This document shows positions 1 through 64,000 of a DNA stretch of 64,000 nucleotides, in pieces (position 1 is the stretch's first letter; every line of letters begins with the position of its first letter). The DNA is from Cryomorpha ignava (GTDB lineage: Bacteria; Bacteroidota; Bacteroidia; Flavobacteriales_D; Cryomorphaceae). The stretch covers positions 1-64,000 of the forward strand of contig NZ_JAAGVY010000013.1 in the NCBI RefSeq assembly GCF_010686655.1, read 5' to 3'. The notes under the pieces were generated by a model. The model ran no database searches, was not told the DNA's origin, and worked only from the letters and a program-made list of their open reading frames with translations. The position numbers and the translations under genes were made by a program.

Positions 1-39
1 AAGTAGTCAGCTCTGACAAATTTTTAATATCTTTGGATT

Positions 40-114
40 GCAGCATTTTTACGTATTTGGAATTACGCCTTTAAGATACTGTTTTTCAGAATCTTAAAGT
101 AATAAAAATGCTGC
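40..114. repeat. Nested long palindrome near the left edge
   Basis: An 11-bp inverted repeat (GCAGCATTTTT at 40-50, AAAAATGCTGC at 104-114) encloses a second one, CTTTAAGAT (69-77) against ATCTTAAAG (91-99). Inside that are CTG and CAG arms around a T-rich loop. The inner hairpin is about 12 bp with a single A-A mismatch. It could be a terminator for a gene left of the window, although no clean T tract follows directly, or a structured 5' leader. Function unknown; the arms themselves are read directly from the sequence. Confidence 0.6.
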
Positions 115-179
115 ACTTTTTAACTTTTCAATGTTAATTATCAACACAATAGCTCCTGCGAAACTTTAGTTATTAAATC

Positions 180-3100
180 TTGAAGAATATTAATCCTCTT
201 ATATTCAGATTTCTTGTTGTTCTTTTTGGCTTACTGGCCTGGAGTGAGTTAGCAGCGCAATCTCCACAGTTTAATATTCTTTCGCTAAAGGATGGTTTAT
301 CGCAGGGCACAGCCACTTCTATTGAGCAGGATAATTATGGCTTTATGTGGTTTGGCACCCGAGATGGCTTAAACAGATTTGACGGATATAAATTTGAGGT
401 ATTGAAATACAATGCGCAGGACAGCTCATCTATAAGTAACAATGACATTACATCGCTACTCGTAGATAACAATGGAGATATTTGGGCAGGAACTACATTT
501 GGTCTCAATAAAATTAACACGCGCACGCTTCAGGCCAAAGCTTTCTATCATTGGTTTGAAGATCCAACAGCGATAAGCAGCAACAAAATCAGAGCACTGG
601 CAGAAGACCATCATGGTAGAATTTGGATAGGAACTAATAATGGGTTGAACCGGCTGGATGACTGGGAAAAAAACGATTTTAAGAAGTACTCTATTGAGTC
701 TGATCAGGAAAAAAGCCTTTCAAATAATACGGTAAATGATATCTTAATAGATTCGAAAGGAAGAATTTGGGTGGGCACAGATGGTGGTTTAAATCTATAC
801 CTGCCAGAAACAAATGACTTCAAGCGCTTTAGATTTAAATTTGAAGATGATAATAGCCTAAGCAATAATCAGATTCAAACCATTTGTGAAGATCTGGACG
901 GAAACTTATGGATTGGTACAAAGTATGGCCTCAATAAATACAATCCCGAAATGGATGTATTTACGAGATACTTCGCCGAAAAGCCAAAAGCAGGGCTAAT
1001 TGCATCTAATATTATTAACGATGTAAAAATTGATGTTTCAGGCGATTTATGGGTAGGTACTCCCAGCGGTCTTTCCAGAATTTCGCATGAAATGAGTAAA
1101 TCAATCCAATACAATACTATTCCCGGAAAGACAAATTCATTGCCAAACGACCATATCTTAAGTCTTTTTAGCGGAAGCTCTAATATGATATGGATTGGTA
1201 CAAACTCTGCCGGGATTGCCACGCTCGATATGAATGCAACTCAATTTTATTCAGTTGTATATTCCGGGCAGGATGGATTTGAACCTGAAGAGAATCAAAT
1301 TTATTCCTTTTTTGAAGCAGATACCAATCATTTTTGGGTCGGTACGGGTAGAGGATTAGTTGTTTATAACCATTATTTTGACAAGTCTTTTTTCTTTGCA
1401 AATTCTACAAAGCGGAGACTTGGTACAATTTCGAAACCTGTAATGAGTTTTGCCAAGACGGCTGATGGCATATATTGGCTTGGAACCGATGGGGGAGGGC
1501 TTATATCTTATCAGTTTCCAAATGACTCATTGGTTTCATATACTACCCAATTTCAAAACCCCTTCAGCATTTCCAGCAATACCATTAACGACATTAAGGT
1601 TACCTCAAAAGATAATCTCTGGATTGCAACTGCGGGTGGTGGTTTGTGCTACTTCAATAGAGTTACAAAATCATTTAGAACCTACCGGTTTGACGGAGCA
1701 GATCAGAGTAGCATCCGAGACAATAATGTAAATTCTATTGTGCTTGATTCTGATGAGAATGTGTGGTTTGGAACCGGAAATTCGGGACTTTACTTTCTAG
1801 ATGTAAAAACCGATGAATTAAAAAATTATACTGCCGGAAACATGAAGGAAGGTATGCTTCCCTCAAACTCAATTAATCAGGTTTATTTTGATTCTTTTGG
1901 GCAGTTGTGGATAGCAACCTCCGGTGGCGGTCTTTCAAAATATATTGCTGAAAAGGAAAGCTTTGAGACTTTTAATGTGAATAATGGTTTGTCGAATAAT
2001 GTGGTCTTGGGGCTCACTTCAGATGGAAATGGAACCTTGTGGATGAGCACCAATGGCGGGATTACAACATTCAATGTTAAAACTGAAACTTTTCGCAATT
2101 ACAACGAGCAGGAGGTTTTGGGTCAAAATACTTTCTATCCCCGAAGTTGCCTGCATACCTCTAGCAATCTAGTGATCTTTGGGGGAGCCAATGGATTTGA
2201 TTATATCAATACCCTGGGCATTCGTGAGAATCTTTTTATACCACCGGTAGTCATTACAGCATTTCAGTTGATGGACAAGCCTGATAATGCCTCTGAATTA
2301 AATATACTTTCCGAATCTCCTGAAAAAACCGTTTTGGAATATAACCATTCCGGATTTACAATCGAATTTGCAGCACTCAATTTTGAGCAATCAGATAAAA
2401 ACCAATATGCGTATCGCCTTATAGGGCTTTTTGATCAATGGCGCTACATCGGTAACAGGCATTTTGCCACATTTTCTAACCTTAGACCTGGAACGTACAC
2501 TTTTGAAGTAAAAGGAAGTAATAATGATGGTTATTGGAATGAGAATCCTACCTCAATGCGTATTGTAGTAAGGCCGGCGTATTGGCAGACAAGCTGGTTT
2601 CAAATACTTATTATAGTCGCAGTTATGGGGGTTCTTTATCTTTTTTATCGATATAAGCTTTCAAGTGAAAAAGAAAGAAATCAACAATTGGAATCTGCAG
2701 TAAAAGTGCGAACTACCGAAATATCCAGAGAACGCGATACAAATGCTATACTGCTTAAGGAAGTACATCATCGCGTTAAAAATAACCTTCAGATAATAGT
2801 GAGTTTACTCAATTTGCAATCACGGTTTATTTCAGATTCCAAATTACTGAATGTTTTTAGTGAAATTCAAAATAGAGTTCGGTCTATGTCATTGATTCAC
2901 GAAAAGATGTACAAAACCAAAGATTTGAAAACCGTAAATATTGAAGAGTATATTACCGACCTTTCTAAAAGTCTGCTGAGTACATATCGTCTTGGTCAAA
3001 AAGTGCATCTCGATATAAAAGTAGATGTAAATAGTTTCCACAGCGATACGCTTACACCATTGGGTTTAATTATTAATGAAGTTATTTCAAACGCCCTAAA

Positions 3101-3347
3101 ATATGCTTTTCAGGAAGATAAAACCGGAACCATAATAGTGAGATTGTCAAAACTTGAAAACGGACGATTTACTTTAATCATTGGCGATGATGGAATAGGA
3201 ATTCCGAATGATATTATAATGGGAAAAACTGAATCTTTTGGAACCGAACTTATCACAGCACTTAGCGAACAACTTAATGGGACTATTAAACTTCTTGGTG
3301 ATGTAAAAGGTACTGTGTACGAAGTTGAATTTGAAGATGTGGCCTAA
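180..3347 (+). CDS. Propeller-type membrane sensor histidine kinase (HisKA_2 class)
   Basis: A 1055-residue sensor. After a signal peptide ending near LAAQS, residues about 30-690 hold many copies of the two-component propeller repeat (DxxGxIWxGTxxGLN-like units), then a Y_Y_Y domain (about 735-800), one transmembrane helix (about 808-828) and a cytoplasmic kinase. The kinase has the HHRVKNNLQ motif of the HisKA_2 class near residue 863, an N box (NEVISNALKYAF) and a G box (GDDGIGIP). Unlike classical Bacteroidota hybrid systems it has no receiver or AraC domain after the ATPase, so its response regulator must be encoded elsewhere. The start is TTG at 180, chosen because it gives a proper signal peptide; no ATG fits. 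The ligand is unknown, probably periplasmic. Confidence 0.92.
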   Translation: MKNINPLIFRFLVVLFGLLAWSELAAQSPQFNILSLKDGLSQGTATSIEQDNYGFMWFGTRDGLNRFDGYKFEVLKYNAQDSSSISNNDITSLLVDNNGDIWAGTTFGLNKINTRTLQAKAFYHWFEDPTAISSNKIRALAEDHHGRIWIGTNNGLNRLDDWEKNDFKKYSIESDQEKSLSNNTVNDILIDSKGRIWVGTDGGLNLYLPETNDFKRFRFKFEDDNSLSNNQIQTICEDLDGNLWIGTKYGLNKYNPEMDVFTRYFAEKPKAGLIASNIINDVKIDVSGDLWVGTPSGLSRISHEMSKSIQYNTIPGKTNSLPNDHILSLFSGSSNMIWIGTNSAGIATLDMNATQFYSVVYSGQDGFEPEENQIYSFFEADTNHFWVGTGRGLVVYNHYFDKSFFFANSTKRRLGTISKPVMSFAKTADGIYWLGTDGGGLISYQFPNDSLVSYTTQFQNPFSISSNTINDIKVTSKDNLWIATAGGGLCYFNRVTKSFRTYRFDGADQSSIRDNNVNSIVLDSDENVWFGTGNSGLYFLDVKTDELKNYTAGNMKEGMLPSNSINQVYFDSFGQLWIATSGGGLSKYIAEKESFETFNVNNGLSNNVVLGLTSDGNGTLWMSTNGGITTFNVKTETFRNYNEQEVLGQNTFYPRSCLHTSSNLVIFGGANGFDYINTLGIRENLFIPPVVITAFQLMDKPDNASELNILSESPEKTVLEYNHSGFTIEFAALNFEQSDKNQYAYRLIGLFDQWRYIGNRHFATFSNLRPGTYTFEVKGSNNDGYWNENPTSMRIVVRPAYWQTSWFQILIIVAVMGVLYLFYRYKLSSEKERNQQLESAVKVRTTEISRERDTNAILLKEVHHRVKNNLQIIVSLLNLQSRFISDSKLLNVFSEIQNRVRSMSLIHEKMYKTKDLKTVNIEEYITDLSKSLLSTYRLGQKVHLDIKVDVNSFHSDTLTPLGLIINEVISNALKYAFQEDKTGTIIVRLSKLENGRFTLIIGDDGIGIPNDIIMGKTESFGTELITALSEQLNGTIKLLGDVKGTVYEVEFEDVA

Positions 3348-3403
3348 TGTGTTTTGAATAAATCTTTTAGTACCCCTAATATTCATTCAACCCCCATTCC
3401 ACC

Positions 3404-3742
3404 TAATTAGTGTCTGTCCACACAGTCCACTATCATGCCTGTGGCTTGATCCTCGATCGGCGTTGCACCATGCCGTTGGCTTGGTCTAAAGCCTTGTCTT
3501 GAAAATCGAAGATCAAGCCATTTCGGCCTGACAGTCCTTTCGACTTCGCATTTCGACAGGCTCAATAACCACTCAAGACAGCGCATCCCGCCCCAGCGGG
3601 ACTCCTTGATTACGCCCTTCGGTTGTGAAATCGCTACGCTAGGTATTCAATCCTGCGTGCGCTACTTCGACTTCGCTCAGCACATCGTTTGCTATTGAAC
3701 TATATGATCCAGCCACCTGACTCTATTGACAGACTTTAATTA
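3404..3742. repeat. Inverted-repeat element, long copy (MITE-like)
   Basis: A 339-bp non-coding segment bounded by imperfect terminal inverted repeats: left TAATTAGTGTCTGTC, right GACAGACTTTAATTA (13 of 15 pair), with weaker pairing further in. Inside lies a second inverted pair, GGCTTGATCCTCGAT (3443-3457) against ATCGAAGATCAAGCC (3505-3519). Its last 52 bp (3691-3742) are identical to the end of the copy that follows. No transposase is present. It reads as a non-autonomous mobile element or the remains of one; the parent transposon is not identified. Confidence 0.6.
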
Positions 3743-3891
3743 GTGTCTGTCCATACAGTCCACTATCTGCGTTGCACTTGTCTTGAAAACAGTCATTGAC
3801 AAATGTCAACTCCTTGTTTTTCAATCCTACGTGCGCCTTGCTATTGAACTATATGATCCAGCCACCTGACTCTATTGACAGACTTTAATTA
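3737..3891. repeat. Inverted-repeat element, short internally deleted copy
   Basis: A second copy directly abuts the first and shares its TAATTA end. The left 31 bp match the long copy with one difference, and the right 52 bp (3840-3891) are identical to 3691-3742. The middle keeps recognisable pieces (CTTGTCTTGAAAA, ACTCCTTG, TCAATCCT-CGTGCGC) but is about 180 bp shorter. The right end runs into apaG and contains its last codons and stop. Confidence 0.6.
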
Positions 3892-4271
3892 AGCTTATAA
3901 GGAACGATTAGCGAGAATTCGGGAATTTCAACGTTAAAGTTTAAACCACTTTCTAAATTTTTCATTACATAATAACCACTCATTTTTCCCATATCGGTGG
4001 TAAAATCGCACGAAGAACGGTAAGTGTAGCTCTCTCCGGGTTTGATAATGGGCTTTTCGCCAATAACACCTTCGCCTTTCACTTCTCTCTCGTGTGTATT
4101 ACTATCGGTAATTTTCCAGTACCTGCTTATCAACTGAATGGCACCTTCATTTTTATTTTCAATTCTTATTCCGTAGGAAAATAGGTAGAGCTTAGCTATT
4201 GGATTTGAAAATTTCTCTTCATATCTGCTATCAACAGAAATTATAATCCCCGAATTCAGTGCGGTTGTCAT
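3885..4271 (-). CDS. apaG: ApaG family protein (DUF525)
   Basis: A 128-residue protein of the normal ApaG length and composition: a small beta-sandwich with the family pattern YRSSCDF, MSGYYVM and C-terminal IPEFSLIVPYKLN. ApaG proteins are soluble Fn3-like domains of unsettled function, linked in enterobacteria to Co2+ resistance and in eukaryotic F-box proteins to protein binding. The final codons and the TAA stop lie within the terminal repeat of the adjacent inverted-repeat element, so that insertion may have reshaped the very end of the gene without visibly shortening it. Confidence 0.88.
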   Translation of the reverse strand: MTTALNSGIIISVDSRYEEKFSNPIAKLYLFSYGIRIENKNEGAIQLISRYWKITDSNTHEREVKGEGVIGEKPIIKPGESYTYRSSCDFTTDMGKMSGYYVMKNLESGLNFNVEIPEFSLIVPYKLN

Positions 4272-4341
4272 TGTTGTGTATTGCTTGTACTGAGCAAGGT
4301 TATGAAATTACCTGCGAAGATGAAAGAAGAATGCAAAATAT

Positions 4342-5739
4342 TTAATTTTTAAGGGTGTTTATTACTTTATATCCTACCAATCGATCAGAAAAAGTGCTTC
4401 TGTCTTTATAATATAGCAATATGGTGTAATTGTTCTCTGTCTCGAAATAGTTTCCTTCAGTTAATTCTGTTGTTCCGCTCTCCTGCGATTTGTATTTCCA
4501 TAAATAAATATAATTGTAGTAGCCCTGTTTTAGCTTGAGCGATTTTTCGTAGCGCAAATCAAGCGGATTATAATCCATCTTAAAGCGGTCATCCATCTCC
4601 CAGTTTGACAGCTGTCCGAAAAGGTACATATCACCGTTTCCCAAAAAAGCATCTACTGGCATCGTAAAATGCACTGTAACGTAATCAGATTCAAGATGCG
4701 CATTTTGCATATCGTCATTTTTGATGAGCAGTTTGCCATTAATATCCTGATCAAAAGAGTACTGCTTAAAAGCACGCCTTATGTCGGGAGACAGGTAAAT
4801 ATGGTATCCATTATCCATGAGATCGACTTCAGTTACTCGTTCACTTCGGTAGCGCACGCTTTTAGCGTCAAAATTCCTGAATTCATTAATGCCGTCGAAG
4901 GTCAGTTCACTCTGGAAGTCATAAATTAACTCCCGTCCTTTTATAAAGCTAGGTTTTATGCCTCGTATTGCATTGTCTAATCTATTATTTTGCAGTACTA
5001 CGAGTTCTATTTCACTGTAAGGATTCAGGGTTCCCACACCATTTAAATTTACGTTGATATCGACTTTTTGACGGTAGTCGCGCTCTGAAATTACGCTAGG
5101 TCGCTTAATGGTGCCAGATACTGTAGCAAGTGGCTCCACAATCATAAATCGGGCTGTAAGTATTGGCTGCTTTTCATCATCATCGGCATAAACCTTTACG
5201 ACATAGTTTCCACTTTTAGTGAGCTGAATACGGTCATTGGGAAATGCAAGCGAGTAATGGGTAAAAGGCTGAATGGTGTTAAATGAAAATTGATAATCAC
5301 TTATAAAATCAGTGTTATACCCTTCCTGATAATCCAGTAAGTGTAATTCTGATGATTTCCAATCGTGAGTGCAGTGCTCAAATCTATAATACATGTCTCG
5401 CGCATTCTCTCCCAAATCATCAAATTTTAAAATGATTTGCTCAGTACCGTTAAGCTGTATAATGGGCGGGTTAAGTTCCGATTTTGATGTGTACAAAAGC
5501 ATGGTTTTAACCTTTGGATCAAAAATTTGATTGGTATATGTCTGGGCTGGCGGAGAGCGCTCTTCAAGAAAATTGCTAGCTGTACCCATTTTCGGCTCAT
5601 TGCCAGTGCTATTTTTTTCGCCTGAAGCGATCGTTTTTCCAGTGGTACAGAAGCTAAGGGCAAGGCCGGTAGCAAGAAAAAAGATTGAAATTCGAATTGT
5701 GGGATTCATATATTTTTCTAATTTTGTATTTAGATTCAT
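4342..5739 (-). CDS. DUF5103 / type IX secretion plug-domain protein
   Basis: The protein matches the DUF5103 family pattern: a conserved core around FDDLGENARDMYYRFEHC, HDWKSSELHLLDYQEGYNTD, then SDYQFSFNT, FTHYSLAFPND and SGNYVVKVY (about residues 85-200). Members of this family are Bacteroidota outer-envelope proteins; one was described as a plug of the type IX translocon. An N-terminal hydrophobic segment acts as export signal. The second Met (codon 11, at 5709) gives a more normal signal peptide and may be the true start. The gene is divergent from nqrA, about 100 bp apart, and follows the same strand as apaG. Confidence 0.82.
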   Translation of the reverse strand: MNLNTKLEKYMNPTIRISIFFLATGLALSFCTTGKTIASGEKNSTGNEPKMGTASNFLEERSPPAQTYTNQIFDPKVKTMLLYTSKSELNPPIIQLNGTEQIILKFDDLGENARDMYYRFEHCTHDWKSSELHLLDYQEGYNTDFISDYQFSFNTIQPFTHYSLAFPNDRIQLTKSGNYVVKVYADDDEKQPILTARFMIVEPLATVSGTIKRPSVISERDYRQKVDINVNLNGVGTLNPYSEIELVVLQNNRLDNAIRGIKPSFIKGRELIYDFQSELTFDGINEFRNFDAKSVRYRSERVTEVDLMDNGYHIYLSPDIRRAFKQYSFDQDINGKLLIKNDDMQNAHLESDYVTVHFTMPVDAFLGNGDMYLFGQLSNWEMDDRFKMDYNPLDLRYEKSLKLKQGYYNYIYLWKYKSQESGTTELTEGNYFETENNYTILLYYKDRSTFSDRLVGYKVINTLKN

Positions 5740-5802
5740 TCTAAATTAGCTACCTGCCTTTTATCGTTCAAAAACAACTGTGTTCGATGTTAAAACAATT
5801 GC

Positions 5803-5810
5803 TATTTTTG
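5803..5810 (+). promoter_or_regulatory. Promoter -7 element of the nqr operon
   Basis: TATTTTTG matches the Bacteroidota -7 consensus TAnnTTTG, 27 bp before the nqrA ATG. No perfect TTG -33 box is found at the usual spacing, so this is a partial match. Confidence 0.5.
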
Positions 5811-5837
5811 CGCCAAATTTTAAAGGACTCCTAAGGC

Positions 5838-7190
5838 ATGTCAAAAGCCATAAAGATTACGAAAGGTGTCGATATAAAACTCGTCGGTGCAGCAGAAAAT
5901 AAAATTTCTCCTGCGCAAAGATCGAATGTTTATGCGATAAAACCTGACGATTTTTTCGGAACCGTTCCGAAATTAATGGTAAAACAAGGCGAGACGGTGA
6001 AAGCCGGCACTCCTTTATTTTTCGATAAGAAGCGCGATAAGATTAAATTCACATCGCCTGTAAGCGGCGAAGTGGTGGAAATCAAACGCGGCGATAAGCG
6101 AAAAATTCTGGAGGTTAAAATTCTCGCCGATTCAGAAACAGCTTACGCTTCCTTCACACCCTGGACGGGCGGTGGCGATCGTCAAACATTAGTTGACACT
6201 ATGCTCGGAATGGGATTGTGGCCATTCATTACGCAAAGACCTTACGGAGTTATTGCCAGCCCGGACGATACTCCTCGAGACATTTATATCTCGGGATTTG
6301 ATTCTGCTCCGCTTAGCGCAGATAACGAAGTGGCGCTAAAAGGCGAAATAGAAAACTTTAAAACCGGTCTGGAAGCTTTAAAAATCCTTAGTGGCGGCCA
6401 TGTGCATCTTGGTGTTCGAAAAGGTTCTTCGCTTTATGCAGGTGTAAATGGCGTTGAAAAAACAGAATTTTCAGGGCCTCACCCTGTTGGGAATGTCGGT
6501 GTGCAAATTCATCACACAAAGCCCATTAATAAAGGCGAGGTACTATGGACAGTAAATCCATCAGATGTCGCAATTATTGGCAAGAGCCTCAAAGAAGGAA
6601 AATTTCGAGCCGAAAGAACTATCGCATTGGCCGGTTCTGAAGTAAAAAATCCACAGTATTATTCTACTATTATTGGTGCCTCAATTGAGTCTATCTTAGG
6701 CGATAATGAGAAGGCAGGCCATAACAGAATCATTAGTGGAAATGTACTAACCGGGACTAAAGTTGAGCGCGATGGATACTTGAGTTTCTACAGCAATATG
6801 GTATCAATTATTCCAGAAGGAGACGAAAAGAAATTTTTTATCACTGAGGGATGGCTTGCTCCGGGATTTTCGCGTTTTAGCCTGAATCATTCATACCCGA
6901 GCTGGTTGTTAGGTAACAAAAAATACAAACTTGATACCAATCTAAATGGTGAAACCAGAGCATTTGTAGTTACTGGCGAATTGGAAAAGGTTTTTCCGTT
7001 TGATATTTATCCAATGCAACTTATTAAAGCTATAATGATTAACGATATTGACTCAATGGAAAATCTCGGCATCTATGAAGTACTGCCAGAAGATTTTGCA
7101 CTTTGTGAGTTTGCCTGCACCTCCAAAATCAATATTCAATCTGTAGTTAGGCAAGGGCTTGCTGATATGAGAAACGAATTTGCATCTTAA
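5838..7190 (+). CDS. nqrA: Na+-translocating NADH:quinone reductase subunit A
   Basis: A 450-residue soluble subunit of the six-subunit Na+-NQR, which oxidises NADH, reduces quinone and exports Na+. NqrA faces the cytoplasm and is implicated in quinone binding. Length and order of conserved blocks fit: KGVDIKLVGAAE at the N-terminus, the lipoyl-like LMVKQGETVKAGTPLFFDK, GQRPYG-like block ITQRPYGVIASP, and the C-terminal EFACTSKINIQSVVRQGL. It is the first gene of a compact nqrABCDEF operon; nqrB begins 13 bp after its stop. Confidence 0.97.
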   Translation: MSKAIKITKGVDIKLVGAAENKISPAQRSNVYAIKPDDFFGTVPKLMVKQGETVKAGTPLFFDKKRDKIKFTSPVSGEVVEIKRGDKRKILEVKILADSETAYASFTPWTGGGDRQTLVDTMLGMGLWPFITQRPYGVIASPDDTPRDIYISGFDSAPLSADNEVALKGEIENFKTGLEALKILSGGHVHLGVRKGSSLYAGVNGVEKTEFSGPHPVGNVGVQIHHTKPINKGEVLWTVNPSDVAIIGKSLKEGKFRAERTIALAGSEVKNPQYYSTIIGASIESILGDNEKAGHNRIISGNVLTGTKVERDGYLSFYSNMVSIIPEGDEKKFFITEGWLAPGFSRFSLNHSYPSWLLGNKKYKLDTNLNGETRAFVVTGELEKVFPFDIYPMQLIKAIMINDIDSMENLGIYEVLPEDFALCEFACTSKINIQSVVRQGLADMRNEFAS

Positions 7191-7203
7191 AAGATAGAGT
7201 ATA

Positions 7204-8403
7204 GTGAAAGCATTAGAAAATTTATTGGAAAAGCTTAAAACGCCTTTTGACAAAGGTGGAAAGCTTGAGAAGTTTTATCCTGTATACGATGCGCTTGAAA
7301 CATTTGCATTCGTACCAGATCATACTACTATCAAAGGTTCTCATATACGTGATGCCATTGATATGAAACGAACCATGTTTTTGGTGATCGTTGCAATGAT
7401 TCCAGCCTTACTGTTTGGAATATACAATACCGGATATCAGCATTTTACTGCCTTGGGTATGGATGCTTCTTTCTTGGAAATGGTTGGTTTTGGTCTCACG
7501 AAAGTCTTGCCGCTTATTGTGGTATCGTATGGCGTTGGCCTCGGAATTGAGTTTGTGTTTTGCATTATTAAAGGACATGCTATAAACGAAGGATTTCTGG
7601 TATCGGGAATGTTAATTCCACTCATTATGCCTATGGACGTGCCGCTATGGATGGTGGCCGTGGCTACTGCTTTTGCAGTGGTAATAGGTAAAGAAGTTTT
7701 CGGAGGTACCGGAATGAATATTGTCAATGTAGCCCTTACGGCACGCGCATTCATATTCTTTGCGTATCCAACGAAAATGTCGGGTAACAAAGTGTGGGTT
7801 AATACCGATGGTGGCTCTGTAGTAGATGGATACACTGGCGAAACGCTTCTTGCACAAGCTATTGAGCATGGAGCTAATTTTAAAGACGTTGCAAATAACG
7901 CATATGCCAGTTTAAGCGATAGCTTTATGGCATCTTTTCTTGGATTTATTCCGGGATCGATTGGTGAAACCTCTGTGCTTGCAATATTGATTGGAGCGGC
8001 TATTCTGCTCTGGACAGGAATTGCCAGCTGGCGAATAATTTTTATGGGAATTGTAGGTGGTGCTGCTATGGGTATGATATTTAATATTCTTGGCCCAATG
8101 TACTTTCCAGATAACCTGTACTTAACTGTGCCGTGGTGGCAGCAAATGGTAATGGGTGGATTTGCCTTTGGAATTGTGTTTATGGCTACCGACCCAGTTA
8201 CGGCAGCGCAAACAGAAAATGGAAAACTCATTTATGGATTTCTTATAGGTTTATTGGCTATTCTAATCCGTGTGGTTAATCCCGCTTATCCTGAAGGAAT
8301 TATGATGTCGATTTTATTTATGAATGTAATGGCTCCAACTATTGACCACTACGTAATTCAGGGTAATATCAAAAAACGACTAAAACGACTTAAAACAGCA
8401 TAA
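7204..8403 (+). CDS. nqrB: Na+-translocating NADH:quinone reductase subunit B
   Basis: A 399-residue integral membrane subunit with about ten helices. It starts with GTG at 7204, giving the family N-terminus KALENLLEKLKTPFDKGGK. NqrB carries a covalently bound FMN on a threonine; the segment PGSIGETS contains the likely acceptor, T256. Compared with Vibrio NqrB it has an extra loop before this site (about residues 195-240), which shifts the numbering. NqrB forms most of the Na+ path together with D and E. Confidence 0.96.
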   Translation: MKALENLLEKLKTPFDKGGKLEKFYPVYDALETFAFVPDHTTIKGSHIRDAIDMKRTMFLVIVAMIPALLFGIYNTGYQHFTALGMDASFLEMVGFGLTKVLPLIVVSYGVGLGIEFVFCIIKGHAINEGFLVSGMLIPLIMPMDVPLWMVAVATAFAVVIGKEVFGGTGMNIVNVALTARAFIFFAYPTKMSGNKVWVNTDGGSVVDGYTGETLLAQAIEHGANFKDVANNAYASLSDSFMASFLGFIPGSIGETSVLAILIGAAILLWTGIASWRIIFMGIVGGAAMGMIFNILGPMYFPDNLYLTVPWWQQMVMGGFAFGIVFMATDPVTAAQTENGKLIYGFLIGLLAILIRVVNPAYPEGIMMSILFMNVMAPTIDHYVIQGNIKKRLKRLKTA

Positions 8404-8405
8404 TA

Positions 8406-9170
8406 ATGGCAATTAATAGAAACAGCAATGCATTTACTTTCCTCTTCGCCATAATTATGGTGCTGATAGTTGGTGCCGCACTTTCGTTTGCATCAATGTC
8501 TCTAAAACCCCTACAGGTACAAAATACCATCGAAAAGGAAATGATGAGTATCCTCGGTTCGGTAGGAGTTGAATCTACGCGCGATAATGCAGAAGGCAAT
8601 TTTTATGAGTATATAACAAATAGAATCGTTTTGAATCATCAGGGCGAAGTGGTAGAGGAAAGAGACGGAAAAATTGATGCCGACGATAAGAACGAACCAT
8701 TTAATGTGGATGTAAAAAAGGAATTCCGTGATCGTCAAATGACCAATGAAAAAAAACACTATCCATTGTACGTAGCAAATATTGATGGAGAAAAAGTTGT
8801 TGTTATTCCTATGGTAGGTAAAGGACTTTGGGGCCCGGTTTGGGGTTATGTTGCACTTAAAAGCGATTACAATACTATTTATGGTGCTACATTTAATCAC
8901 CAAAGTGAAACTCCAGGATTGGGAGCAGAGATTACCGAACCTTTCTTTACTAATGAATTTGCCGGTAAAACGATTTATGACGAACAAGGTAAATTGGTTT
9001 CTATCGAGGTACAAAAAGGTGGAGCCTCTCCGGATGCCCCACACGCCGTAGATGCTATTACAGGTGGAACCATTACCAGTAAAGGAGTACAAGAAATGCT
9101 GGAGAGAACTTTCAGCGTGTACGACAAGTATTTCGAAAAGAACAGAACGCAAACATCTCAGGAGATATGA
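8406..9170 (+). CDS. nqrC: Na+-translocating NADH:quinone reductase subunit C
   Basis: A 254-residue subunit with one N-terminal transmembrane helix and a periplasmic FMN-binding domain. The flavinylation motif DAITGGTITS is present, with T222 as the expected FMN attachment site. The attachment needs an ApbE transferase, and no apbE gene is in this window. The stop overlaps the nqrD start by 4 bp (ATGA). Confidence 0.96.
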   Translation: MAINRNSNAFTFLFAIIMVLIVGAALSFASMSLKPLQVQNTIEKEMMSILGSVGVESTRDNAEGNFYEYITNRIVLNHQGEVVEERDGKIDADDKNEPFNVDVKKEFRDRQMTNEKKHYPLYVANIDGEKVVVIPMVGKGLWGPVWGYVALKSDYNTIYGATFNHQSETPGLGAEITEPFFTNEFAGKTIYDEQGKLVSIEVQKGGASPDAPHAVDAITGGTITSKGVQEMLERTFSVYDKYFEKNRTQTSQEI

Positions 9171-9871
9171 GCACAGAAGCTGCAGCAGTAAATAAAGAAG
9201 TCATTAAAGAGGCTGTTCCGAGAGAACCACTCTTTGGTGCAAAGAATAAACGACTAATTACAGATCCCCTAAATGACGATAACCCAATTACCGTTCAGGT
9301 ACTTGGTATTTGTTCGGCACTGGCTATTACCGTACAGGTACAGCAGGCTGTGGTTATGTCGCTTTCAGTAATATTTGTAATGATATGTGGAAATATCATT
9401 ATCTCTGCTATGAGAAACATTATTCCGTCGCGGATCAGAATTATTGTACAACTTGTGGTAGTTGCCGCTCTTGTAATTTTAGTAAACGAAATTCTGAAAG
9501 CATACTTACCGGATATTTCAGAGAAACTCTCGGTATTCGTTGGTCTGATTATTACCAACTGCATCATTATGGGACGTTTTGAAGCCTTTGCAATGGGAAA
9601 TAAATTATGGCCGTCGGGTCTTGATGCAATCGGTAACGGCTTGGGCTATGCCTGGATATTGGTTGTGGTTGCCGTTGTGCGCGAAGTATTTGGTTCCGGC
9701 GCAATCAGCTTTCCGGGAATTGGTCAGATAAAATTTATTCCGCAAAGCTTTTTTGAAGCTGGGTATATGAATAACAACCTGATGATTTTGCCTCCAAGTG
9801 CACTTATAGTGGTAGGAATTATAATTTGGATTCAGCGCTCGCGCAATCCAAAACTCATTGAAGAAAACTAA
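9167..9871 (+). CDS. nqrD: Na+-translocating NADH:quinone reductase subunit D
   Basis: A 234-residue, six-helix membrane subunit homologous to RnfE and to NqrE. Conserved GRFEAFAMGNKLWPSGLDA and REVFGSG segments are visible. NqrD and NqrE form an inverted pair that holds an Fe-S centre in the membrane. The N-terminus extends about 25 residues beyond the usual start at LFGAKNKRLITDPL, but the overlap with nqrC supports the ATG used. Confidence 0.95.
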   Translation: MSTEAAAVNKEVIKEAVPREPLFGAKNKRLITDPLNDDNPITVQVLGICSALAITVQVQQAVVMSLSVIFVMICGNIIISAMRNIIPSRIRIIVQLVVVAALVILVNEILKAYLPDISEKLSVFVGLIITNCIIMGRFEAFAMGNKLWPSGLDAIGNGLGYAWILVVVAVVREVFGSGAISFPGIGQIKFIPQSFFEAGYMNNNLMILPPSALIVVGIIIWIQRSRNPKLIEEN

Positions 9872-9892
9872 ACAGCATAAAAACTGAAAACT

Positions 9893-10507
9893 ATGGAAGC
9901 TGTAAATATTTTTGTTAAGTCAATTTTTGTTGACAATATGATTTTCGCATACTTCTTGGGTATGTGTTCGTACCTGGCGGTATCAAAAACTGTAAAAACG
10001 GCAGTTGGTCTTGGTGCAGCAGTAATTTTTGTACTTGGTATTACAGTGCCAATTAACTATTTGTTAGAGAATTATGTGCTCAAAGCAGGTGCTTTGGCTT
10101 GGGTAGATCCAAGCATGGCAACTGTTGATTTGGGCTTTCTGAGCTTTATTATGTTCATCGCCGTTATTGCATCAATGGTGCAGTTGGTAGAGATGATAGT
10201 TGAGAAGTTTGCTCCAGCACTTTACGGTGCTCTTGGTATTTTCCTTCCACTTATTGCCGTAAACTGTTCTATTTTGGGGGGTGCATTGTTTATGCAAGAG
10301 CGCCAATATCCAAATATTACAGATGCTACGGTATTTGGTTTGGGTAGTGGTGTTGGCTGGTTTTTGGCTATTGTAGCCATTGCAGCTATTCGCGAAAAAA
10401 TACGTTATTCGAATGTTCCCGCACCATTGCGTGGCCTTGGTATCACATTTATCATTACCGGCCTTATGGGTATAGGATTTATGTCCTTTATGGGAATTGA
10501 ACTTTAA
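9893..10507 (+). CDS. nqrE: Na+-translocating NADH:quinone reductase subunit E
   Basis: A 204-residue, six-helix membrane subunit. Conserved [20 protein letters not shown] and the NCSILGG block are present; their cysteines correspond to the membrane Fe-S ligands. It starts 21 bp after nqrD in the same operon. Confidence 0.96.
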
Positions 10508-10545
10508 TAGAATACAACTGTTTATTCAGTAAATAATATCGAATT

Positions 10546-11844
10546 ATGAGCGTTACGATAATTGCATCAATAATTGTGTTCATGGCAGTTACCCTGCTTC
10601 TTGTAGGTGTGTTGCTGTTCGCAAAATCTAAACTATCGCCTTCGGGTCCAGTAAAAATTACCATCAATGGCGAAAAAACCATTAAAGTAGAATCGGGTGA
10701 TACCGTGCTTACTACGTTGAGTAATCACAAAATATTCCTCCCATCGGCATGTGGTGGTGGTGGTACATGCGCCATGTGCAAATGCCAGGTGCACGAAGGC
10801 GGTGGAAGTATTCTGCCTACGGAAGTACCTTACTTCTCACGTAAAGAAATTGCCGAAGATTACCGCCTTGGTTGCCAGGTTAAGGTAAAGCAAGACATGA
10901 AAATTGAAATACCTGAAGAGATTTTTGGTATCAAGAAATGGGAGTGTGAAGTGGTAAGTAATTACAACGTGGCATCTTTCATTAAAGAGTTTATAGTAAA
11001 ACTCCCTGAGGGAGAGCATCTGGACTTTGAAGCGGGTGGATATATTCAGATAGATGTTCCGCGAATTGAATTGGAATTTAAGGATATGGACATTACTTCT
11101 CATCCTGATTTGGAAAGAGATCCAATGGACTTTAAAGGCGAATGGGATAAGTTTGGACTTTGGGATCTGAAAATGAAAAATCCTGAAATGATTTTTCGTG
11201 CTTATTCAATGGCCAATCACCCTGCGGAAGGAAATATCGTAATGCTGAATATTCGTATTGCGACGCCACCATGGGATAGAGCTAAAAACAAATGGATGGA
11301 TGTAAATCCAGGTATTTGCTCTTCGTATGTATTCGGATGTAAGCCTGGTGATAAAGTAACCATCAGTGGTCCTTATGGTGAGTTCTTTATTAAAGATACG
11401 GGTTCTGAAATGCTCTATATTGGCGGTGGTGCCGGAATGGCTCCAATGCGCTCGCACCTTTTTCACTTATTTCACACGCTTAAAACAGATCGTAAAGTAT
11501 CATATTGGTACGGTGGCCGTTCTAAACGAGAACTATTCTACTTAGATCACTTCCGCGCAATTGAAAAAGAATTCCCGAACTTTACATTCAATATTGTTCT
11601 ATCAGAACCGGTTCCTGCCGATAATTGGAAAGTGAAAAAAGATCTTGATGACAAGGAAGGTGATGGATTTACCGGATTTGTGCACCAAGCGGTTATAGAT
11701 CAATACTTAAACAATCACGACGCACCTGAAGATATTGAATTCTACTTCTGTGGTCCTCCACTAATGAATGCAGCTGTTCTAAAAATGGTTGATGATTGGG
11801 GTGTGCCACCAGAGAATGTTGCTTTTGATGACTTTGGCGGATAG
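10546..11844 (+). CDS. nqrF: Na+-translocating NADH:quinone reductase subunit F
   Basis: A 432-residue NADH-oxidising subunit, the electron entry point of the complex. In order: one transmembrane helix (about 3-25), a 2Fe-2S ferredoxin domain with ligands C69, C75, C78 and C110 in [10 protein letters not shown]...GC, an FAD domain with the RAYSMAN motif starting at R218, and an NADH domain with [12 protein letters not shown] and the C-terminal CGPP...DDFGG. All cofactor residues are intact. It is the last gene of the operon, followed by a terminator. Confidence 0.97.
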
Positions 11845-11986
11845 GTTGCAATAGGCAATTGAGCTAAAAGCTTTAAGCTATCAGGTGTAAACTTGCGCTT
11901 TCTCTCATCGCTGGGTGTGTAGAATGATACGGGAAGAGAAGTCGGGTGGTGCGCGAAGCTTAATTTTTAATTTGAAATAATTGTTA

Positions 11987-12018
11987 TACCCGCAAGCACT
12001 GCTTGTGGGTATTTTTTT
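11987..12018 (+). terminator. Terminator of the nqr operon
   Basis: An 11-bp stem, TACCCGCAAGC (11987-11997) and GCTTGTGGGTA (12001-12011), contains one G-U wobble and a 3-base loop and is followed by seven T. It lies about 140 bp after the nqrF stop. The intervening 140 bp hold no recognisable gene. Confidence 0.85.
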
Positions 12019-12164
12019 GGTTGTCATTTTTGATTTCGATTTCAGTATTCTGGAAAAGATTTAAATAACCTGAGTTCGGCAATTAGAAGGGAATTTAGAT
12101 TTTCATAAATTTCAGGATCACAGACGAATGCGTTGCGAATTGGGAGCCAAAGACAAATCTCTAA

Positions 12165-12196
12165 TAAAAAAGCCCACAACTCTCGTTGCAGGCTTT
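12165..12196 (-). terminator. Terminator for the PH-like membrane protein gene
   Basis: Read on the minus strand, AAAGCCTGCAAC, loop GAGA, GTTGTGGGCTTT forms a 12-bp stem with two G-U pairs, followed by a T tract. The wobble pairs work only in the minus-strand RNA, which points to the gene ending at 12243. The plus-strand side of this interval shows no gene. Confidence 0.75.
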
Positions 12197-12242
12197 TATT
12201 TTCATAGACCGGTTTCGGCAGCTTCCTACCTTCCACTTGGTC

Positions 12243-12743
12243 TTATTTCTCTATTCTTTTGCCTAATGCCTTTTTAATACTTCGCTTTAGAGCAGCAGTT
12301 TCGCGGGTGCCAATAAAGTATCGCTCACCATCTTTTGTAATTACCGCAATTCCATTTCGGCCGGAGAGTGTAAACTTCTTTTCGTACCAAAATTTCATAT
12401 TGCTGCCGTGCATGTGGGCAACCTTTGGAGTTTCAATTACTTTGCATTCTTCAACTTCATCCCATTTAATTCTCTTCTTTTTGGTGTGAAGGGGGCTCAT
12501 TTTATAGTCAATACCTTTTTTGGTTACTGCTACTTTAAGTTGCAATCTGATTAAAACCCAAAGGCCTAATCCCACAACTAGAACAGCAATTCCCAATAAA
12601 AATACGGGTATAGCATTTTCAAAGCTATTCATATACAACTCATGGCCCAATAAAAATAAGCTATACGCAAGAAGTGTTATAAAAACGCCAAGTAATAACG
12701 GATCTTTAATTTTTTGTTTTTCTGTGAAAAATTTACGTGCCAT
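12243..12743 (-). CDS. Membrane protein with PH-like domain
   Basis: A 166-residue protein with two adjacent transmembrane helices (about residues 15-35 and 43-66), then a basic soluble domain whose pattern (VTKKGIDYKM...IKWDEVEECKVIE...VITKDGERYFIGTRE) resembles bacterial PH domains found after two-helix anchors. No enzymatic motif is visible and the role is unknown. It stands alone: 217 bp of apparently empty DNA separate it from the VWA gene upstream, and a terminator follows it. Confidence 0.7.
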   Translation of the reverse strand: MARKFFTEKQKIKDPLLLGVFITLLAYSLFLLGHELYMNSFENAIPVFLLGIAVLVVGLGLWVLIRLQLKVAVTKKGIDYKMSPLHTKKKRIKWDEVEECKVIETPKVAHMHGSNMKFWYEKKFTLSGRNGIAVITKDGERYFIGTRETAALKRSIKKALGKRIEK

Positions 12744-12960
12744 AATTCTGTTCTTAACAATAAGGTAACATAAAGGTAATGATAATTTTACTCATACCAA
12801 AACATAAGGTTTCAGTAGAATGTGTAATTCTCTGTATTACAGCATTATTAACCTCTAAAAATAATCTTGAAATATTCGGAGAACCGCTAATATACGTAAA
12901 ATGATTGGATTTCTAACCCAATGTTACCAAATCATTAACGCATTTTCGTGCCACAGCAAA

Positions 12961-14055
12961 TTACCCTTTTCGTTTTCTATTGCGTTCATAATCGCTAAAA
13001 ATCCACTCGCCCAATCCGCCTAAGCCGGTGTAAATGGCTCTCCCGTTATTGGCTTCAGTGAAGTCTTCTACGAATTTTTGCAAATAAGGATCTTCGGCTA
13101 TCATAAAGGTGGTAATGGGTATGTGAATCTTGCGCGCTTCACCAGCCAGATTCAAGCATTTATTGACTATAACCGGATCGAGACCAAAACTATTTTTATA
13201 ATACCCGCCTTCTACTTTCAAGCAGCTTGGTTTCCCATCGGTAATCATAAAGATTTGCTTATTCGAATTTTTTCTTCTACGCAACAAGTCCATTGCGAGT
13301 AGCAAGCCCGCCACCGTATTCGTATGAAATGGTCCTACCTTTAAATAAGGTAAATCTTTAATCCCAATCTGCCAGGCATCATTTCCAAATACCACAATAT
13401 CGAGTGTGTCTTTGGGATACCGGGTAGTAATAAATTCCGAAAGTGCCATAGCTACTTTTTTGGCTGGAGTAATTCGGTCTTCGCCGTATAAAATCATACT
13501 GTGCGAAATATCAATCATTAATACCGTAGAAGCAGATGTTTTGATCTCGGTTTCATTCACCTCTAGATCTTGCTCGAATAAGGAAAAATCGCCAATTCCG
13601 CCGCGCACCTGTGCATTGCGTATGCTATTGCTAAAATCTATTTCGTGGGTAGAATCACCAAATCTATATGGCCGTTTATCGCCTGTAGGTTCATCACCCT
13701 TGCCCGCTTCGTTTGTTCGGTGGCCGCCCTCAGCGCTTCGTTTCATTTTCCCAAAAACCTGATCTAAGGAGCGCCTTCTAACAGCTTGTTCCGATTTTGC
13801 CGTGAGGCCACCTCCAGTGCCATCTCCCGGTTCTCTCAAATATCCTTTTTCAAAAAGGTCTTCGATGAAATCATCAATTGTATAATTCTCTGTGGTGAGA
13901 TTGTGCGCTTTATCGAGTTCGCGCATCCACTCAAGCGCCTCTTCCACATCGCCCGAAGTGTGAGTAACCAGCTCGAGAAAAATGGGGAGCAATTTTTCAA
14001 AAGGCGAGCGGTCGTCTTTTTCGGGAATATATTCTGTAAAATTAAATCCTTGCAT
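12961..14055 (-). CDS. VWA-domain protein
   Basis: A 364-residue cytoplasmic protein with a helical N-terminal region (about 1-140, acidic, with a glycine-rich linker) and a C-terminal von Willebrand factor A domain. The metal-binding MIDAS motif DISHS is intact near residue 183, with the later T and D positions around FHTNTVAG and FMITDGKP. Such proteins usually work with a MoxR-type AAA+ ATPase as chaperone pairs; no ATPase partner lies in this window. The exact substrate is unknown. Confidence 0.82.
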   Translation of the reverse strand: MQGFNFTEYIPEKDDRSPFEKLLPIFLELVTHTSGDVEEALEWMRELDKAHNLTTENYTIDDFIEDLFEKGYLREPGDGTGGGLTAKSEQAVRRRSLDQVFGKMKRSAEGGHRTNEAGKGDEPTGDKRPYRFGDSTHEIDFSNSIRNAQVRGGIGDFSLFEQDLEVNETEIKTSASTVLMIDISHSMILYGEDRITPAKKVAMALSEFITTRYPKDTLDIVVFGNDAWQIGIKDLPYLKVGPFHTNTVAGLLLAMDLLRRRKNSNKQIFMITDGKPSCLKVEGGYYKNSFGLDPVIVNKCLNLAGEARKIHIPITTFMIAEDPYLQKFVEDFTEANNGRAIYTGLGGLGEWIFSDYERNRKRKG

Positions 14056-14132
14056 AGTTTGAGTAAAGATAAAAATACCATTGAAAATAGGGTGTTACCG
14101 TTCTACATAACAAGGCAACCACTCACCTTGTT

Positions 14133-14166
14133 TTGTATGGTTCTTGAAAGGCTTTTTATACTTTTG
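14133..14166 (+). promoter_or_regulatory. Promoter of the first mechanosensitive channel gene
   Basis: TTG (14133-14135) and TACTTTTG (14159-14166) are spaced by 23 bp. The -7 element ends 4 bp before the ATG at 14171, so the mRNA is probably leaderless. This argues against any start further upstream. Confidence 0.6.
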
Positions 14167-14170
14167 TATT

Positions 14171-15472
14171 ATGTCAGATAATGAAACTCAGTTTGCACAA
14201 TTTATTGAAGATTGGCTCCTGGATAATTTAGGAGTTGACCCCTCGAATACCCAGTTCCTGAAAATGGTCATTCTGGTTGTTGTCACCGTTTTAGTGGCTA
14301 TTATTTTAAGGACTCTTGGCCAGTTTTTTATCAATAAGTTTATAAAGCGAGTGGTTCAACGCACATCTGCCAAGTGGGATGATGTATTAATGGACGAGGG
14401 CGTTTTTAGAAAACTGGGTTACCTGGTACCGGCAATCTACATTACGGGCGCCCTTCCCTTTGTCTTCACAGATTATCCTGGTTGGATTCCAGCAATAAAG
14501 ACACTTACCTCTGCTTATATTGCATTGGTCATAGTTAGAATTTTTATCTCTTTTATTTCGGCTACCAATATTTACTTTAGCCGCTCCGAACGCTTTAAGG
14601 ATAAGCCCATTGGCAGTTTTACCCAGCTTGCTAAAATTATTGTTTGGATAACAGGAATTATTTTTGTGCTGTCCATTTTAATAGACAGAAATCCCATCGC
14701 CCTTTTTGGCGCCATGGGGGCAATCTCTGCGGTTCTACTCTTAATTTTTAAGGATACGATCTTAGGATTTATCGCCAGTATTCAGCTTACTATTAATGAT
14801 ATGGTGCGTATTGGCGATTGGGTTTCTGTGCCAAAGTACGGAGCAGATGGAGATGTGATGGAAATTTACCTCACTACAATCAAGGTGAAAAATTGGGACA
14901 ATACTATTTCAACTGTACCAACTTATTCTTTTGTTAGCGACAGCTTTAAAAACTGGCGCGGAATGCAGGAAAGCGGAGGGAGAAGAATTAAGCGCGCCAT
15001 TAGTTTTAAAATTTCTTCTGTTCAATTTGTGGATGATGAAATGCTCGAACGCTTTTCTAAAATTGAGCTTGCCCAGCCACATATCGAAAAAAGAAGCGCC
15101 GAAATAAAGATCTATAATGAAGAGAAGGCTGTAAATACAGAGGCGTCTATTGTTAATGGCAGACGCATGACGAATCTTGGAATTTTTAGAGCCTATATTT
15201 TAAATGTACTTCGCCACAACCCGAATATCAATCAGGACTTGGTTTGTATGGTGCGACAGCAGGACCCTACTGAACTGGGCGTGCCACTTGAAGTTTACTG
15301 CTTTTCGAGAATAAAATCATGGATTGAATACGAGGGAATTCAATCTGATATATTTGATCATATTCTCGCAACAGCCAATCATTTCGACCTTGAAGTTTTT
15401 GAAAATCCCGCCAGTTCCGATATTAGGAACTTAAGGATAATTAATCCTAAACCAATCCTAAACCATGACTAA
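14171..15472 (+). CDS. MscS-family mechanosensitive ion channel (YbdG-like size)
   Basis: A 433-residue membrane protein with about five helices, then the MscS core: pore helix region (IALFGAMGAISAVLLLIFKDT), the beta domain (VRIGDWVSVPKYGADGDV, TIKVKNWDNTISTVPTYSF) and a long C-terminal cytoplasmic part. The proportions resemble the YbdG/YnaI branch rather than minimal MscS. It should open under membrane tension on osmotic downshock. The ATG at 14171 is preferred over an upstream TTG because the promoter lies between them. Its last 8 bp overlap the next gene. Confidence 0.88.
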   Translation: MSDNETQFAQFIEDWLLDNLGVDPSNTQFLKMVILVVVTVLVAIILRTLGQFFINKFIKRVVQRTSAKWDDVLMDEGVFRKLGYLVPAIYITGALPFVFTDYPGWIPAIKTLTSAYIALVIVRIFISFISATNIYFSRSERFKDKPIGSFTQLAKIIVWITGIIFVLSILIDRNPIALFGAMGAISAVLLLIFKDTILGFIASIQLTINDMVRIGDWVSVPKYGADGDVMEIYLTTIKVKNWDNTISTVPTYSFVSDSFKNWRGMQESGGRRIKRAISFKISSVQFVDDEMLERFSKIELAQPHIEKRSAEIKIYNEEKAVNTEASIVNGRRMTNLGIFRAYILNVLRHNPNINQDLVCMVRQQDPTELGVPLEVYCFSRIKSWIEYEGIQSDIFDHILATANHFDLEVFENPASSDIRNLRIINPKPILNHD

Positions 15473-16268
15473 AAACCACGAAATTGATTTCAAGATTATA
15501 GGCGAAGAGCTGCAATGTGTAGAAATTGAGCTTGATCCGCAAGAAGCTGTTGTAGCCGAAGCAGGATCGCTCATGTATATGGACGATACCATAGAGATGA
15601 AAACCATTTTTGGTGATGGATCAGACAAAGAAAGCGGTATTTTGGGTAAATTTTTATCGGCTGGTAAGCGCGTCCTCACCGGCGAAAGTCTCTTCCTTAC
15701 GACCTACACAAACCAAGGTTATGGCAAAAGACAAGTGACTTTTGCAGCACCGTATCCGGGAAAAGTTGTGCCTTTTAATCTGACTCATTACGACGGAAAG
15801 ATAATTTGCCAAAAATCTGCCTTTCTCTGTGCTGCAAAAGGCGTAGCGGTGGGAATAGAATTTCAAAAACGCATAGGCGTAGGGCTTTTTGGAGGCGAAG
15901 GCTTCATTATGCAAAAGCTGGAAGGCGACGGTTTGGCTTTTGTACACGCCGGTGGAACTATCATCACGCGCGAGCTTGGCCCGGGCGATGTTTTGCGTGT
16001 AGACACAGGTTGCCTCGTTGCATTTACCCAATCTGTTGATTATAATATAGAAATGGTACGCGGTATCCGCAATGCTTTCTTTGGAGGCGAAGGATTGTTT
16101 CTGGCTACCCTTCGCGGCCCGGGAAGAGTATGGATTCAAAGTATGCCTTTTAGCCGACTGGCCGATAAGATTATTTCTGCCGCGCCAAAAATGGGTGGAA
16201 AGCGTAGAGGCGAAGGCAGTATTCTGGGCGGTCTAGGCGGTTTGCTCGATGGCGATAACAGACTCTAA
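15465..16268 (+). CDS. AIM24 / TIGR00266 family protein
   Basis: A 267-residue protein that fits the AIM24 family across its whole length: VEIELDPQEAVVAEAGSLMY, FLTTYTNQG, PGKVVPFNL, and VEIVRG-like IEMVRGIRNAFFGGEG near the C-terminus. The fold is a beta-solenoid of unknown bacterial function; the yeast namesake is a mitochondrial inner-membrane organiser. It overlaps the channel gene by 8 bp, so the two are translationally coupled and may serve the membrane together. Its stop overlaps the convergent peptidase stop. Confidence 0.9.
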   Translation: MTKNHEIDFKIIGEELQCVEIELDPQEAVVAEAGSLMYMDDTIEMKTIFGDGSDKESGILGKFLSAGKRVLTGESLFLTTYTNQGYGKRQVTFAAPYPGKVVPFNLTHYDGKIICQKSAFLCAAKGVAVGIEFQKRIGVGLFGGEGFIMQKLEGDGLAFVHAGGTIITRELGPGDVLRVDTGCLVAFTQSVDYNIEMVRGIRNAFFGGEGLFLATLRGPGRVWIQSMPFSRLADKIISAAPKMGGKRRGEGSILGGLGGLLDGDNRL

Positions 16269-17647
16269 TTATTTATTTCTTCAGGCATTCCATATTTGTC
16301 AATCAGATATATTAGCGCAGTCATTGTAGCCGTTCCAAGTTCGAGCTCCCGCTTGTTTACATTTTCAAACACATCGTTTGCTGTGTGATGAATGTCAAAA
16401 TAGCGTTGGCTATCAGGTATAAAGCCAATTAATGCTGCGCCTGTATCGCGCAAATAATTAATGTCAACTCCACCATAACCTTTTTTCATTATGTGAATAT
16501 TATAAGGTTCAAAAAGCGGAAGCCATTCATTTAAATACGCAATGTCTGTCGCTGTACCGTCAATGTGGAACCCACGCGGAGTGAAACCACCACGATCGCT
16601 CTCCATTGCAGCTATGTGTTTGTCGCCGCGCTCTTTGCAGTATTCGGCGTAAGCCTTACCTCCACGCGAACCATTTTCTTCATTCATGAAAAACACACAG
16701 CGAATGGTATGTTGCGGCTTAATGCCAAGAGCTTTAAAAATTCTCAGCATTTCTAATGACTGAACTACTCCCGCACCATCGTCGTGCGCACCTTCTCCTA
16801 CATCCCAGCTATCAAGATGACCACCAACACTTATTACCCGATCGGGAAAATCTGTACCGGTAATTTCTGCAACAACATTGTAAGAGGCTACATCGGGGTG
16901 CAGCTTGCAATTTGATTCAAGTTCAAGTTCTAAATTTGGATTTTTTTCTAAGGCAGTCGCCAAATAAAAAGCCGAGTTTGTGCTTAGTGCAAATGCCGGA
17001 ATACTATCCGTTCCTTCCTCGTAAACCATGATTCCGGTATGCGGAAAATCATCGGCACGTAATCCTAAAGATCGCATTACAAAACCAATAGCCCCTTTTT
17101 TTGCTGCTTCGGAAGGGCCTACCACACGCCCTCCGGCACAACCGCCATAGGCATTAAACGTATCAATGAGTTTTGCATTCATTCCCTGATTTAAAAATAC
17201 AATCTTGCCATTTAAAGATCCTTCAGGCGCATCTTTGAGAGCTTGAAGTGTTTGAAATTCTACAACCTTTCCTTTTAATTTTCCATTTGTCCCAGTGCTA
17301 AACCCAAGTGCTAATACATCAAGTTCTTTATTTTCAGAAAGTATCCGACATTTTTCCGGCTCACCACGTACCCATTTAGGAACCATTACCGGTTCAAGCC
17401 ATACCTTGTCAAATCCGTAGCCTTTCATTTTTTCCTCACTCCACTCAACGGCTCTTTCTGCGCTTGCAGACCCGCTAAGCCTGTGGCCAATGTCCTTACA
17501 AAGTTCCCTAAGATTTTCATATCCTTCTCCATTTATAAGTGCTTCATCGTAAATCTCCCTTATTTTGAGACTATCCGTTTGTCCAAGCAAGCTGCCTGAC
17601 CAAATTATAAGAGTGAAAAAACAAAATGCGCTGTTGATGAATTTCAT
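16265..17647 (-). CDS. Secreted M28-family aminopeptidase / carboxypeptidase Q-like
   Basis: A 460-residue exported metallopeptidase. The signal peptide ends at LLGQ; this needs the Met at 17647 rather than an upstream codon. A PA domain (about 130-230) precedes an M28 catalytic domain with zinc ligands in GGHLDSWDVGEGAHDDGAG, FFMNEENGSRGG, AMESDRGG and a late HHTAND. All look intact. It probably trims peptides in the periplasm or outside the cell. Convergent with the AIM24 gene, with 4 bp overlap. Confidence 0.92.
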   Translation of the reverse strand: MKFINSAFCFFTLIIWSGSLLGQTDSLKIREIYDEALINGEGYENLRELCKDIGHRLSGSASAERAVEWSEEKMKGYGFDKVWLEPVMVPKWVRGEPEKCRILSENKELDVLALGFSTGTNGKLKGKVVEFQTLQALKDAPEGSLNGKIVFLNQGMNAKLIDTFNAYGGCAGGRVVGPSEAAKKGAIGFVMRSLGLRADDFPHTGIMVYEEGTDSIPAFALSTNSAFYLATALEKNPNLELELESNCKLHPDVASYNVVAEITGTDFPDRVISVGGHLDSWDVGEGAHDDGAGVVQSLEMLRIFKALGIKPQHTIRCVFFMNEENGSRGGKAYAEYCKERGDKHIAAMESDRGGFTPRGFHIDGTATDIAYLNEWLPLFEPYNIHIMKKGYGGVDINYLRDTGAALIGFIPDSQRYFDIHHTANDVFENVNKRELELGTATMTALIYLIDKYGMPEEINN

Positions 17648-17949
17648 ATTATCTGGATATTTTGCAAAATCTGGACGAAAGTAGGTAATTAAAAGACTCA
17701 AGTCTTTCGATCAAGCCAAAAGGCATGGCTTAAGTTGCAGGCATTAGGCTGTTTCTACCAAACTGCTTTCTGTGAACTTTAAAGATTCAGCCGTGCTTTG
17801 TTAATAATAAGTGCCACAGCATCGCAACTTAGCGGCCTTGGCGCACCCTGGCGTTTGTGCGGTTTTGACACGCACAACTATTCGAATGCCATTCTATACA
17901 TTCCGTGTTTATTGCAACTTTAAGCTCTTTTCCACCATATTTTTCTCTA

Positions 17950-17977
17950 AGCTCGTAGCTTGCAGCTTGCAGCTAAA
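17950..17977. repeat. Heptanucleotide repeat, AGCTTGC type
   Basis: Four 7-bp units (AGCTCGT, AGCTTGC, AGCTTGC, AGCTAAA) lie in the intergenic region and overlap the -33 box of the nitroreductase promoter. The rest of the 360-bp gap (17648-18008) has no convincing gene. Confidence 0.6.
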
Positions 17978-17989
17978 TAGCTATTTTTG
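17960..17989 (+). promoter_or_regulatory. Promoter of the nitroreductase gene
   Basis: TTG (17960-17962), 19 bp, TATTTTTG (17982-17989): an exact match to the Bacteroidota promoter consensus. It sits 19 bp before the ATG at 18009 and shows that the open frame further upstream is not coding. Confidence 0.8.
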
Positions 17990-18008
17990 CAGACTTGCAA
18001 CACAAACT

Positions 18009-18593
18009 ATGAAGTACGATTTAAGCGAAATTAATGGCGTAATCAGAGATCGCCGCACCATATATCCCGAAGAATATACTGACAGAATCGTTCAGAAAGA
18101 GATGGTTCAACAAATCATTTCAAATGCTACATGGGCTCCCACGCATGGAAAAACACAACCCTGGCGATTTAAAGTTTATAGCGGAGAAGGGCGGTTAAAA
18201 CTTTTGGAAATTGTGCGAAAGCTCTATACCGATTGTACCCCCGCCGAAGATTATAATAAGCATAAGCTAGCGCGAATGGAACAGCGGATTGAGAGAACTT
18301 CTGTATTGATTTTGCTTATTATGTGCCGAACCGAAAATACCAAAATTCCAAAAATCGAAGAAATTGAGGCTGTAGCTTGTGCCGGTCAGAATATGCTGCT
18401 CACGGCTGCTGCGTATGGTTTAGGAGGGTATTGGTCTTCGCCAAAATATTTCTACACGCCCGAAGCAAATGCTGCTTTTGGTTTGAAGGACGATGATTTT
18501 ATACAGGGATTAATCTATCTGGGATACCCGTCTGTAGATTGGCCGAAAAGCCACCGTAAACCGGTAGAATATGTAACTGAATGGATTGATTAA
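18009..18593 (+). CDS. Nitroreductase-family protein
   Basis: A 194-residue FMN-dependent oxidoreductase of the nitroreductase fold: RRTIYPEEY at the N-terminus (FMN phosphate contact), ATWAPTHGKTQPWRF (isoalloxazine side), and AAAYGLGGYWSSP followed by GLIYLGYP. The compact length and the single-domain layout resemble the YdjA/TdsD type. The substrate cannot be told from sequence. It is followed 3 bp later by a small membrane protein, probably in the same operon. Confidence 0.9.
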   Translation: MKYDLSEINGVIRDRRTIYPEEYTDRIVQKEMVQQIISNATWAPTHGKTQPWRFKVYSGEGRLKLLEIVRKLYTDCTPAEDYNKHKLARMEQRIERTSVLILLIMCRTENTKIPKIEEIEAVACAGQNMLLTAAAYGLGGYWSSPKYFYTPEANAAFGLKDDDFIQGLIYLGYPSVDWPKSHRKPVEYVTEWID

Positions 18594-18596
18594 TTA

Positions 18597-18929
18597 ATGG
18601 CCAATTTTAAATATAAAAACTTTGAAACCCACGAGCGGCAGCGCTCCTATCTCGTGTTTTATTTTTATGCGCGCGATCCCGCCGATTATTTTGAAAGCTT
18701 GCTTATCGAACACGATATTCCTTATGAGCGTGGACAAGGAAAAGATTTGGTGAAACGGCATTTAATAGGTGTACACCGCGACCATCACGCAAAAGCCGAG
18801 GAACTAAACGACATTACTGGCAATTTTTTCAGAAAGCCGTTTTTGGGAACTATCAAGATGCGCAATGTTGTATTAATTTTTACGTTAGTGATCATAATTC
18901 TGGCGCTAATCGGCTACTTTAAGCGGTAA
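18597..18929 (+). CDS. Small protein with C-terminal membrane anchor
   Basis: A 110-residue protein: a basic and aromatic soluble part (about 1-85), then one transmembrane helix (VVLIFTLVIIILALIGYF, about 90-107). The N-terminal part has a ferredoxin-like alternation (FETHERQRSYLVFYFYARD...FESLLIEHDIPYERG) reminiscent of small DUF2007-like signal-transducer domains, but I cannot name it. Positioned just after the nitroreductase and likely co-transcribed. Confidence 0.7.
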   Translation: MANFKYKNFETHERQRSYLVFYFYARDPADYFESLLIEHDIPYERGQGKDLVKRHLIGVHRDHHAKAEELNDITGNFFRKPFLGTIKMRNVVLIFTLVIIILALIGYFKR

Positions 18930-18982
18930 GGGCGTAACAAAATTTGCTGTATTGAGTAAATAAAGGCAACCTTATAACTTTA

Positions 18983-20125
18983 ATGAGTATGCGTTTTTCT
19001 TTCACCATTTCTGTCTTTCTTCTATCGTTCTTATCAATTTCTAAAGGGTACGCTATTCATACAGAGCCTGAATCAGTTAGGGATACGGCAACGGCTGTAG
19101 TTGTTTACAATGCCGATGCGCGCTTTTTGCCACAGGCAAATTATGGGGTTAAAGAATATACCAGAATGATTGATTCCCTTGTGGTGCTTGATACGGTGCC
19201 AGTTTCGTTGGTTAATCAATTGAGCGTTTACAGAATGTTGGCTGATAAAAATGCCGGCGAGCTCGAACTCGTAATTGACAGTATTTTCGATATGGAAAAT
19301 GTACCGCAACCGGTACTAAATGCCGTAAACATTTACATGACTACAATGGAAGATGCTTTGGCGCAACCTACTGGGTTATATGCTTATGTGCCAGAAAGCA
19401 CAGCGCCGCATCCTTCTGATTATTTTTACAAGGATTGGAATACGGAAGTACCAAATCCGTACCGAAATAACTTGAGCAAATTTGACTCTACACTGAAGTT
19501 AATGCTTGTTGATTCAGCTCAAAATTGTGGATATTATCCACCTTTTGAAGGTGTTGTAACATCTCATTTTGGATGGAGATACGGCCGCAACCACAATGGA
19601 ATTGATATTGATCTTGAAGTTTGGGATCCCGTTCATTCAGCTTTTGCAGGGGTGGTGCGTGTTGCTAAATATTACCAGGGTTTTGGAAGGGTAGTGGTGG
19701 TGCGCCATTACAACGGGCTGGAAACGCTTTACGCACATTTGCACAGATTTAAAGTGCGGCCTGGCGATATTATTGAAGCAGGCGATGTAGTAGGCCTTGG
19801 CGGAAGTTCTGGGCACTCCACAGGTAGCCATCTCCACTTCGAAGTTCGCTTTCAGGGCGTGCCCATCAAGCCGTCGTCTCTTATTGACTTTAAATCAAAT
19901 AAGATTAGAACCAATGTCGTAGCTTTGCAAAAGTCGGGTGCTTTTCTTGCCGTTGCCGCCGATAATGAAACCGGAGTAAAAAAGGTTTATGTTGTAAAGC
20001 AAGGTGATTACCTTTACAAAATCGCAGAGAAGTTTGGTACTTCTGTCGATAAGATTTGTACCTTGAATAATATTCAGTCAAAATCGAGTTTGGTGACTGG
20101 TCAAAAATTAATTATTGGCACTTAA
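18983..20125 (+). CDS. Secreted M23 peptidoglycan endopeptidase with LysM domain
   Basis: A 380-residue exported protein. Signal peptide, a poorly conserved region (25-180), an M23 domain (about 185-290) with zinc ligands in HNGIDID and HLHFEV, and a C-terminal LysM repeat (YVVKQGDYLYKIAEKFGTS...LNNI) that binds peptidoglycan. It should cut cross-links during cell-wall growth or division. A promoter-like TTG-N20-TAACTTTA ends directly before the ATG at 18983, so the Met at 18989 could be the real, leaderless start. Confidence 0.92.
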   Translation: MSMRFSFTISVFLLSFLSISKGYAIHTEPESVRDTATAVVVYNADARFLPQANYGVKEYTRMIDSLVVLDTVPVSLVNQLSVYRMLADKNAGELELVIDSIFDMENVPQPVLNAVNIYMTTMEDALAQPTGLYAYVPESTAPHPSDYFYKDWNTEVPNPYRNNLSKFDSTLKLMLVDSAQNCGYYPPFEGVVTSHFGWRYGRNHNGIDIDLEVWDPVHSAFAGVVRVAKYYQGFGRVVVVRHYNGLETLYAHLHRFKVRPGDIIEAGDVVGLGGSSGHSTGSHLHFEVRFQGVPIKPSSLIDFKSNKIRTNVVALQKSGAFLAVAADNETGVKKVYVVKQGDYLYKIAEKFGTSVDKICTLNNIQSKSSLVTGQKLIIGT

Positions 20126-20900
20126 AGTACTCATAAGGAGTCTTCTTCTCCTATTTTTATTCGCCTGGAGCGCAGAGCAAATCCTTGCTCAAAGTCAAAG
20201 AGAATCTATTGAATTAACTGCCGGAATAGAACTTCGCGGACTTTTTCCTGTTTCGTTTTTTACGATGGATTCGGTAAATCTGCTCGAAGCTGATAATAAT
20301 TTTAATGCCGTTTATTCTTACACCGGCGGAATTGGTTTTGGAGGGGTTATCCGGGTGAAATTTACCGAATTATGGAATCTCGAAACCGGGATCTACTACA
20401 CCCGTAGGAATTTTGAATACATAGTGCGCGACCCTTCCGTAAGTTTTAATGAATCTACTACCATGAGCACAATCGGCTACGAAATCCCTATTAAGGGCCT
20501 TGTTTATATTCAGATGGGAAAGCGGGTTTTTATGGATGTGGCCCTAGGCGTTTCTGCCGATTTCTTTGCCAGCGACACAGAAGTTCAGCGACTTAGTTAC
20601 AACATTCAAACATTTAAAAATGCTTGGGTGAGACTGGGTGTTCTGGGCAGCATTGGAGCTGAATATCGAACAGAAAAAGATGGTTATTTTTATCTGGGAG
20701 CCACTTTTCACCAGCCTTTTGGCAATACTTTTACTACCCAGGTTAATTATTTCCGCGACAATAAGGGTAGGGCCTACTTTCAAAATGGAGAAATAGATGG
20801 CACTTATTTTTCTGTTGATTTTAAATATTTATTTCCGCCAAAGCCTCCAAAGAAGGATAAAGTGAATCGTGTAATTCCCAACTGGAAGAATATGAGGTGA
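20115..20900 (+). CDS. Outer membrane beta-barrel protein
   Basis: A 261-residue exported protein with signal peptide (LLLLFLFAWSAEQILAQ) and alternating hydrophobic/aromatic strands typical of the small porin-like Bacteroidota barrels (GIGFGGVIRVKF, WNLETGIYYTRRNFEY, FYLGATFHQPFGN, FSVDFKYLFPPK). It starts with TTG at 20115, overlapping the M23 gene by 11 bp; no ATG would retain the signal peptide. Role unknown, perhaps linked to envelope assembly given the operon partner. Confidence 0.75.
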   Translation: MALKVLIRSLLLLFLFAWSAEQILAQSQRESIELTAGIELRGLFPVSFFTMDSVNLLEADNNFNAVYSYTGGIGFGGVIRVKFTELWNLETGIYYTRRNFEYIVRDPSVSFNESTTMSTIGYEIPIKGLVYIQMGKRVFMDVALGVSADFFASDTEVQRLSYNIQTFKNAWVRLGVLGSIGAEYRTEKDGYFYLGATFHQPFGNTFTTQVNYFRDNKGRAYFQNGEIDGTYFSVDFKYLFPPKPPKKDKVNRVIPNWKNMR

Positions 20901-20959
20901 AAATCGGCTGCCGGATCATAAAAATAATGACTGTCAAAGTAAAACGGCTCAATAAGCAT

Positions 20960-20997
20960 AAAAAAAGCCGATCCATTGCTGAATCGGCTTTCGAAAA
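20960..20997 (-). terminator. Terminator between the barrel gene and yceI-like gene
   Basis: AAAGCCGAT (20964-20972) pairs with ATCGGCTTT (20983-20991). The T tract follows the stem on the minus strand, so it mainly ends the MarR-YceI transcript; the plus-strand side lacks a T run. Confidence 0.75.
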
Positions 20998-21011
20998 AAT
21001 ATGATTTAGAA

Positions 21012-21623
21012 TTATTTTGTGCTTAGCACAAAGTTCATGTCAATATCATCATAGATAACCTTGTCGCCAAGTCCTTCAAAAAATGAAGAAGAACCATATT
21101 TAATGTCCCATTTACTGCGGTCTATTGTAATTTTTCCATTGGCCACAATTCCATTATCCCTTACTGCTACAAAGGCTGGGAATTCAACTTCGTGTGTAAT
21201 TCCTTTCAGCGTAAGCATACCCTTTACAGTATAATTTGGCATACGGTCTTTAGCGCCTTCAATTGGGGTAAAGCTCGTAGATTTAAATACTCCTTCCGGG
21301 TTCTCTTCGGTTGAAAAGAAATCCGGAGAGTGAAGATGTCCTTTAAGTTTCCCATTCATTTCAGCATCCTGAATGTCAGTTACTTCAATGGTTGTCATGT
21401 TCATTGTCATCATAGCTTCTACAGGAATTCCGTCTTTTACTGTTACGGTTCCGTCTTTAAGCATTAAAGTTCCGGTATGCATTCCGGTCACTTTTTTACC
21501 TGTCCAGAAAATGGTACTTTTTTCGGTATTCACGGTATGCGTTGTCTTCTCGGTGTCGCCGTTTCCGGCAAATGTACTTACTGCAATCAGAGCAGCTGTA
21601 ATTGTTGTTAGAATCGTTTTCAT
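21012..21623 (-). CDS. YceI-family periplasmic lipid-binding protein
   Basis: A 203-residue protein with signal peptide (ending TFAG) and the YceI lipocalin-like barrel: STIFWTGKKVTGMHTGTL, LKGHLHSPDFF, FKSTSFTP, VKGMLTLKGITHEVEFP, KITIDRSKWDIKYGS. YceI proteins bind polyisoprenoid or similar amphiphiles in the periplasm. Located 16 bp after the MarR gene on the same strand, so probably under its control. Confidence 0.94.
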   Translation of the reverse strand: MKTILTTITAALIAVSTFAGNGDTEKTTHTVNTEKSTIFWTGKKVTGMHTGTLMLKDGTVTVKDGIPVEAMMTMNMTTIEVTDIQDAEMNGKLKGHLHSPDFFSTEENPEGVFKSTSFTPIEGAKDRMPNYTVKGMLTLKGITHEVEFPAFVAVRDNGIVANGKITIDRSKWDIKYGSSSFFEGLGDKVIYDDIDMNFVLSTK

Positions 21624-21639
21624 CTTTTTTTTATTTGGT

Positions 21640-22089
21640 TTATGATCTAAGCTTGTTTAATAAGCGATTTAATTCTTTGTTTTCGGCATCATCTAATTTG
21701 TCAGTCTTCTTGTGTATGGCATAGACTTCCTTTGTGCAATTTGTCAACAAATCTATGCCTGTTTGGGTAAGTACCACGTCAACTTGTCGGCGATCTTTTG
21801 GACATTCGCTCCGCACTACCAAATCTTTTGAGCGCAATTTTTCTACTATTCTCGAAGCGTTTGAGCTTTTATCAATCATGCGCTCAATAAGCATATTCAC
21901 CGTTGCAGGTTTGGGATACTGACCTTTTAGTATGCGCAGCACATTGTACTGCTGCATGGAAATATCATACTTTTTAAAAACACCCATCTGTATATATGTC
22001 AGCCAACTGCTGGTATATAAAATATTTACTATGGCGCGTTCGCGCTCATTGGCAAATTCTTTTTGATGAATGGCTTGTTCAATTTCCAT
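21640..22089 (-). CDS. MarR-family transcriptional regulator
   Basis: A 149-residue winged-helix regulator: helices around ISMQQYNVLRILKG, recognition region TVNMLIERMIDKSSNASRIVEKLRSK and the wing DRRQVDVVLTQTG. MarR proteins are dimers that repress their own promoter until a ligand binds. A 27-bp palindrome directly upstream is the likely operator, and YceI is the likely regulated partner. Confidence 0.93.
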   Translation of the reverse strand: MEIEQAIHQKEFANERERAIVNILYTSSWLTYIQMGVFKKYDISMQQYNVLRILKGQYPKPATVNMLIERMIDKSSNASRIVEKLRSKDLVVRSECPKDRRQVDVVLTQTGIDLLTNCTKEVYAIHKKTDKLDDAENKELNRLLNKLRS

Positions 22090-22093
22090 ACTG

Positions 22094-22127
22094 CAAATAT
22101 ATGTAGGTACATTTAATTTACCTACAT
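22094..22127. promoter_or_regulatory. MarR operator palindrome and marR -7 element
   Basis: ATGTAGGTA (22101-22109), 9 bp, TACCTACAT (22119-22127) is a perfect 9-bp inverted repeat. On the minus strand TATATTTG (22094-22101) is the -7 element of the marR gene and touches the palindrome, so a bound dimer would block this promoter. It also lies 18 bp from the divergent promoter of the MutS-like gene. Confidence 0.75.
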
Positions 22128-22144
22128 CTTATTGATAAATAAAA

Positions 22145-22174
22145 TTGATAAGGTCATTGCAATCCTTACTTTTG
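22145..22174 (+). promoter_or_regulatory. Promoter of the MutS-like gene
   Basis: TTG (22145-22147), 19 bp, TACTTTTG (22167-22174) is an exact consensus match ending 5 bp before the ATG at 22180. This places the start at 22180 with a nearly leaderless mRNA. Confidence 0.85.
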
Positions 22175-22179
22175 CAGCG

Positions 22180-23958
22180 ATGAATGCAAAAGAATATTTT
22201 GGTCAATTGAGCAGTAAGACTGCCGATGTTATAAAGAAACTCAAGTCTCAACTTCTCAAAAACTCGCTTGTTCGCCTTTTCGTATTTTTTATTGCGGTGG
22301 CTGGTGTTTACTTCTTTTGGGGAAATACTACTATTATTTTCATAGTCGTTCTCATGTCTATAGCCGCTTTTTTAGTTTTGGTGCGTTATCATTCCGATTT
22401 AAAATCGAAGTTGAAAGTAGAGCAGGCGGTATTGTCAAATTGCGAAGACGAAATAAGAATTTTAAATGGCGATTGGCGAGACCGCGAAGAAGGAAAAGAA
22501 TTTATAGATTCTGATCATTCATACGCTGCAGATCTAAATGTTTTTGGCAAACACGGAATCTTTCAATACCTGAACCGAACCAAAACCAATTTAGCGAAAA
22601 CCCGTATCGCCGAATGGCTAAAGTCTCCTTTAATAAAACCCGAAGAGATTGAAAAAGAGCAAGAAATAATAGCCGAACTGGCAAAACATCCTGGTTTTTT
22701 AATGCGCTTATTGGCTTACGCCGAATTTTTGAAAGCCGATGCTCAACTTTTTGCAAATCTGGAAATCTGGTCGAAAGAGAAGGAGTTCAAACGCAGCAAG
22801 GCATTCTGGGCATTCACCAATTATTTTGTGCCCGCGTATGCCATAGTTTCTACCATACTTTTTTCTCTAGATATTTTAACCTTTAATCTATATCTGCTCA
22901 CTTTAATTTTGCCTGGCGCATTGGTGGGAATGAAGCTAGCAGAGCATCAGAAACGATTTACCAAATTGCTTGAAATCCTTTTTCACGCCGATCAGTTCGG
23001 GTCAATGCTTGAGCTCATCAAATCAGAAAAATTTGAATCTAAAGCCGTGCAAGAGTTGCTTTTAAACATGTCGCTCGAAAAAAGCACAAAGGGGATTGCT
23101 GAATTGCGAAAAATTGTTGGTGCAGTTGAAAGCCGAAACAATGTATTGGTCTCTATAGTACTTAACTTATTGCTTATGTGGGATTTTCACACCGCGCGTC
23201 GGTTAAACAAGTGGAAAGAGACTTATGCATCGCAGGTACCACAGTGGCTTTTACTCGCAAATACATTTGAAACTTACGCCTCATTCGCCATTTTCGTGTA
23301 CAATCATCCAGCCTATAAGTACGCTGAATTTACGAATAAGCAAGATTTTGAAATGGACAATGCACGCCATATTTTAATGAACGAGAGCGCTGTTGCAAAC
23401 TCACTTCAAATTGCTAATTCAAAACGTTTTTTTATCATTACAGGTGCAAATATGGCCGGCAAAAGCACTTACCTGCGCACAATAGGTACAAACCTGATAT
23501 TGGCCATGCGCGGCTTACCAGTAAATGTTTCTGCAATGCGGTTTAAGCCTACCCAATTATTTACTTCTATGCTCGCCGCCGATTCTTTGGGTGACAATGA
23601 ATCTTATTTTTTTAATGAGCTAAAGCGCTTGCGCCAGATGACTGATAAGCTTGAAGCCGGCCAGCCACTTTTTGTCATTCTAGACGAGATTTTAAAAGGT
23701 ACAAACTCTGTAGATAAAGCCGAAGGTTCAAAAAAGTTTATGGAAAAGCTACTTAAGCTACCAGTAAAAGGGCTTATCGCTACCCACGATCTTTCGCTAT
23801 GCAACTTAAGCGAGTTACACCCACAGGAAATTGAAAATAAAAAGTTTGAGGTGCGCTTTGATGGCGACGAACTAGCTTTTGATTACAAACTCGAATCAGG
23901 CGTATGCCAAAATATGAATGCCAGTTTTTTATTGAAAAAAATGGGCTTAACCGAGTAA
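22180..23958 (+). CDS. Membrane-anchored MutS-related ATPase
   Basis: A 592-residue protein. The C-terminal third is a MutS-type ABC ATPase: Walker A GANMAGKSTYLRT, then LGDNESYFFNELKRL (signature region), Walker B FVILDEILKGTNS and the switch ATHDLSL. It lacks the mismatch-recognition and connector domains of MutS, and has instead two hydrophobic helices near the N-terminus (about 30-70) and another pair in the lever region (about 210-255). It is therefore unlikely to be the replication mismatch-repair enzyme; similar proteins occur through the Bacteroidota with no defined role. An MscS channel gene follows 22 bp later. Confidence 0.85.
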   Translation: MNAKEYFGQLSSKTADVIKKLKSQLLKNSLVRLFVFFIAVAGVYFFWGNTTIIFIVVLMSIAAFLVLVRYHSDLKSKLKVEQAVLSNCEDEIRILNGDWRDREEGKEFIDSDHSYAADLNVFGKHGIFQYLNRTKTNLAKTRIAEWLKSPLIKPEEIEKEQEIIAELAKHPGFLMRLLAYAEFLKADAQLFANLEIWSKEKEFKRSKAFWAFTNYFVPAYAIVSTILFSLDILTFNLYLLTLILPGALVGMKLAEHQKRFTKLLEILFHADQFGSMLELIKSEKFESKAVQELLLNMSLEKSTKGIAELRKIVGAVESRNNVLVSIVLNLLLMWDFHTARRLNKWKETYASQVPQWLLLANTFETYASFAIFVYNHPAYKYAEFTNKQDFEMDNARHILMNESAVANSLQIANSKRFFIITGANMAGKSTYLRTIGTNLILAMRGLPVNVSAMRFKPTQLFTSMLAADSLGDNESYFFNELKRLRQMTDKLEAGQPLFVILDEILKGTNSVDKAEGSKKFMEKLLKLPVKGLIATHDLSLCNLSELHPQEIENKKFEVRFDGDELAFDYKLESGVCQNMNASFLLKKMGLTE

Positions 23959-23980
23959 CACAGTTTTTAAAATCATTATT

Positions 23981-24820
23981 ATGGACAAAGAATTTTGGTT
24001 GGAAATAAAATCACAGGTTATTACTTATCTGACTGCGATAGGTCCTAAGATTCTCTTCGCAATTTTAGCTTTCATTATCGGTGTTTTTCTGATAAAGATA
24101 CTCATGCGTGTACTTAAGCGCGGATTGAAAAAATCTAGAGTTGAACTGTCATTAAAAACCTTTATTGAGAGCCTGAGTATATTTTTATTTTATGGGTTTT
24201 TAATCTTTGGGGTGGGCTCAATAATGGGAATAGAAACCACCTCGTTTTTAGCTGTATTTGGTGCAGTCGGTATTGCAATTGCCCTGGCATTGCAAGGCAG
24301 CCTTGCCAACTTTGCCGGAGGAGTTTTAATATTGGTTTTTAAGCCATTTAAAGTAAATGACCTCATACAAGTGAATGGTAATATTGGGTTTGTTCAGCAA
24401 ATAGATATTTTATACACCCGAATCAAAACCTTTGATGGCAGAATAATCACAATGCCAAATGGAAATGTGTCTAACAGTGATGTTGACAACCGAACAATGG
24501 AGAAATACCGACGCGTAGATTTAGACCTCAGGTTTAATTTTGAAGAGAATATAGATGAGCTTAGAATTCTGGTTACGGGTGCTCTTAGAAAGCATCCACA
24601 ACTGGTTCAAGATCTCCCGGTAGAATTATATTTTAATGAAATAGGCGAATCTGACATGAGGTTTAAGGCTCGCTGCTGGGTTGAATCTGTAGATTATTGG
24701 CCGCTTTATTGGGAATTGCTCGAAGGTGTAAAGAAAGACCTTGATGCGAACGGAATTAAAATTCCAATTCCGAAGAAAGAGGTTTTTCAAGGGGATCCGA
24801 CTATTGCTCTTAAAAAGTAA
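23981..24820 (+). CDS. Small-conductance mechanosensitive channel (MscS)
   Basis: A 279-residue channel of classical MscS length: three N-terminal helices, the pore helix with its glycine/alanine pattern (FGAVGIAIALALQGSLANFAGGV), the beta domain (FKVNDLIQVNGNIGFVQQID, RIITMPNGNVSNSDVDN) and the alpha/beta vestibule. All regions are intact. It is encoded directly behind the membrane-anchored MutS-like gene and is probably co-transcribed. The 130 bp after it contain nothing recognisable. Confidence 0.95.
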   Translation: MDKEFWLEIKSQVITYLTAIGPKILFAILAFIIGVFLIKILMRVLKRGLKKSRVELSLKTFIESLSIFLFYGFLIFGVGSIMGIETTSFLAVFGAVGIAIALALQGSLANFAGGVLILVFKPFKVNDLIQVNGNIGFVQQIDILYTRIKTFDGRIITMPNGNVSNSDVDNRTMEKYRRVDLDLRFNFEENIDELRILVTGALRKHPQLVQDLPVELYFNEIGESDMRFKARCWVESVDYWPLYWELLEGVKKDLDANGIKIPIPKKEVFQGDPTIALKK

Positions 24821-24951
24821 AGAATAATTTCTTTAAACTTTGTGTGATGAGTCGTGTGGTATAAGAAATATCAACATATTTGCTTCTTCTCGAAGACAGG
24901 TTTCAGAAAGTTGATCTTTCTAACACCTTGGATAATCGTTTTGACAATTGA

Positions 24952-25428
24952 TCATTTTTGATCTACTGTACACTTGTCTTTATAAATTTTAGGTGAAATT
25001 TCTTCCCAGTCAATTACCAAGAAGCTGGAATTATCATTGTTCTGGCGTATTGACTTTAAAACTTTGTAGTCAAAGTTTAGAAAGGTGAAAAAGCCTGCCT
25101 TAATTTCAACATCCTTTATCATAATTTCATACTCGAAAAGACCAGTTAGTTTTGTGTTATAAAGACCGGAAAGTAAATTAGTATCTTCTTCAATTTCACA
25201 GAATCCGCGATCAGTTTGAACAAATTTCTTAATGTTTTCAATTTGATTCTTATCACTAAATAATTGAAATAGAAGATTTTCTATTCTGATAGAATCGGGT
25301 AAATTTCGGCAAGAAACACTTAATCGACCATCATCCTTGTCATTTTGCGCTAATGGATATGAAGCTGCGTTATAAAACAAAAAAGGCACTAGAATAAATA
25401 ACAAGCTTAGCATATAATTCATGTTCAC
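24952..25428 (-). CDS. Hypothetical exported protein
   Basis: A 158-residue protein with an N-terminal signal peptide (LSLLFILVPFLFYNAASYPLA) and an otherwise unrecognised, charged, beta-rich sequence. Four cysteines follow the signal (CRNLPD, FCEIEE and CTVDQK among them), allowing disulfides in the periplasm. Neighbours are unrelated and the gene is single. No function is proposed. Confidence 0.6.
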   Translation of the reverse strand: MNMNYMLSLLFILVPFLFYNAASYPLAQNDKDDGRLSVSCRNLPDSIRIENLLFQLFSDKNQIENIKKFVQTDRGFCEIEEDTNLLSGLYNTKLTGLFEYEIMIKDVEIKAGFFTFLNFDYKVLKSIRQNNDNSSFLVIDWEEISPKIYKDKCTVDQK

Positions 25429-25517
25429 AACTTACAATTAGACACTTTCAAGACAAGTGCACCACGGGTTACAGATTAAGCCAAACGCAAAATATAATCA
25501 TTCTTGGTTGACACCGA

Positions 25518-27302
25518 TTATTTTACGACCATAAGAGGAATAGAATGAACTCCAAACTCTCCTTCTATTACTACTTTATATGCTCCGGCTGAATACTCGT
25601 CTACAAAAAGAGAGAAACGTTTGTCTCCATTTACCACACCGCTATAAACAGTTTCTACCAGCCTTCCCGCAATATCTGTAATGTAAATCTTTACATGAAT
25701 AGGCTGCTGCGTTATTACAGGAATGCTCACCAAACTGCTGGCGGGATTTGGGTAAACCGGATTTAATTTTACGGCTGTAACCTGCTCAATTCCTACCGAA
25801 TTACCAAGTATTTTAAAAGACCAAAACCCAAGCGGAGCAACAATGGGTCGCACCTGAATTTTACCACTCGCCGCTTCGCCACTCAAATAATATTCAATAA
25901 CAGTTCCTACTGGCATAGGTGGTATACTTTGAGAAAATTCGCTTGCATTTGCTGTACCGGCAATCATGTTGATCTCTTCAAATCCAATTTCTCCCTCCAC
26001 GCGCCAGTGCAGTGTCGCCATCGAAATACCCGACCTATGTTCCATTGATGCAGCCACCTCATACGAATTCGCATCATCATACGTGTCTGCGAGAGGCTGG
26101 TGAGTAATCAGCAGGGGATCGCTTACACCAACACTATGTGTAATGCAGTGTATCGCTCCGGCAGCTGCTATTATTGCTTCGGGATTGTTATCGCAATCTA
26201 TTGGTATTAAATTATATCCGGGCAAAAGCTCTGCGTAAATTCTTGCAGCAGTCGTGTCATATTGCTCCCGGTAAGAAGGGTAGAGGTATGATTTATTGAC
26301 AAAAACACCATTGGTATAAGTGCGGTAATAACCGGCAGGATTGTCGTCGGGATAAAGTCCGCTGCTGCTATTAGGCATGGGTATACGCACTACTTTATAA
26401 TCGCTGTTAAAATAAGATAGAAATGCGTTGACCACATAATCTATGTTTGCATTAATCTGCGGACCATCTGCTATTCCGGGTGGGTATTCTCCAACGAGCA
26501 AAGTCTCCTCATCGATAATTTTGAGGTGCATATCAATATGGTTTATGATATCATATTGCAATGCCGTCATTTTTATAAAATGTGATATCCCTTGAAATTC
26601 CTGAAAGATGTCATCAATATCTGTTTCGCTTTTTACGGAAACATTATATGGGTTTCCGAGCTCATTTTCTTCTAGAACCAATTCGCTTGCCCACGCTGTT
26701 CCCTGCCCGTCGCTCATAAAATTACCTCCCGTATTTACCAAATCGGTGGGAGAGGAGGTAGTACTGTATAAATTCAGCCCCATGTGATCTGCAAGTTCTT
26801 GCGGAATTACATCATCATCAGGTCTTGGGCGATTGTATATCCAGTCAACTAAAAGCAAGGTGTCAACACGATTGCCATACACCGTATTTGCGCCATAGTC
26901 GCGTATCCATATACTGTTAAGATCTACATTTACAAAATCAATATTATCAAGATTATTTAAGGGGCCACCGGCTTGACTTCCGGTTAGGTAGTTTTCGGCA
27001 CTGCCGCAGTTTTCACAAAAAATAATCACTTTACATTCTTCTTTTGCCGCGCGTACTATCTGCTTTAAAATTCCGGGGTAGCCGGTCCATGAAACGGTTA
27101 AAGCCTGAATTTCTTCCCATTCGGCCATGGTACGCAAATTCTCAAATTCGGGAGGGGTTTCTATTCCGCGATTTGTTGGGAAATGGTAGGTCTTCATTGC
27201 TTCTACTTCGTCAGATGTCAAAAATCTGGGGAGTATTGTTTCGCTTTGCGCGAAAAGGATATTTGCGCTTAGCGCGAAAATAAGTGAGTAAAGTATTTTC
27301 AT
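25518..27302 (-). CDS. Secreted agmatine/peptidyl-arginine deiminase-family protein with T9SS signal
   Basis: A 594-residue exported enzyme of the PAD_porph family. After the signal peptide (ending LFAQ) the catalytic residues of guanidine-modifying deiminases can be placed: D135 in WIRDYG, H255 and D257 in NHIDMH, and nucleophile C386 in AIHCITHS. The last 85 residues are a type A T9SS sorting domain (YPNPASSLVSI, DIAGRLVETV, GAYKVVI). The layout recalls the Porphyromonas peptidyl-arginine deiminase; whether it acts on protein arginine or agmatine cannot be decided from sequence. Confidence 0.85.
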   Translation of the reverse strand: MKILYSLIFALSANILFAQSETILPRFLTSDEVEAMKTYHFPTNRGIETPPEFENLRTMAEWEEIQALTVSWTGYPGILKQIVRAAKEECKVIIFCENCGSAENYLTGSQAGGPLNNLDNIDFVNVDLNSIWIRDYGANTVYGNRVDTLLLVDWIYNRPRPDDDVIPQELADHMGLNLYSTTSSPTDLVNTGGNFMSDGQGTAWASELVLEENELGNPYNVSVKSETDIDDIFQEFQGISHFIKMTALQYDIINHIDMHLKIIDEETLLVGEYPPGIADGPQINANIDYVVNAFLSYFNSDYKVVRIPMPNSSSGLYPDDNPAGYYRTYTNGVFVNKSYLYPSYREQYDTTAARIYAELLPGYNLIPIDCDNNPEAIIAAAGAIHCITHSVGVSDPLLITHQPLADTYDDANSYEVAASMEHRSGISMATLHWRVEGEIGFEEINMIAGTANASEFSQSIPPMPVGTVIEYYLSGEAASGKIQVRPIVAPLGFWSFKILGNSVGIEQVTAVKLNPVYPNPASSLVSIPVITQQPIHVKIYITDIAGRLVETVYSGVVNGDKRFSLFVDEYSAGAYKVVIEGEFGVHSIPLMVVK

Positions 27303-27339
27303 AAGTCATGCAAGATAGGCTTTTATGAAAATCTAGAAC

Positions 27340-27367
27340 CAAAAAAGACCCGAATTTTTTCGGGTCT
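27340..27367 (-). terminator. Terminator of the BlaI-M56 operon
   Basis: AGACCCGAA (27346-27354), 4-base loop, TTCGGGTCT (27359-27367): a perfect 9-bp stem, followed on the minus strand by a T tract. It lies 36 bp after the M56 stop. Confidence 0.85.
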
Positions 27368-27402
27368 ATAAAAAAGATCACTAAAACAAATCTGTCAAAA
27401 AG

Positions 27403-28647
27403 CTATTTTAATTGATACTTTATTGGCAGACTGTACTGCACCTTTACATTTTTCCCATCTTCTTTACCAGGTTTCCATTTTGGCATTTTCTTCACCACCT
27501 CGGTAGCATTTGCCGAAAGGCGCTCGTCAGGACTTCTCACAGCTTTAATATCGCTGGGTTTTCCATCGGTGTCTATTACGAAGCTTAAATAAACGGTTCC
27601 TTCCACGCCTTCTTTCTTGCATTCTTCGGGATATTCAATATTATCTCCTAAGTAGGACATCATGGCAGATTGGCCTCCGGGATATTCGGGCATTTCATCT
27701 GCTGTTTGATAGACATCTGTACCTTCTATTTTGCTGCTTTCTGTTTTCGCTTCTTGTACATTCTCTCTCGTCATGGGAGCTTCGGACTGTTCGTCTGTGC
27801 AGGCATTTAAAATAAAAGCTGCTGCCAATATCGGAATCAAAGCCAGATATTTGGTGTAAGCTAGTTTTCTGCGCGATTGTTTGTTTAACATCATAATTCT
27901 GCGTTTTAAAAGTTTAGTTTTTGAAAATTGATGAGCCAATACATTTGGACTGATATCCATAGCCTGACTCAAAAGTATTTTGCTGTACAGCTTGGTGTCG
28001 CCGTGCTTTTTTGCAACTACTTCGTCGGCTCTGAATTCATGGGTTGCTTCAAGCGAATGTCGCAAGAGGTAGGTGAGTGGATTGAACCAACAAACGGCTT
28101 CAAAAAACCGAAGAATCAAAAGATCGATGCTGTGCTTTTCGCGAATGTGAACTAGTTCGTGATCTTTTATCCATTGGCTGGAAGAAGAATCTATATTTTC
28201 TGACCAAATAATTGTGTTGAAAAAACTGGCTGGCGATTTTAATTCAGAGTTGACACATTCATTTATAGCGCCTTCTTTCTGCTTCCTGCCGAGATCTATC
28301 AATTTCTTTAAACGGAAGGCTTCAAAAGCGAATGCAATCATGGAAATTCCAAATCCGATAATGTAAATGGCTGTAAATAGTGAAGGCAGATTAGAGCCTA
28401 CAGGGGTGTGGGCAACGTCTGCTTTTGCAAATATGAGAATAGGTTCTAATTCGATTATTCTCAACACAACCTCCCCTGATTTTCCAAAACTAAGCAGAGG
28501 CAGCAGAGCAGAAAGAGTAACAGAACTCAATATAAGCCAGCGATTAACACGGTGATATGGCTCATTTTTGTAAAGGATAAAGTAAGCAACGGCAAATAGT
28601 GAGAGGTATAAATTGAGCTCGAGGATATAGATTAGAAAAGCATTCAT
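27403..28647 (-). CDS. M56-family (BlaR1/MecR1-like) membrane peptidase fused to a TonB C-terminal domain
   Basis: A 414-residue protein. N-terminal helices surround a zinc protease domain with the motif HELVH (about residue 165) and ECT-like partner region, another helix near 270, a linker rich in charged residues, and a C-terminal TonB-like domain (about 325-414: MPEYPGGQSAMMSYL, GTVYLSFVIDTDG, MPKWKPGKEDGK). BlaR1-type proteins sense a periplasmic ligand and cleave the partner repressor. The fused TonB domain is a common Bacteroidota variant and suggests interaction with an outer-membrane receptor or the cell wall. It overlaps the BlaI gene by 4 bp. Confidence 0.9.
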   Translation of the reverse strand: MNAFLIYILELNLYLSLFAVAYFILYKNEPYHRVNRWLILSSVTLSALLPLLSFGKSGEVVLRIIELEPILIFAKADVAHTPVGSNLPSLFTAIYIIGFGISMIAFAFEAFRLKKLIDLGRKQKEGAINECVNSELKSPASFFNTIIWSENIDSSSSQWIKDHELVHIREKHSIDLLILRFFEAVCWFNPLTYLLRHSLEATHEFRADEVVAKKHGDTKLYSKILLSQAMDISPNVLAHQFSKTKLLKRRIMMLNKQSRRKLAYTKYLALIPILAAAFILNACTDEQSEAPMTRENVQEAKTESSKIEGTDVYQTADEMPEYPGGQSAMMSYLGDNIEYPEECKKEGVEGTVYLSFVIDTDGKPSDIKAVRSPDERLSANATEVVKKMPKWKPGKEDGKNVKVQYSLPIKYQLK

Positions 28648-29015
28648 TTTTCTCCCTCCTTTTTACTTTCAATAATTTTTAGAATTTCGTCGAGATCTTT
28701 CATATTCAGGTTTTTTTCTTTAATGAAAAACGAAACTAAGTTAGAAGCCGAACCACTGAAATAGCCTTTCATCATTTGATTCATGCTAAACTTTCGATAC
28801 TGATCTTTGGCAATAATAGGGCGATAGCGGTGGCTTTTGCCAAAAGCGTCGTGACCTACAAATCCTTTAGATTCTAAAATACGCACGATGGTTGAAACAG
28901 TATTGTATGCAGGTTTTGGTTCAGGCATCTCTTCGAGAATTTCCTTCACAAAGGCGTTTTCTCTATCCCAGAGAATTTGCATAACCTGCTCTTCGGCTTT
29001 TGTTAATTCTTTCAT
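28644..29015 (-). CDS. BlaI/MecI/CopY-family repressor
   Basis: A 123-residue winged-helix repressor: LTKAEEQVMQILWDRENAFVKE, PAYNTVSTIVRILESKGFV, then a dimerisation tail. It should repress its own operon and be inactivated by the co-encoded M56 peptidase. Two matching operator palindromes sit right upstream of its start. Confidence 0.94.
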   Translation of the reverse strand: MKELTKAEEQVMQILWDRENAFVKEILEEMPEPKPAYNTVSTIVRILESKGFVGHDAFGKSHRYRPIIAKDQYRKFSMNQMMKGYFSGSASNLVSFFIKEKNLNMKDLDEILKIIESKKEGEK

Positions 29016-29019
29016 AAGG

Positions 29020-29061
29020 CAAATGTAACTAAAAAATTAGTTAATCAACTAAAAAAGTAGT
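29020..29061 (-). promoter_or_regulatory. blaI-like promoter with two tandem operators
   Basis: Minus-strand promoter: TTG (29046-29048), 18 bp, TACATTTG (29020-29027), 4 bp before the start codon. Two palindromes of the form ACTA-N6-TAGT (29028-29041 and 29048-29061), 20 bp centre to centre, cover the spacer and the -33 box. The spacing of two helical turns fits cooperative binding of two BlaI dimers. Confidence 0.8.
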
Positions 29062-29103
29062 TTTAAATTTTAGTAATGTTATAAACTTACTGATTTTCAG
29101 AGT

Positions 29104-29754
29104 TTAAAATTCGATTACTCGATTAAGTTCAGTGGTCGGAATCTTGTGTTCGCCGGAATAGGTTATCCACTTGGCATGGATATTCAGCGCCGAAAGGTGT
29201 TTTTTAGTCTCTTCTATTTGCTTTTCTTTCACAAAAGGATCATCTATTCCAACACAGCAAAGCGTTTTGATTGATTCAAAAGATTTTTTGGCCGCAACAG
29301 GTTCCAGGTCGGGAGGGAAAGAGCCCGCCCAGAAAATAGCTTTTTCGGGTTTGTACTTTCCATAAGCTATCCAGCGCGAAGCTGTTGCCACACCTTGAGA
29401 AAATCCAAAACAGGTAAATACTTTTTCTGAATTTAATAGTGGTTTAACTGTCGTTTCAAAAACCTGATCGAGAAAATTAACGTAGTCGGTTATGTCGTCG
29501 AGCCTCGCTTCTTTAGTCATCCAAGTTGCTCCTACGCGCCCGTCAAATCCATTTAAGTAAAATCGGTAGAGTCCTTCGGGAGCTACAATAAAGTATTCAT
29601 CAGGATTTAAATGCTCAAAATTTCGGATAAAATATTTTGCCAGCTGACCATATCCGTGCAAAACGAACCAAATATGCTTTGCGGTGTTAGCATTGCCAAA
29701 AGTGTAGTACCGCGCTGTTTTAGAAATATTAATTTTGACTTCCCGATTGTCCAT
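29104..29754 (-). CDS. Alpha/beta hydrolase (serine esterase type)
   Basis: A 216-residue cytoplasmic hydrolase: oxyanion region VLHGYGQ, nucleophile elbow GFSQG, aspartate in GIDDPF and histidine in SGEHKIP. This resembles the carboxylesterase/phospholipase branch of the fold. The substrate is unknown. The ATG at 29754 is chosen because the -7 element covers the upstream TTG at 29758-29760. Confidence 0.85.
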   Translation of the reverse strand: MDNREVKINISKTARYYTFGNANTAKHIWFVLHGYGQLAKYFIRNFEHLNPDEYFIVAPEGLYRFYLNGFDGRVGATWMTKEARLDDITDYVNFLDQVFETTVKPLLNSEKVFTCFGFSQGVATASRWIAYGKYKPEKAIFWAGSFPPDLEPVAAKKSFESIKTLCCVGIDDPFVKEKQIEETKKHLSALNIHAKWITYSGEHKIPTTELNRVIEF

Positions 29755-29757
29755 GCG

Positions 29758-29765
29758 CAAATGTA
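29758..29765 (-). promoter_or_regulatory. -7 element of the hydrolase gene
   Basis: TACATTTG on the minus strand, 3 bp before the ATG at 29754, implying a leaderless mRNA. No clear -33 box at normal spacing. Confidence 0.5.
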
Positions 29766-29785
29766 TAAAATCAAAAAGAGGTTAG

Positions 29786-30385
29786 ATGGCAGATAATTTT
29801 GTTCAGAATATTTACGAAAAGCTCTTTGGGCGGAATGCTTCAGAGAAGTCAGTTGAGGTTTTAGACGGTCCATTAGAAAGAAGCGAATCGTACAACGAGG
29901 CGTTTGAGCTTTGGAAGGCTAGCCCTAAAGCCGAAGAAATATTGCAAAGCATTTCGAATGTTTTTTGGAATGTGCGCAGGGATATTGCCTACAGTCCCGG
30001 CTTATTCTCTTTTGGCAGCCCACAGGCCAATGGGTTTTACTTCAACACCAAACTGGGTATTTCAGAGTTGGGTTTTAGTTTTTTGCTCGACGCCTTTCGC
30101 GATAGCGTGGTAGAAATGGGGTATTCGATTTACACTTCAGATAAGAAGTATGTAGAAGTGCCTGCCGGAATACAGCGTATAGATAAGCATTATCTCAAGC
30201 CGATGAATGCAGCAGAACAAAGCGATGTATATGATCAAAAATACGGGAATGTGCTTTTGGAGCTCTACTCCTTAAATGAAGAAGCGCAGTATTTAAAATG
30301 TATGGTCAGTGTTTATTCAGATCGAAAATTCGCGGAAGCGCTACCGTTTGAACAATTTGCAGAAGTACTATTTAAAAGCAGCTAA
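29786..30385 (+). CDS. Hypothetical protein
   Basis: A 199-residue soluble protein without signal or membrane segment. I do not recognise a domain. It has an acidic N-terminal third, a central aromatic stretch (GLFSFGSPQANGFYFNTKLG) and an alpha/beta C-terminal half. It is divergent from the hydrolase gene, whose start lies 31 bp away, and its stop overlaps the stop of the convergent transglycosylase gene by 4 bp. Confidence 0.65.
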   Translation: MADNFVQNIYEKLFGRNASEKSVEVLDGPLERSESYNEAFELWKASPKAEEILQSISNVFWNVRRDIAYSPGLFSFGSPQANGFYFNTKLGISELGFSFLLDAFRDSVVEMGYSIYTSDKKYVEVPAGIQRIDKHYLKPMNAAEQSDVYDQKYGNVLLELYSLNEEAQYLKCMVSVYSDRKFAEALPFEQFAEVLFKSS

Positions 30386-31851
30386 GAAATAACCTGTTTA
30401 TAATGCTCGTACTGTTCAATGATTTTCTGAACATATCCATATGGCTCTTCACCGCGACAGTATCCATATTTAACCATGGCAGATGTGTAGTACTCGCTTG
30501 ACGATTTGAGCAGAATACATTCGGCCACATTGTTTTCCCAAACTTGCGGATCGTAGCCTAAATTTAATGCAATGTTCATGGCGTCAATAACGTGACCCAG
30601 GCCGGCATTGTAAGAGGCGAGAATAAACTTCATTCGCTCATCCGGATCAAATACACGCTCTTGCCAAAAATCATTTAACCAACTGATATAGAGTATTGCA
30701 GCTCGTATGTGCTGCTCTGGGGTAGAAGAGGTATCAATGCCATACATGGCTGCTGTAGCAGGCATAAATTGCATGAGCCCAAAAGCTCCCGCCCAAGATC
30801 TGGCGTCTTCTTTAAACTTGCTTTCCTGATACATTTGTGCAGCAAGTAGGCGCCAATCCCAGCCAATGAGTTTGGAGTATTCTTTTAAAAGTTCGTCATA
30901 ATCGCTAATCCTGTTTCCTTTTAGCGATGAGTACTCGCTATTAAATTTTGCCCACTGCTCTTTAGATGACTTGAAATACTTGTTATAAATATAGGCATAG
31001 ACTGATTTCTTGCGATCAGAATCAAACCATTCGTTGATTGCATGGAGCAAATTTGGACTGTTTTTGCGCGTGGCCCACGCTATTTGCTGAGGAAAACTTA
31101 GTTGCACCGATACATCAATATTCGGGTAATAGGTGGCATTTAATTTGGCGATATTGTCATCAGCTACGGTATAATCAAGCTCTCCTGTCGATACTTTTTT
31201 AATGAGTTTTTCAGTGTCGATATACCCCGGCACGCTTACAATATCTATGTCACCGCCAATTTCGCCTTGCAGATTTTCTAGACGGCTAAAAAAAGAGGAG
31301 CTTTTATTGACATAAACTTTTTTGCCAATTAAATCGATAGGTGTAACGATCAGCTCTTTGGCAATGTCTTTATTGTTCATTGTTTCCCAACCTTCGGGCA
31401 TGCGCTGCACCAATACCTGCCTGGTGAAATTATAAGGGTCACTAAAATCTGCGTGCTCCAATCGATTTTTGGTAATAGCCAAATTGCAGGCTATAACGTC
31501 GCCTTCGCCCTTATTTAATAAATCAAACATGGCATTCACATCGGGAATAATTTTAATCTCGAGATCTACGCCTATGCTGTTTGTAAAACGCTTCAGAAGT
31601 TCGTATTCGTAGCCCATTGGCTGGCCGCGATATACAAAATAAGATGTGGAACTGTTTAGCGTAAGCGCAATGAGTTTGCCACGCTTTTTAATAGCGTCTA
31701 AGTCAAACCGAATAGGCTCCTTCCTGATAAAATCTGTGGTTTTTATAAGTGCCCTTTCCTGCACCGAAACGTCGTGCTGGCAGGCAGTGGTAAAGAAAAA
31801 TAGAACCACGGTGAGAAATACAAACTTGAGTATGTGTTTTTCCGTTTTCAT
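30382..31851 (-). CDS. MltF-like lytic transglycosylase lipoprotein
   Basis: A 489-residue lipoprotein (lipobox TTAC at about residue 24). It pairs a periplasmic amino-acid-binding-like domain (SBP_bac_3, about 55-300: RGKLIALTLNSSTSYFVYRGQ) with a C-terminal SLT transglycosylase domain (about 310-480) with catalytic Glu in YQESKF, then GAFGLMQFMPATA and LASYNAGLGHV. This is the MltF architecture; it cleaves peptidoglycan glycan strands to 1,6-anhydro products and its N-terminal domain binds muropeptides. Confidence 0.93.
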   Translation of the reverse strand: MKTEKHILKFVFLTVVLFFFTTACQHDVSVQERALIKTTDFIRKEPIRFDLDAIKKRGKLIALTLNSSTSYFVYRGQPMGYEYELLKRFTNSIGVDLEIKIIPDVNAMFDLLNKGEGDVIACNLAITKNRLEHADFSDPYNFTRQVLVQRMPEGWETMNNKDIAKELIVTPIDLIGKKVYVNKSSSFFSRLENLQGEIGGDIDIVSVPGYIDTEKLIKKVSTGELDYTVADDNIAKLNATYYPNIDVSVQLSFPQQIAWATRKNSPNLLHAINEWFDSDRKKSVYAYIYNKYFKSSKEQWAKFNSEYSSLKGNRISDYDELLKEYSKLIGWDWRLLAAQMYQESKFKEDARSWAGAFGLMQFMPATAAMYGIDTSSTPEQHIRAAILYISWLNDFWQERVFDPDERMKFILASYNAGLGHVIDAMNIALNLGYDPQVWENNVAECILLKSSSEYYTSAMVKYGYCRGEEPYGYVQKIIEQYEHYKQVIS

Positions 31852-32146
31852 AGCTTGCTTCTTAATAGGGTTGCCCCATGAAGCAATGTATTTTTACGGG
31901 TTAAGAATTATAATGTTTCAAATAAGTTTTGATGTGGCGTATTGAAACAGCATTCATTTTTAAATGGGTGGTGACTGGATAGGTGAGATGTTTTATCCTG
32001 TGATTTAGATATTCCTAAAATGTAACTCTCTTGTGTAACACAGTATAAAATTTGTCGCTATATTTTATTCGGTAATCAACTGAAGTAATGGCATCTAAGT
32101 TGTAAAAGACACATTCCCATTTCACTTCTCTCCCTGCCACAACTTG

Positions 32147-32171
32147 AACTTGTAAGAAATCCTTACAAGTT
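32147..32171. other. Perfect hairpin in the 350-bp gap before the toxin-antitoxin genes
   Basis: AACTTGTAAG (32147-32156), 5 bp, CTTACAAGTT (32162-32171). It could end the antitoxin transcript, but no good T tract follows on the minus strand. The rest of 31852-32202 shows no gene, only AT-rich DNA that should include the promoter of the transglycosylase gene. Confidence 0.5.
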
Positions 32172-32202
32172 GCTTTTTCCACTAATTCACCTTCTAAGAT
32201 AA

Positions 32203-32493
32203 CTAACTAATGGTTATGTTTAGATGTTTCCCAAGACCGATTTCAATCAACTTATAATAGGTTGAAACCTGGATATCACTAAGGCCGCGTTCAATTCTTG
32301 AAATATAGCTTTTTTTCGTACCGGTTCGTTCGGCAAGTTCCTCTTGAGTTAAATTAGCTTCTTTTCTAGCCTCCTTTAGCATATCACCCAATCTAAAAGC
32401 AAGAGAATCTGCATCGTATTTGTCGCGCTTTGTAGTTCCTTTTCTTCCATATTTTTTAACCAGTAAATCTTCAAAATTAGTTACATTTTTCAT
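32203..32493 (-). CDS. higA: XRE-family antitoxin (HigA type)
   Basis: A 96-residue protein with a helix-turn-helix of the XRE type: ARKEANLTQEELAERTGTKKSYISRIERG, placed in the C-terminal half as in Bacteroidota HigA proteins. It is encoded 1 bp after the toxin gene in toxin-first order. It should bind the toxin and repress the shared promoter. Confidence 0.9.
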   Translation of the reverse strand: MKNVTNFEDLLVKKYGRKGTTKRDKYDADSLAFRLGDMLKEARKEANLTQEELAERTGTKKSYISRIERGLSDIQVSTYYKLIEIGLGKHLNITIS

Positions 32494-32494
32494 T

Positions 32495-32821
32495 TCAGCC
32501 GTATTTCTCTTTTGAATATTCTTTTTTTAGTCTTTCCGCTAATTTTATATCCTTTCTAGGCGTTTTTTGAGTTTTCTTTAAGAAGCAATTCGCCAGTACT
32601 ACAACACTTCCTTTATCGAAAAAACATAATAGACGGATGCTTTTGAAAGTTGTGATGACTCGAGCTTCATAAATTCCATCAGTGTTTTCAAGAAGTTTAA
32701 AGAACTTTTTCGGAACTTGTCTTTCAAATCGTATCAAGTCTAAAACAAATTCAATCTTCTCTTGGATTTTCTCTTCCTGTCCAATATAGAAATCAGCGAA
32801 ATAGTTTCGATATGATATAAT
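32495..32821 (-). CDS. higB: RelE/ParE-type toxin (HigB), with doubtful start
   Basis: The C-terminal part (LENTDGIYEARV, RLLCFFDKG, FLKKTQKTPRKDIKLAE) is a typical HigB mRNA interferase. A TTG at 32737 would give only 80 residues, but the same frame continues upstream without a stop and encodes the missing family N-terminus (ISYRNYFADFY, EKIQEKIEFVLDL). The full frame from the ATT at 32821 is 108 residues, the usual length. No ATG, GTG or TTG begins it. The only nearby ATG (32828) is one base out of frame, so the gene either uses ATT or carries a single-base insertion that silences it. Confidence 0.7.
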   Translation of the reverse strand: MISYRNYFADFYIGQEEKIQEKIEFVLDLIRFERQVPKKFFKLLENTDGIYEARVITTFKSIRLLCFFDKGSVVVLANCFLKKTQKTPRKDIKLAERLKKEYSKEKYG

Positions 32822-32837
32822 CTGACATATTACAAGA

Positions 32838-32845
32838 CAAAGTTA
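32838..32845 (-). promoter_or_regulatory. -7 element of the toxin-antitoxin operon
   Basis: TAACTTTG on the minus strand matches TAnnTTTG. It ends 10 bp before the ATG at 32828, the position where leaderless starts occur elsewhere in this window. No -33 box at normal spacing. Confidence 0.5.
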
Positions 32846-32869
32846 ACTAATTAGTTTACAAAATCGATC

Positions 32870-33475
32870 TTATTCTAAGAAATCATTATTCAACTCGTTG
32901 CCATACATCCGGTTTATTTCATTCTCCAATTGCGGGAAAAATTCTTGAAAATGTTGATTTAGCGCCGTGTAATTAGCATCAAGCGCCTCAAGTCCTTTTT
33001 CCATATTCGATTTAAAAGTCGCTCTTCTGGAGAGGCCTTTAAGCGCCCTGTCAATCCCTTCTTTTTTCGAGTAGTTATAAAGCCAGTCATGCAGTTTCAT
33101 ATAATGTAGAATGCGTAATGCCTTTTCGTTCATCACTTGTTCGTTGGTAGATAAGACAGCATAAACATTATTGACAAATTCAGCCAGGGGAATTTTAGAA
33201 TACAAGTGCCAGTTAATAGCCAGAAAATGATCGTAATAAACATCTTGAACCACTGCTGCATACTTGCTAAACCATGGATAGAGCAATTTTCGCGTTTCGA
33301 GCACAATGGGATGCGAATCTGTGTAAGTATCAATTGATCTGTGAATTTGAATACCTAATTTTACCGCTTCGGGATATTCATCAGGTATTACGCCGTTAAT
33401 TGTATCGGCAATGAAATTACCGACCATCACAGGTTCTGAATGAAAAGAAAGGTATTGATGCGCCAGAAAATTCAC
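32870..33475 (-). CDS. AcpH-like acyl-carrier-protein phosphodiesterase (DUF479)
   Basis: A 201-residue soluble helical protein that follows the family pattern: NFLAHQYLS, VGNFIAD, IQIHRSIDTYTDSHP and VVQDVYYDHFLA, which hold the His/Asp metal ligands of the HD-like fold. Family members remove 4'-phosphopantetheine from acyl carrier protein. The start is GTG at 33475. Confidence 0.85.
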   Translation of the reverse strand: MNFLAHQYLSFHSEPVMVGNFIADTINGVIPDEYPEAVKLGIQIHRSIDTYTDSHPIVLETRKLLYPWFSKYAAVVQDVYYDHFLAINWHLYSKIPLAEFVNNVYAVLSTNEQVMNEKALRILHYMKLHDWLYNYSKKEGIDRALKGLSRRATFKSNMEKGLEALDANYTALNQHFQEFFPQLENEINRMYGNELNNDFLE

Positions 33476-33553
33476 GTTTGCCTAAATTTGATTAAACCGT
33501 TTGTGTAAATCAACAAAAAATAATTCGCTAATCGCACTATATTCGTTTCTATA

Positions 33554-34639
33554 ATGAGTGATGAAAAGTCAATATATTGGATGTCGCAGATAGTGGGATG
33601 GTTTTTATTCATCCTCCTTATCCTGTTTCAAAACATGCTTACAGGCCCTGTTGATGTTGGTATTTTGGTTTTCCTGATTTTGAATTTCTGTGTAGGTCTC
33701 ACCCTATCGCACCTAATGCGCATAGCGATTATAAAATTTGGAATGCTGCGAATGAAAATCTCTCGGGTATTGCCCCGAGGTATTCTTCTCTCTATTCTTA
33801 CTGGAGTGATTGCAACACTAATTATTGCTACAGCCCAAGACCTTATTTATCAAAGTTCTACAGCTTGGCTTCTGCTTTCGCCCATGGTCTTAATCGAATT
33901 GATTATACCCTTTACAATGGTGTTTTTAATATGGAATGTATTCTATTTTGCCGCCATTTATTTAAAAAATTACGAACGTGAAGAGATAAAAAATTTGAGG
34001 TTAACGGCTTCGGTCACAGAAGCGGAGCTTCGCAACTTGCGAGCCCAGCTAAATCCGCACTTCATGTTTAATGCATTAAATAGTATTCGCGCCTTGGTAG
34101 ATGAAGATCCGGCAAAGGCTAAAACAGGTATTACTCAAATGAGTAATATTTTGAGGAGTAGCCTTACGAGCGGAAGAAGAAAATTTGTAGCCTTAGAAGA
34201 GGAAATGAAAGTAGTGCGCGACTATCTAGATTTGGAGAAAGTTAGATTTGAGGAAAGACTCAATTTCAGCTTTTCCATTCCGGAAAATTTATTTAAAGTA
34301 CACATTCCACCACTTCTTGTCCAAACTCTCGTAGAAAACGCAGTTAAGCACGGCATTAGCCAATTGCCTAATGGGGGTGACATTCGTGTATCGGTAGTTG
34401 AAAACCCAGATGGAATGATCGAGCTCAACGTAATAAATACAGGAACCTACAATCCCAAGAGGGCCAATGACGATGCCAACACCGGAATTGGACTTGATAA
34501 TTCCAGAAGGCGATTAAATTTGCTGTATGGAAAAGAGTCGGGCATTAGCATTGTGAATGAAAATAAAACCGTGGTTTGCAAATTGGTATTTCCAGTAAGA
34601 ACTAAAATAACTATTGAAAATGAGAACGCTGATTATTGA
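33554..34639 (+). CDS. LytS-type sensor histidine kinase
   Basis: A 361-residue kinase with four N-terminal helices (about 8-140), a short coiled coil, the His_kinase block LNPHFMFNALNSIRALV carrying the phosphorylated His, and a HATPase domain (VENAVKHGI, GIGLDN). Such kinases pair with LytTR regulators, and the partner gene overlaps its end. No sensor domain outside the membrane is visible, so the signal may act within the membrane. Confidence 0.94.
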   Translation: MSDEKSIYWMSQIVGWFLFILLILFQNMLTGPVDVGILVFLILNFCVGLTLSHLMRIAIIKFGMLRMKISRVLPRGILLSILTGVIATLIIATAQDLIYQSSTAWLLLSPMVLIELIIPFTMVFLIWNVFYFAAIYLKNYEREEIKNLRLTASVTEAELRNLRAQLNPHFMFNALNSIRALVDEDPAKAKTGITQMSNILRSSLTSGRRKFVALEEEMKVVRDYLDLEKVRFEERLNFSFSIPENLFKVHIPPLLVQTLVENAVKHGISQLPNGGDIRVSVVENPDGMIELNVINTGTYNPKRANDDANTGIGLDNSRRRLNLLYGKESGISIVNENKTVVCKLVFPVRTKITIENENADY

Positions 34640-35357
34640 TGATGAACGTCTTGCGCGCAAGGAATTGATCTCGCTGCTTGAGAACTATCCAGAGATTGAA
34701 GTGATAGGGGAGTGTGCTAATGCCACCGAAGCCCGCGAATCAATTCATACACTTAAACCCGATTTAATTTTTCTCGACATCCAAATGCCGGGAGAGAGTG
34801 GCTTTGACCTGCTGGAGACATTGGAATGCCATCCAAAAGTGATTTTTGTTACTGCCTTCGACTCTTACGCCATTAGAGCATTTGAAGTGAATGCACTCGA
34901 TTATATTTTGAAACCAGTTGATGATGATCGGCTTGCCGCAGCAATTAAGAAGGTGCAAAATGACAGTGGAGAAGGTTCTGAAGAAAAAGATGACGTAGAA
35001 GGTGGAGAAGGAGAGAAGCAATTAAAAATGGACGATCAGATTTTTTTAAAAGATGGTGAGAAATGTTGGTTTGTGACATTAAAAAATATCCGTTATTTTG
35101 AATCTGAAGGCAATTACGTGCGGGTTTTTTTTGATAGCAGCAAACCACTAATTCTTAAGAGCCTCAATAATTTAGAAAAGCGGCTCGACGAGCGGGATTT
35201 TTTTAGGATAAACAGAAAATTTATAGTTAATTTAAAGGAACTTATTCACATTGAACCATGGTTTAATGGCGGTCTTCAAATTAAGTTGAAATCGGGTGAA
35301 ACCCTTGAGGTTTCTCGTAGGCAGGCTTCCCGATTTAAAGAACTTCTGAGCTTGTAG
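34620..35357 (+). CDS. LytTR-type response regulator
   Basis: A 245-residue regulator: receiver domain (about 1-120) with acidic pocket IIDDE, phospho-acceptor D53 in FLDIQMPG and conserved T/K (FVTAFDS, ILKPV), a very acidic linker (about 122-140), and a LytTR DNA-binding domain (IRYFESEGNYVRVFF, FFRINRKFIVNL). The ATG at 34620 overlaps the kinase gene by 20 bp; a TTG 6 bp upstream is less likely. LytTR proteins bind short direct repeats. Confidence 0.94.
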   Translation: MRTLIIDDERLARKELISLLENYPEIEVIGECANATEARESIHTLKPDLIFLDIQMPGESGFDLLETLECHPKVIFVTAFDSYAIRAFEVNALDYILKPVDDDRLAAAIKKVQNDSGEGSEEKDDVEGGEGEKQLKMDDQIFLKDGEKCWFVTLKNIRYFESEGNYVRVFFDSSKPLILKSLNNLEKRLDERDFFRINRKFIVNLKELIHIEPWFNGGLQIKLKSGETLEVSRRQASRFKELLSL

Positions 35358-35360
35358 CTG

Positions 35361-35396
35361 AGGTTATCCACCTTGATTTGTGAATAACCTTTTTTC
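35361..35396 (+). terminator. Terminator of the LytS/LytTR pair
   Basis: AGGTTATCCAC (35361-35371) and GTGAATAACCT (35380-35390) form an 11-bp stem with one mismatch, followed by five T. It starts 3 bp after the regulator stop. Confidence 0.75.
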
Positions 35397-35524
35397 TAGT
35401 CTTTGTTTCAATATCCTTTATGGTTTAAAAAGTCATGTTGGTAGAATTTCTCTTGTTTTTCTGCTAAAAAACGCGAACCTTCGACAAAGAATAAAGGTAT
35501 TATATGATTTCAAAACACTATTGG

Positions 35525-35947
35525 ATGGAGCCACTTATACGACAGAATACGAAATCAACACCGTATGTACACCTTGATGTTACATCAAAGACTTATGTTA
35601 TAGGTGGGCGATCTATCCCTATTGATGCTGAATTGTTTTACAAACCCATTTTAAATTGGCTTGATCGATTCTCTGAATCTCAGCCAAAAGGCAGATTGCA
35701 ATTCTGTTTCAGGTTTGACTTTTTTAATATTGCTTCTTCTAAAAGGGTTCTTTTCATTCTTTATCGTTTACTCGAATTAAGAAAAGAGGGGTGGGTAGTG
35801 TCAGTTTTGTGGATGTACGAAAAGAATGATTTTGATATGCTCGAAATTGGTCAGGATTACTCCTACATGATCGAAGAACTCCCTTTTATATTTGAAGAGT
35901 TTGATATTGAAAAACTTAAAGTTGAAAGGTTTCTTAAGTTGGGCTAA
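35525..35947 (+). CDS. SiaC-like regulatory phosphoprotein (DUF1987)
   Basis: A 140-residue protein fitting DUF1987: MEPLIRQNTKSTPYVHLD, GGRSIPIDAELFYKPILNWLD, FRFDFFNIASSKRVLFILY, and a C-terminal WMYEKNDFDMLEIGQDYSYM. The family serine lies in the NxxSSK segment. In Pseudomonas SiaC is switched by a kinase and a PP2C phosphatase and controls a diguanylate cyclase; none of these partners are next to this gene. The Met at 35525 matches the family start better than the upstream ATG at 35504. Confidence 0.85.
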   Translation: MEPLIRQNTKSTPYVHLDVTSKTYVIGGRSIPIDAELFYKPILNWLDRFSESQPKGRLQFCFRFDFFNIASSKRVLFILYRLLELRKEGWVVSVLWMYEKNDFDMLEIGQDYSYMIEELPFIFEEFDIEKLKVERFLKLG

Positions 35948-35986
35948 CCTCTATTCTACAAGGTTTTAAATTCTTCATATTCTTCT

Positions 35987-35994
35987 TACCTTTG
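35987..35994 (+). promoter_or_regulatory. -7 element before the small conserved gene
   Basis: TACCTTTG, 17 bp before the ATG at 36012, matches TAnnTTTG. It probably starts the 36.0-37.5 kb operon. No TTG at the expected distance. Confidence 0.5.
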
Positions 35995-36011
35995 CGCCAC
36001 AATTTCAGATC

Positions 36012-36272
36012 ATGCGCATCGTAAAAGACATTCCACATCCGCGATTTAAGATTACTGTTTTTTCGTGGAATAACAAATACATTATAAAAATTGAAGATGC
36101 TCATCTGGAGCAGATTTACAAAATTGACGAGGCACAGGTTTCCAGTCTCGCCGAATTTGAAAACATTCTTTCAACACCTTTTTTACTCAAGGTTTTAAAA
36201 CGATTTTCTGATATGAGCGAAGATTTTAGCGAAGCCTGGAATTATCGTTTTTCTACTTCAAACTCAAAATAA
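36012..36272 (+). CDS. Small conserved hypothetical protein
   Basis: An 86-residue soluble protein. The first half has beta-strand character (RFKITVFSWNNKYIIKIEDAHLEQIYKI), the second is helical (FLLKVLKRFSDMSEDFSEAWNYRF). I do not know the domain. It is followed after 4 bp by the OmpH gene and then DUF4924, in a tight three-gene operon. Confidence 0.75.
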   Translation: MRIVKDIPHPRFKITVFSWNNKYIIKIEDAHLEQIYKIDEAQVSSLAEFENILSTPFLLKVLKRFSDMSEDFSEAWNYRFSTSNSK

Positions 36273-36276
36273 ATTA

Positions 36277-36915
36277 ATGAATATTAAATCTATTGCGCAG
36301 TTATCACTGCTCACGATGCTTGGCATTTCACTTTTTTCGTGTAAGCAAGAACAGGCGCCCCAAACAAATCCGGTTTCAACTAATGGCGATACTCTTTCTA
36401 CAAAGAGAGCAGTAGAAGGCAACGATCTGAAAGTGGCTTTTATTTATGGAGATACTGTAAATACACGGTATCAGTTTTTACTCGATGCTGAAGCAGAATT
36501 AGAGTCTGAACGCAAACGTATAGACAGAAGGTTGCGAACCAAACTTGAAGAAGCTGAAAAACGCGCCGGAGAATTGCAGCGAAAAGCACCTACAATGACT
36601 CAAAACGAAATGCAGCAAGCCCAAGCTGAGTTGCAAAATCTCGATTTGGAAATGCAGCAGTATCAGGAAAAACTGGGTCTGGATTTCAGAAAAAGAGAGA
36701 CTGAGTTGCAAACAGAATACATTAGCAAAGTAAATGCTTATCTGGAGAATCACAATGCTGATGGACAGTATGATATGATTCTCAATTTTCAGAATGGAGG
36801 CAATTTACTTTGGATAAAGCAAAAGTATAATATTACCGATGAGGTGATTGACGGACTTAATGAAGCGTATCAGAACGACTTGAACGCTAAGAAATCTGAC
36901 AAGGCAAAACCGTAA
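36277..36915 (+). CDS. OmpH/Skp-family periplasmic lipoprotein
   Basis: A 212-residue lipoprotein (lipobox LFSC near residue 22) with a Skp-like body: a small beta part (VAFIYGDTVNTRYQFLLDAE), a long highly charged coiled coil (about 70-150) and a C-terminal return (YDMILNFQNGGNLLWIKQKYNITDEVIDGLNEAY). Skp holds unfolded outer-membrane proteins in the periplasm; the lipid anchor is a Bacteroidota variation. Confidence 0.9.
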   Translation: MNIKSIAQLSLLTMLGISLFSCKQEQAPQTNPVSTNGDTLSTKRAVEGNDLKVAFIYGDTVNTRYQFLLDAEAELESERKRIDRRLRTKLEEAEKRAGELQRKAPTMTQNEMQQAQAELQNLDLEMQQYQEKLGLDFRKRETELQTEYISKVNAYLENHNADGQYDMILNFQNGGNLLWIKQKYNITDEVIDGLNEAYQNDLNAKKSDKAKP

Positions 36916-36916
36916 T

Positions 36917-37465
36917 ATGCTGCATATAGCAAAAGAAAAAAAAGCCGAAAATATTGCCGAATATTTGCTCTTTATGTGGCAAATGGAAGACTTGCTGCGC
37001 GGTGTTGATTTTGACATCCTGAAAATTGAAGAGCAAATTTTCGGAGAGATGGAAGATGAAGAAATGCGCAATGAAAATCTGGTGTGGTTTAGCAAACTTG
37101 CCAAAGACATGCGCGCAGAAAAATTGGAGGTGAGCGGTCACCACCACGAGAGCAACGAAATTCTTGGCGAGCTTATGCTGGTGCAACAAACTTTGCTCAC
37201 TACCATTGATGATAAATCATTTAAAAATGCATACGCTGAGGCAAAACCTTTATTAGCTGAGTTTAAACTCAAAGCAGATAAAATTCCGAGAAACGATATT
37301 GAAACAGCTCTTACCGCTATTTACGGTGTACTTACTCTTAAGCTGGCCAAAAAAACAATCAGCCCGGAAACCCGGGCTGCTGTTGATAAGTTCAGTACCT
37401 ATATCAGGTCGCTAACACGGGCATATCACTTAATGCTCGCCGGGAAGCTTCCAATGAGGAATTAA
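36917..37465 (+). CDS. DUF4924-family protein
   Basis: A 182-residue helical soluble protein matching DUF4924 (IAKEKKAENIAEYLLFMWQMEDLLR, EILGELMLVQQTLLTTI, GVLTLKLAKKTISPET). Its function is unknown; the family is restricted to Bacteroidota. It starts 1 bp after the OmpH stop. The stop directly abuts that of the convergent M42 gene. Confidence 0.85.
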   Translation: MLHIAKEKKAENIAEYLLFMWQMEDLLRGVDFDILKIEEQIFGEMEDEEMRNENLVWFSKLAKDMRAEKLEVSGHHHESNEILGELMLVQQTLLTTIDDKSFKNAYAEAKPLLAEFKLKADKIPRNDIETALTAIYGVLTLKLAKKTISPETRAAVDKFSTYIRSLTRAYHLMLAGKLPMRN

Positions 37466-38563
37466 TTACTTGAAGTATCGAAAGTCTTCGCCTGCTTTAA
37501 TATTCATAAGCGTTTCGTAAATCAGCTTAATGACGTTTTCTACATCGTCTTTATGCGTCATCTCTACTGTTGTGTGCATATAGCGAAGTGGGAGAGAGAT
37601 CAGAGCAGATGCCACTCCTTTTCCCGAATAAGCAAAGGCGTCAGTATCAGTTCCGGTACTTCGGCTCGCGGCTGCTCTCTGAAATGGAATTTTTTCAGCC
37701 TCGGCAGTGGCGATAATTTTCTTGAGTAAATTGTTTTGAACTGCCGGCCCATAGGTCAACACTGGGCCTTTTCCGCTATGTAAGTCACCCTGCTCAATTT
37801 TATCTATCATCGGTGTTTGAGTGTCGTGGCATACATCGGTTACAATTGCTACATCAGGCTCAATTCTACGGCTTATCATCTCGGCTCCCCGTAGTCCTAT
37901 TTCTTCTTGTACGGCATTTACAACATACAGTGTAAATGGAAGTTTCGTCTTATTCTCCTTCAACATGCGCGCCACTTCGGCTATCATAAACCCACCCATT
38001 CTGTTGTCGAGGGCACGGCCTACATAGTATTTATTGTTAAGCATCATAAACTCATCTTCAAAAGTGGCTACACTTCCTACATGTATTCCCAACTTCTCTA
38101 CTTCTTCTTTTGTGTTGCAGCCGCAATCGAGAAATATATTCTTCATTGATGGTGCCTCATCTTTACCACCTGGCGCCGTATTTCTGGTATGAATAGCAGG
38201 CCAGCCGAAAACTGCTCTTACAGGACCTTTGTCAGTATGTATAATTACACGCTTGCTCGGGGCTATCATATGATCTGAACCGCCATTTCTGCGCAGGTAA
38301 ATAAAGCCTTTGTCGTTAATGTAATTTACATACCAGCTTATTTCGTCGGCATGAGCCTCTATAGCAACTTTGTATTTTTGTCCGGGGTTTATTACCGCTG
38401 CTACAGAGCCGTATACGTCTGTTTCAAAATCATCGATATAAGGTTTTATATAATTCAGCCAAAGCTGTTGTCCTTTTGTCTCAAAGCCTGTAGGTGAAGC
38501 ATTGTTTAAATATTTTTCGAGAAAAGTTAAACTGTCTTTTGATAGAATAGATTTTTTAGCCAT
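37466..38563 (-). CDS. M42-family (glutamyl/leucine aminopeptidase-like) metallopeptidase
   Basis: A 365-residue cytoplasmic peptidase. Metal ligands and catalytic residues of the M42 family are in IEAHADEISW, GRALDNRMGG, QEEIGLRG, VTDVCHDTQTP and the late RYMHTTVEM. These enzymes form tetrahedral dodecamers that degrade peptides. The ATG at 38563 is used because the -7 element TACATTTG (38579-38586) covers the alternative TTG start further upstream. Confidence 0.93.
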   Translation of the reverse strand: MAKKSILSKDSLTFLEKYLNNASPTGFETKGQQLWLNYIKPYIDDFETDVYGSVAAVINPGQKYKVAIEAHADEISWYVNYINDKGFIYLRRNGGSDHMIAPSKRVIIHTDKGPVRAVFGWPAIHTRNTAPGGKDEAPSMKNIFLDCGCNTKEEVEKLGIHVGSVATFEDEFMMLNNKYYVGRALDNRMGGFMIAEVARMLKENKTKLPFTLYVVNAVQEEIGLRGAEMISRRIEPDVAIVTDVCHDTQTPMIDKIEQGDLHSGKGPVLTYGPAVQNNLLKKIIATAEAEKIPFQRAAASRSTGTDTDAFAYSGKGVASALISLPLRYMHTTVEMTHKDDVENVIKLIYETLMNIKAGEDFRYFK

Positions 38564-38578
38564 TGATTTATTTTTGTT

Positions 38579-38586
38579 CAAATGTA
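38579..38586 (-). promoter_or_regulatory. -7 element of the M42 peptidase gene
   Basis: TACATTTG on the minus strand, 15 bp before the chosen ATG. It decides between two possible starts. Confidence 0.5.
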
Positions 38587-38677
38587 TAATAATACCGCCA
38601 AGAGTCTAAAACTCTAAGGGGTTAATGTAACCGTAGCGCCTAGGTTTCGTAAATTTTAACGATTAAAAATTAATTGT

Positions 38678-39772
38678 ATGAATTTACGACTCCCCTTAAT
38701 GGTCGTTTTTGCATTTTTGTTTTGCCTCTCGGGCAATACGCAAAACGACTCATCACTTGTTCAAATTGCTGCCGATACATTGAGCAGCGACTTGCAGGAA
38801 GATGGCCTTTCTGTTGCAGCAATCGGATTTTATAATGATGGTTTAAGCCATTTTCAAAACAATGAACCCGAACTTGCAATTGCCGACTTTACCAATGCAT
38901 TGGCCGAAGAGCCAAACTTCCCAAAAGCGATTTACAACCGCGCTGCAGCTTATCTGAGGTTGAAAGACTATAGCAGTGTTATTTCTGATTTAAGCACCTA
39001 CATAACTCTTGCTGATACGGCCAAAGAAGCTTACTACCTCCGGGCAAGAGCGCTTCATATATCAGGCTTTGGCGAAGAAGCTATTGCAGATTATAAAATA
39101 GCTATTGAAAAAAGAGTAGAGCGCGAAAATAGTTTTCTATACAGTGCCGAGCTCAATTTTAGAATGGGCAATTATACAGAAGCCGAAACAGCATATTCTG
39201 GAGCGATTGCTGAAAATCCGCAAAATGCTGTGGCTTTTCACGACAGAGGCAGCACACGAAAGCTACTTGAAAACCTGGATGGAGCCGCCGGAGATTATAA
39301 CAATGCCATAAAGCTAAACCCTAGAATGACCATGGCATATATGAATCTGGCTGGCGTGTATAGAAAGCAGAATAAGCTTGATAAGGCGCTTTCTGAATAC
39401 AATCAGGCAATACGGCTTGAGCCAAATAATGTGCTCGCCCTCAACAATCGCGGGTACGTTTATTTCCTTCAGGAAAAATACGATGAAGCTGCAAAAGATT
39501 TTGAAAAAGCAATTGATTTAGATCCGGCTTATGCGTTTGCCCATAACAATCTGGCAAGTACACTTATTAAGCAGGAAAAATATCAGGAAGCCATAACCAG
39601 TGCCGGAAAAGCAATTGAACTGGATTCAAACTACGGTTTCGCCTATCTCAATAGAGGTATTGCGCGTGAAATGGTTCGCGATATTCCCGGAGCATGTGCC
39701 GATTGGGAAAAGGCGGAAGCCATGAATATTAAAAATGCCGGTATTTATCAAAGCGGTTCTTGTAAATATTGA
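38678..39772 (+). CDS. Exported TPR-repeat protein
   Basis: A 364-residue protein with signal peptide (FAFLFCLSGNTQ) and about eight tetratricopeptide repeats over residues 45-355 (for example AVAFHDRGSTRKLLENLDGA, NVLALNNRGYVYFLQEKYDE). It likely scaffolds protein contacts in the periplasm or at the outer membrane. The next gene, a PorE-like OmpA protein, begins 3 bp after its stop, so the two are co-expressed and may interact. Confidence 0.9.
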   Translation: MNLRLPLMVVFAFLFCLSGNTQNDSSLVQIAADTLSSDLQEDGLSVAAIGFYNDGLSHFQNNEPELAIADFTNALAEEPNFPKAIYNRAAAYLRLKDYSSVISDLSTYITLADTAKEAYYLRARALHISGFGEEAIADYKIAIEKRVERENSFLYSAELNFRMGNYTEAETAYSGAIAENPQNAVAFHDRGSTRKLLENLDGAAGDYNNAIKLNPRMTMAYMNLAGVYRKQNKLDKALSEYNQAIRLEPNNVLALNNRGYVYFLQEKYDEAAKDFEKAIDLDPAYAFAHNNLASTLIKQEKYQEAITSAGKAIELDSNYGFAYLNRGIAREMVRDIPGACADWEKAEAMNIKNAGIYQSGSCKY

Positions 39773-39775
39773 TCT

Positions 39776-41839
39776 ATGAAAAACTTACTCCTTATTCTAT
39801 TTATACTTTCGGGCTATTCTAGTTTCGCTCAAGGCGATTTAGCTTTTGAAAAAGACAATTTTCCCAACGATAAAGACGGGTTTAAAGAAGCCCGCTATCA
39901 CCTGAAAGAGGGCGATAAAATATTTGACGAAGGCAATAACAGCTATATGAATCTCGCTTTGCCATTTTACGAAAAAGCGTATGCCTTTAATCCAAATAAT
40001 GCCGAACTGAACTACAAGCTAGGAGTGTGCTATCTCTACTCTCCGGTAAAGCGAAAATGCCTGGAATATTTTGAAAAATCATACGCACTCAATCCTTCGT
40101 ACGACTCCTACAATATTGAATACTTGCTGGCTAGAGGTTATCACCTGAATGAAAAATGGGACTTGGCAATTGCAGCTTATGAAAAGCAGCTGGTGGTTTT
40201 GAGAAATCAGAATGCATCGCGAGAAGAATTTGCCGTTATTGAAAAAAACCTGGAAGAAGCCAAAAACGGAAAAGAAATTTCGAAAGAAAAAGTACGCGTT
40301 TGGATTGATAATCTGGGGCCGAATATCAATTCTTCATCTCCAGAATATGCTCCCTTAATTTCAACTGACGAAAGTATTCTCATTATTACCGCCCGCCGTG
40401 AAAATACTGTGGGTGGAATGAAAGATGCCATTGACAACCTGCCTTATGAAGATTTATACATCAGCTATAATAAAGGTGGGATATGGAGCCCTTTACAAAA
40501 CTTGGGCGAAGATGTAAACTCAACTGGTCACGATGCCAGCAGCGGTTTATCGCCCGATGGTAAAATGCTGTTTGTATTTCGGGGTACCGCAAAGGGTGGC
40601 GGCGATGTTTTTATGTCAGAAATTGATGGTGATGAATGGTCAAAGCCACGCGCATTGGGCAAGTATATCAATACCAATTATCACGAAAGTGCAGTTGCGC
40701 TTTCTTACGATGGCAATGAACTCTTTTTTATTAGTGATAAGGAAGGTGGAATAGGAGGAAAGGATATTTATACTTCACGCTGGAATGCGCAAAAAGAAGA
40801 TTGGAACGAAGCACAGAATCTGGGTGCAACAGTAAATTCGGCATATGACGAAGACGGTGTATTTCTGCATCCCGATGGTAAAACACTCTATTTTTCCAGT
40901 AAAGGGCATAATAGCATAGGTGGAAATGATATTTTTTATTCTGAAAAAGTAAACGGGATATGGACTAAGCCCGTAAATATCGGATATCCAATAAATACAC
41001 CAGACGATGATGTGTTTTTTGTAGTAGCTGCCGACGGTCGCACAGCCTATTATTCATCAATCAGAGACGAAGGCTATGGTGAAAAAGATATATACAGAAT
41101 ATCATTTCTTGGCCCGGAAAAAGAGCCGGTTTTAAATACCGAAGAACAACTTCTGGTTGGATCTGAAGAGAAAAACCCCGAACTCGCTTTGCAACCCGAA
41201 GTAAAAGTGAGGACCAGCAGAATGGTATTGCTTAAAGGATTGGTGCTTGACGATAAAACTTCTCAACCCGTTAGCGCCGCGATAGATCTTATAGACAATA
41301 GTACGTCTGAAGTGCTGGCTACCTTTAAATCCAATGCCGCTCTTGGCGAATATTTGGTGTCGCTACCTGCAGGCCGAAACTACGGTTTGAACTTTAATGC
41401 AGATGGGTATCTCTTTAACTCTATGAACTTTAATTTGCCCGATACAGCAGTTTTTAAAGAACTGTACAAAGTGGTAAGGCTTAAAAAGATTTTAATCGGA
41501 GAGAGCATCGTGTTACGCAATGTTTTCTATGATTATAATATGAGTACGGTAAGATCAGAATCTGAAGCAGAACTCGATCGGTTAAAAGAATTGCTCATAG
41601 AAAATCCAACCATTAAAGTTGAGATTTCAGGGCATACCGATAATGTTGGTGGCGATAAATACAATCAGGAATTGTCTGAAGCGCGCGCAAAATCGGTAGT
41701 TGACTATCTGGTTCAAAAAGGCATTCCGGCAAGCCGAATGATTTATGTGGGTTACGGAAAGCAAGTGCCAATGGCAACGAACGATACGCCTGAAGGCCGT
41801 CAGGAAAACCGAAGAACGGAGTTTAAAATTATTGAATAA
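39776..41839 (+). CDS. OmpA-family protein with TPR, PD40 propeller and carboxypeptidase-regulatory domain (PorE-like layout)
   Basis: A 687-residue exported protein. In order: signal peptide, TPR-like helices (about 40-150), a PD40 beta-propeller (about 175-440; repeats such as GLSPDGKMLFVFRG and VFLHPDGKTLYFSSKG), a carboxypeptidase-regulatory-like domain (about 485-560) and a C-terminal OmpA peptidoglycan-binding domain (SGHTDNVGGDKYNQELSEAR, ENRRTEF). This is the domain order of PorE of the type IX system, but Bacteroidota carry several paralogues of this layout, so PorE identity is a suggestion. Confidence 0.88.
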   Translation: MKNLLLILFILSGYSSFAQGDLAFEKDNFPNDKDGFKEARYHLKEGDKIFDEGNNSYMNLALPFYEKAYAFNPNNAELNYKLGVCYLYSPVKRKCLEYFEKSYALNPSYDSYNIEYLLARGYHLNEKWDLAIAAYEKQLVVLRNQNASREEFAVIEKNLEEAKNGKEISKEKVRVWIDNLGPNINSSSPEYAPLISTDESILIITARRENTVGGMKDAIDNLPYEDLYISYNKGGIWSPLQNLGEDVNSTGHDASSGLSPDGKMLFVFRGTAKGGGDVFMSEIDGDEWSKPRALGKYINTNYHESAVALSYDGNELFFISDKEGGIGGKDIYTSRWNAQKEDWNEAQNLGATVNSAYDEDGVFLHPDGKTLYFSSKGHNSIGGNDIFYSEKVNGIWTKPVNIGYPINTPDDDVFFVVAADGRTAYYSSIRDEGYGEKDIYRISFLGPEKEPVLNTEEQLLVGSEEKNPELALQPEVKVRTSRMVLLKGLVLDDKTSQPVSAAIDLIDNSTSEVLATFKSNAALGEYLVSLPAGRNYGLNFNADGYLFNSMNFNLPDTAVFKELYKVVRLKKILIGESIVLRNVFYDYNMSTVRSESEAELDRLKELLIENPTIKVEISGHTDNVGGDKYNQELSEARAKSVVDYLVQKGIPASRMIYVGYGKQVPMATNDTPEGRQENRRTEFKIIE

Positions 41840-41857
41840 TTTCTTAAAGTTTTGTCA

Positions 41858-41889
41858 GAATTAACCTTATTTCGGAATTAACCTTATTT
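41858..41889. repeat. Direct repeat GAATTAACCTTATTT (two copies)
   Basis: Two identical 15-bp copies (41858-41872 and 41875-41889), 17 bp apart, in the gap between convergent genes. Function unknown. Confidence 0.7.
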
Positions 41890-41895
41890 TTAAAC

Positions 41896-41951
41896 CAAAC
41901 ACCAAACACTAAACACCAAACACTAAACACTAAACACCAAACACCAATCAC
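41896..41951. repeat. Heptanucleotide tandem array, (C/T)AAACAC
   Basis: Seven units of CAAACAC or TAAACAC plus a terminal CAATCAC, all in 7-bp register, filling the space between the stops of two convergent genes and just touching the stop of the T9SS gene. Confidence 0.85.
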
Positions 41952-44900
41952 TTCACAACCAGCTGAATGTTTTGGTCTCCATTTGTCGTTTTTACCGAAA
42001 GCGCATAAATGCCGGGTGCAATCCCTTTTAGCGGAAGCTGAATGGAATTCTCTCCTTCATTAATTTTGCCAGACCAAAGATTCTTTACGGAGCGACCTTG
42101 AATATCAATGAGTTCAATTCTGGCGTCATCTGCATTGCGCGCTGAGATACTTACAGTAGTGAAATCGCTAGATGGATTGGGATAAACATATAATCGCTCA
42201 AAAACTGATTTTAAATTTTCAACATTTACAGGCGTTGATTGTAGAATATTTATATCGTCTACATAAATATTGTTTCCACCATTTGACAAAAATTGCAGCT
42301 GAATCCTGAAATTTCCGGTGCGTTCATCCGGTTGTATGTTGTCAATGGTGAGCAGCTTCCACTCCAAATCATTCGCAGGAGCAAATGGGGCAGGAGTCGG
42401 ATCGGCTGAAGATAAAGTCGATGAAGAATTATAGACTTTTTTAAAAGTCCAGGTTTCGCCACAGTCAGTACTTATAGAAATACGCAGCGATTCAAGCGAT
42501 GAGTTTGGTCTGCGCGCATAGGCTACGCGCATTGTAACAATAGCCGTATCCATTTCAGATAAATCGAAAGTGGTGCTGTTGAGGAGATCAAAATTTTGAG
42601 GCAAATTGGTGAAATTATTAATCCATACTGACTTATTGCTCTGATAACCAACTACGTTATTGATTCCCCAAGTGTTTTGGTCATCTTCATTTTCAATGTA
42701 CCATGGAATATCATCTACAGAGCTAGCGGCCTCAAAATCTTCAGAATAAGGCACGGATGTGCCTATGGTGTCCATAACTGTTATGTAATTTTCAACAATC
42801 AAACTGTCAGCACCATTGGCATTGGCTGCCCATAATTTGGCAGAGAAAAGTCCACTCTCATTGTAAGTTACAGTCGGGCTTATTTCTGTGCTTTCAGCCG
42901 GAGTTCCACCTTCAAAAGTCCACAAAACATTGGAAGATATATTCAGAGACTGATTTAAAAAAGCGACTGTTTCGCCCGAGCAAATCAAATCTTTGTCAGT
43001 GCTGAAATTCACTACAGGCATAACACTTCCCGGATCAAAAAACTCATTTTCCCAAACTCCGCGTCCATAGGTGCCAAGCAACACTTTACCGCTTTGATAT
43101 TGAAAAATAATCTGGTTCACAATTACATTTGGCAAACCATTGTTATAGCTGCTCCAATTAATATTTTCGGCATCTTTGTAGTAAACTCCTGCATCTGTGC
43201 CAATATAAATTCCATCGTTGCTTCCTAACTGATAGCTCACACAATTTACAGGAATGTTGGGGAGGTTTAAGGTAAGATTTTCCCAAGCGCTCCCTCCATT
43301 AACAGAATGAAAAACTTTTGCATTGGAATTATAACCCGACATAGTAATCCAAACCTCGTCGGGATCGGTGGGATGCACTTCTATTCCCGTAATGGTGAGA
43401 TCGGGTAGTCCACTGGTTATCGTTGACCAGTTAGCGCCTCCGTCTGTGGTCTTCCTAATAGTTCCATAAGTCGATGTATAAATCACATCGGCGTTTGATG
43501 GGGCAACTCTAAGTGCCAAAAGTGTACCTGCAAACGGGAAATTGCTAATCGGAGTCCAGGCTCCATTGCTTCCAGTTTTCCATACATTTTCGAAAGCCGA
43601 AAAGAGAATATTGTTATTAGTCGGATGCATTTGAAGCGGCGTTACCCATGCTCCCGACTCTTCAAGACCATCTGAAAAATTAGAAAAACTCATACCACCA
43701 TCTGTCGACCTTTGAAATTCTCCACCGGGGTAGGCGCTGTACATTATTTGATCGTTTGTATAATCAATCAGTGCCATATTTCCGTCTCCGCCCAGCAAGT
43801 GATTGTAATCGCCGGGTGCCGAAAATAGATTGGTTCCATTATCCTGCGATGCTGTGAGGATATAATCGGGATTTGTAGTTGAAACCGCAATGCGATAATA
43901 TTGTGAGATCTGCAAGCCTTCGCTCAGGTCTGTCCATGAATTCCCGAAATCAGAGCTCACAAATAGACCTCCATCGCTACCGCAGTAAATTTTATCGCCG
44001 TAGGTATCAAGTGAGTGTATATCCGCGTGGGTGTATCCAATAGATGATGGGTGAACCCAATGCGAAACAATTGTCCAGTTAGCTCCGCCATCATTGCTTC
44101 TCCATACATTTATACCACCTACATATATTTCGTCAGCATCATTTGGCGATGCGGTAATTGCCAGGTCGTACCAACTTTGTCCACCATCACCGTCTCCAAT
44201 TTCAGAATAGGTGAGAATATTGGGTGAATCGCTGCGCAGTTCAAAGTTATCTCCTGAATCACTGCTGCGATACAAACCGTAAAATCCGCTGTCTTCATCG
44301 CTACCGGCTACCATATACACCACGTTTGGATTATCGGCAGATACCGTTATTGCAAGACGATTCACAGCTAAAGAAGAAGGTACTCCTTCCAAAATCTGGG
44401 TGAAATTCATCCCTCCATCTGTCGATTTATAAAATTTTCGTCCCGAACAATAAATTACGTTCGGGTCGCCCGGCTTGATTTCTATATCGCGAATATTGTC
44501 GCTTAATGTCTGAGTCCATGACTCACCGGCATCACTAGTGACAAAAAACCCCTGATTTGTAGAAACCCATAACTTTTGCGAATTGGTGGGATCCATAAGT
44601 ATTTTGGTACAGCGCACTCCATCGGCTATATTGTGAATCAGCGAAGTAGGTTCCCAGCTTAAGCCTCCATCTGTACTTTTCATTACGCCAAAGCTATAGG
44701 TATCAGATCCATCGCCATCGCCCGTAGCTAAATACAGAATGTTGGAATCGTTGGGGTCAATGGCCAATCCCGAAGCACCAATTACCGGCAGATTGTCGGT
44801 AATTGGAGTCCAGTCATTTCCTGAATTTACAGATTTCCATAGTCCGCCCGCTGGGGTTGCTGCATAAATGGTATTGGGATCATTCGGGTCTTCAACAATG

Positions 44901-45271
44901 GCATTTATTCGTCCCAAACCGGGATTCCAGCCTTGGCTTTCCCAAGATGTAGGACCTACAGGTTGCCAGTCAGAATTTGATTTGACCTCGCTTTTATTCA
45001 ATTTTTGAACCTGTTTCCAGGCTTCAAAATATTCTATTGAGTAATTCCTTTCTCCGCTTGGATACGTGCGGGCGGCCACATTGTACTCCCATCGTTTGTA
45101 TTGTTTCCAGCCTTTGCCACGCTCGTAACCTTTGTCTCCCCAGTGGGCATTAAATGCTTCCTGAACTTCATAAAAATTCACGTTGGGATCCATCATTTTA
45201 TTAACCCACTCCTGGGCGAATAAAAAACTTGAAAAGCCAATAAGAACAGCAGAGAAGAGAATTTTTTTCAT
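41948..45271 (-). CDS. T9SS-exported sortilin/VPS10-type propeller protein
   Basis: A 1107-residue secreted protein. Signal peptide (ending LFAQ), then many BNR/sortilin-type propeller repeats with the SxDxGxxW pattern (KSTDGGLSWEP, TSDAGESWTQ, RSNDGGANWTI, KTTDGGANWST) over about 95-740, a PKD-like domain (about 745-830), a beta-sandwich module (about 840-1015) and a type A sorting domain (YPNPSSDFTTVSI, DIQGRSV, GIYALSV). No catalytic motif was found; such proteins are thought to bind surface ligands or polymers. Confidence 0.92.
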   Translation of the reverse strand: MKKILFSAVLIGFSSFLFAQEWVNKMMDPNVNFYEVQEAFNAHWGDKGYERGKGWKQYKRWEYNVAARTYPSGERNYSIEYFEAWKQVQKLNKSEVKSNSDWQPVGPTSWESQGWNPGLGRINAIVEDPNDPNTIYAATPAGGLWKSVNSGNDWTPITDNLPVIGASGLAIDPNDSNILYLATGDGDGSDTYSFGVMKSTDGGLSWEPTSLIHNIADGVRCTKILMDPTNSQKLWVSTNQGFFVTSDAGESWTQTLSDNIRDIEIKPGDPNVIYCSGRKFYKSTDGGMNFTQILEGVPSSLAVNRLAITVSADNPNVVYMVAGSDEDSGFYGLYRSSDSGDNFELRSDSPNILTYSEIGDGDGGQSWYDLAITASPNDADEIYVGGINVWRSNDGGANWTIVSHWVHPSSIGYTHADIHSLDTYGDKIYCGSDGGLFVSSDFGNSWTDLSEGLQISQYYRIAVSTTNPDYILTASQDNGTNLFSAPGDYNHLLGGDGNMALIDYTNDQIMYSAYPGGEFQRSTDGGMSFSNFSDGLEESGAWVTPLQMHPTNNNILFSAFENVWKTGSNGAWTPISNFPFAGTLLALRVAPSNADVIYTSTYGTIRKTTDGGANWSTITSGLPDLTITGIEVHPTDPDEVWITMSGYNSNAKVFHSVNGGSAWENLTLNLPNIPVNCVSYQLGSNDGIYIGTDAGVYYKDAENINWSSYNNGLPNVIVNQIIFQYQSGKVLLGTYGRGVWENEFFDPGSVMPVVNFSTDKDLICSGETVAFLNQSLNISSNVLWTFEGGTPAESTEISPTVTYNESGLFSAKLWAANANGADSLIVENYITVMDTIGTSVPYSEDFEAASSVDDIPWYIENEDDQNTWGINNVVGYQSNKSVWINNFTNLPQNFDLLNSTTFDLSEMDTAIVTMRVAYARRPNSSLESLRISISTDCGETWTFKKVYNSSSTLSSADPTPAPFAPANDLEWKLLTIDNIQPDERTGNFRIQLQFLSNGGNNIYVDDINILQSTPVNVENLKSVFERLYVYPNPSSDFTTVSISARNADDARIELIDIQGRSVKNLWSGKINEGENSIQLPLKGIAPGIYALSVKTTNGDQNIQLVVK

Positions 45272-45358
45272 AGTGAAGAGATATCAATCGCGAATTTATA
45301 GAAATCCGACTAACTTCGCCATTCTTGTTTAATAGCAATACTTGAAAGCTAAATCGCC

Positions 45359-46045
45359 TTGAAATTTATAAACCCAAAAATCGTCTCAACTGCAGATGGC
45401 AGCGAGTCGCTCTACCTGCCCGAACTCGATGAGCATTATCACTCACATCACGGCGCTTTGCAGGAGTCAATGCATGTATATATCAAAGCTGGTTTGGAGC
45501 ACGCTGTCGCGAATGGATGTAGCAAGCCGCGGGTATTTGAGCTCGGCCTTGGCACTTTCTTAAATACTTTTATTACAATGGCTTACGCCGAAAGGAAGGG
45601 TGTTGAAATTTCGCATTATGGAATAGAAAAGTTTCCGGTAGAACCGGAGTCACTTAAGAAAATGAATTATTCAATGCTCCCGGGCCTTCAAGATTATTCA
45701 GCGTTTTGTTCTGCAATAGTCGATGCCGGCTGGGATAAGGAAGTTGAAATAACTCCTCATTTTAAATTGTTTAAAAAGTACGGTGACTTTCTCAGCTTTG
45801 AGCATCCTTCAAATTCCTTTGATGTATTTTATTTTGATGCTTTCGGCTTTAGAGCCCAAAGTGAGATGTGGAGCGAAGCTGTTTTTAAAAAGTGCTTTGA
45901 GATTCTGGCACCCGGCGGTATTTTGGTAACCTACGCTTCAAAGGGGGTTGCGCGTAGAACCATGGAGTCTGTTGGTTTTAAAGTGGAGAGAATAACAGGT
46001 GCACCCGGAAAACGTGAAATGATGCGCGCCACAAAACCTTTGTGA
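45359..46045 (+). CDS. mnmD: tRNA (mnm5s2U34) methyltransferase, MnmD type
   Basis: A 228-residue SAM-dependent methyltransferase: STADGSESLYLPELDEHYHS at the N-terminus, SAM motif FELGLGTFLN, and FYFDAFGFRAQSEMWS in the DUF752/MnmC methyltransferase block. It performs the last methylation of wobble uridine in tRNAs and stands alone without the FAD-dependent MnmC oxidoreductase domain, as is usual outside Proteobacteria. The start is TTG at 45359. The Nudix gene overlaps its stop (TGATG). Confidence 0.88.
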   Translation: MKFINPKIVSTADGSESLYLPELDEHYHSHHGALQESMHVYIKAGLEHAVANGCSKPRVFELGLGTFLNTFITMAYAERKGVEISHYGIEKFPVEPESLKKMNYSMLPGLQDYSAFCSAIVDAGWDKEVEITPHFKLFKKYGDFLSFEHPSNSFDVFYFDAFGFRAQSEMWSEAVFKKCFEILAPGGILVTYASKGVARRTMESVGFKVERITGAPGKREMMRATKPL

Positions 46046-46479
46046 TGAAATATCCATTTAATGTGCGCGTGTATGGTGCCTTGATTTTCGACAACAAAAT
46101 CTTGCTCAGCACGGAATCCTATCAAAACAGAACTTTTACAAAACTTCCCGGTGGGGGGCTTGAATTTGGTGAGGGCTTGCGCGAATGTGTGGAAAGAGAA
46201 TTTATGGAAGAGCTCGCATTGCCCGTAACCGTAGAAGCTCATATTTTCACCACCGATTTTTTTCAACGGTCGGCATTTAATGATAAGGAACAGGTACTAT
46301 CAGTTTATTTTCGCGTAAGCGCTGCCGAAAACAATATAAACCTCAAAGACATAATGGCACGGGAAGAGGGGAAAGAGGTTTTCTGGAAAGACCTGGAATC
46401 TTTAAGTGAAAACGATTTTACCTTTCCCATCGATAAATATGTGTGCCAGTTTTTAAAAGAGATAAAAACTATTTCCTGA
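46045..46479 (+). CDS. Nudix hydrolase
   Basis: A 144-residue protein with the Nudix box GGLEFGEGLRECVEREFMEEL intact in its Glu/Arg metal positions (GxxxxxE, REFMEE); only the usual Gly two residues later is Ala. It hydrolyses a nucleoside-diphosphate-linked substrate that cannot be predicted. It overlaps the mnmD stop by one base, suggesting coupling. Confidence 0.92.
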   Translation: MKYPFNVRVYGALIFDNKILLSTESYQNRTFTKLPGGGLEFGEGLRECVEREFMEELALPVTVEAHIFTTDFFQRSAFNDKEQVLSVYFRVSAAENNINLKDIMAREEGKEVFWKDLESLSENDFTFPIDKYVCQFLKEIKTIS

Positions 46480-46491
46480 AGGCATATTTAT

Positions 46492-47070
46492 CTAAGCCGA
46501 CAAAAAACGTCTCTCCACAAGCTTTTGCACCCGTTTAAAAAACGAAACCGGTTTTAAGGTTCGCCAGTCCAATTCATCCAAATTTCCGCCGGTAGCAAAA
46601 TAGCTATCCGCATTTACAGCCGAAAATTCCTGCATTACATGATCTCGAAAATTGACCATCGCTATCCATCCATCGGTTTCGGCTGCATCTTCAAACCACT
46701 CTTCGTAATACGAATCATCTGAATAGTGAAAGTTCAACACATTTTCGCCGATTAGAATAAATTTATTGATACCCTGATTCATCAGGTCATCGGCAACATC
46801 TCTTTTCAGAAACATGATATCGTTGTGAAGGCAATCATTCCACTCACCCAAAAACTCCATAATCGCAAAACCGCGATCATAATCGGCGTAGAGAATTTTC
46901 ATAAGCAGGGAAGGAGAGCCAAACTCATCCCATTGCGGATGAATCAGATGATCGTAAATGGAATTTGTAAATTCAAATTCGCTGTATTCCCTTCCGTAAA
47001 AAGGGGATCGTTCATCTTCTTCGGCAATGTATTCATCCCTCCAGTTGTAGTATGGTTCTATGCTATGCAT
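46492..47070 (-). CDS. Hypothetical cytoplasmic protein
   Basis: A 192-residue acidic soluble protein with many aromatic residues (EPYYNWRDEYIAEEDERSP, HPQWDEFGSPSLLMKILYADYD, GEWNDCLHNDIMFLKRDV). No domain is recognised; it looks like a conserved Bacteroidota protein. Its ATG overlaps the TAA of murQ by one base (TAATG), so it is translated by coupling with murQ and may be related to cell-wall recycling, which is inference only. Confidence 0.78.
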   Translation of the reverse strand: MHSIEPYYNWRDEYIAEEDERSPFYGREYSEFEFTNSIYDHLIHPQWDEFGSPSLLMKILYADYDRGFAIMEFLGEWNDCLHNDIMFLKRDVADDLMNQGINKFILIGENVLNFHYSDDSYYEEWFEDAAETDGWIAMVNFRDHVMQEFSAVNADSYFATGGNLDELDWRTLKPVSFFKRVQKLVERRFLSA

Positions 47071-47876
47071 TAATTACTCCCATTAATCACAGCGTTTCGC
47101 ACGCTGCCATATTTTAATAATAATTCTTTCGCTAATTCGTAATTGATATCCAACTCATTCATTACCATACGTGTACCTCGATCTACAAGCTTGTTGTTAC
47201 TCAGCTGCATATCTACCATTTTATTTCCTTTTACCCTACCGAGTTTTATCATTACTGCAGTGGAGATCATGTTGAGAACCAACTTTTGCGCAGTGCCCGA
47301 TTTCATGCGCGTGCTTCCGGTTACATATTCAGGCCCTACGGCAACTTCAATTGGAAATTCGGCTTCTTTGCCAATGGGCGATCCGGGATTGCAGGTAATG
47401 CAGCCTGTTAAAATACCGTGCTGGCGTGCATTTCGCAAAGCACCGATTACATAAGGTGTGGTGCCAGAAGCTGCAATGCCTATTACAGTATCTAGTTTGT
47501 CAATTTTGTATTCTTTTAGATCATCCCAGCCCTGTGTTTCATCGTCTTCGGCAAATTCTACAGCTTTGCGCATGGCGCTATCGCCGCCTGCCATCAGTCC
47601 TATCACCATTCCGTGGGGAACACCAAAAGTGGGAGGGCACTCGCTGGCATCTACTATTCCTAGTCTTCCGCTTGTGCCGGCTCCTGTATAAAACAATCGT
47701 CCGCCTTCGCTTATGCGTTTGGCAATCTCAATTACCAATGTGTTGATTTTTGGAATACACGTATTTACCGCGGCGGCAATTTTTGCATCCTCGCGGTTTA
47801 TATCTGTCAGAATTTCAAGAATCGATTTTCCCTCCAGATTGTTGTAAAGCGATTCTTTTTCAGTTTGTCTTTCCAC
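47070..47876 (-). CDS. murQ: N-acetylmuramic acid 6-phosphate etherase
   Basis: A 268-residue SIS-domain enzyme that cleaves the D-lactyl ether of MurNAc-6-phosphate in peptidoglycan recycling. Conserved FYTGAGTSGRLGIVDASECPPTFG, IGIAASGTTPYVIGAL and GSTRMKSGTAQKLVLNMIST are all intact. It begins with GTG at 47876. A -7 element TATCTTTG (minus strand, 47881-47888) lies only 4 bp upstream, so the mRNA is probably leaderless. Confidence 0.96.
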   Translation of the reverse strand: MERQTEKESLYNNLEGKSILEILTDINREDAKIAAAVNTCIPKINTLVIEIAKRISEGGRLFYTGAGTSGRLGIVDASECPPTFGVPHGMVIGLMAGGDSAMRKAVEFAEDDETQGWDDLKEYKIDKLDTVIGIAASGTTPYVIGALRNARQHGILTGCITCNPGSPIGKEAEFPIEVAVGPEYVTGSTRMKSGTAQKLVLNMISTAVMIKLGRVKGNKMVDMQLSNNKLVDRGTRMVMNELDINYELAKELLLKYGSVRNAVINGSN

Positions 47877-47944
47877 GGTGCAAAGATAAGAATGAGAATT
47901 TGACTACTGAAAGATGAACTACTAAAATGAATTAAAATAATGGC

Positions 47945-47982
47945 ATTAAAAAAGCCTCCACACATTGCTGTGCGGAGGCTTA
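47945..47982 (-). terminator. Terminator of the T9SS esterase-like gene
   Basis: AAGCCTCCACAC and GTGCGGAGGCTT form a 12-bp stem with one mismatch/wobble, with a T tract on the minus-strand side. It lies 20 bp after the stop at 48003. Confidence 0.85.
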
Positions 47983-48002
47983 CAATTATAATCGAAAGAC
48001 GA

Positions 48003-49733
48003 TTAATTAAAAAGCACTTTTTTGGTAATCTGCTGATTGTCAAAAGTAATTTGCAACAAGTAAACACCATCACTAAGTTGCCCTCTTTCTAAGAGGTACG
48101 TATGATCGTTTACATTTCTCTCTAATACCACACGTCCTGTAATATCAATCATTTGAATACGACGGATAACTTCGTCTGTATTACGGATTGTAATTGCAGA
48201 TTGTGAAGGGTTTGGGAAAATTGTTGTGTTGTTTTGGGTTTCTACTTTGCTAATGCCTGTAATACATGGAGCTCCTTCAAGCTCAAAAACACACATCATT
48301 CTAGGATTGATATATCCCTGAATAGTATCAATATACGCCAAGCCTTTTTCAGGACCCATTCCTGGGTTTCCGGCTACGCTTTGAGCGTTGATAAGGGCTG
48401 CGTCGTAATCGTTCCCAGTGGCAGCTTCAGCTCCAGCTACTAATAATTCTAGAGTGCCGAAATCCCACCAATCCCATGGTCCACCTTGATTTGTAAATCT
48501 ATTTCCATTAATTGTATTAATTGGTAGCACAAATGGAAACAATCCTTCAGGATTTTCTGCAACAGTAATAGTAGGTTGTGTAGGCAAGATATAGTCAAAA
48601 GTTTGACCATACAGAGAGCGAGCTCTATCAGTATATGGATCGTTTCCATTTGGAATCGTCAAAAATGCAGCATTATTACCTAAGTCAACTGCCTCTTGTA
48701 TAAACACATTTGCACCAGAAACGTCAACAACATCTTCATTTGTTGTAGGAACAACTACAGTTCCATCATCAAATGGAGCAAATGGATCGCGAACACAATG
48801 TAGAGAAATCATAGGTGGGTCTGTATCATCAAGCCAAGAGATATCAGCCAGTGCTCCCCCAATATTCATTGAAAGACTTATTTCTTTAGAAATACCTGCT
48901 AATTGAAGTGGGTCGGGAAGTCTTTGAGAGCCAGGGCCACCGTCAATAGTTCCATCTATAGATTCAATAACATACGGAAAGCCATCTTCACCAATAAATT
49001 TTTGAATAGCAATATCCGTATTGTAGTCGTCTAGTGTTGCGTAAGCTTGAGAAACATATCCACCAGACCCTTGACCAAACAAAGCAATTTTAGTTGGGTC
49101 GATGTTGTAAGGATTTCCTTGGGCGACAGTTGCTCGCATATACCTAACACTGGTTTGAGCATCGTGCAATGCACGGTAAACAGCTTGTAGCAAGGTTCCT
49201 CTTCTAATATCCGGCACTGTTGATAGCGGATTCCAACCCATTCGATAGTCAACGGATGCAACAACATAGCCACTTCGAGCCCATTGCTTACATAAGTTAA
49301 CAGCGGCACTATCTATCTTAGTCCCTGTTGGGCTACCATTTATTACAGGGGGCAGAAAATTTCCAGTATGAAGATAAATAATTACAGGTCTATTAACCTC
49401 TGTATCACTCGCAGGTGGGGTATAGATATCTAATCTGATTGGGTAAAGCTTGGCAGTTGTTTGCTGATCTACAGGCAAAGCTCCATTACTTTGGAAATAA
49501 TTCAATGGTGGAGTTTCTCCATTAGCCATTATCGCGAGAATGTCATCGTAATCAGAAGCGAATGTAACAGAGTCCAAGTTCGAGCGGAGAGCATCGATAT
49601 TAAAGCCAATGCCGACATTTGACTGCAATTGATTCGTTTCAAAAATTTGGTCAAGATATCTCACTTGAGCATGTGCGCTGCTTAGAGTCATCAGACCCAA
49701 AACAACTGTTAAGGATTGTAAAGTTCTTTTCAT
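48003..49733 (-). CDS. T9SS-exported alpha/beta hydrolase (carboxylesterase-like)
   Basis: A 576-residue secreted protein. Signal peptide ending SSAHAQ, an alpha/beta-hydrolase domain (about 95-400) with the HGGGF-like block YLHTGNFLPP, DYRMGW, RYMRA and nucleophile elbow GQGSGG, then a C-terminal type A T9SS sorting domain (FPNPSQSAITI, DITGRVV, GVYLLQI). The late catalytic acid and His are not located with certainty. It probably hydrolyses ester bonds outside the cell. It lies just downstream of a TonB-dependent receptor gene on the same strand and may be co-regulated. Confidence 0.82.
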   Translation of the reverse strand: MKRTLQSLTVVLGLMTLSSAHAQVRYLDQIFETNQLQSNVGIGFNIDALRSNLDSVTFASDYDDILAIMANGETPPLNYFQSNGALPVDQQTTAKLYPIRLDIYTPPASDTEVNRPVIIYLHTGNFLPPVINGSPTGTKIDSAAVNLCKQWARSGYVVASVDYRMGWNPLSTVPDIRRGTLLQAVYRALHDAQTSVRYMRATVAQGNPYNIDPTKIALFGQGSGGYVSQAYATLDDYNTDIAIQKFIGEDGFPYVIESIDGTIDGGPGSQRLPDPLQLAGISKEISLSMNIGGALADISWLDDTDPPMISLHCVRDPFAPFDDGTVVVPTTNEDVVDVSGANVFIQEAVDLGNNAAFLTIPNGNDPYTDRARSLYGQTFDYILPTQPTITVAENPEGLFPFVLPINTINGNRFTNQGGPWDWWDFGTLELLVAGAEAATGNDYDAALINAQSVAGNPGMGPEKGLAYIDTIQGYINPRMMCVFELEGAPCITGISKVETQNNTTIFPNPSQSAITIRNTDEVIRRIQMIDITGRVVLERNVNDHTYLLERGQLSDGVYLLQITFDNQQITKKVLFN

Positions 49734-49772
49734 AGAGATGTATTTTTTATTTGTTGTGAAAAATAAGAAATA

Positions 49773-52736
49773 TTATCGGTTCAACCATTCATATACAAAA
49801 GAAATATAAGCCATACGTCCTATGTATGGACCACCAAACACTGTATATACACGGTTATCAGTAAGGTTAGAAGCGCCGAGCTTCACCGAAGTATTTATTT
49901 TCTTGAAATTTGCTGAAACTGCGGCATCAACCAGGTAATAGCTTGGCACATAGCCTGTAAACTGGGGGCTACCTTCAAATAGATACCCGTCGATCCATTT
50001 GTAATTCACTCCAAAACCCCAATTTTTCAATTTGAAAATACCAAAATCCGTAGTCAAATCTCTCGCGTTTACACCAATATTTACTTTATGCTTAGGAGTA
50101 TTAAATGCTGGAATTATCGGGTCGTCGTCTCCGCTTACCAAATTGTTGTATGAATAGTTGGTTGTAAGTGCGTAATTCTTCAAGAAATAATAATTTACGC
50201 CAATTGAAGCGCCTTGTGTGGTTACTTTTTCTTGTGCATTTGCTGCAACACGATATACGGTGAAATTTCCGGGAAGCGGGTTGTCGGGTGCGTAAGGAAT
50301 ATCTAAACCGATATTGTAACCAATAAAATCAGTATAAATACTGTAGTAATACCCTGCATCGACATAAATTTTATTTGATACTGTTCCGCGATAGCCTACT
50401 TCAAACGTTTGTACTCTTTCCGGTCTGATCGGATCCACACTGTAGTAATTGAGTTTATTCCATGCAAAGTTTGCACCGGTATTACGCGCTTCGTTAAATG
50501 ATTCAATTGTCGCTAGTGAGTCGAATCCACTTAAGTTACCAATAAGTGTAGCCCTACCTACATCATAATACAAGTATTGGTCTGCAAGGGTAGGATTTCG
50601 CACAGCAGAAGAAACACCACCGCGAAGTATATGGTTTTCACCAAGTTGGTAAACCAGAGATACAGCAGGTGAAAAAACGGCATCGAAATTTTCATTTTTA
50701 TCCATTCTTAAGGTGGCCTTAAAAGTTAAGGTTTCGTCGATAAATTTCTTCTCATATCCGGCATAAACGCCAAATTCCCAATTTGTTATTTTGGTAAAAG
50801 TTGAATCTGTTTTTACGGTTTTAAATGTGGTGTCAGATGTTATGGGATCAATCTCCATAATCCTTTCTCTCGTAAAGGTCAGTGTGTCCCTAAAAATTGT
50901 TCCCCGCGAATCTGGCGTGTACAAGCGGCCATTAGCACCAACAATTATTTTCCCAAAATCTAGGTCAAAAATATACTCACCTTGGGCGTGGTACAGTGCC
51001 GATTTATCATAAAATCGAGAGCCGTTATCGGTAAAAAGTCGTGACGTTACGTCTTGAAAAAGGCTGTCAAAGCGCTGTGTGCCCGGCTTGAAAAAAGGAT
51101 ATTCCCCCTCCAGGGCAGATTCTTCTGTTGCTCTCCGAATAGTAGCATTGTAATCTTGCATGGCGCCTGGGTTGTCATTTGCCCATTCATTTTGAGCTCC
51201 GGCTATGCCTTGTCTCCATTGAACATTAGCGGCAGCGAATGCATCGAAATTAATCACACCATCATCACCGATATAATCCGTAATATTAGGTCTTGTATCG
51301 CTAAATTCAGTTTGGTTCGGCATTCCCTGATCATAAAGTTGATTCCTGTTTAATCTGTAAAATGCTGCGTAATCTTTGTAATAATTTCCTTCTCTTTTTG
51401 CAATGTCAGACATAATATTTGCCGTAAGCACTGCATCGTATGAGTTACCGGCATCTTCATGCGTTGAGTAGAATCGTAAGAAGTACTTATTTTCTTTTTT
51501 TAGTTCAATTTTATTCTGTAAAAACTGAATGTCGCGCAGGCTTATCCTGTTGTCGCCCTGATAAATCGTTGTTCCATTTCCGTAATTCAACGAATAGTTC
51601 AGAATCAGATCCTTTTTAAGCTTGTAGTACAACCCTAAATTTGCCTTTGTATTTCGGGTGTCGTAATCGGCAATGTCTACTTCTTTATAACCCGATCGAT
51701 ATATTCTACCTAAGCCGGGATAATCTAAATTTGTGGTATAATTATTTCCACCCGTGGTCACTTCATCACCATAAATGTTTACAGCATCGTAGCCTGAATA
51801 GTTTTCAGTGGTTACAGGAGAATCATCTACAGCATTGTAATTGTCGGCTTCCCAGTCATTTGCCGTAAGGTAAAACAAGTTGATTTTATATCCGAACTTT
51901 TCAATACCTTCCTTATTCTTAATTACATCGGCCCAGCGAATAGCTCCTTCAAACATCTGACGCTCTCCGGCTTTCAGAGAAACATTTAATCCAGGAAAGA
52001 GGAACGGATCTTTGGTGCGCATATCTATAACCCCGTTAAACGCTCCTGGCCCGAAGTAAGCCGAACTTGCTCCGGCAATTACATCGACAGATAATACATC
52101 AAGGTCGGATGCTCCCAGAAAGTTTCCAAGCGAAAAGTTTAATCCCGGAGATTGATTGTCAACCCCATCAATAAGTTGTAAGGATCGCACAGGCGATGTA
52201 GAATTGAAACCTCGAGTATTCACAATCTTGAATCCCAGGCTGGCAGAAGTAACGTCTACACCTTTTAAGTTGCCCAGACTTTCATAAAAGCTTCCACTCG
52301 GAGCTTCCTTGATAGCTATTAAATCCATTGATTCAACGGTAAGTGCAGCCTGCTTAGACTTCTCACTGATACGGCTTCCCACAACTTCCACTTCACTCAT
52401 CATTACCTGATCGGTACCCAAATTAACCTTTATCTTTTCAGAAAATGAATTAACAGTAATTTCCTTTGGTGTATATCCCAAAAAGTTGATTACCAATATA
52501 AGTGGTGGATTTTGGTTGACTTGAAATGAAAAATTTCCGTCTATATCTGTTGTTATTCCGGTAGAGGTGCCTTTTAAAATAACGGTGGCTCCTATCAGCG
52601 TTTCGCCACTATTGTCATCGTAAACTGTGCCTTTTATTGTTCCTTGAGCAAAAGAACTCTGCGCAAAAAAAAACATTCCGAAAGCACATAGGATGATTGG
52701 TAGAGTTAATCTCTTTATTAGCATGTATTTGATCAA
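49773..52736 (-). CDS. TonB-dependent outer membrane receptor with carboxypeptidase-like N-terminal domain
   Basis: A 987-residue outer membrane receptor. Signal peptide (QSSFAQ), a carboxypeptidase-D regulatory-like domain (about 33-115: IKGTVYDDNSGETLIGATV), plug domain (about 125-240: VTSASLGFKIVNTRGF, GASSAYFGPGAFNGVI) and a beta-barrel ending in the expected aromatic-rich strand (GRMAYISFVYEWLN). No SusD partner is next to it, so it is not a classical SusCD pair. The substrate is unknown. It is 39 bp upstream of the secreted esterase-like gene. Confidence 0.93.
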   Translation of the reverse strand: MIKYMLIKRLTLPIILCAFGMFFFAQSSFAQGTIKGTVYDDNSGETLIGATVILKGTSTGITTDIDGNFSFQVNQNPPLILVINFLGYTPKEITVNSFSEKIKVNLGTDQVMMSEVEVVGSRISEKSKQAALTVESMDLIAIKEAPSGSFYESLGNLKGVDVTSASLGFKIVNTRGFNSTSPVRSLQLIDGVDNQSPGLNFSLGNFLGASDLDVLSVDVIAGASSAYFGPGAFNGVIDMRTKDPFLFPGLNVSLKAGERQMFEGAIRWADVIKNKEGIEKFGYKINLFYLTANDWEADNYNAVDDSPVTTENYSGYDAVNIYGDEVTTGGNNYTTNLDYPGLGRIYRSGYKEVDIADYDTRNTKANLGLYYKLKKDLILNYSLNYGNGTTIYQGDNRISLRDIQFLQNKIELKKENKYFLRFYSTHEDAGNSYDAVLTANIMSDIAKREGNYYKDYAAFYRLNRNQLYDQGMPNQTEFSDTRPNITDYIGDDGVINFDAFAAANVQWRQGIAGAQNEWANDNPGAMQDYNATIRRATEESALEGEYPFFKPGTQRFDSLFQDVTSRLFTDNGSRFYDKSALYHAQGEYIFDLDFGKIIVGANGRLYTPDSRGTIFRDTLTFTRERIMEIDPITSDTTFKTVKTDSTFTKITNWEFGVYAGYEKKFIDETLTFKATLRMDKNENFDAVFSPAVSLVYQLGENHILRGGVSSAVRNPTLADQYLYYDVGRATLIGNLSGFDSLATIESFNEARNTGANFAWNKLNYYSVDPIRPERVQTFEVGYRGTVSNKIYVDAGYYYSIYTDFIGYNIGLDIPYAPDNPLPGNFTVYRVAANAQEKVTTQGASIGVNYYFLKNYALTTNYSYNNLVSGDDDPIIPAFNTPKHKVNIGVNARDLTTDFGIFKLKNWGFGVNYKWIDGYLFEGSPQFTGYVPSYYLVDAAVSANFKKINTSVKLGASNLTDNRVYTVFGGPYIGRMAYISFVYEWLNR

Positions 52737-52972
52737 TGAATTCGTGTTAATTTGACACCTTGAGAAGCCAAAATAGATATTTTCACCTTTGAAAAGACAT
52801 AATTATCTTGTTATTTTAAAGTAGATTCTTGTGAATCTTTGTTTCCTATTGATATTTAGGCTTTTGTGTGAAGCTTGCTTTTGTAAATTTATACGCACTC
52901 AGTTGGTGCCTTCATCACCCTCTTTTTGAGAGTTACAGATCAAGAAAAATGAAAATAAAATCTATTGTGGCC
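52737..52972. other. Intergenic region without a gene
   Basis: AT-rich. The only clear structure is a short palindrome, AGATTC-TTGT-GAATCT (52823-52838). No full TAnnTTTG promoter was found for the TonB receptor gene here. Confidence 0.5.
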
Positions 52973-55378
52973 CTAAAACATTTTTGGGTAACTTTCCGGA
53001 TCTGCCTCGTGAAGAATCGAATAAGTGGTCTCTACAATATCTTCAATATTGGGTTTTGAGAAATAATCGCCATCGCTTCCATAAGCAGGTCGGTGAGCTT
53101 TTGATGTAAGGGTTACTGGTTTGCTGTCCAGATGAAAATAACCATTCTGCTCATTCAGAATTTTATCGAGAATAAATGCCGAGGCACCACCTGGTACATC
53201 TTCATCTACAATGAGCAATCGGTTGGTTTTTTTCAGACTTTCAACAATTAAGTGATTCTTATCGAAAGGCAATAAGGTTCGCACATCTATAAGTTCTACA
53301 TCGATTCCCAGATCTAACAGCTGGGTGGCTGCATCTTCGGCAAGATTGCAGGTTGAGCCGTAAGATACTATAGTAATATCATTTCCTTCACGCACAATTT
53401 CGGGTACACCCAGCGGAATGGTAAACTCTGCCAGATTATCGGGCCTTTGTTCTTTGAGACGGTAACCGTTTAGGGGCTCAATTACCAATGCCGGATCGTC
53501 GCTCTTAAGCAATGTATTGTAAAAACCGGCTGCGGTGACCATATTGCGCGGCACGCAAACATAAATACCTCTTATGGCGTGAATAATGGTTCCCAGTGGT
53601 GAGCCTGAATGCCAGATGCCTTCGAGTCTGTGACCACGCGTACGTATAATTACCGGTGCTTTTTGGCCGCCTTTTGTGCGATAGTGCAGTGTGGCCAAAT
53701 CATCTGACATAATCTGCAGGGCATATAGCAAATAGTCCAGATATTGAATTTCGGCAATGGGTCGCAAACCGCGCATCGCCATTCCAATTCCCTGGCCAAG
53801 AATAGATGCTTCACGAATTCCGGCATCGCTTACACGCAATTGGCCGAATTTTTCTTGCATTCCTTCCATGCTCTGATTTACTCCACCTATCTTTCCAACG
53901 TCTTCACCATAAGTGAGAACCAGAGGATATTTTGTAAACAAGGCATCAAAATTGTCGCGAAGCACGAGCCTTCCATCCACCTCTTCTGAACTGTCCGAAA
54001 ACTCCGGCTTAATTTCTTCAACTTTTAAAGCCGACATAGCACTCTGTGAGTATAAATGAGAGTTGTACCGATCGGCATTTTTGTCTTTATTCTCGCTAAG
54101 CCATTTTTTTAATTCTTCACGTGCATCGGTTTCAGAGCCAATAGAATTGTAAATTGCTTTGCGAGCGGCGGTAAATATATCTTTACGCACCGGATCCATC
54201 GCCTTTTTGAGATTTTCTCCTAATGTGGCAATAGCTTCATTGTCGCCGCCCATTTGCTGTAAAAGCACAACTACCTGATCGCGCTCTACGCTAATTTCTT
54301 CATGAAAGTCTTTCCACGCGGCTTTTTGAGCGGTGCGGACATCTTTCTTGGCAGTTTTTTCGATTTCTTCCAGATCTTCGTCAGTCGATAAATCGTGTTC
54401 GAGAATCCACTCGCGCATTTTTTTAATGCAGTCAAAATCTTTCCCCCACTGAAGCGTTTCAGGCGACTTATACCGCTCATGCGAACCTGAAGTAGAGTGG
54501 CCCTGCGGTTGCGTTACTTCTTCTACGTGAATTAAAATAGGAACATGCTCTTCACGTGCCGTCTTAACCGCCTTTTCGTAAGTGTTTACAAGTGCGGGAT
54601 AATCCCATCCTTTTACATTATAAATATCGTATCCACCGCGGTTTTCATCGCGTTGTAATCCTTTTAAAAGTTGAGAAATGCTGCCGCCTGTGGTTTGAAA
54701 TTCTTTGGGAACAGATATTCCGTATCCATCATCCCAAACCGACATAACCATAGGAACCTGCAGAACACCTGCGGCATTCATTGTTTCAAAAAACAAACCT
54801 TCGCTTGTACTGGCATCGCCAATTGTTCCAAAAGCTACTTCGTTTCCTTTGTCAGAAAATGTTTTGAAATCGTTGTGAAGCGCTTTGTTTTGGCGGTAAA
54901 CCTTAGAGGCTTGCGCCAACCCGAGTAAGCGCGGCATTTGCGCGGCTGTAGGAGAAATATCGGCCGAAGAATTTTTTTGTTTGGTAAGGTCGCGCCAGGT
55001 GCCATCTGCATTTAAGCTTCGGGTAGAGAAATGCCCACCCATTTGGCGACCTGCACTTGCCGGTTCTTTATCGGCATTGGTATGCGCATACAGTGCCGCA
55101 AAGGCCTGCTGAATGCTCAGCGCTCCAATAGCCATCATAAAAGTTTGATCGCGGTAATATCCAGATCTGAAATCGCCGTTTTTAAACTGCTTGGCCATGG
55201 CAATCTGCGCCAATTCCTTCCCGTCGCCAAAAATGCCAAATTTGGCTTTTCCGGTCAGCACTTCCTTTCGCCCCAGCAGCGATGCCTCACGGCTCTCGCA
55301 AGCAAGCTTGTAATCAGCTATTACTTCTCTTACAAAAACTTCTTCGCGGGTAGCTATTTCTTCTTTCTCTTGGTTCAT
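52973..55378 (-). CDS. Fused alpha/beta E1 component of a 2-oxoacid dehydrogenase
   Basis: An 801-residue protein joining both E1 subunits. The alpha part (about 20-370) has the thiamine-diphosphate motif region GTIGDASTSEG...NAAG; the beta part (about 470-801) has TYGEDVGKIGG, the EIQYLDY and RTRGH blocks and the C-terminal VDEDVPGGASAFI. It decarboxylates a branched-chain or related 2-oxo acid and passes the acyl group to an E2 protein encoded elsewhere. The fused form is common in Bacteroidota. A -7 element TATCTTTG (minus, 55403-55410) lies 24 bp upstream. Confidence 0.93.
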   Translation of the reverse strand: MNQEKEEIATREEVFVREVIADYKLACESREASLLGRKEVLTGKAKFGIFGDGKELAQIAMAKQFKNGDFRSGYYRDQTFMMAIGALSIQQAFAALYAHTNADKEPASAGRQMGGHFSTRSLNADGTWRDLTKQKNSSADISPTAAQMPRLLGLAQASKVYRQNKALHNDFKTFSDKGNEVAFGTIGDASTSEGLFFETMNAAGVLQVPMVMSVWDDGYGISVPKEFQTTGGSISQLLKGLQRDENRGGYDIYNVKGWDYPALVNTYEKAVKTAREEHVPILIHVEEVTQPQGHSTSGSHERYKSPETLQWGKDFDCIKKMREWILEHDLSTDEDLEEIEKTAKKDVRTAQKAAWKDFHEEISVERDQVVVLLQQMGGDNEAIATLGENLKKAMDPVRKDIFTAARKAIYNSIGSETDAREELKKWLSENKDKNADRYNSHLYSQSAMSALKVEEIKPEFSDSSEEVDGRLVLRDNFDALFTKYPLVLTYGEDVGKIGGVNQSMEGMQEKFGQLRVSDAGIREASILGQGIGMAMRGLRPIAEIQYLDYLLYALQIMSDDLATLHYRTKGGQKAPVIIRTRGHRLEGIWHSGSPLGTIIHAIRGIYVCVPRNMVTAAGFYNTLLKSDDPALVIEPLNGYRLKEQRPDNLAEFTIPLGVPEIVREGNDITIVSYGSTCNLAEDAATQLLDLGIDVELIDVRTLLPFDKNHLIVESLKKTNRLLIVDEDVPGGASAFILDKILNEQNGYFHLDSKPVTLTSKAHRPAYGSDGDYFSKPNIEDIVETTYSILHEADPESYPKMF

Positions 55379-55450
55379 ATTTTTACAAAGTATTCAGCTC
55401 TGCAAAGATAATAAAACGAGACGCTATTCGCAGTGCTCTTAAATTATACC

Positions 55451-55636
55451 CTATCTACCTACTAGCCAGGCAGCAGGAATAAGTTTCGGTAATTCGTAAT
55501 GGTGTGTTGCACTTCTACTTTGTTCAGCTTCTGAAGTTCTATCGGCACTTTTTGCAGAAGCTAAAGAAATACAGCAGGCCACAATAAAAAAGGCAAGTAT
55601 AAAGCCGAAAGTGAAAAAAACTTTTTTGGGATTCAT
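55451..55636 (-). CDS. Small exported peptide, hypothetical
   Basis: A 61-residue reading frame beginning MNPKKVFFTFGFILAFFIVACC: a typical export or membrane signal with two cysteines, followed by a short hydrophilic tail. It has an ATG start in the short AT-rich context seen before other genes here, but the small size makes it uncertain. Confidence 0.45.
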   Translation of the reverse strand: MNPKKVFFTFGFILAFFIVACCISLASAKSADRTSEAEQSRSATHHYELPKLIPAAWLVGR

Positions 55637-55773
55637 GGTTAGTCAGGTTTTAATGGTTTGGTTTAAAGGATGCTCCTGCTTTTTACAGGAGCATCCCTGT
55701 ATGTTTGGTTTGTTTAATGTTCAGTGTTAATAATTTTCATTCATTGTTCCTCGCGATAAATCGACGCGACTAC

Positions 55774-55867
55774 GCAATACTCTATACGCAACATCTCGAC
55801 TTCGCTCGATGACCCTGCGCAATACTCAATACGCAATACTCAATACGCAATACTCAATACGCAATAC
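55774..55867. repeat. Heptanucleotide-based tandem array, GCAATACTCAATAC
   Basis: Three perfect 14-bp units (55819-55860) and a half unit (to 55867), each made of two 7-mers (GCAATAC, TCAATAC). A diverged copy lies at 55774-55787, separated by a TCGACTTCGCTCGATGACC segment of the kind also found near 3667. It directly precedes the stop of the PspC gene. Confidence 0.85.
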
Positions 55868-55874
55868 AAAAAAT

Positions 55875-57536
55875 CTAATCATCATCATCCTTCTCAAGCA
55901 TTTCCGGCGGACAAGAAGTACACAGTAGTCCATTTCTGGTCATTAGCCATGTTTGGTTTATCATATCACCATCCCATGTATCAGTAACATTGGGTACATC
56001 ATCCAGAATAAATTTCGATTTTTGATTAAAATGAATGGATTTACCCACAGGTATTTGCAAAATGTATTTTATCTCCTGTCCCCTAATTTTCGCAGTCTTT
56101 AATACCGCGTGATAGGGATGTACGAGCAGGCTGTCGCCAATTATTTCTACATAACTTTCAATGCCCATGGCGTTTGCCACAGCATCGGTTTGTGATGACC
56201 CATGTGCTTCGCGCTCAATCATTAATCTAAATAAAGTGTCAGCATTATTCATTTCTACCGTAAAATCGTTTCTACCGATATACAGTACATCAGTCGATTT
56301 AATATCCGGAAATGTTACATTGGAATCGTAAGAAAATCTATTTCGATAAAATCCTTTTTTAAATTTGTACATGGTACTGTATTCCGGAAGCAGGTCTAAA
56401 TACAGGGTATCAGATACAGGCAATTCCAGCGGTACGTTTTCCGTAAATGAGGTTTCTACCTGAAACTTGTCGTATATTTCGGTAGCGCTCACTGCTACCA
56501 TAGTTATGCCGGCAAACCAAAGTATTACCAATACAATTCCCGTCCAGATCGGAATTTTTTTAAAATCGAAAAGCAATCGGATTCCGAGCAGCAGCATACC
56601 GATAGCGGGGGTAATGGTGGTGAGGAAAACACCAGCTGAAAACAAGGTTCTTTGATTTACCGTGTCAAAAAAAGAGTTTACAATTACAGGTACATTGGCA
56701 TTATTAAACATACCGTTTTGGCTTATTGCCAATATGCTCTCCCAGCCGAATAAGAGACCCAGGCTTAAGAAAATCCCGGTTATTCCAATTACTATAAAAG
56801 CAGCTCCTATTACTTTGGCCAGAATTACCAGCAATACTCTAAGTATGTTGCCTATATTTCCCAAAATTCCACTTGTAGCGTCAGCAGCCCTTCGTCCAGC
56901 GGTGTTTACAGTATCTTTATTGATATTGTTCTTTTTTCCGAAATCTTTAATGTCTTCGCTTACATCCCTAAAAGATTCATTCACCTTTCGGGAAATGTTT
57001 TCGACTGTTACAGGCTCTCCGCGCATTTGAAGTTTTTCGGCGGTAGTTCTAGCTTTTGGAATAATAATGGCAAGAACTACGTAAATAAGAATTCCCGAGC
57101 CGTAAAAAATGGTGAAAATCACAAAGATGGCGCGCAAAATTATCGGATCTATCCCAAAATAGGCACTTATTCCGCTACATACACCCGCCACTACTTTATT
57201 GTCCGGGTCTCTAAAAACTTGTTTTTGCGCCCGGGTTCTATATGTGTATCCGGTTTCCTCCGCTTCTTCTTCTGCATCTACGTAGTCTTCGGGTTGACCC
57301 ATTATGGCAATTATTTCATCTACGTCACTTACAGTTATTACCTGCTTTTGATTTGAAATACGCTCGATAAAAAGCTCCGCAATGCGAAGTTCTATATCCG
57401 AAATAATTTCATCGGCACTTTCTTGATTTTTGAAATATCCGCGTATGGTATTCAGATATTTATTCAGCTTGTCAAAGGCGATTTCTTCAATGTTGAATAC
57501 GCGCCCTCCTATATTTACACTTATTGTTTTATTCAT
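55875..57536 (-). CDS. PspC-domain membrane protein
   Basis: A 553-residue protein: an N-terminal cytoplasmic helical domain (about 1-95, with a DADEE-like acidic end), a PspC domain (about 105-165: RDPDNKVVAGVCSGISAYFGIDP), several further helices (about 230-345) and a C-terminal, probably extracytoplasmic beta domain. PspC proteins relate to membrane-stress responses. The gene starts 2 bp after the padR stop; PadR with PspC is a frequent pairing in Bacteroidota. Confidence 0.9.
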   Translation of the reverse strand: MNKTISVNIGGRVFNIEEIAFDKLNKYLNTIRGYFKNQESADEIISDIELRIAELFIERISNQKQVITVSDVDEIIAIMGQPEDYVDAEEEAEETGYTYRTRAQKQVFRDPDNKVVAGVCSGISAYFGIDPIILRAIFVIFTIFYGSGILIYVVLAIIIPKARTTAEKLQMRGEPVTVENISRKVNESFRDVSEDIKDFGKKNNINKDTVNTAGRRAADATSGILGNIGNILRVLLVILAKVIGAAFIVIGITGIFLSLGLLFGWESILAISQNGMFNNANVPVIVNSFFDTVNQRTLFSAGVFLTTITPAIGMLLLGIRLLFDFKKIPIWTGIVLVILWFAGITMVAVSATEIYDKFQVETSFTENVPLELPVSDTLYLDLLPEYSTMYKFKKGFYRNRFSYDSNVTFPDIKSTDVLYIGRNDFTVEMNNADTLFRLMIEREAHGSSQTDAVANAMGIESYVEIIGDSLLVHPYHAVLKTAKIRGQEIKYILQIPVGKSIHFNQKSKFILDDVPNVTDTWDGDMINQTWLMTRNGLLCTSCPPEMLEKDDDD

Positions 57537-57538
57537 GG

Positions 57539-57865
57539 CTAGTCCTTTAGTGTGCGGTTTACGGCTATTAATAATTCGTCCCAGGTTTCTCGTAATTCGT
57601 TTAGTACCTGTTCTCCGGTTTGTGTTAAACTATAGTATTTTCTCGGTGGGCCGGCTTTAGATTCTTCCCAGCGGTAGTCAAGTATTCCGGCGTTTTTGAG
57701 CCGTGTTAGTAGAGGGTATAATGTGCCCTCCACCACAATTAATTTCGATTCTTTAAGCGCTGCGATGATATCTGAAGGATACATTTCTTCTTTTCTGATT
57801 AATTGAAGAATGCAAAACTCCAGAATACCTTTCCGCATTTGCGCTTTTGTGTTTTCAATTTTCAT
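57539..57865 (-). CDS. PadR-family transcriptional regulator
   Basis: A 108-residue winged-helix regulator: ILEFCILQLIRKEEMYPSDIIAALKES, LYPLLTRLKNAGILDYRWEES, GPPRKYYSLTQTGEQ. PadR proteins repress their own operon or nearby genes until an effector binds. It is the middle gene of the SdiA-regulated-like, padR, pspC order. Confidence 0.94.
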   Translation of the reverse strand: MKIENTKAQMRKGILEFCILQLIRKEEMYPSDIIAALKESKLIVVEGTLYPLLTRLKNAGILDYRWEESKAGPPRKYYSLTQTGEQVLNELRETWDELLIAVNRTLKD

Positions 57866-57906
57866 GATTTTAGTCCATGTTTCAATGTGTTGTTTATAAA
57901 TTGATC

Positions 57907-58791
57907 CTATTTCTCTTTCATTTTAAAGCGCAATAGGGTAGGCTTGTGATCTTGGCCTTCATTGGTAATCAATAAATCGCCGTTAGCTAAAAAAGTAATT
58001 CCTTCGGCTTTGTTAAATAGTTTTTGATCAAGTAGCTCAACGTATTCCGGCTTACCGTTTTGGTCAAATACAAAGAGTAAATGATCTTTAGCAGATATGA
58101 GATAGAGCTTTCGCGAAAGTGGATGTATAGCAATGGCCGACATGTTGAACTTAATTGAGCCTGCTTTCTTTTCGCCGTTTTTTTTGATTTTATATGGCAT
58201 TTTAATACCACTTGCCTCGGCGAAAGCCTTCATTTCGGCTACATCAAATTCAAAAACAGGTTTGGTGCTTAGGGTGGCCGTTTTTAAGTCAAATCCATAA
58301 ATGGCGCGCAGGTCTCTATTTTCTGGCGCAATATCAAGTTTGCTTTTACAGCCAATTAAAAGCCGGTTATTTGCAGCGTCGTAGCATAATCCTTCATTGT
58401 CTTTGGCGGGAACTTTCGTATCGTAGGTTTCTATTTTAAAATTCTCTGATTCATATTTTTCCAGTTTGGTTAACTGTCCATCGCTTCTTAAAATATAAAG
58501 GTCATCGCCAACTTCAGTTATAGCTTCATAGTCGCCTTCTTTTTCAAAATTAATCTGGCGAACGATTTTTTTGGTTTCCATATTGTAAAAAAACACAGTT
58601 CCCACTTCGTCCTGTACGCAGGCAAAGCTATTTTGATCAATCATGGTTAGCCCCGATATTTCGTGCAAAATTTCCGGCAGGACTATTTTTTCGTTTGGTT
58701 TCGAGAAATTATAGCTGCTTTCTTGTGCACATGACTGAATCACAATAAGTAATAGAAAAAATGATAGCGCTGTAATTCGGTTCATAATCAT
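57907..58791 (-). CDS. SdiA-regulated-family lipoprotein
   Basis: A 294-residue lipoprotein (lipobox IQSC, about residue 21) with a beta-propeller fold of the SdiA-regulated family: EILHEISGLTMIDQNSFACVQDE, EGDYEAITEVGDDLYIL, KDNEGLCYDAANNRLLIGCK, HPLSRKLYLIS, EGITFLANGDLLITNE. The family resembles esterase-like phytase/gluconolactonase propellers, but activity is unproven. The third codon (Met at 58785) is an equally possible start. The padR gene follows 41 bp downstream. Confidence 0.88.
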   Translation of the reverse strand: MIMNRITALSFFLLLIVIQSCAQESSYNFSKPNEKIVLPEILHEISGLTMIDQNSFACVQDEVGTVFFYNMETKKIVRQINFEKEGDYEAITEVGDDLYILRSDGQLTKLEKYESENFKIETYDTKVPAKDNEGLCYDAANNRLLIGCKSKLDIAPENRDLRAIYGFDLKTATLSTKPVFEFDVAEMKAFAEASGIKMPYKIKKNGEKKAGSIKFNMSAIAIHPLSRKLYLISAKDHLLFVFDQNGKPEYVELLDQKLFNKAEGITFLANGDLLITNEGQDHKPTLLRFKMKEK

Positions 58792-58824
58792 TAATGTAAT
58801 TGCTGTTTAGATATTATTACGGGA

Positions 58825-58886
58825 CAAATATATAATTCCATATGGTACTATGCAAAACAAAGTACCATTATTTTACCCAGTACTTT
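58825..58886 (-). promoter_or_regulatory. Promoter of the SdiA-like/padR/pspC operon with three GTAC sites
   Basis: Minus-strand promoter: TTG (58853-58855), 20 bp, TATATTTG (58825-58832). The palindrome ATGGTACT-N11-AGTACCAT (58842-58868) overlaps the -33 box, and AAAGTAC-N14-GTACTTT (58859-58886) extends the pattern. The three GTAC cores are 17 and 18 bp apart. PadR is the likely binder. Confidence 0.65.
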
Positions 58887-58987
58887 ATAAGCGGTATTTT
58901 CGAAAGTTTAAACGGCGAATAGAAGTGATATTGAAACCTTTTAAAAAGCCCTCGTGTATAAGAAATAGTATTTCAGAAAAATAAGGA

Positions 58988-59158
58988 ATGAAAAAAACGA
59001 TCAGCTTAATCTCCGGTTTAGCCTTTATTTTGGTTATCACTTCATGTTCAAATGCTCACAAAGGGTGTGCGGCTTACGCCAAGCACGAGACTATTGACAA
59101 AACCCCGGTTCAAGCCCAGGGTCAGCATATCACTCCTGCGTACAAAGATTTGCAGTAG
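58988..59158 (+). CDS. Small lipoprotein
   Basis: A 56-residue reading frame starting at the ATG at 58988: MKKTISLISGLAFILVITSC begins a classical lipoprotein signal with the lipid-modified cysteine at residue 20, then a short polar tail containing one more cysteine (C27). A purine-rich AAGGA stretch precedes the ATG, and a strong terminator follows about 100 bp later. These three signals make it a likely real gene of unknown role. Confidence 0.75.
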   Translation: MKKTISLISGLAFILVITSCSNAHKGCAAYAKHETIDKTPVQAQGQHITPAYKDLQ

Positions 59159-59259
59159 TATTTTTGAGAGAATGTTACTTTGAAGTTATTCAGTGAAATA
59201 CTGATATCTCCTTGTGCAACAATATTTTATATTTTATTTCTTTACACAGATGTAAAGCA

Positions 59260-59289
59260 AAAAGCCCGAAACGAGCGTTTCGGGCTTTT
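59260..59289 (+). terminator. Strong terminator after the small lipoprotein gene
   Basis: AAAAGCCCGAAAC (59260-59272), loop GAGC, GTTTCGGGCTTTT (59277-59289): a perfect 13-bp stem with T residues after it and A residues before it, so it could work in both directions. Confidence 0.9.
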
Positions 59290-59816
59290 AATTTCATAGC
59301 GACACCTTAAGAGCAACATTTCTTCACGACAAAATGTGCAATTAAGGGCTTAATGGTTGTTAGGTGATTGTTGTGTTTACCAATTGTAAGGTCGTCAATA
59401 TAGTTTAAGCTTAATCTCAAGTTTCTATCTACGTTTAGATAGTTTGAGTAAGGGTTTTGGTTATCGAAAACCAGGTATGTGCGTGATGCTTATTGGTTTT
59501 GGTCGTATACCTGCTTTTTCGCTAAAATGAATCCTAACATTTCATTTTTCATTAAACGTATAAAGAGCGTGTTGCTACCTTCTGGGTCAAAGATACGGCA
59601 AGATGCTTGTTTTGAGTGCGTTAAAACACCTGAATATATACCGTTTTTTAACGGGAGGTAGGGGGGTGAAAACACCCTTTTTGATTTTTAGCCGTGTTTT
59701 TCTGCTCTCTATTTTGTTCTTTTGTGAAATTGATAGAATAGACTGGCGATACATCCATTCCTAACTTATTCGCCAAGCTTAACCAATTTTGCTCACTATT
59801 TAAACAACCACTTCTA
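59290..59816. other. Long intergenic region with hairpins
   Basis: No convincing gene. It holds a hairpin CTATCTA-CGTT-TAGATAG (59425-59442) with outer arms CTCAA (59416-59420) and TTGAG (59444-59448), and the 17-bp motif at 59661. A possible imperfect -7 element, CAATTTTG, lies at 59784-59791. Short open frames on both strands look random. Confidence 0.5.
59661..59677. promoter_or_regulatory. Shared palindromic motif, copy A
   Basis: GGGGGGTGAAAACACCC. GGGTG and CACCC form an inverted repeat around AAAA. The end is 139 bp before the ATG at 59817. The only similar site I found in the window is copy B at 62602-62618, which differs by one base. Confidence 0.65.
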
Positions 59817-60359
59817 ATGAATAGACCATTTATTATTACCTTCATCAGCGGGGCAGTACTTATTTTGATTTTTGCCTTATACAAAACCGTTATGGCCGAC
59901 GATAATTCTCTACGCTCTGATTTCCTGACACCACCCCCGCCTTCAGTCTTTGCCCAGCCTATTAGCGATACTGTAGCTTATAAACTTTTTAGCGATTATC
60001 ATCAGTCTAATAATGAAAAAGACAGCAAAGGCGTGTTAAGAACTGGTGATAAAGCAATAGTTCAATTTTATGTAGATCAGGAACAGTTAATTGAGCCTCT
60101 AAAAGCAAAAGCCCTGGCTCTTGGAAAGGAATTCTTGGGATTGAGTGCTATTCCCGCCTATAATCTTGCGGACAGTTCGCATACGCTTATTTGGGTAGCA
60201 GTGGTAGATGCTGATTCAACCGCCGGCGTAAAGCGCGAATTAATGCTTCCAAAATCGGGCGAGCGGTGGAGTGATTATATTTACGATTATACGCTGGCAT
60301 GTCCCGAAATGTGCGTTGAAAATTCCAATTGGCTCTGGAATACAAATTGGGTAGAATAA
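59817..60359 (+). CDS. CPxMCV-family membrane-anchored protein, paralogue A
   Basis: A 180-residue protein of a family I do not recognise. It has an N-terminal hydrophobic anchor (about 5-25), a proline-rich linker (PPPPSVFAQP), the family YHQ motif (Y61-H62-Q63), a central alpha/beta part (FYVDQEQLIEPLKAKALALG, FLGLSAIPAYN, TLIWVAVVDAD) and the C-terminal ACPEMCVEN with C162 and C166. The body probably faces the periplasm. Two more paralogues lie at 62.8-64 kb. The membrane protein gene at 60378 follows 18 bp later and should be co-transcribed. Confidence 0.8.
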   Translation: MNRPFIITFISGAVLILIFALYKTVMADDNSLRSDFLTPPPPSVFAQPISDTVAYKLFSDYHQSNNEKDSKGVLRTGDKAIVQFYVDQEQLIEPLKAKALALGKEFLGLSAIPAYNLADSSHTLIWVAVVDADSTAGVKRELMLPKSGERWSDYIYDYTLACPEMCVENSNWLWNTNWVE

Positions 60360-60377
60360 GATTCTATAATTGGTATA

Positions 60378-61055
60378 ATGAAGTTTTTCCTTATCTTAAA
60401 TTACATTCTTCTTTCTATTGCTGTATTGGGAGGATTATTCGGGTTAAGTCAGCATAAATATATCCGAAAGTCATTTATCTGGCTGGCTGTATTTCTCCTT
60501 TTCTCAGGGCTTGCGCAATTTTTGGCAATCTATCTGGGCACTAAGTACGGAAACAATAAGATTTATTTAAGTCTTTTGACACCATTCTATTACATACTTA
60601 TATATCTCATATTTTCTAATTTTTCCAAAAATAGGCTGACCATAAAAGCCAATAATCTTGTCTTTATTATTGGGTCACTGCCTATATTAATTTATACGGT
60701 TATTTCAATTAATAAGGTTGAAGTAGCCATTGAGGCAATATCAATAGCAAATGTGGTTTATTCTATTGCTGCCATGATCTACTTTTTAGATATTCTAAAT
60801 ACACCCTTAAAGTTTAGCCCATTCAAGCTTCCTAAATTTTATGCACTTACGGCCTTTCTTTTTTATCATTCTGCCATATTTTTCTTTTGGACTTCGCAAA
60901 AGTTTTTTCAGACAGAAATGAATAAGGTTTCACTTAATATGGTAAATGTCTTTATGGTTTTGATATACTACTGCGTTTTGTTCGGAGCTTTGATTGTTGA
61001 GCGTAAATACAATCCTGAACAAACGGATTCTCATAAAATTATTAAGACCAAATAG
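60378..61055 (+). CDS. Seven-helix membrane protein
   Basis: A 225-residue integral membrane protein with seven predicted helices (about 4-22, 31-53, 61-82, 90-108, 116-138, 153-172 and 184-206), few charged loops and a short polar C-terminus. No known enzyme motif. Similar seven-helix proteins are found next to histidine kinases in Bacteroidota and are proposed sensors or signal transmitters; here the kinase gene follows 115 bp downstream. That link is inference from position. Confidence 0.75.
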   Translation: MKFFLILNYILLSIAVLGGLFGLSQHKYIRKSFIWLAVFLLFSGLAQFLAIYLGTKYGNNKIYLSLLTPFYYILIYLIFSNFSKNRLTIKANNLVFIIGSLPILIYTVISINKVEVAIEAISIANVVYSIAAMIYFLDILNTPLKFSPFKLPKFYALTAFLFYHSAIFFFWTSQKFFQTEMNKVSLNMVNVFMVLIYYCVLFGALIVERKYNPEQTDSHKIIKTK

Positions 61056-61170
61056 GTCTCGTAAGCACATATTTATAAACAGAATTGCCAAAATTATTTT
61101 TACATGCTATCTTACATCCGTTTTATGCTATCCTTATAATTAATGTATTGCCGCTAAGGCTGACTGAAAA

Positions 61171-61956
61171 ATGAATATCAACGAAGGCGACGTACTCTTT
61201 TTTACGCTCATGGGAACGATTTTATTTGTTCTGATGGTTGGCTTTTTCTTTGCTTTTGTTTTGATGTACCGACGGCGCCAGCTCGAATTTGAGAATGAGC
61301 GACTGGTTATGGAGCAAGAATTTTCGGAAGAGCTTTTGCGCACGCAGCTAGAGCTAAGTGAGCAGGTAATGCGCAATATATCAGAAGAAATTCACGACAA
61401 TATTGGCCAAACCCTTACTGTGGCTAAGCTCAATCTCAATGCCATGAGCGACACTGACTACAAAGAACACGCGAAGAATGCAAAAGATTTAATTACCAGA
61501 TCGCTGCAAGACTTGAGAAATTTAAGCAAGACACTAAACGGCGATTATATTCTTCGCGAGGGTTTGCAGAATGCTATAGCCCGCGAAGTAGATGTTATAA
61601 ACGCTTCGGGAGAATTGAATTGTTCTTTTGATGGCGAGATTCCTGCCAATTGGCTTACGCCGAATTCTGAAATCATTCTATTCAGATGTGTACAGGAAGC
61701 TTTGAGCAACGCCCTAAAACATGCTCAGGCGGGTCGTATAAAAGTTGTTGCCGTTATGATGCAAGATCTTTTAACCTTAGAAATTCAAGATGACGGTGTG
61801 GGGTTTGAAGAAACCGAAGAAACCACAAAAGGAGTTGGGATGGGCAGTATGACAAAGCGAATAGGAATGTTGGGTGGCGAGTTTGCGATAGAAAGTGGAA
61901 AAGGTAGCGGAACGAAAGTTCTCATCAAGCTTCCGAGATTTAAAGCAAACGTCTGA
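61171..61956 (+). CDS. NarL-class sensor histidine kinase
   Basis: A 261-residue kinase. One transmembrane helix (about 11-33), a coiled coil, the HisKA_3 block EEIHDNIGQTLTVAKLNL with phospho-acceptor H75, and a HATPase domain (QEALSNALKHA, QDDGVGFEE, GMGSMTKRIGMLGG). It has no separate sensor domain, so it may depend on a partner such as the seven-helix protein. The convergent LuxR-type regulator gene next to it lacks a receiver domain, so phosphotransfer between them is not certain. Confidence 0.92.
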   Translation: MNINEGDVLFFTLMGTILFVLMVGFFFAFVLMYRRRQLEFENERLVMEQEFSEELLRTQLELSEQVMRNISEEIHDNIGQTLTVAKLNLNAMSDTDYKEHAKNAKDLITRSLQDLRNLSKTLNGDYILREGLQNAIAREVDVINASGELNCSFDGEIPANWLTPNSEIILFRCVQEALSNALKHAQAGRIKVVAVMMQDLLTLEIQDDGVGFEETEETTKGVGMGSMTKRIGMLGGEFAIESGKGSGTKVLIKLPRFKANV

Positions 61957-61959
61957 ATA

Positions 61960-62502
61960 CTAAGATACAAATCCACGCACCCAGTATAAAAACCGACTGC
62001 TTTCTTCGCGTGATACGAATTCTACTTTTTGCCTGATATTTCTTCTATGATTTTTTACCGTATTGGGCGAAATACAAAGTTGGCTTGCAATTTCTTCTGA
62101 AGTCTTCATTAAAGCAAGCTGCTTTAAAACTTCTTTCTCTCGCTGACTTAAGCGCATATATGACGCTATAAAATTTCTGTTGCATAGCACATTACGCGAC
62201 TCGTAGATTGAATCAGTAGGTTCTATCTCCAGTTTTGAGATACCTATATAGAAACTATATTTTTTCTGTGAGGCCGCGCGATTTGAAGTGAGCTCAATGA
62301 CATCGAGATCTTCGTATCTTTCCATTTCTGCACGCGGTTCTGTATTTATAAAGTATTCTGGCTTGTTTGTACCCTTGCAAAAAATGTGTTTGATGCCCGA
62401 AGTAGAGGTGTGAAAATGTTTGTAACCGAAATCGGTATTGGCATAAGAAACCGGAAAGACTTCTGAGATAATTTGGATGGATTCTTTTATTTCGTTATTC
62501 AT
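61960..62502 (-). CDS. LuxR-type transcriptional regulator without receiver domain
   Basis: A 180-residue protein starting at the ATG at 62502. The N-terminal part (about 1-115) is a divergent alpha/beta domain, possibly PAS-like (FGYKHFHTSTSGIKHIF, KYSFYIGISKLEI), with no phospho-acceptor Asp pocket. The C-terminal part is a GerE/LuxR helix-turn-helix: LSQREKEVLKQLALMKTSEEIASQL, SPNTVKNHRRNI. It is convergent with the kinase gene and lies 260 bp from paralogue B, close to the palindromic motif at 62602. Confidence 0.88.
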   Translation of the reverse strand: MNNEIKESIQIISEVFPVSYANTDFGYKHFHTSTSGIKHIFCKGTNKPEYFINTEPRAEMERYEDLDVIELTSNRAASQKKYSFYIGISKLEIEPTDSIYESRNVLCNRNFIASYMRLSQREKEVLKQLALMKTSEEIASQLCISPNTVKNHRRNIRQKVEFVSREESSRFLYWVRGFVS

Positions 62503-62601
62503 GACGCGGTGGTTTTTGATTATGTTGGTAAAGGTATAGGGTCGTAATAGTTCTTGACACCTGAAAATCACTGAATATTATATCGTGTAATGGCCTAAAC
62601 A

Positions 62602-62618
62602 GGGGGGTGAAATCACCC
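62602..62618. promoter_or_regulatory. Shared palindromic motif, copy B
   Basis: GGGGGGTGAAATCACCC. GGGTGA and TCACCC form a perfect inverted repeat. It ends 143 bp before the ATG at 62762, almost the same distance as copy A, and lies between the divergent LuxR-type gene and paralogue B. Confidence 0.7.
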
Positions 62619-62697
62619 AAATTTTAATCTCATATAATTTTTAATCACTGATAGTCAGATATTTAAATTGATTTAGAGAAATGCAGGATTTTGAAAG

Positions 62698-62730
62698 TTG
62701 TAATTCTTAATCATATTTCTGATATATTTG
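62698..62730 (+). promoter_or_regulatory. Promoter of the paralogue B/C operon
   Basis: TTG (62698-62700), 22 bp, TATATTTG (62723-62730), 31 bp before the ATG. The spacing is at the long end of the known range. The palindromic motif lies about 110 bp further upstream, a position typical of activator sites. Confidence 0.65.
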
Positions 62731-62761
62731 GGTATTGATTTCATAACCAAAACCTTATACT

Positions 62762-63391
62762 ATGAAAAAGTCTTTGCTTTTATTTATTGGCCTTCTTGTT
62801 GGTGGTGGTGCAACTTATTTTTATTTTCAGAATAGACTTTCCAATTCAGAAAGCTTATTGGTTAAATGTGAAAATGAAAATAGAATACTTAGAGCTGTTT
62901 CGGAGGAGTTACAAGACGATTTCAAAATTAGTTTAAAGAATTTGGCTCCTCCAGATTCTTTTGTAATCACTCCTCAACCCCTGCCTGCTGCAATTGCTCA
63001 TAAGTATCACCAAAATTACATAAACGGAACTCCGGTTTTAAAAACGAGGGTGCATGATGCTAATGGGAATATTGGAGATCAGAATATTCGGATGTTCACA
63101 ATTGAAGCAAAGTCAATCAGAAATATTCAAGATGCAGCAGGACAAGACTTTGCCGGAATCGCTTTAATTCCCGGATTGATAACCGAAGATATTAAAGGTG
63201 TTCAGAAGGGGCATACACTTATTATGGTTGGTTATAAATTGGATGACAAAGGTGGTAAGTATCTCATCCTACCCAATGATGATCAGGATACTACTTTTAT
63301 AGAAGACCATCTCGACGTATGTCCTGACATATGTGTTACAAATGAAAAAAGATTAACCAGCGCTAACAAACCCTGGTCCAATATAAAATAA
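62762..63391 (+). CDS. CPxMCV-family membrane-anchored protein, paralogue B
   Basis: A 209-residue protein, the longest member. N-terminal anchor (LLLFIGLLVGGGATYFYF), a coiled-coil segment (about 28-58) missing from the other two, the KYHQ motif (Y82-H83-Q84), the central region (DFAGIALIPG, HTLIMVGYKLDD) and the C-terminal DHLDVCPDICV with C187 and C191. The ending is close to paralogue C even at the DNA level, so these two arose by a fairly recent tandem duplication. Paralogue C begins 37 bp after its stop. Confidence 0.8.
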   Translation: MKKSLLLFIGLLVGGGATYFYFQNRLSNSESLLVKCENENRILRAVSEELQDDFKISLKNLAPPDSFVITPQPLPAAIAHKYHQNYINGTPVLKTRVHDANGNIGDQNIRMFTIEAKSIRNIQDAAGQDFAGIALIPGLITEDIKGVQKGHTLIMVGYKLDDKGGKYLILPNDDQDTTFIEDHLDVCPDICVTNEKRLTSANKPWSNIK

Positions 63392-63428
63392 AAAAGTATA
63401 CCTAAATTTCCTAACCAACCAAAAAACC

Positions 63429-63950
63429 ATGAAAACTTCATTATTTCATAAGTCCGCTTTTTTTGTAATCGGCCTTTTTGTAGGTATTGTATTAACCAAA
63501 TTGGTATTTTGCAACCCTGTTTTCTTTTCAGGTGGTACAACAAATGCAACGGATAGACATGTTGAGCAAATCGAGCTGGAAGAGGCAGTTCGTATGATTA
63601 AGACATACCACCAAATGGCGTTTTTTAAAAAGCTAAAAGTTAGAACGCGCGATAATGGTACTCAAAACATTCAAACCTTTCTCATTCAAGATACCATTTT
63701 TGATAACCTTAAAGAATTAGCCGAATCTCGGCGAGAGGAGTTCAAAGGAATTGCATTAAATCTCGGCGTAAACGACAATGGAAGTACTTTGGTTGTGAGT
63801 GCGCTCGTGCAAGGAAGTACTGACACAAAATACAAGCATCTTATTCCGGACTCCGAAGTCCCGCCGGCTCAACGAAATTTGTTCTTTTATGACCATCTTG
63901 ACGTATGCCCAAGCATGTGTGTTGAAAACCAAACGGAAATTTTTCACTAA
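63429..63950 (+). CDS. CPxMCV-family membrane-anchored protein, paralogue C
   Basis: A 173-residue protein. N-terminal anchor (about 9-27), the TYHQ motif (Y60-H61-Q62), central region (FKGIALNLGVND, STLVVSALVQGS) and C-terminal DHLDVCPSMCVEN with C160 and C164. It has an extra cysteine at residue 28 at the membrane boundary. Start supported by the CCTAACCAACC leader similar to that before other small genes here. Confidence 0.8.
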   Translation: MKTSLFHKSAFFVIGLFVGIVLTKLVFCNPVFFSGGTTNATDRHVEQIELEEAVRMIKTYHQMAFFKKLKVRTRDNGTQNIQTFLIQDTIFDNLKELAESRREEFKGIALNLGVNDNGSTLVVSALVQGSTDTKYKHLIPDSEVPPAQRNLFFYDHLDVCPSMCVENQTEIFH

Positions 63951-63965
63951 TTAATTGAATATGAA

Positions 63966-64000
63966 ATGAACGAAATATTAATGGTGCGCATCTTTATTTA
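63966..64000 (+). CDS. Possible start of a gene running off the window
   Basis: An ATG at 63966, 15 bp after the paralogue C stop, opens a frame (MNEILMVRIFI) that continues to the edge. Too short to judge. Confidence 0.2.
   Translation, partial: MNEILMVRIFI

Follow-up and report, generated by a model that had tools for sequence, protein, structure and literature searches.

Two-component systems that work with accessory membrane proteins are already known. LiaF-LiaS-LiaR is a three-component system with a sensor-less kinase; LiaS has two membrane helices and is held off by LiaF, which releases it under envelope stress. In the UhpB/UhpC-UhpA system, UhpC has a transporter fold and UhpB contains a membrane domain of its own, and in Agr and Com layouts a signal gene lies next to genes for a multi-helix receptor and a kinase. 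Here we describe a conserved gene order, consisting of a small protein, a seven-helix protein of ~220 aa (TM protein), a sensor-less HisKA_3 kinase and, usually, a LuxR-type regulator. Neither Pfam nor NCBIfam contains the small or the seven-helix family, and hence in annotation the parts would look like an orphan kinase beside hypothetical proteins. We found no description of this gene set in an open-licence library of published papers, and the accessible part of a paper on a Riemerella two-component system does not describe it.

The window (the whole stretch of DNA that was analysed, 64,000 nucleotides) carries three small genes in the order P1-TM1-kinase, a divergent LuxR-solo gene, and P2-P3-TM2-regulator (Table 1). 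P1 is separated from TM1 by 18 bases and P3 from TM2 by 15 bases. Both TM1 and TM2 match the profile of the TM family, of which both are seeds, and they are sisters in a tree with moderate support (86/85, against a customary threshold of 95/80); as sisters, they make the locus look like a duplicated cassette of small and TM genes. A receiver-less LuxR-type HTH gene divergent from a small gene was also seen in a relative, G001 (L023:7719-8372, - strand), with 24% identity to that of the window (E 1e-13); this protein is a possible target or cross-talk partner. Promoter and terminator scans gave no signals above chance. Outside the present finding, by eye, a PadR-like regulator (57539-57865, - strand) lies beside a PspC-domain-like membrane protein (55875-57536, - strand).

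Table 1. Features of the locus (positions in the window unless marked as contig positions).
Feature	Position	Strand	Description
P1, anchored small protein 1	59817..60359	+	180 aa; YHQ 61-63; CPEMCV 162-167
TM1, seven-helix membrane protein	60378..61055	+	225 aa; seven helices in AlphaFold2 model; no Pfam match
HK, short histidine kinase	61171..61956	+	261 aa; one N-terminal membrane helix; HisKA_3 + HATPase_c
LuxR-type HTH protein without receiver domain	61960..62571	-	divergent from P2
P2, anchored small protein 2	62762..63391	+	209 aa; YHQ 82-84; CPDICV 187-192
P3, anchored small protein 3	63429..63950	+	173 aa; YHQ 60-62; CPSMCV 160-165
TM2, second seven-helix protein	63966..64000, on to contig 64661 past the window edge	+	
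Response regulator	contig 64738-65385, beyond the window		receiver + LuxR-HTH (GerE); after TM2

A preliminary description of this DNA had presented P1, P2 and P3 as an unrecognised family of three anchored proteins, and much of it held. The three open reading frames are present where it had placed them, each with an ATG start, and the YHQ, FxG(I/L)(A/S) and CPx(M/I)CV motifs keep their order with nearly fixed spacing: the FxG motif starts at residue 106, 130 and 105 in P1, P2 and P3, respectively, which is 45, 48 and 45 residues from YHQ and 56, 57 and 55 residues from the first Cys. Pairwise BLASTP (P2-P3, E = 4e-11; P1-P3, E = 2e-11) indicates that the likeness is due to homology rather than chance. 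The N-terminal anchor was also borne out: each protein begins with positively charged residues followed by a hydrophobic helix, modelled by AlphaFold2 as helix 6-26 in P1, and by the positive-inside rule the folded domain is predicted to lie outside the cytoplasm. No match above the curated cut-off was found in Pfam or NCBIfam for the three proteins, nor any match for the members of the wider family that were searched. Sequence searches of the PDB returned nothing. The AlphaFold2 model of P1 has a mean pLDDT of 75 (about 90 in the core), and comparison with the PDB gave no credible fold match; Atg10 was considered and rejected (TM-score 0.27-0.35, rmsd 12.7). The whole genome contains exactly three members of the small-protein family, with no fourth copy detected. 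The three are indeed homologous, but they are only divergent members of a much larger, Bacteroidota-wide family, and the preliminary description had overlooked the conserved neighbours (seven-helix protein, kinase and regulator) that hold the real information.

Relatives were not found when a profile of the three sequences was searched against viral contigs and in a first scan of genome contigs; a kinase profile did find them. Since the family is so divergent, the narrow profile gave few matches in 395 class genomes, several of them doubtful, and a plasmid search with one member of the wide family gave none. Within the order, successive profile searches recovered two genomes from a different family (L008, L009) with the arrangement small-TM-kinase, and one from the same family (L005/L023) with small-TM-kinase-regulator; in the latter genome, the small protein has neither an anchor nor the two Cys. 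The closest relatives of P1 are at L008, L009 and L005. In L008 and L009, CPIECP stands in place of CPx(M/I)CV; G655, a genome further removed, carries a tandem pair of small proteins that end in CPPKCP, followed by TM, kinase and regulator, and L025 has two ending in CPxNCP, followed by TM and kinase. A search with a kinase alignment led to 80 named Bacteroidota loci, in 75 of which a TM protein precedes the kinase, with a small protein before it in most. Many small proteins of this wide family carry I(S/T)xxEAxxL...Y, (D)GIRIYFG, TLVxVPT or TLVxVG, and CPPxC. Small proteins of 280-304 aa in five loci (L033, L037, L068, L065, L101) look like two fused copies of the domain, matching the tandem small genes of other loci.

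We compared P1-P3 with a profile of the wide family built without the window proteins. P2 scored 19.1 bits, against a maximum of 5.8 for shuffled sequences (1000 shuffled, 790 reported), and P3 (6.9 bits) and P1 (5.6 bits) were marginal. Alignment of the two families with hhalign gave a score of 56.3 and a probability of 95.6%; column shuffles reached at most 13.8 and block shuffles at most 36.5 (60 of each), and the reversed alignment scored 13.9. The motifs align in register (YHQ with the conserved Tyr, FxGIA with DGIRIYFG, TLIxV with TLVxV, and CPxxC with CPPxC). These comparisons place the window proteins in the wide family, clearly so at the profile-profile level, with P1 and P3 probably linked to it through P2, the profile-profile match and synteny. 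The common synteny is independent support for this assignment.

The gene order was tested by searching with the small-protein sequence alone, disregarding context. Among 198 genomes of the class, this search found 28 small-protein loci, 27 of them readable, and the next gene encodes a TM protein in 26 of the 27. Among 395 genomes of the phylum, a TM gene is next in all 19 of the further places found. Pooling both searches, the seven-helix gene is next in 45/46 loci, and it is followed by a HisKA_3-type kinase (judged by H-box sequence) in all but one of the 45 (18/19 in the second search); the exception, L157, ends with a second TM gene. The module is present in at least 69 of the 395 sampled phylum genomes. 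L135 is alone among the small-family members found by sequence in having no adjoining TM gene. Other lineages carry tandem small-TM-small-TM-kinase arrays (L140, L159). TM-kinase pairs also occur with no recognisable small protein (L080, L041), and three loci (L074, L077, L081) have two TM genes where the small protein would be; hence, the small protein is not strictly required. Consecutive seven-helix genes were seen in these three loci as well as in L084 and L157, in most before the kinase, and sometimes the small gene is unrecognisable.

In five Flavobacteriaceae loci (L076, L085, L087, L098, L106), the module adjoins, upstream of the small gene, three genes resembling 5-oxoprolinase subunits (LamB/YcsF, KipI and KipA types) and an Nramp-like transporter gene; these calls were made by eye, with detail from L076 and L098 only. 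Four of the loci (L076, L087, L098, L106) were checked for a regulator directly downstream, and none has one. These neighbours are a first hint at the function of the module.

In Pfam, the window kinase matches HisKA_3 (37.6 bits) and HATPase_c (47.4 bits) and the regulator matches Response_reg (93.2 bits) and GerE (47.5 bits), all above cut-off, so the locus has both the HisKA-HATPase kinase and the receiver-HTH regulator of a two-component system. Pfam recognised no sensor domain in the window kinase beyond HisKA_3 and HATPase_c. Its best NCBIfam match is UhpB. Of the 72 named kinase loci with enough downstream sequence for this count, 65 have a regulator behind the kinase and on its strand, typically within about 60 bases (tblastn). 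In distant lineages outside the class of the window (L140, L145, L156), the kinase behind the cassette has what look like PAS-type insertions, as read from its sequence.

The modelled helix arrangement of the seven-helix protein is opsin/GPCR-like. AlphaFold2 models TM1, which has no Pfam match, as a confident seven-helix bundle (mean pLDDT 93.5), and structure searches with Foldseek and VIA placed microbial opsins and GPCRs first. Against 7b03_A, VIA gave a Z of 13.4 with 3.9 A over 199 residues, and Foldseek an E of 0.037 with a TM-score of about 0.5; arrangement alone is enough for helical bundles to attain such values, and this may be all that the likeness reflects. The TM1 sequence does not match those of solved rhodopsins. 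Across 54 members of the TM family, the central part of helix 7 has no conserved, retinal-binding Lys, and because this lysine is absent we ruled out that TM1 and TM2 are rhodopsins proper. Positions conserved in the family are a Glu in helix 2, a Tyr in helix 3, Phe-Trp and a Gly in helix 6, and an Asn and a Tyr in helix 7. Loop charges predict that the N-terminus is outside and the C-terminus inside.

We propose that P1, P2 and P3 are input (accessory) subunits of a four-part membrane signalling relay, a reading that we regard as probable. The small protein would respond to a signal and contact the seven-helix bundle, setting its state on or off; the bundle would in turn displace the lone membrane helix of the adjacent kinase dimer, and the kinase would phosphorylate the LuxR-type regulator, thereby changing transcription. 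With the cassette duplicated as in the window, P2, P3 and TM2 would share one kinase and one regulator with P1 and TM1. As no sensor is recognised in the kinase itself, the small and seven-helix proteins alone are left as conserved candidates for the input. Beyond the homology, gene order, domain content and seven-helix prediction set out above, we infer the contacts within the relay, the nature of the signal and the direction of control. Counting against the relay, besides the loci that manage without a small protein and the marginal individual scores of P1 and P3, is the predicted location of the small protein. Using a rough hydropathy and lipobox rule, we found no export signal in 65 of 87 members and a membrane or signal segment in 19, while 3 resemble lipoproteins. 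The small input domain is thus predicted to be cytosolic in most species, and anchored or a lipoprotein on the outside in others; with about three-quarters of members unexported, it would usually sit at the inner membrane face but here at the outer one, and a single mechanism that serves both is not obvious. More tentatively, one family of input domains may act from either membrane face on a seven-helix protein that is opsin-like but free of retinal and that in turn drives a kinase without a sensor.

In the main rival to the relay, the small protein would act as a tonic inhibitor of LiaF type or as an assembly factor, binding no ligand, keeping the seven-helix protein and the kinase off and releasing them under envelope stress. 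This proposal draws on the identical neighbourhood evidence, and LiaS is among the nearest named kinases by profile comparison; however, Pfam detects a LiaF-type domain in no gene of the window cluster, and the strongly patterned core of the small proteins (GIRIYFG, TLVxV) suggests, indirectly, a folded binding domain. We consider such an inhibitor unlikely.

Less likely still is the function that the preliminary description had proposed, in which CPxxC, with the His of YHQ as a further ligand, binds a metal or haem in the periplasm or forms a redox-active disulfide there. CPxxC is kept in the window and its nearest relatives, L008 and L009, and in about 60% of the wide family. However, its Cys positions are Cys in only 49/80 and 45/77 aligned members, and the protein of L005 has the same gene order with neither Cys. 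The His position of YHQ is His in 5/81 aligned members. Homologues that fail to conserve the Cys pair and the His are an outcome that the preliminary description itself had named as refuting its idea. Only the Pro of CPxxC is nearly invariant, kept in 80/80; the Tyr position of YHQ is Y, F or W in 77 of the 81, and the Gly of FxG is kept in 65/79. Most members with CPxxC are predicted to be cytosolic (38, versus 11 exported), and the CxxCH motif of haem c is absent, the sequences being CPx(M/I)CV in the window and CPIECP in L008 and L009. The poor conservation of His and Cys, together with the unexported majority, speaks against metal or haem binding or disulfide chemistry in the periplasm as a function common to the family. 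A local metal or redox role may still apply in the lineage of the window. Judged from the alignment, the redox reading is misleading, and the role of CPxxC would instead be structural, centred on the proline.

It is also quite improbable that the small protein is secreted and acts as a pheromone, with the seven-helix protein as its receptor. The arrangement of genes does resemble the Agr and Com layouts, but most members have no export signal and those in this genome are anchored, the proteins are folded-looking and 100-300 aa long, and no processing or export gene was seen as a conserved neighbour. That the small proteins have an unrelated activity and are only co-transcribed with the relay is hardly credible: the members found have no demonstrated function, but an adjacency of 45/46 across several classes and many families is far beyond hitch-hiking.

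If, as we favour, the small and seven-helix proteins act together as the sensor of the relay, a candidate input would be at hand for many sensor-less kinases of Bacteroidota, and with small proteins switching between cytosolic and exported forms, it can be tested directly on which side of the membrane sensing takes place. The four-part system would then be a bacterial counterpart, in layout, of a seven-helix receptor with exchangeable ligand subunits. Among known systems, LiaF-LiaS-LiaR shares with it a HisKA_3 kinase that has little outside the membrane, a NarL/LuxR-type regulator and an extra membrane partner in the operon; here, in contrast, there are two extra partners, the seven-helix and the detached small protein, and LiaF is a different protein. 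UhpB/UhpC-UhpA likewise has a HisKA_3 kinase fed by a separate polytopic membrane protein, but differs in the transporter fold of UhpC, in the membrane domain of UhpB and in having no small subunit. SRII-HtrII, a sensory rhodopsin with a separate transducer, offers the parallel of an opsin-like helix arrangement in a seven-helix protein whose signalling partner is a distinct polypeptide with few membrane helices, whereas the system described here dispenses with the retinal lysine of helix 7, has a kinase as its output and adds a small extra subunit.
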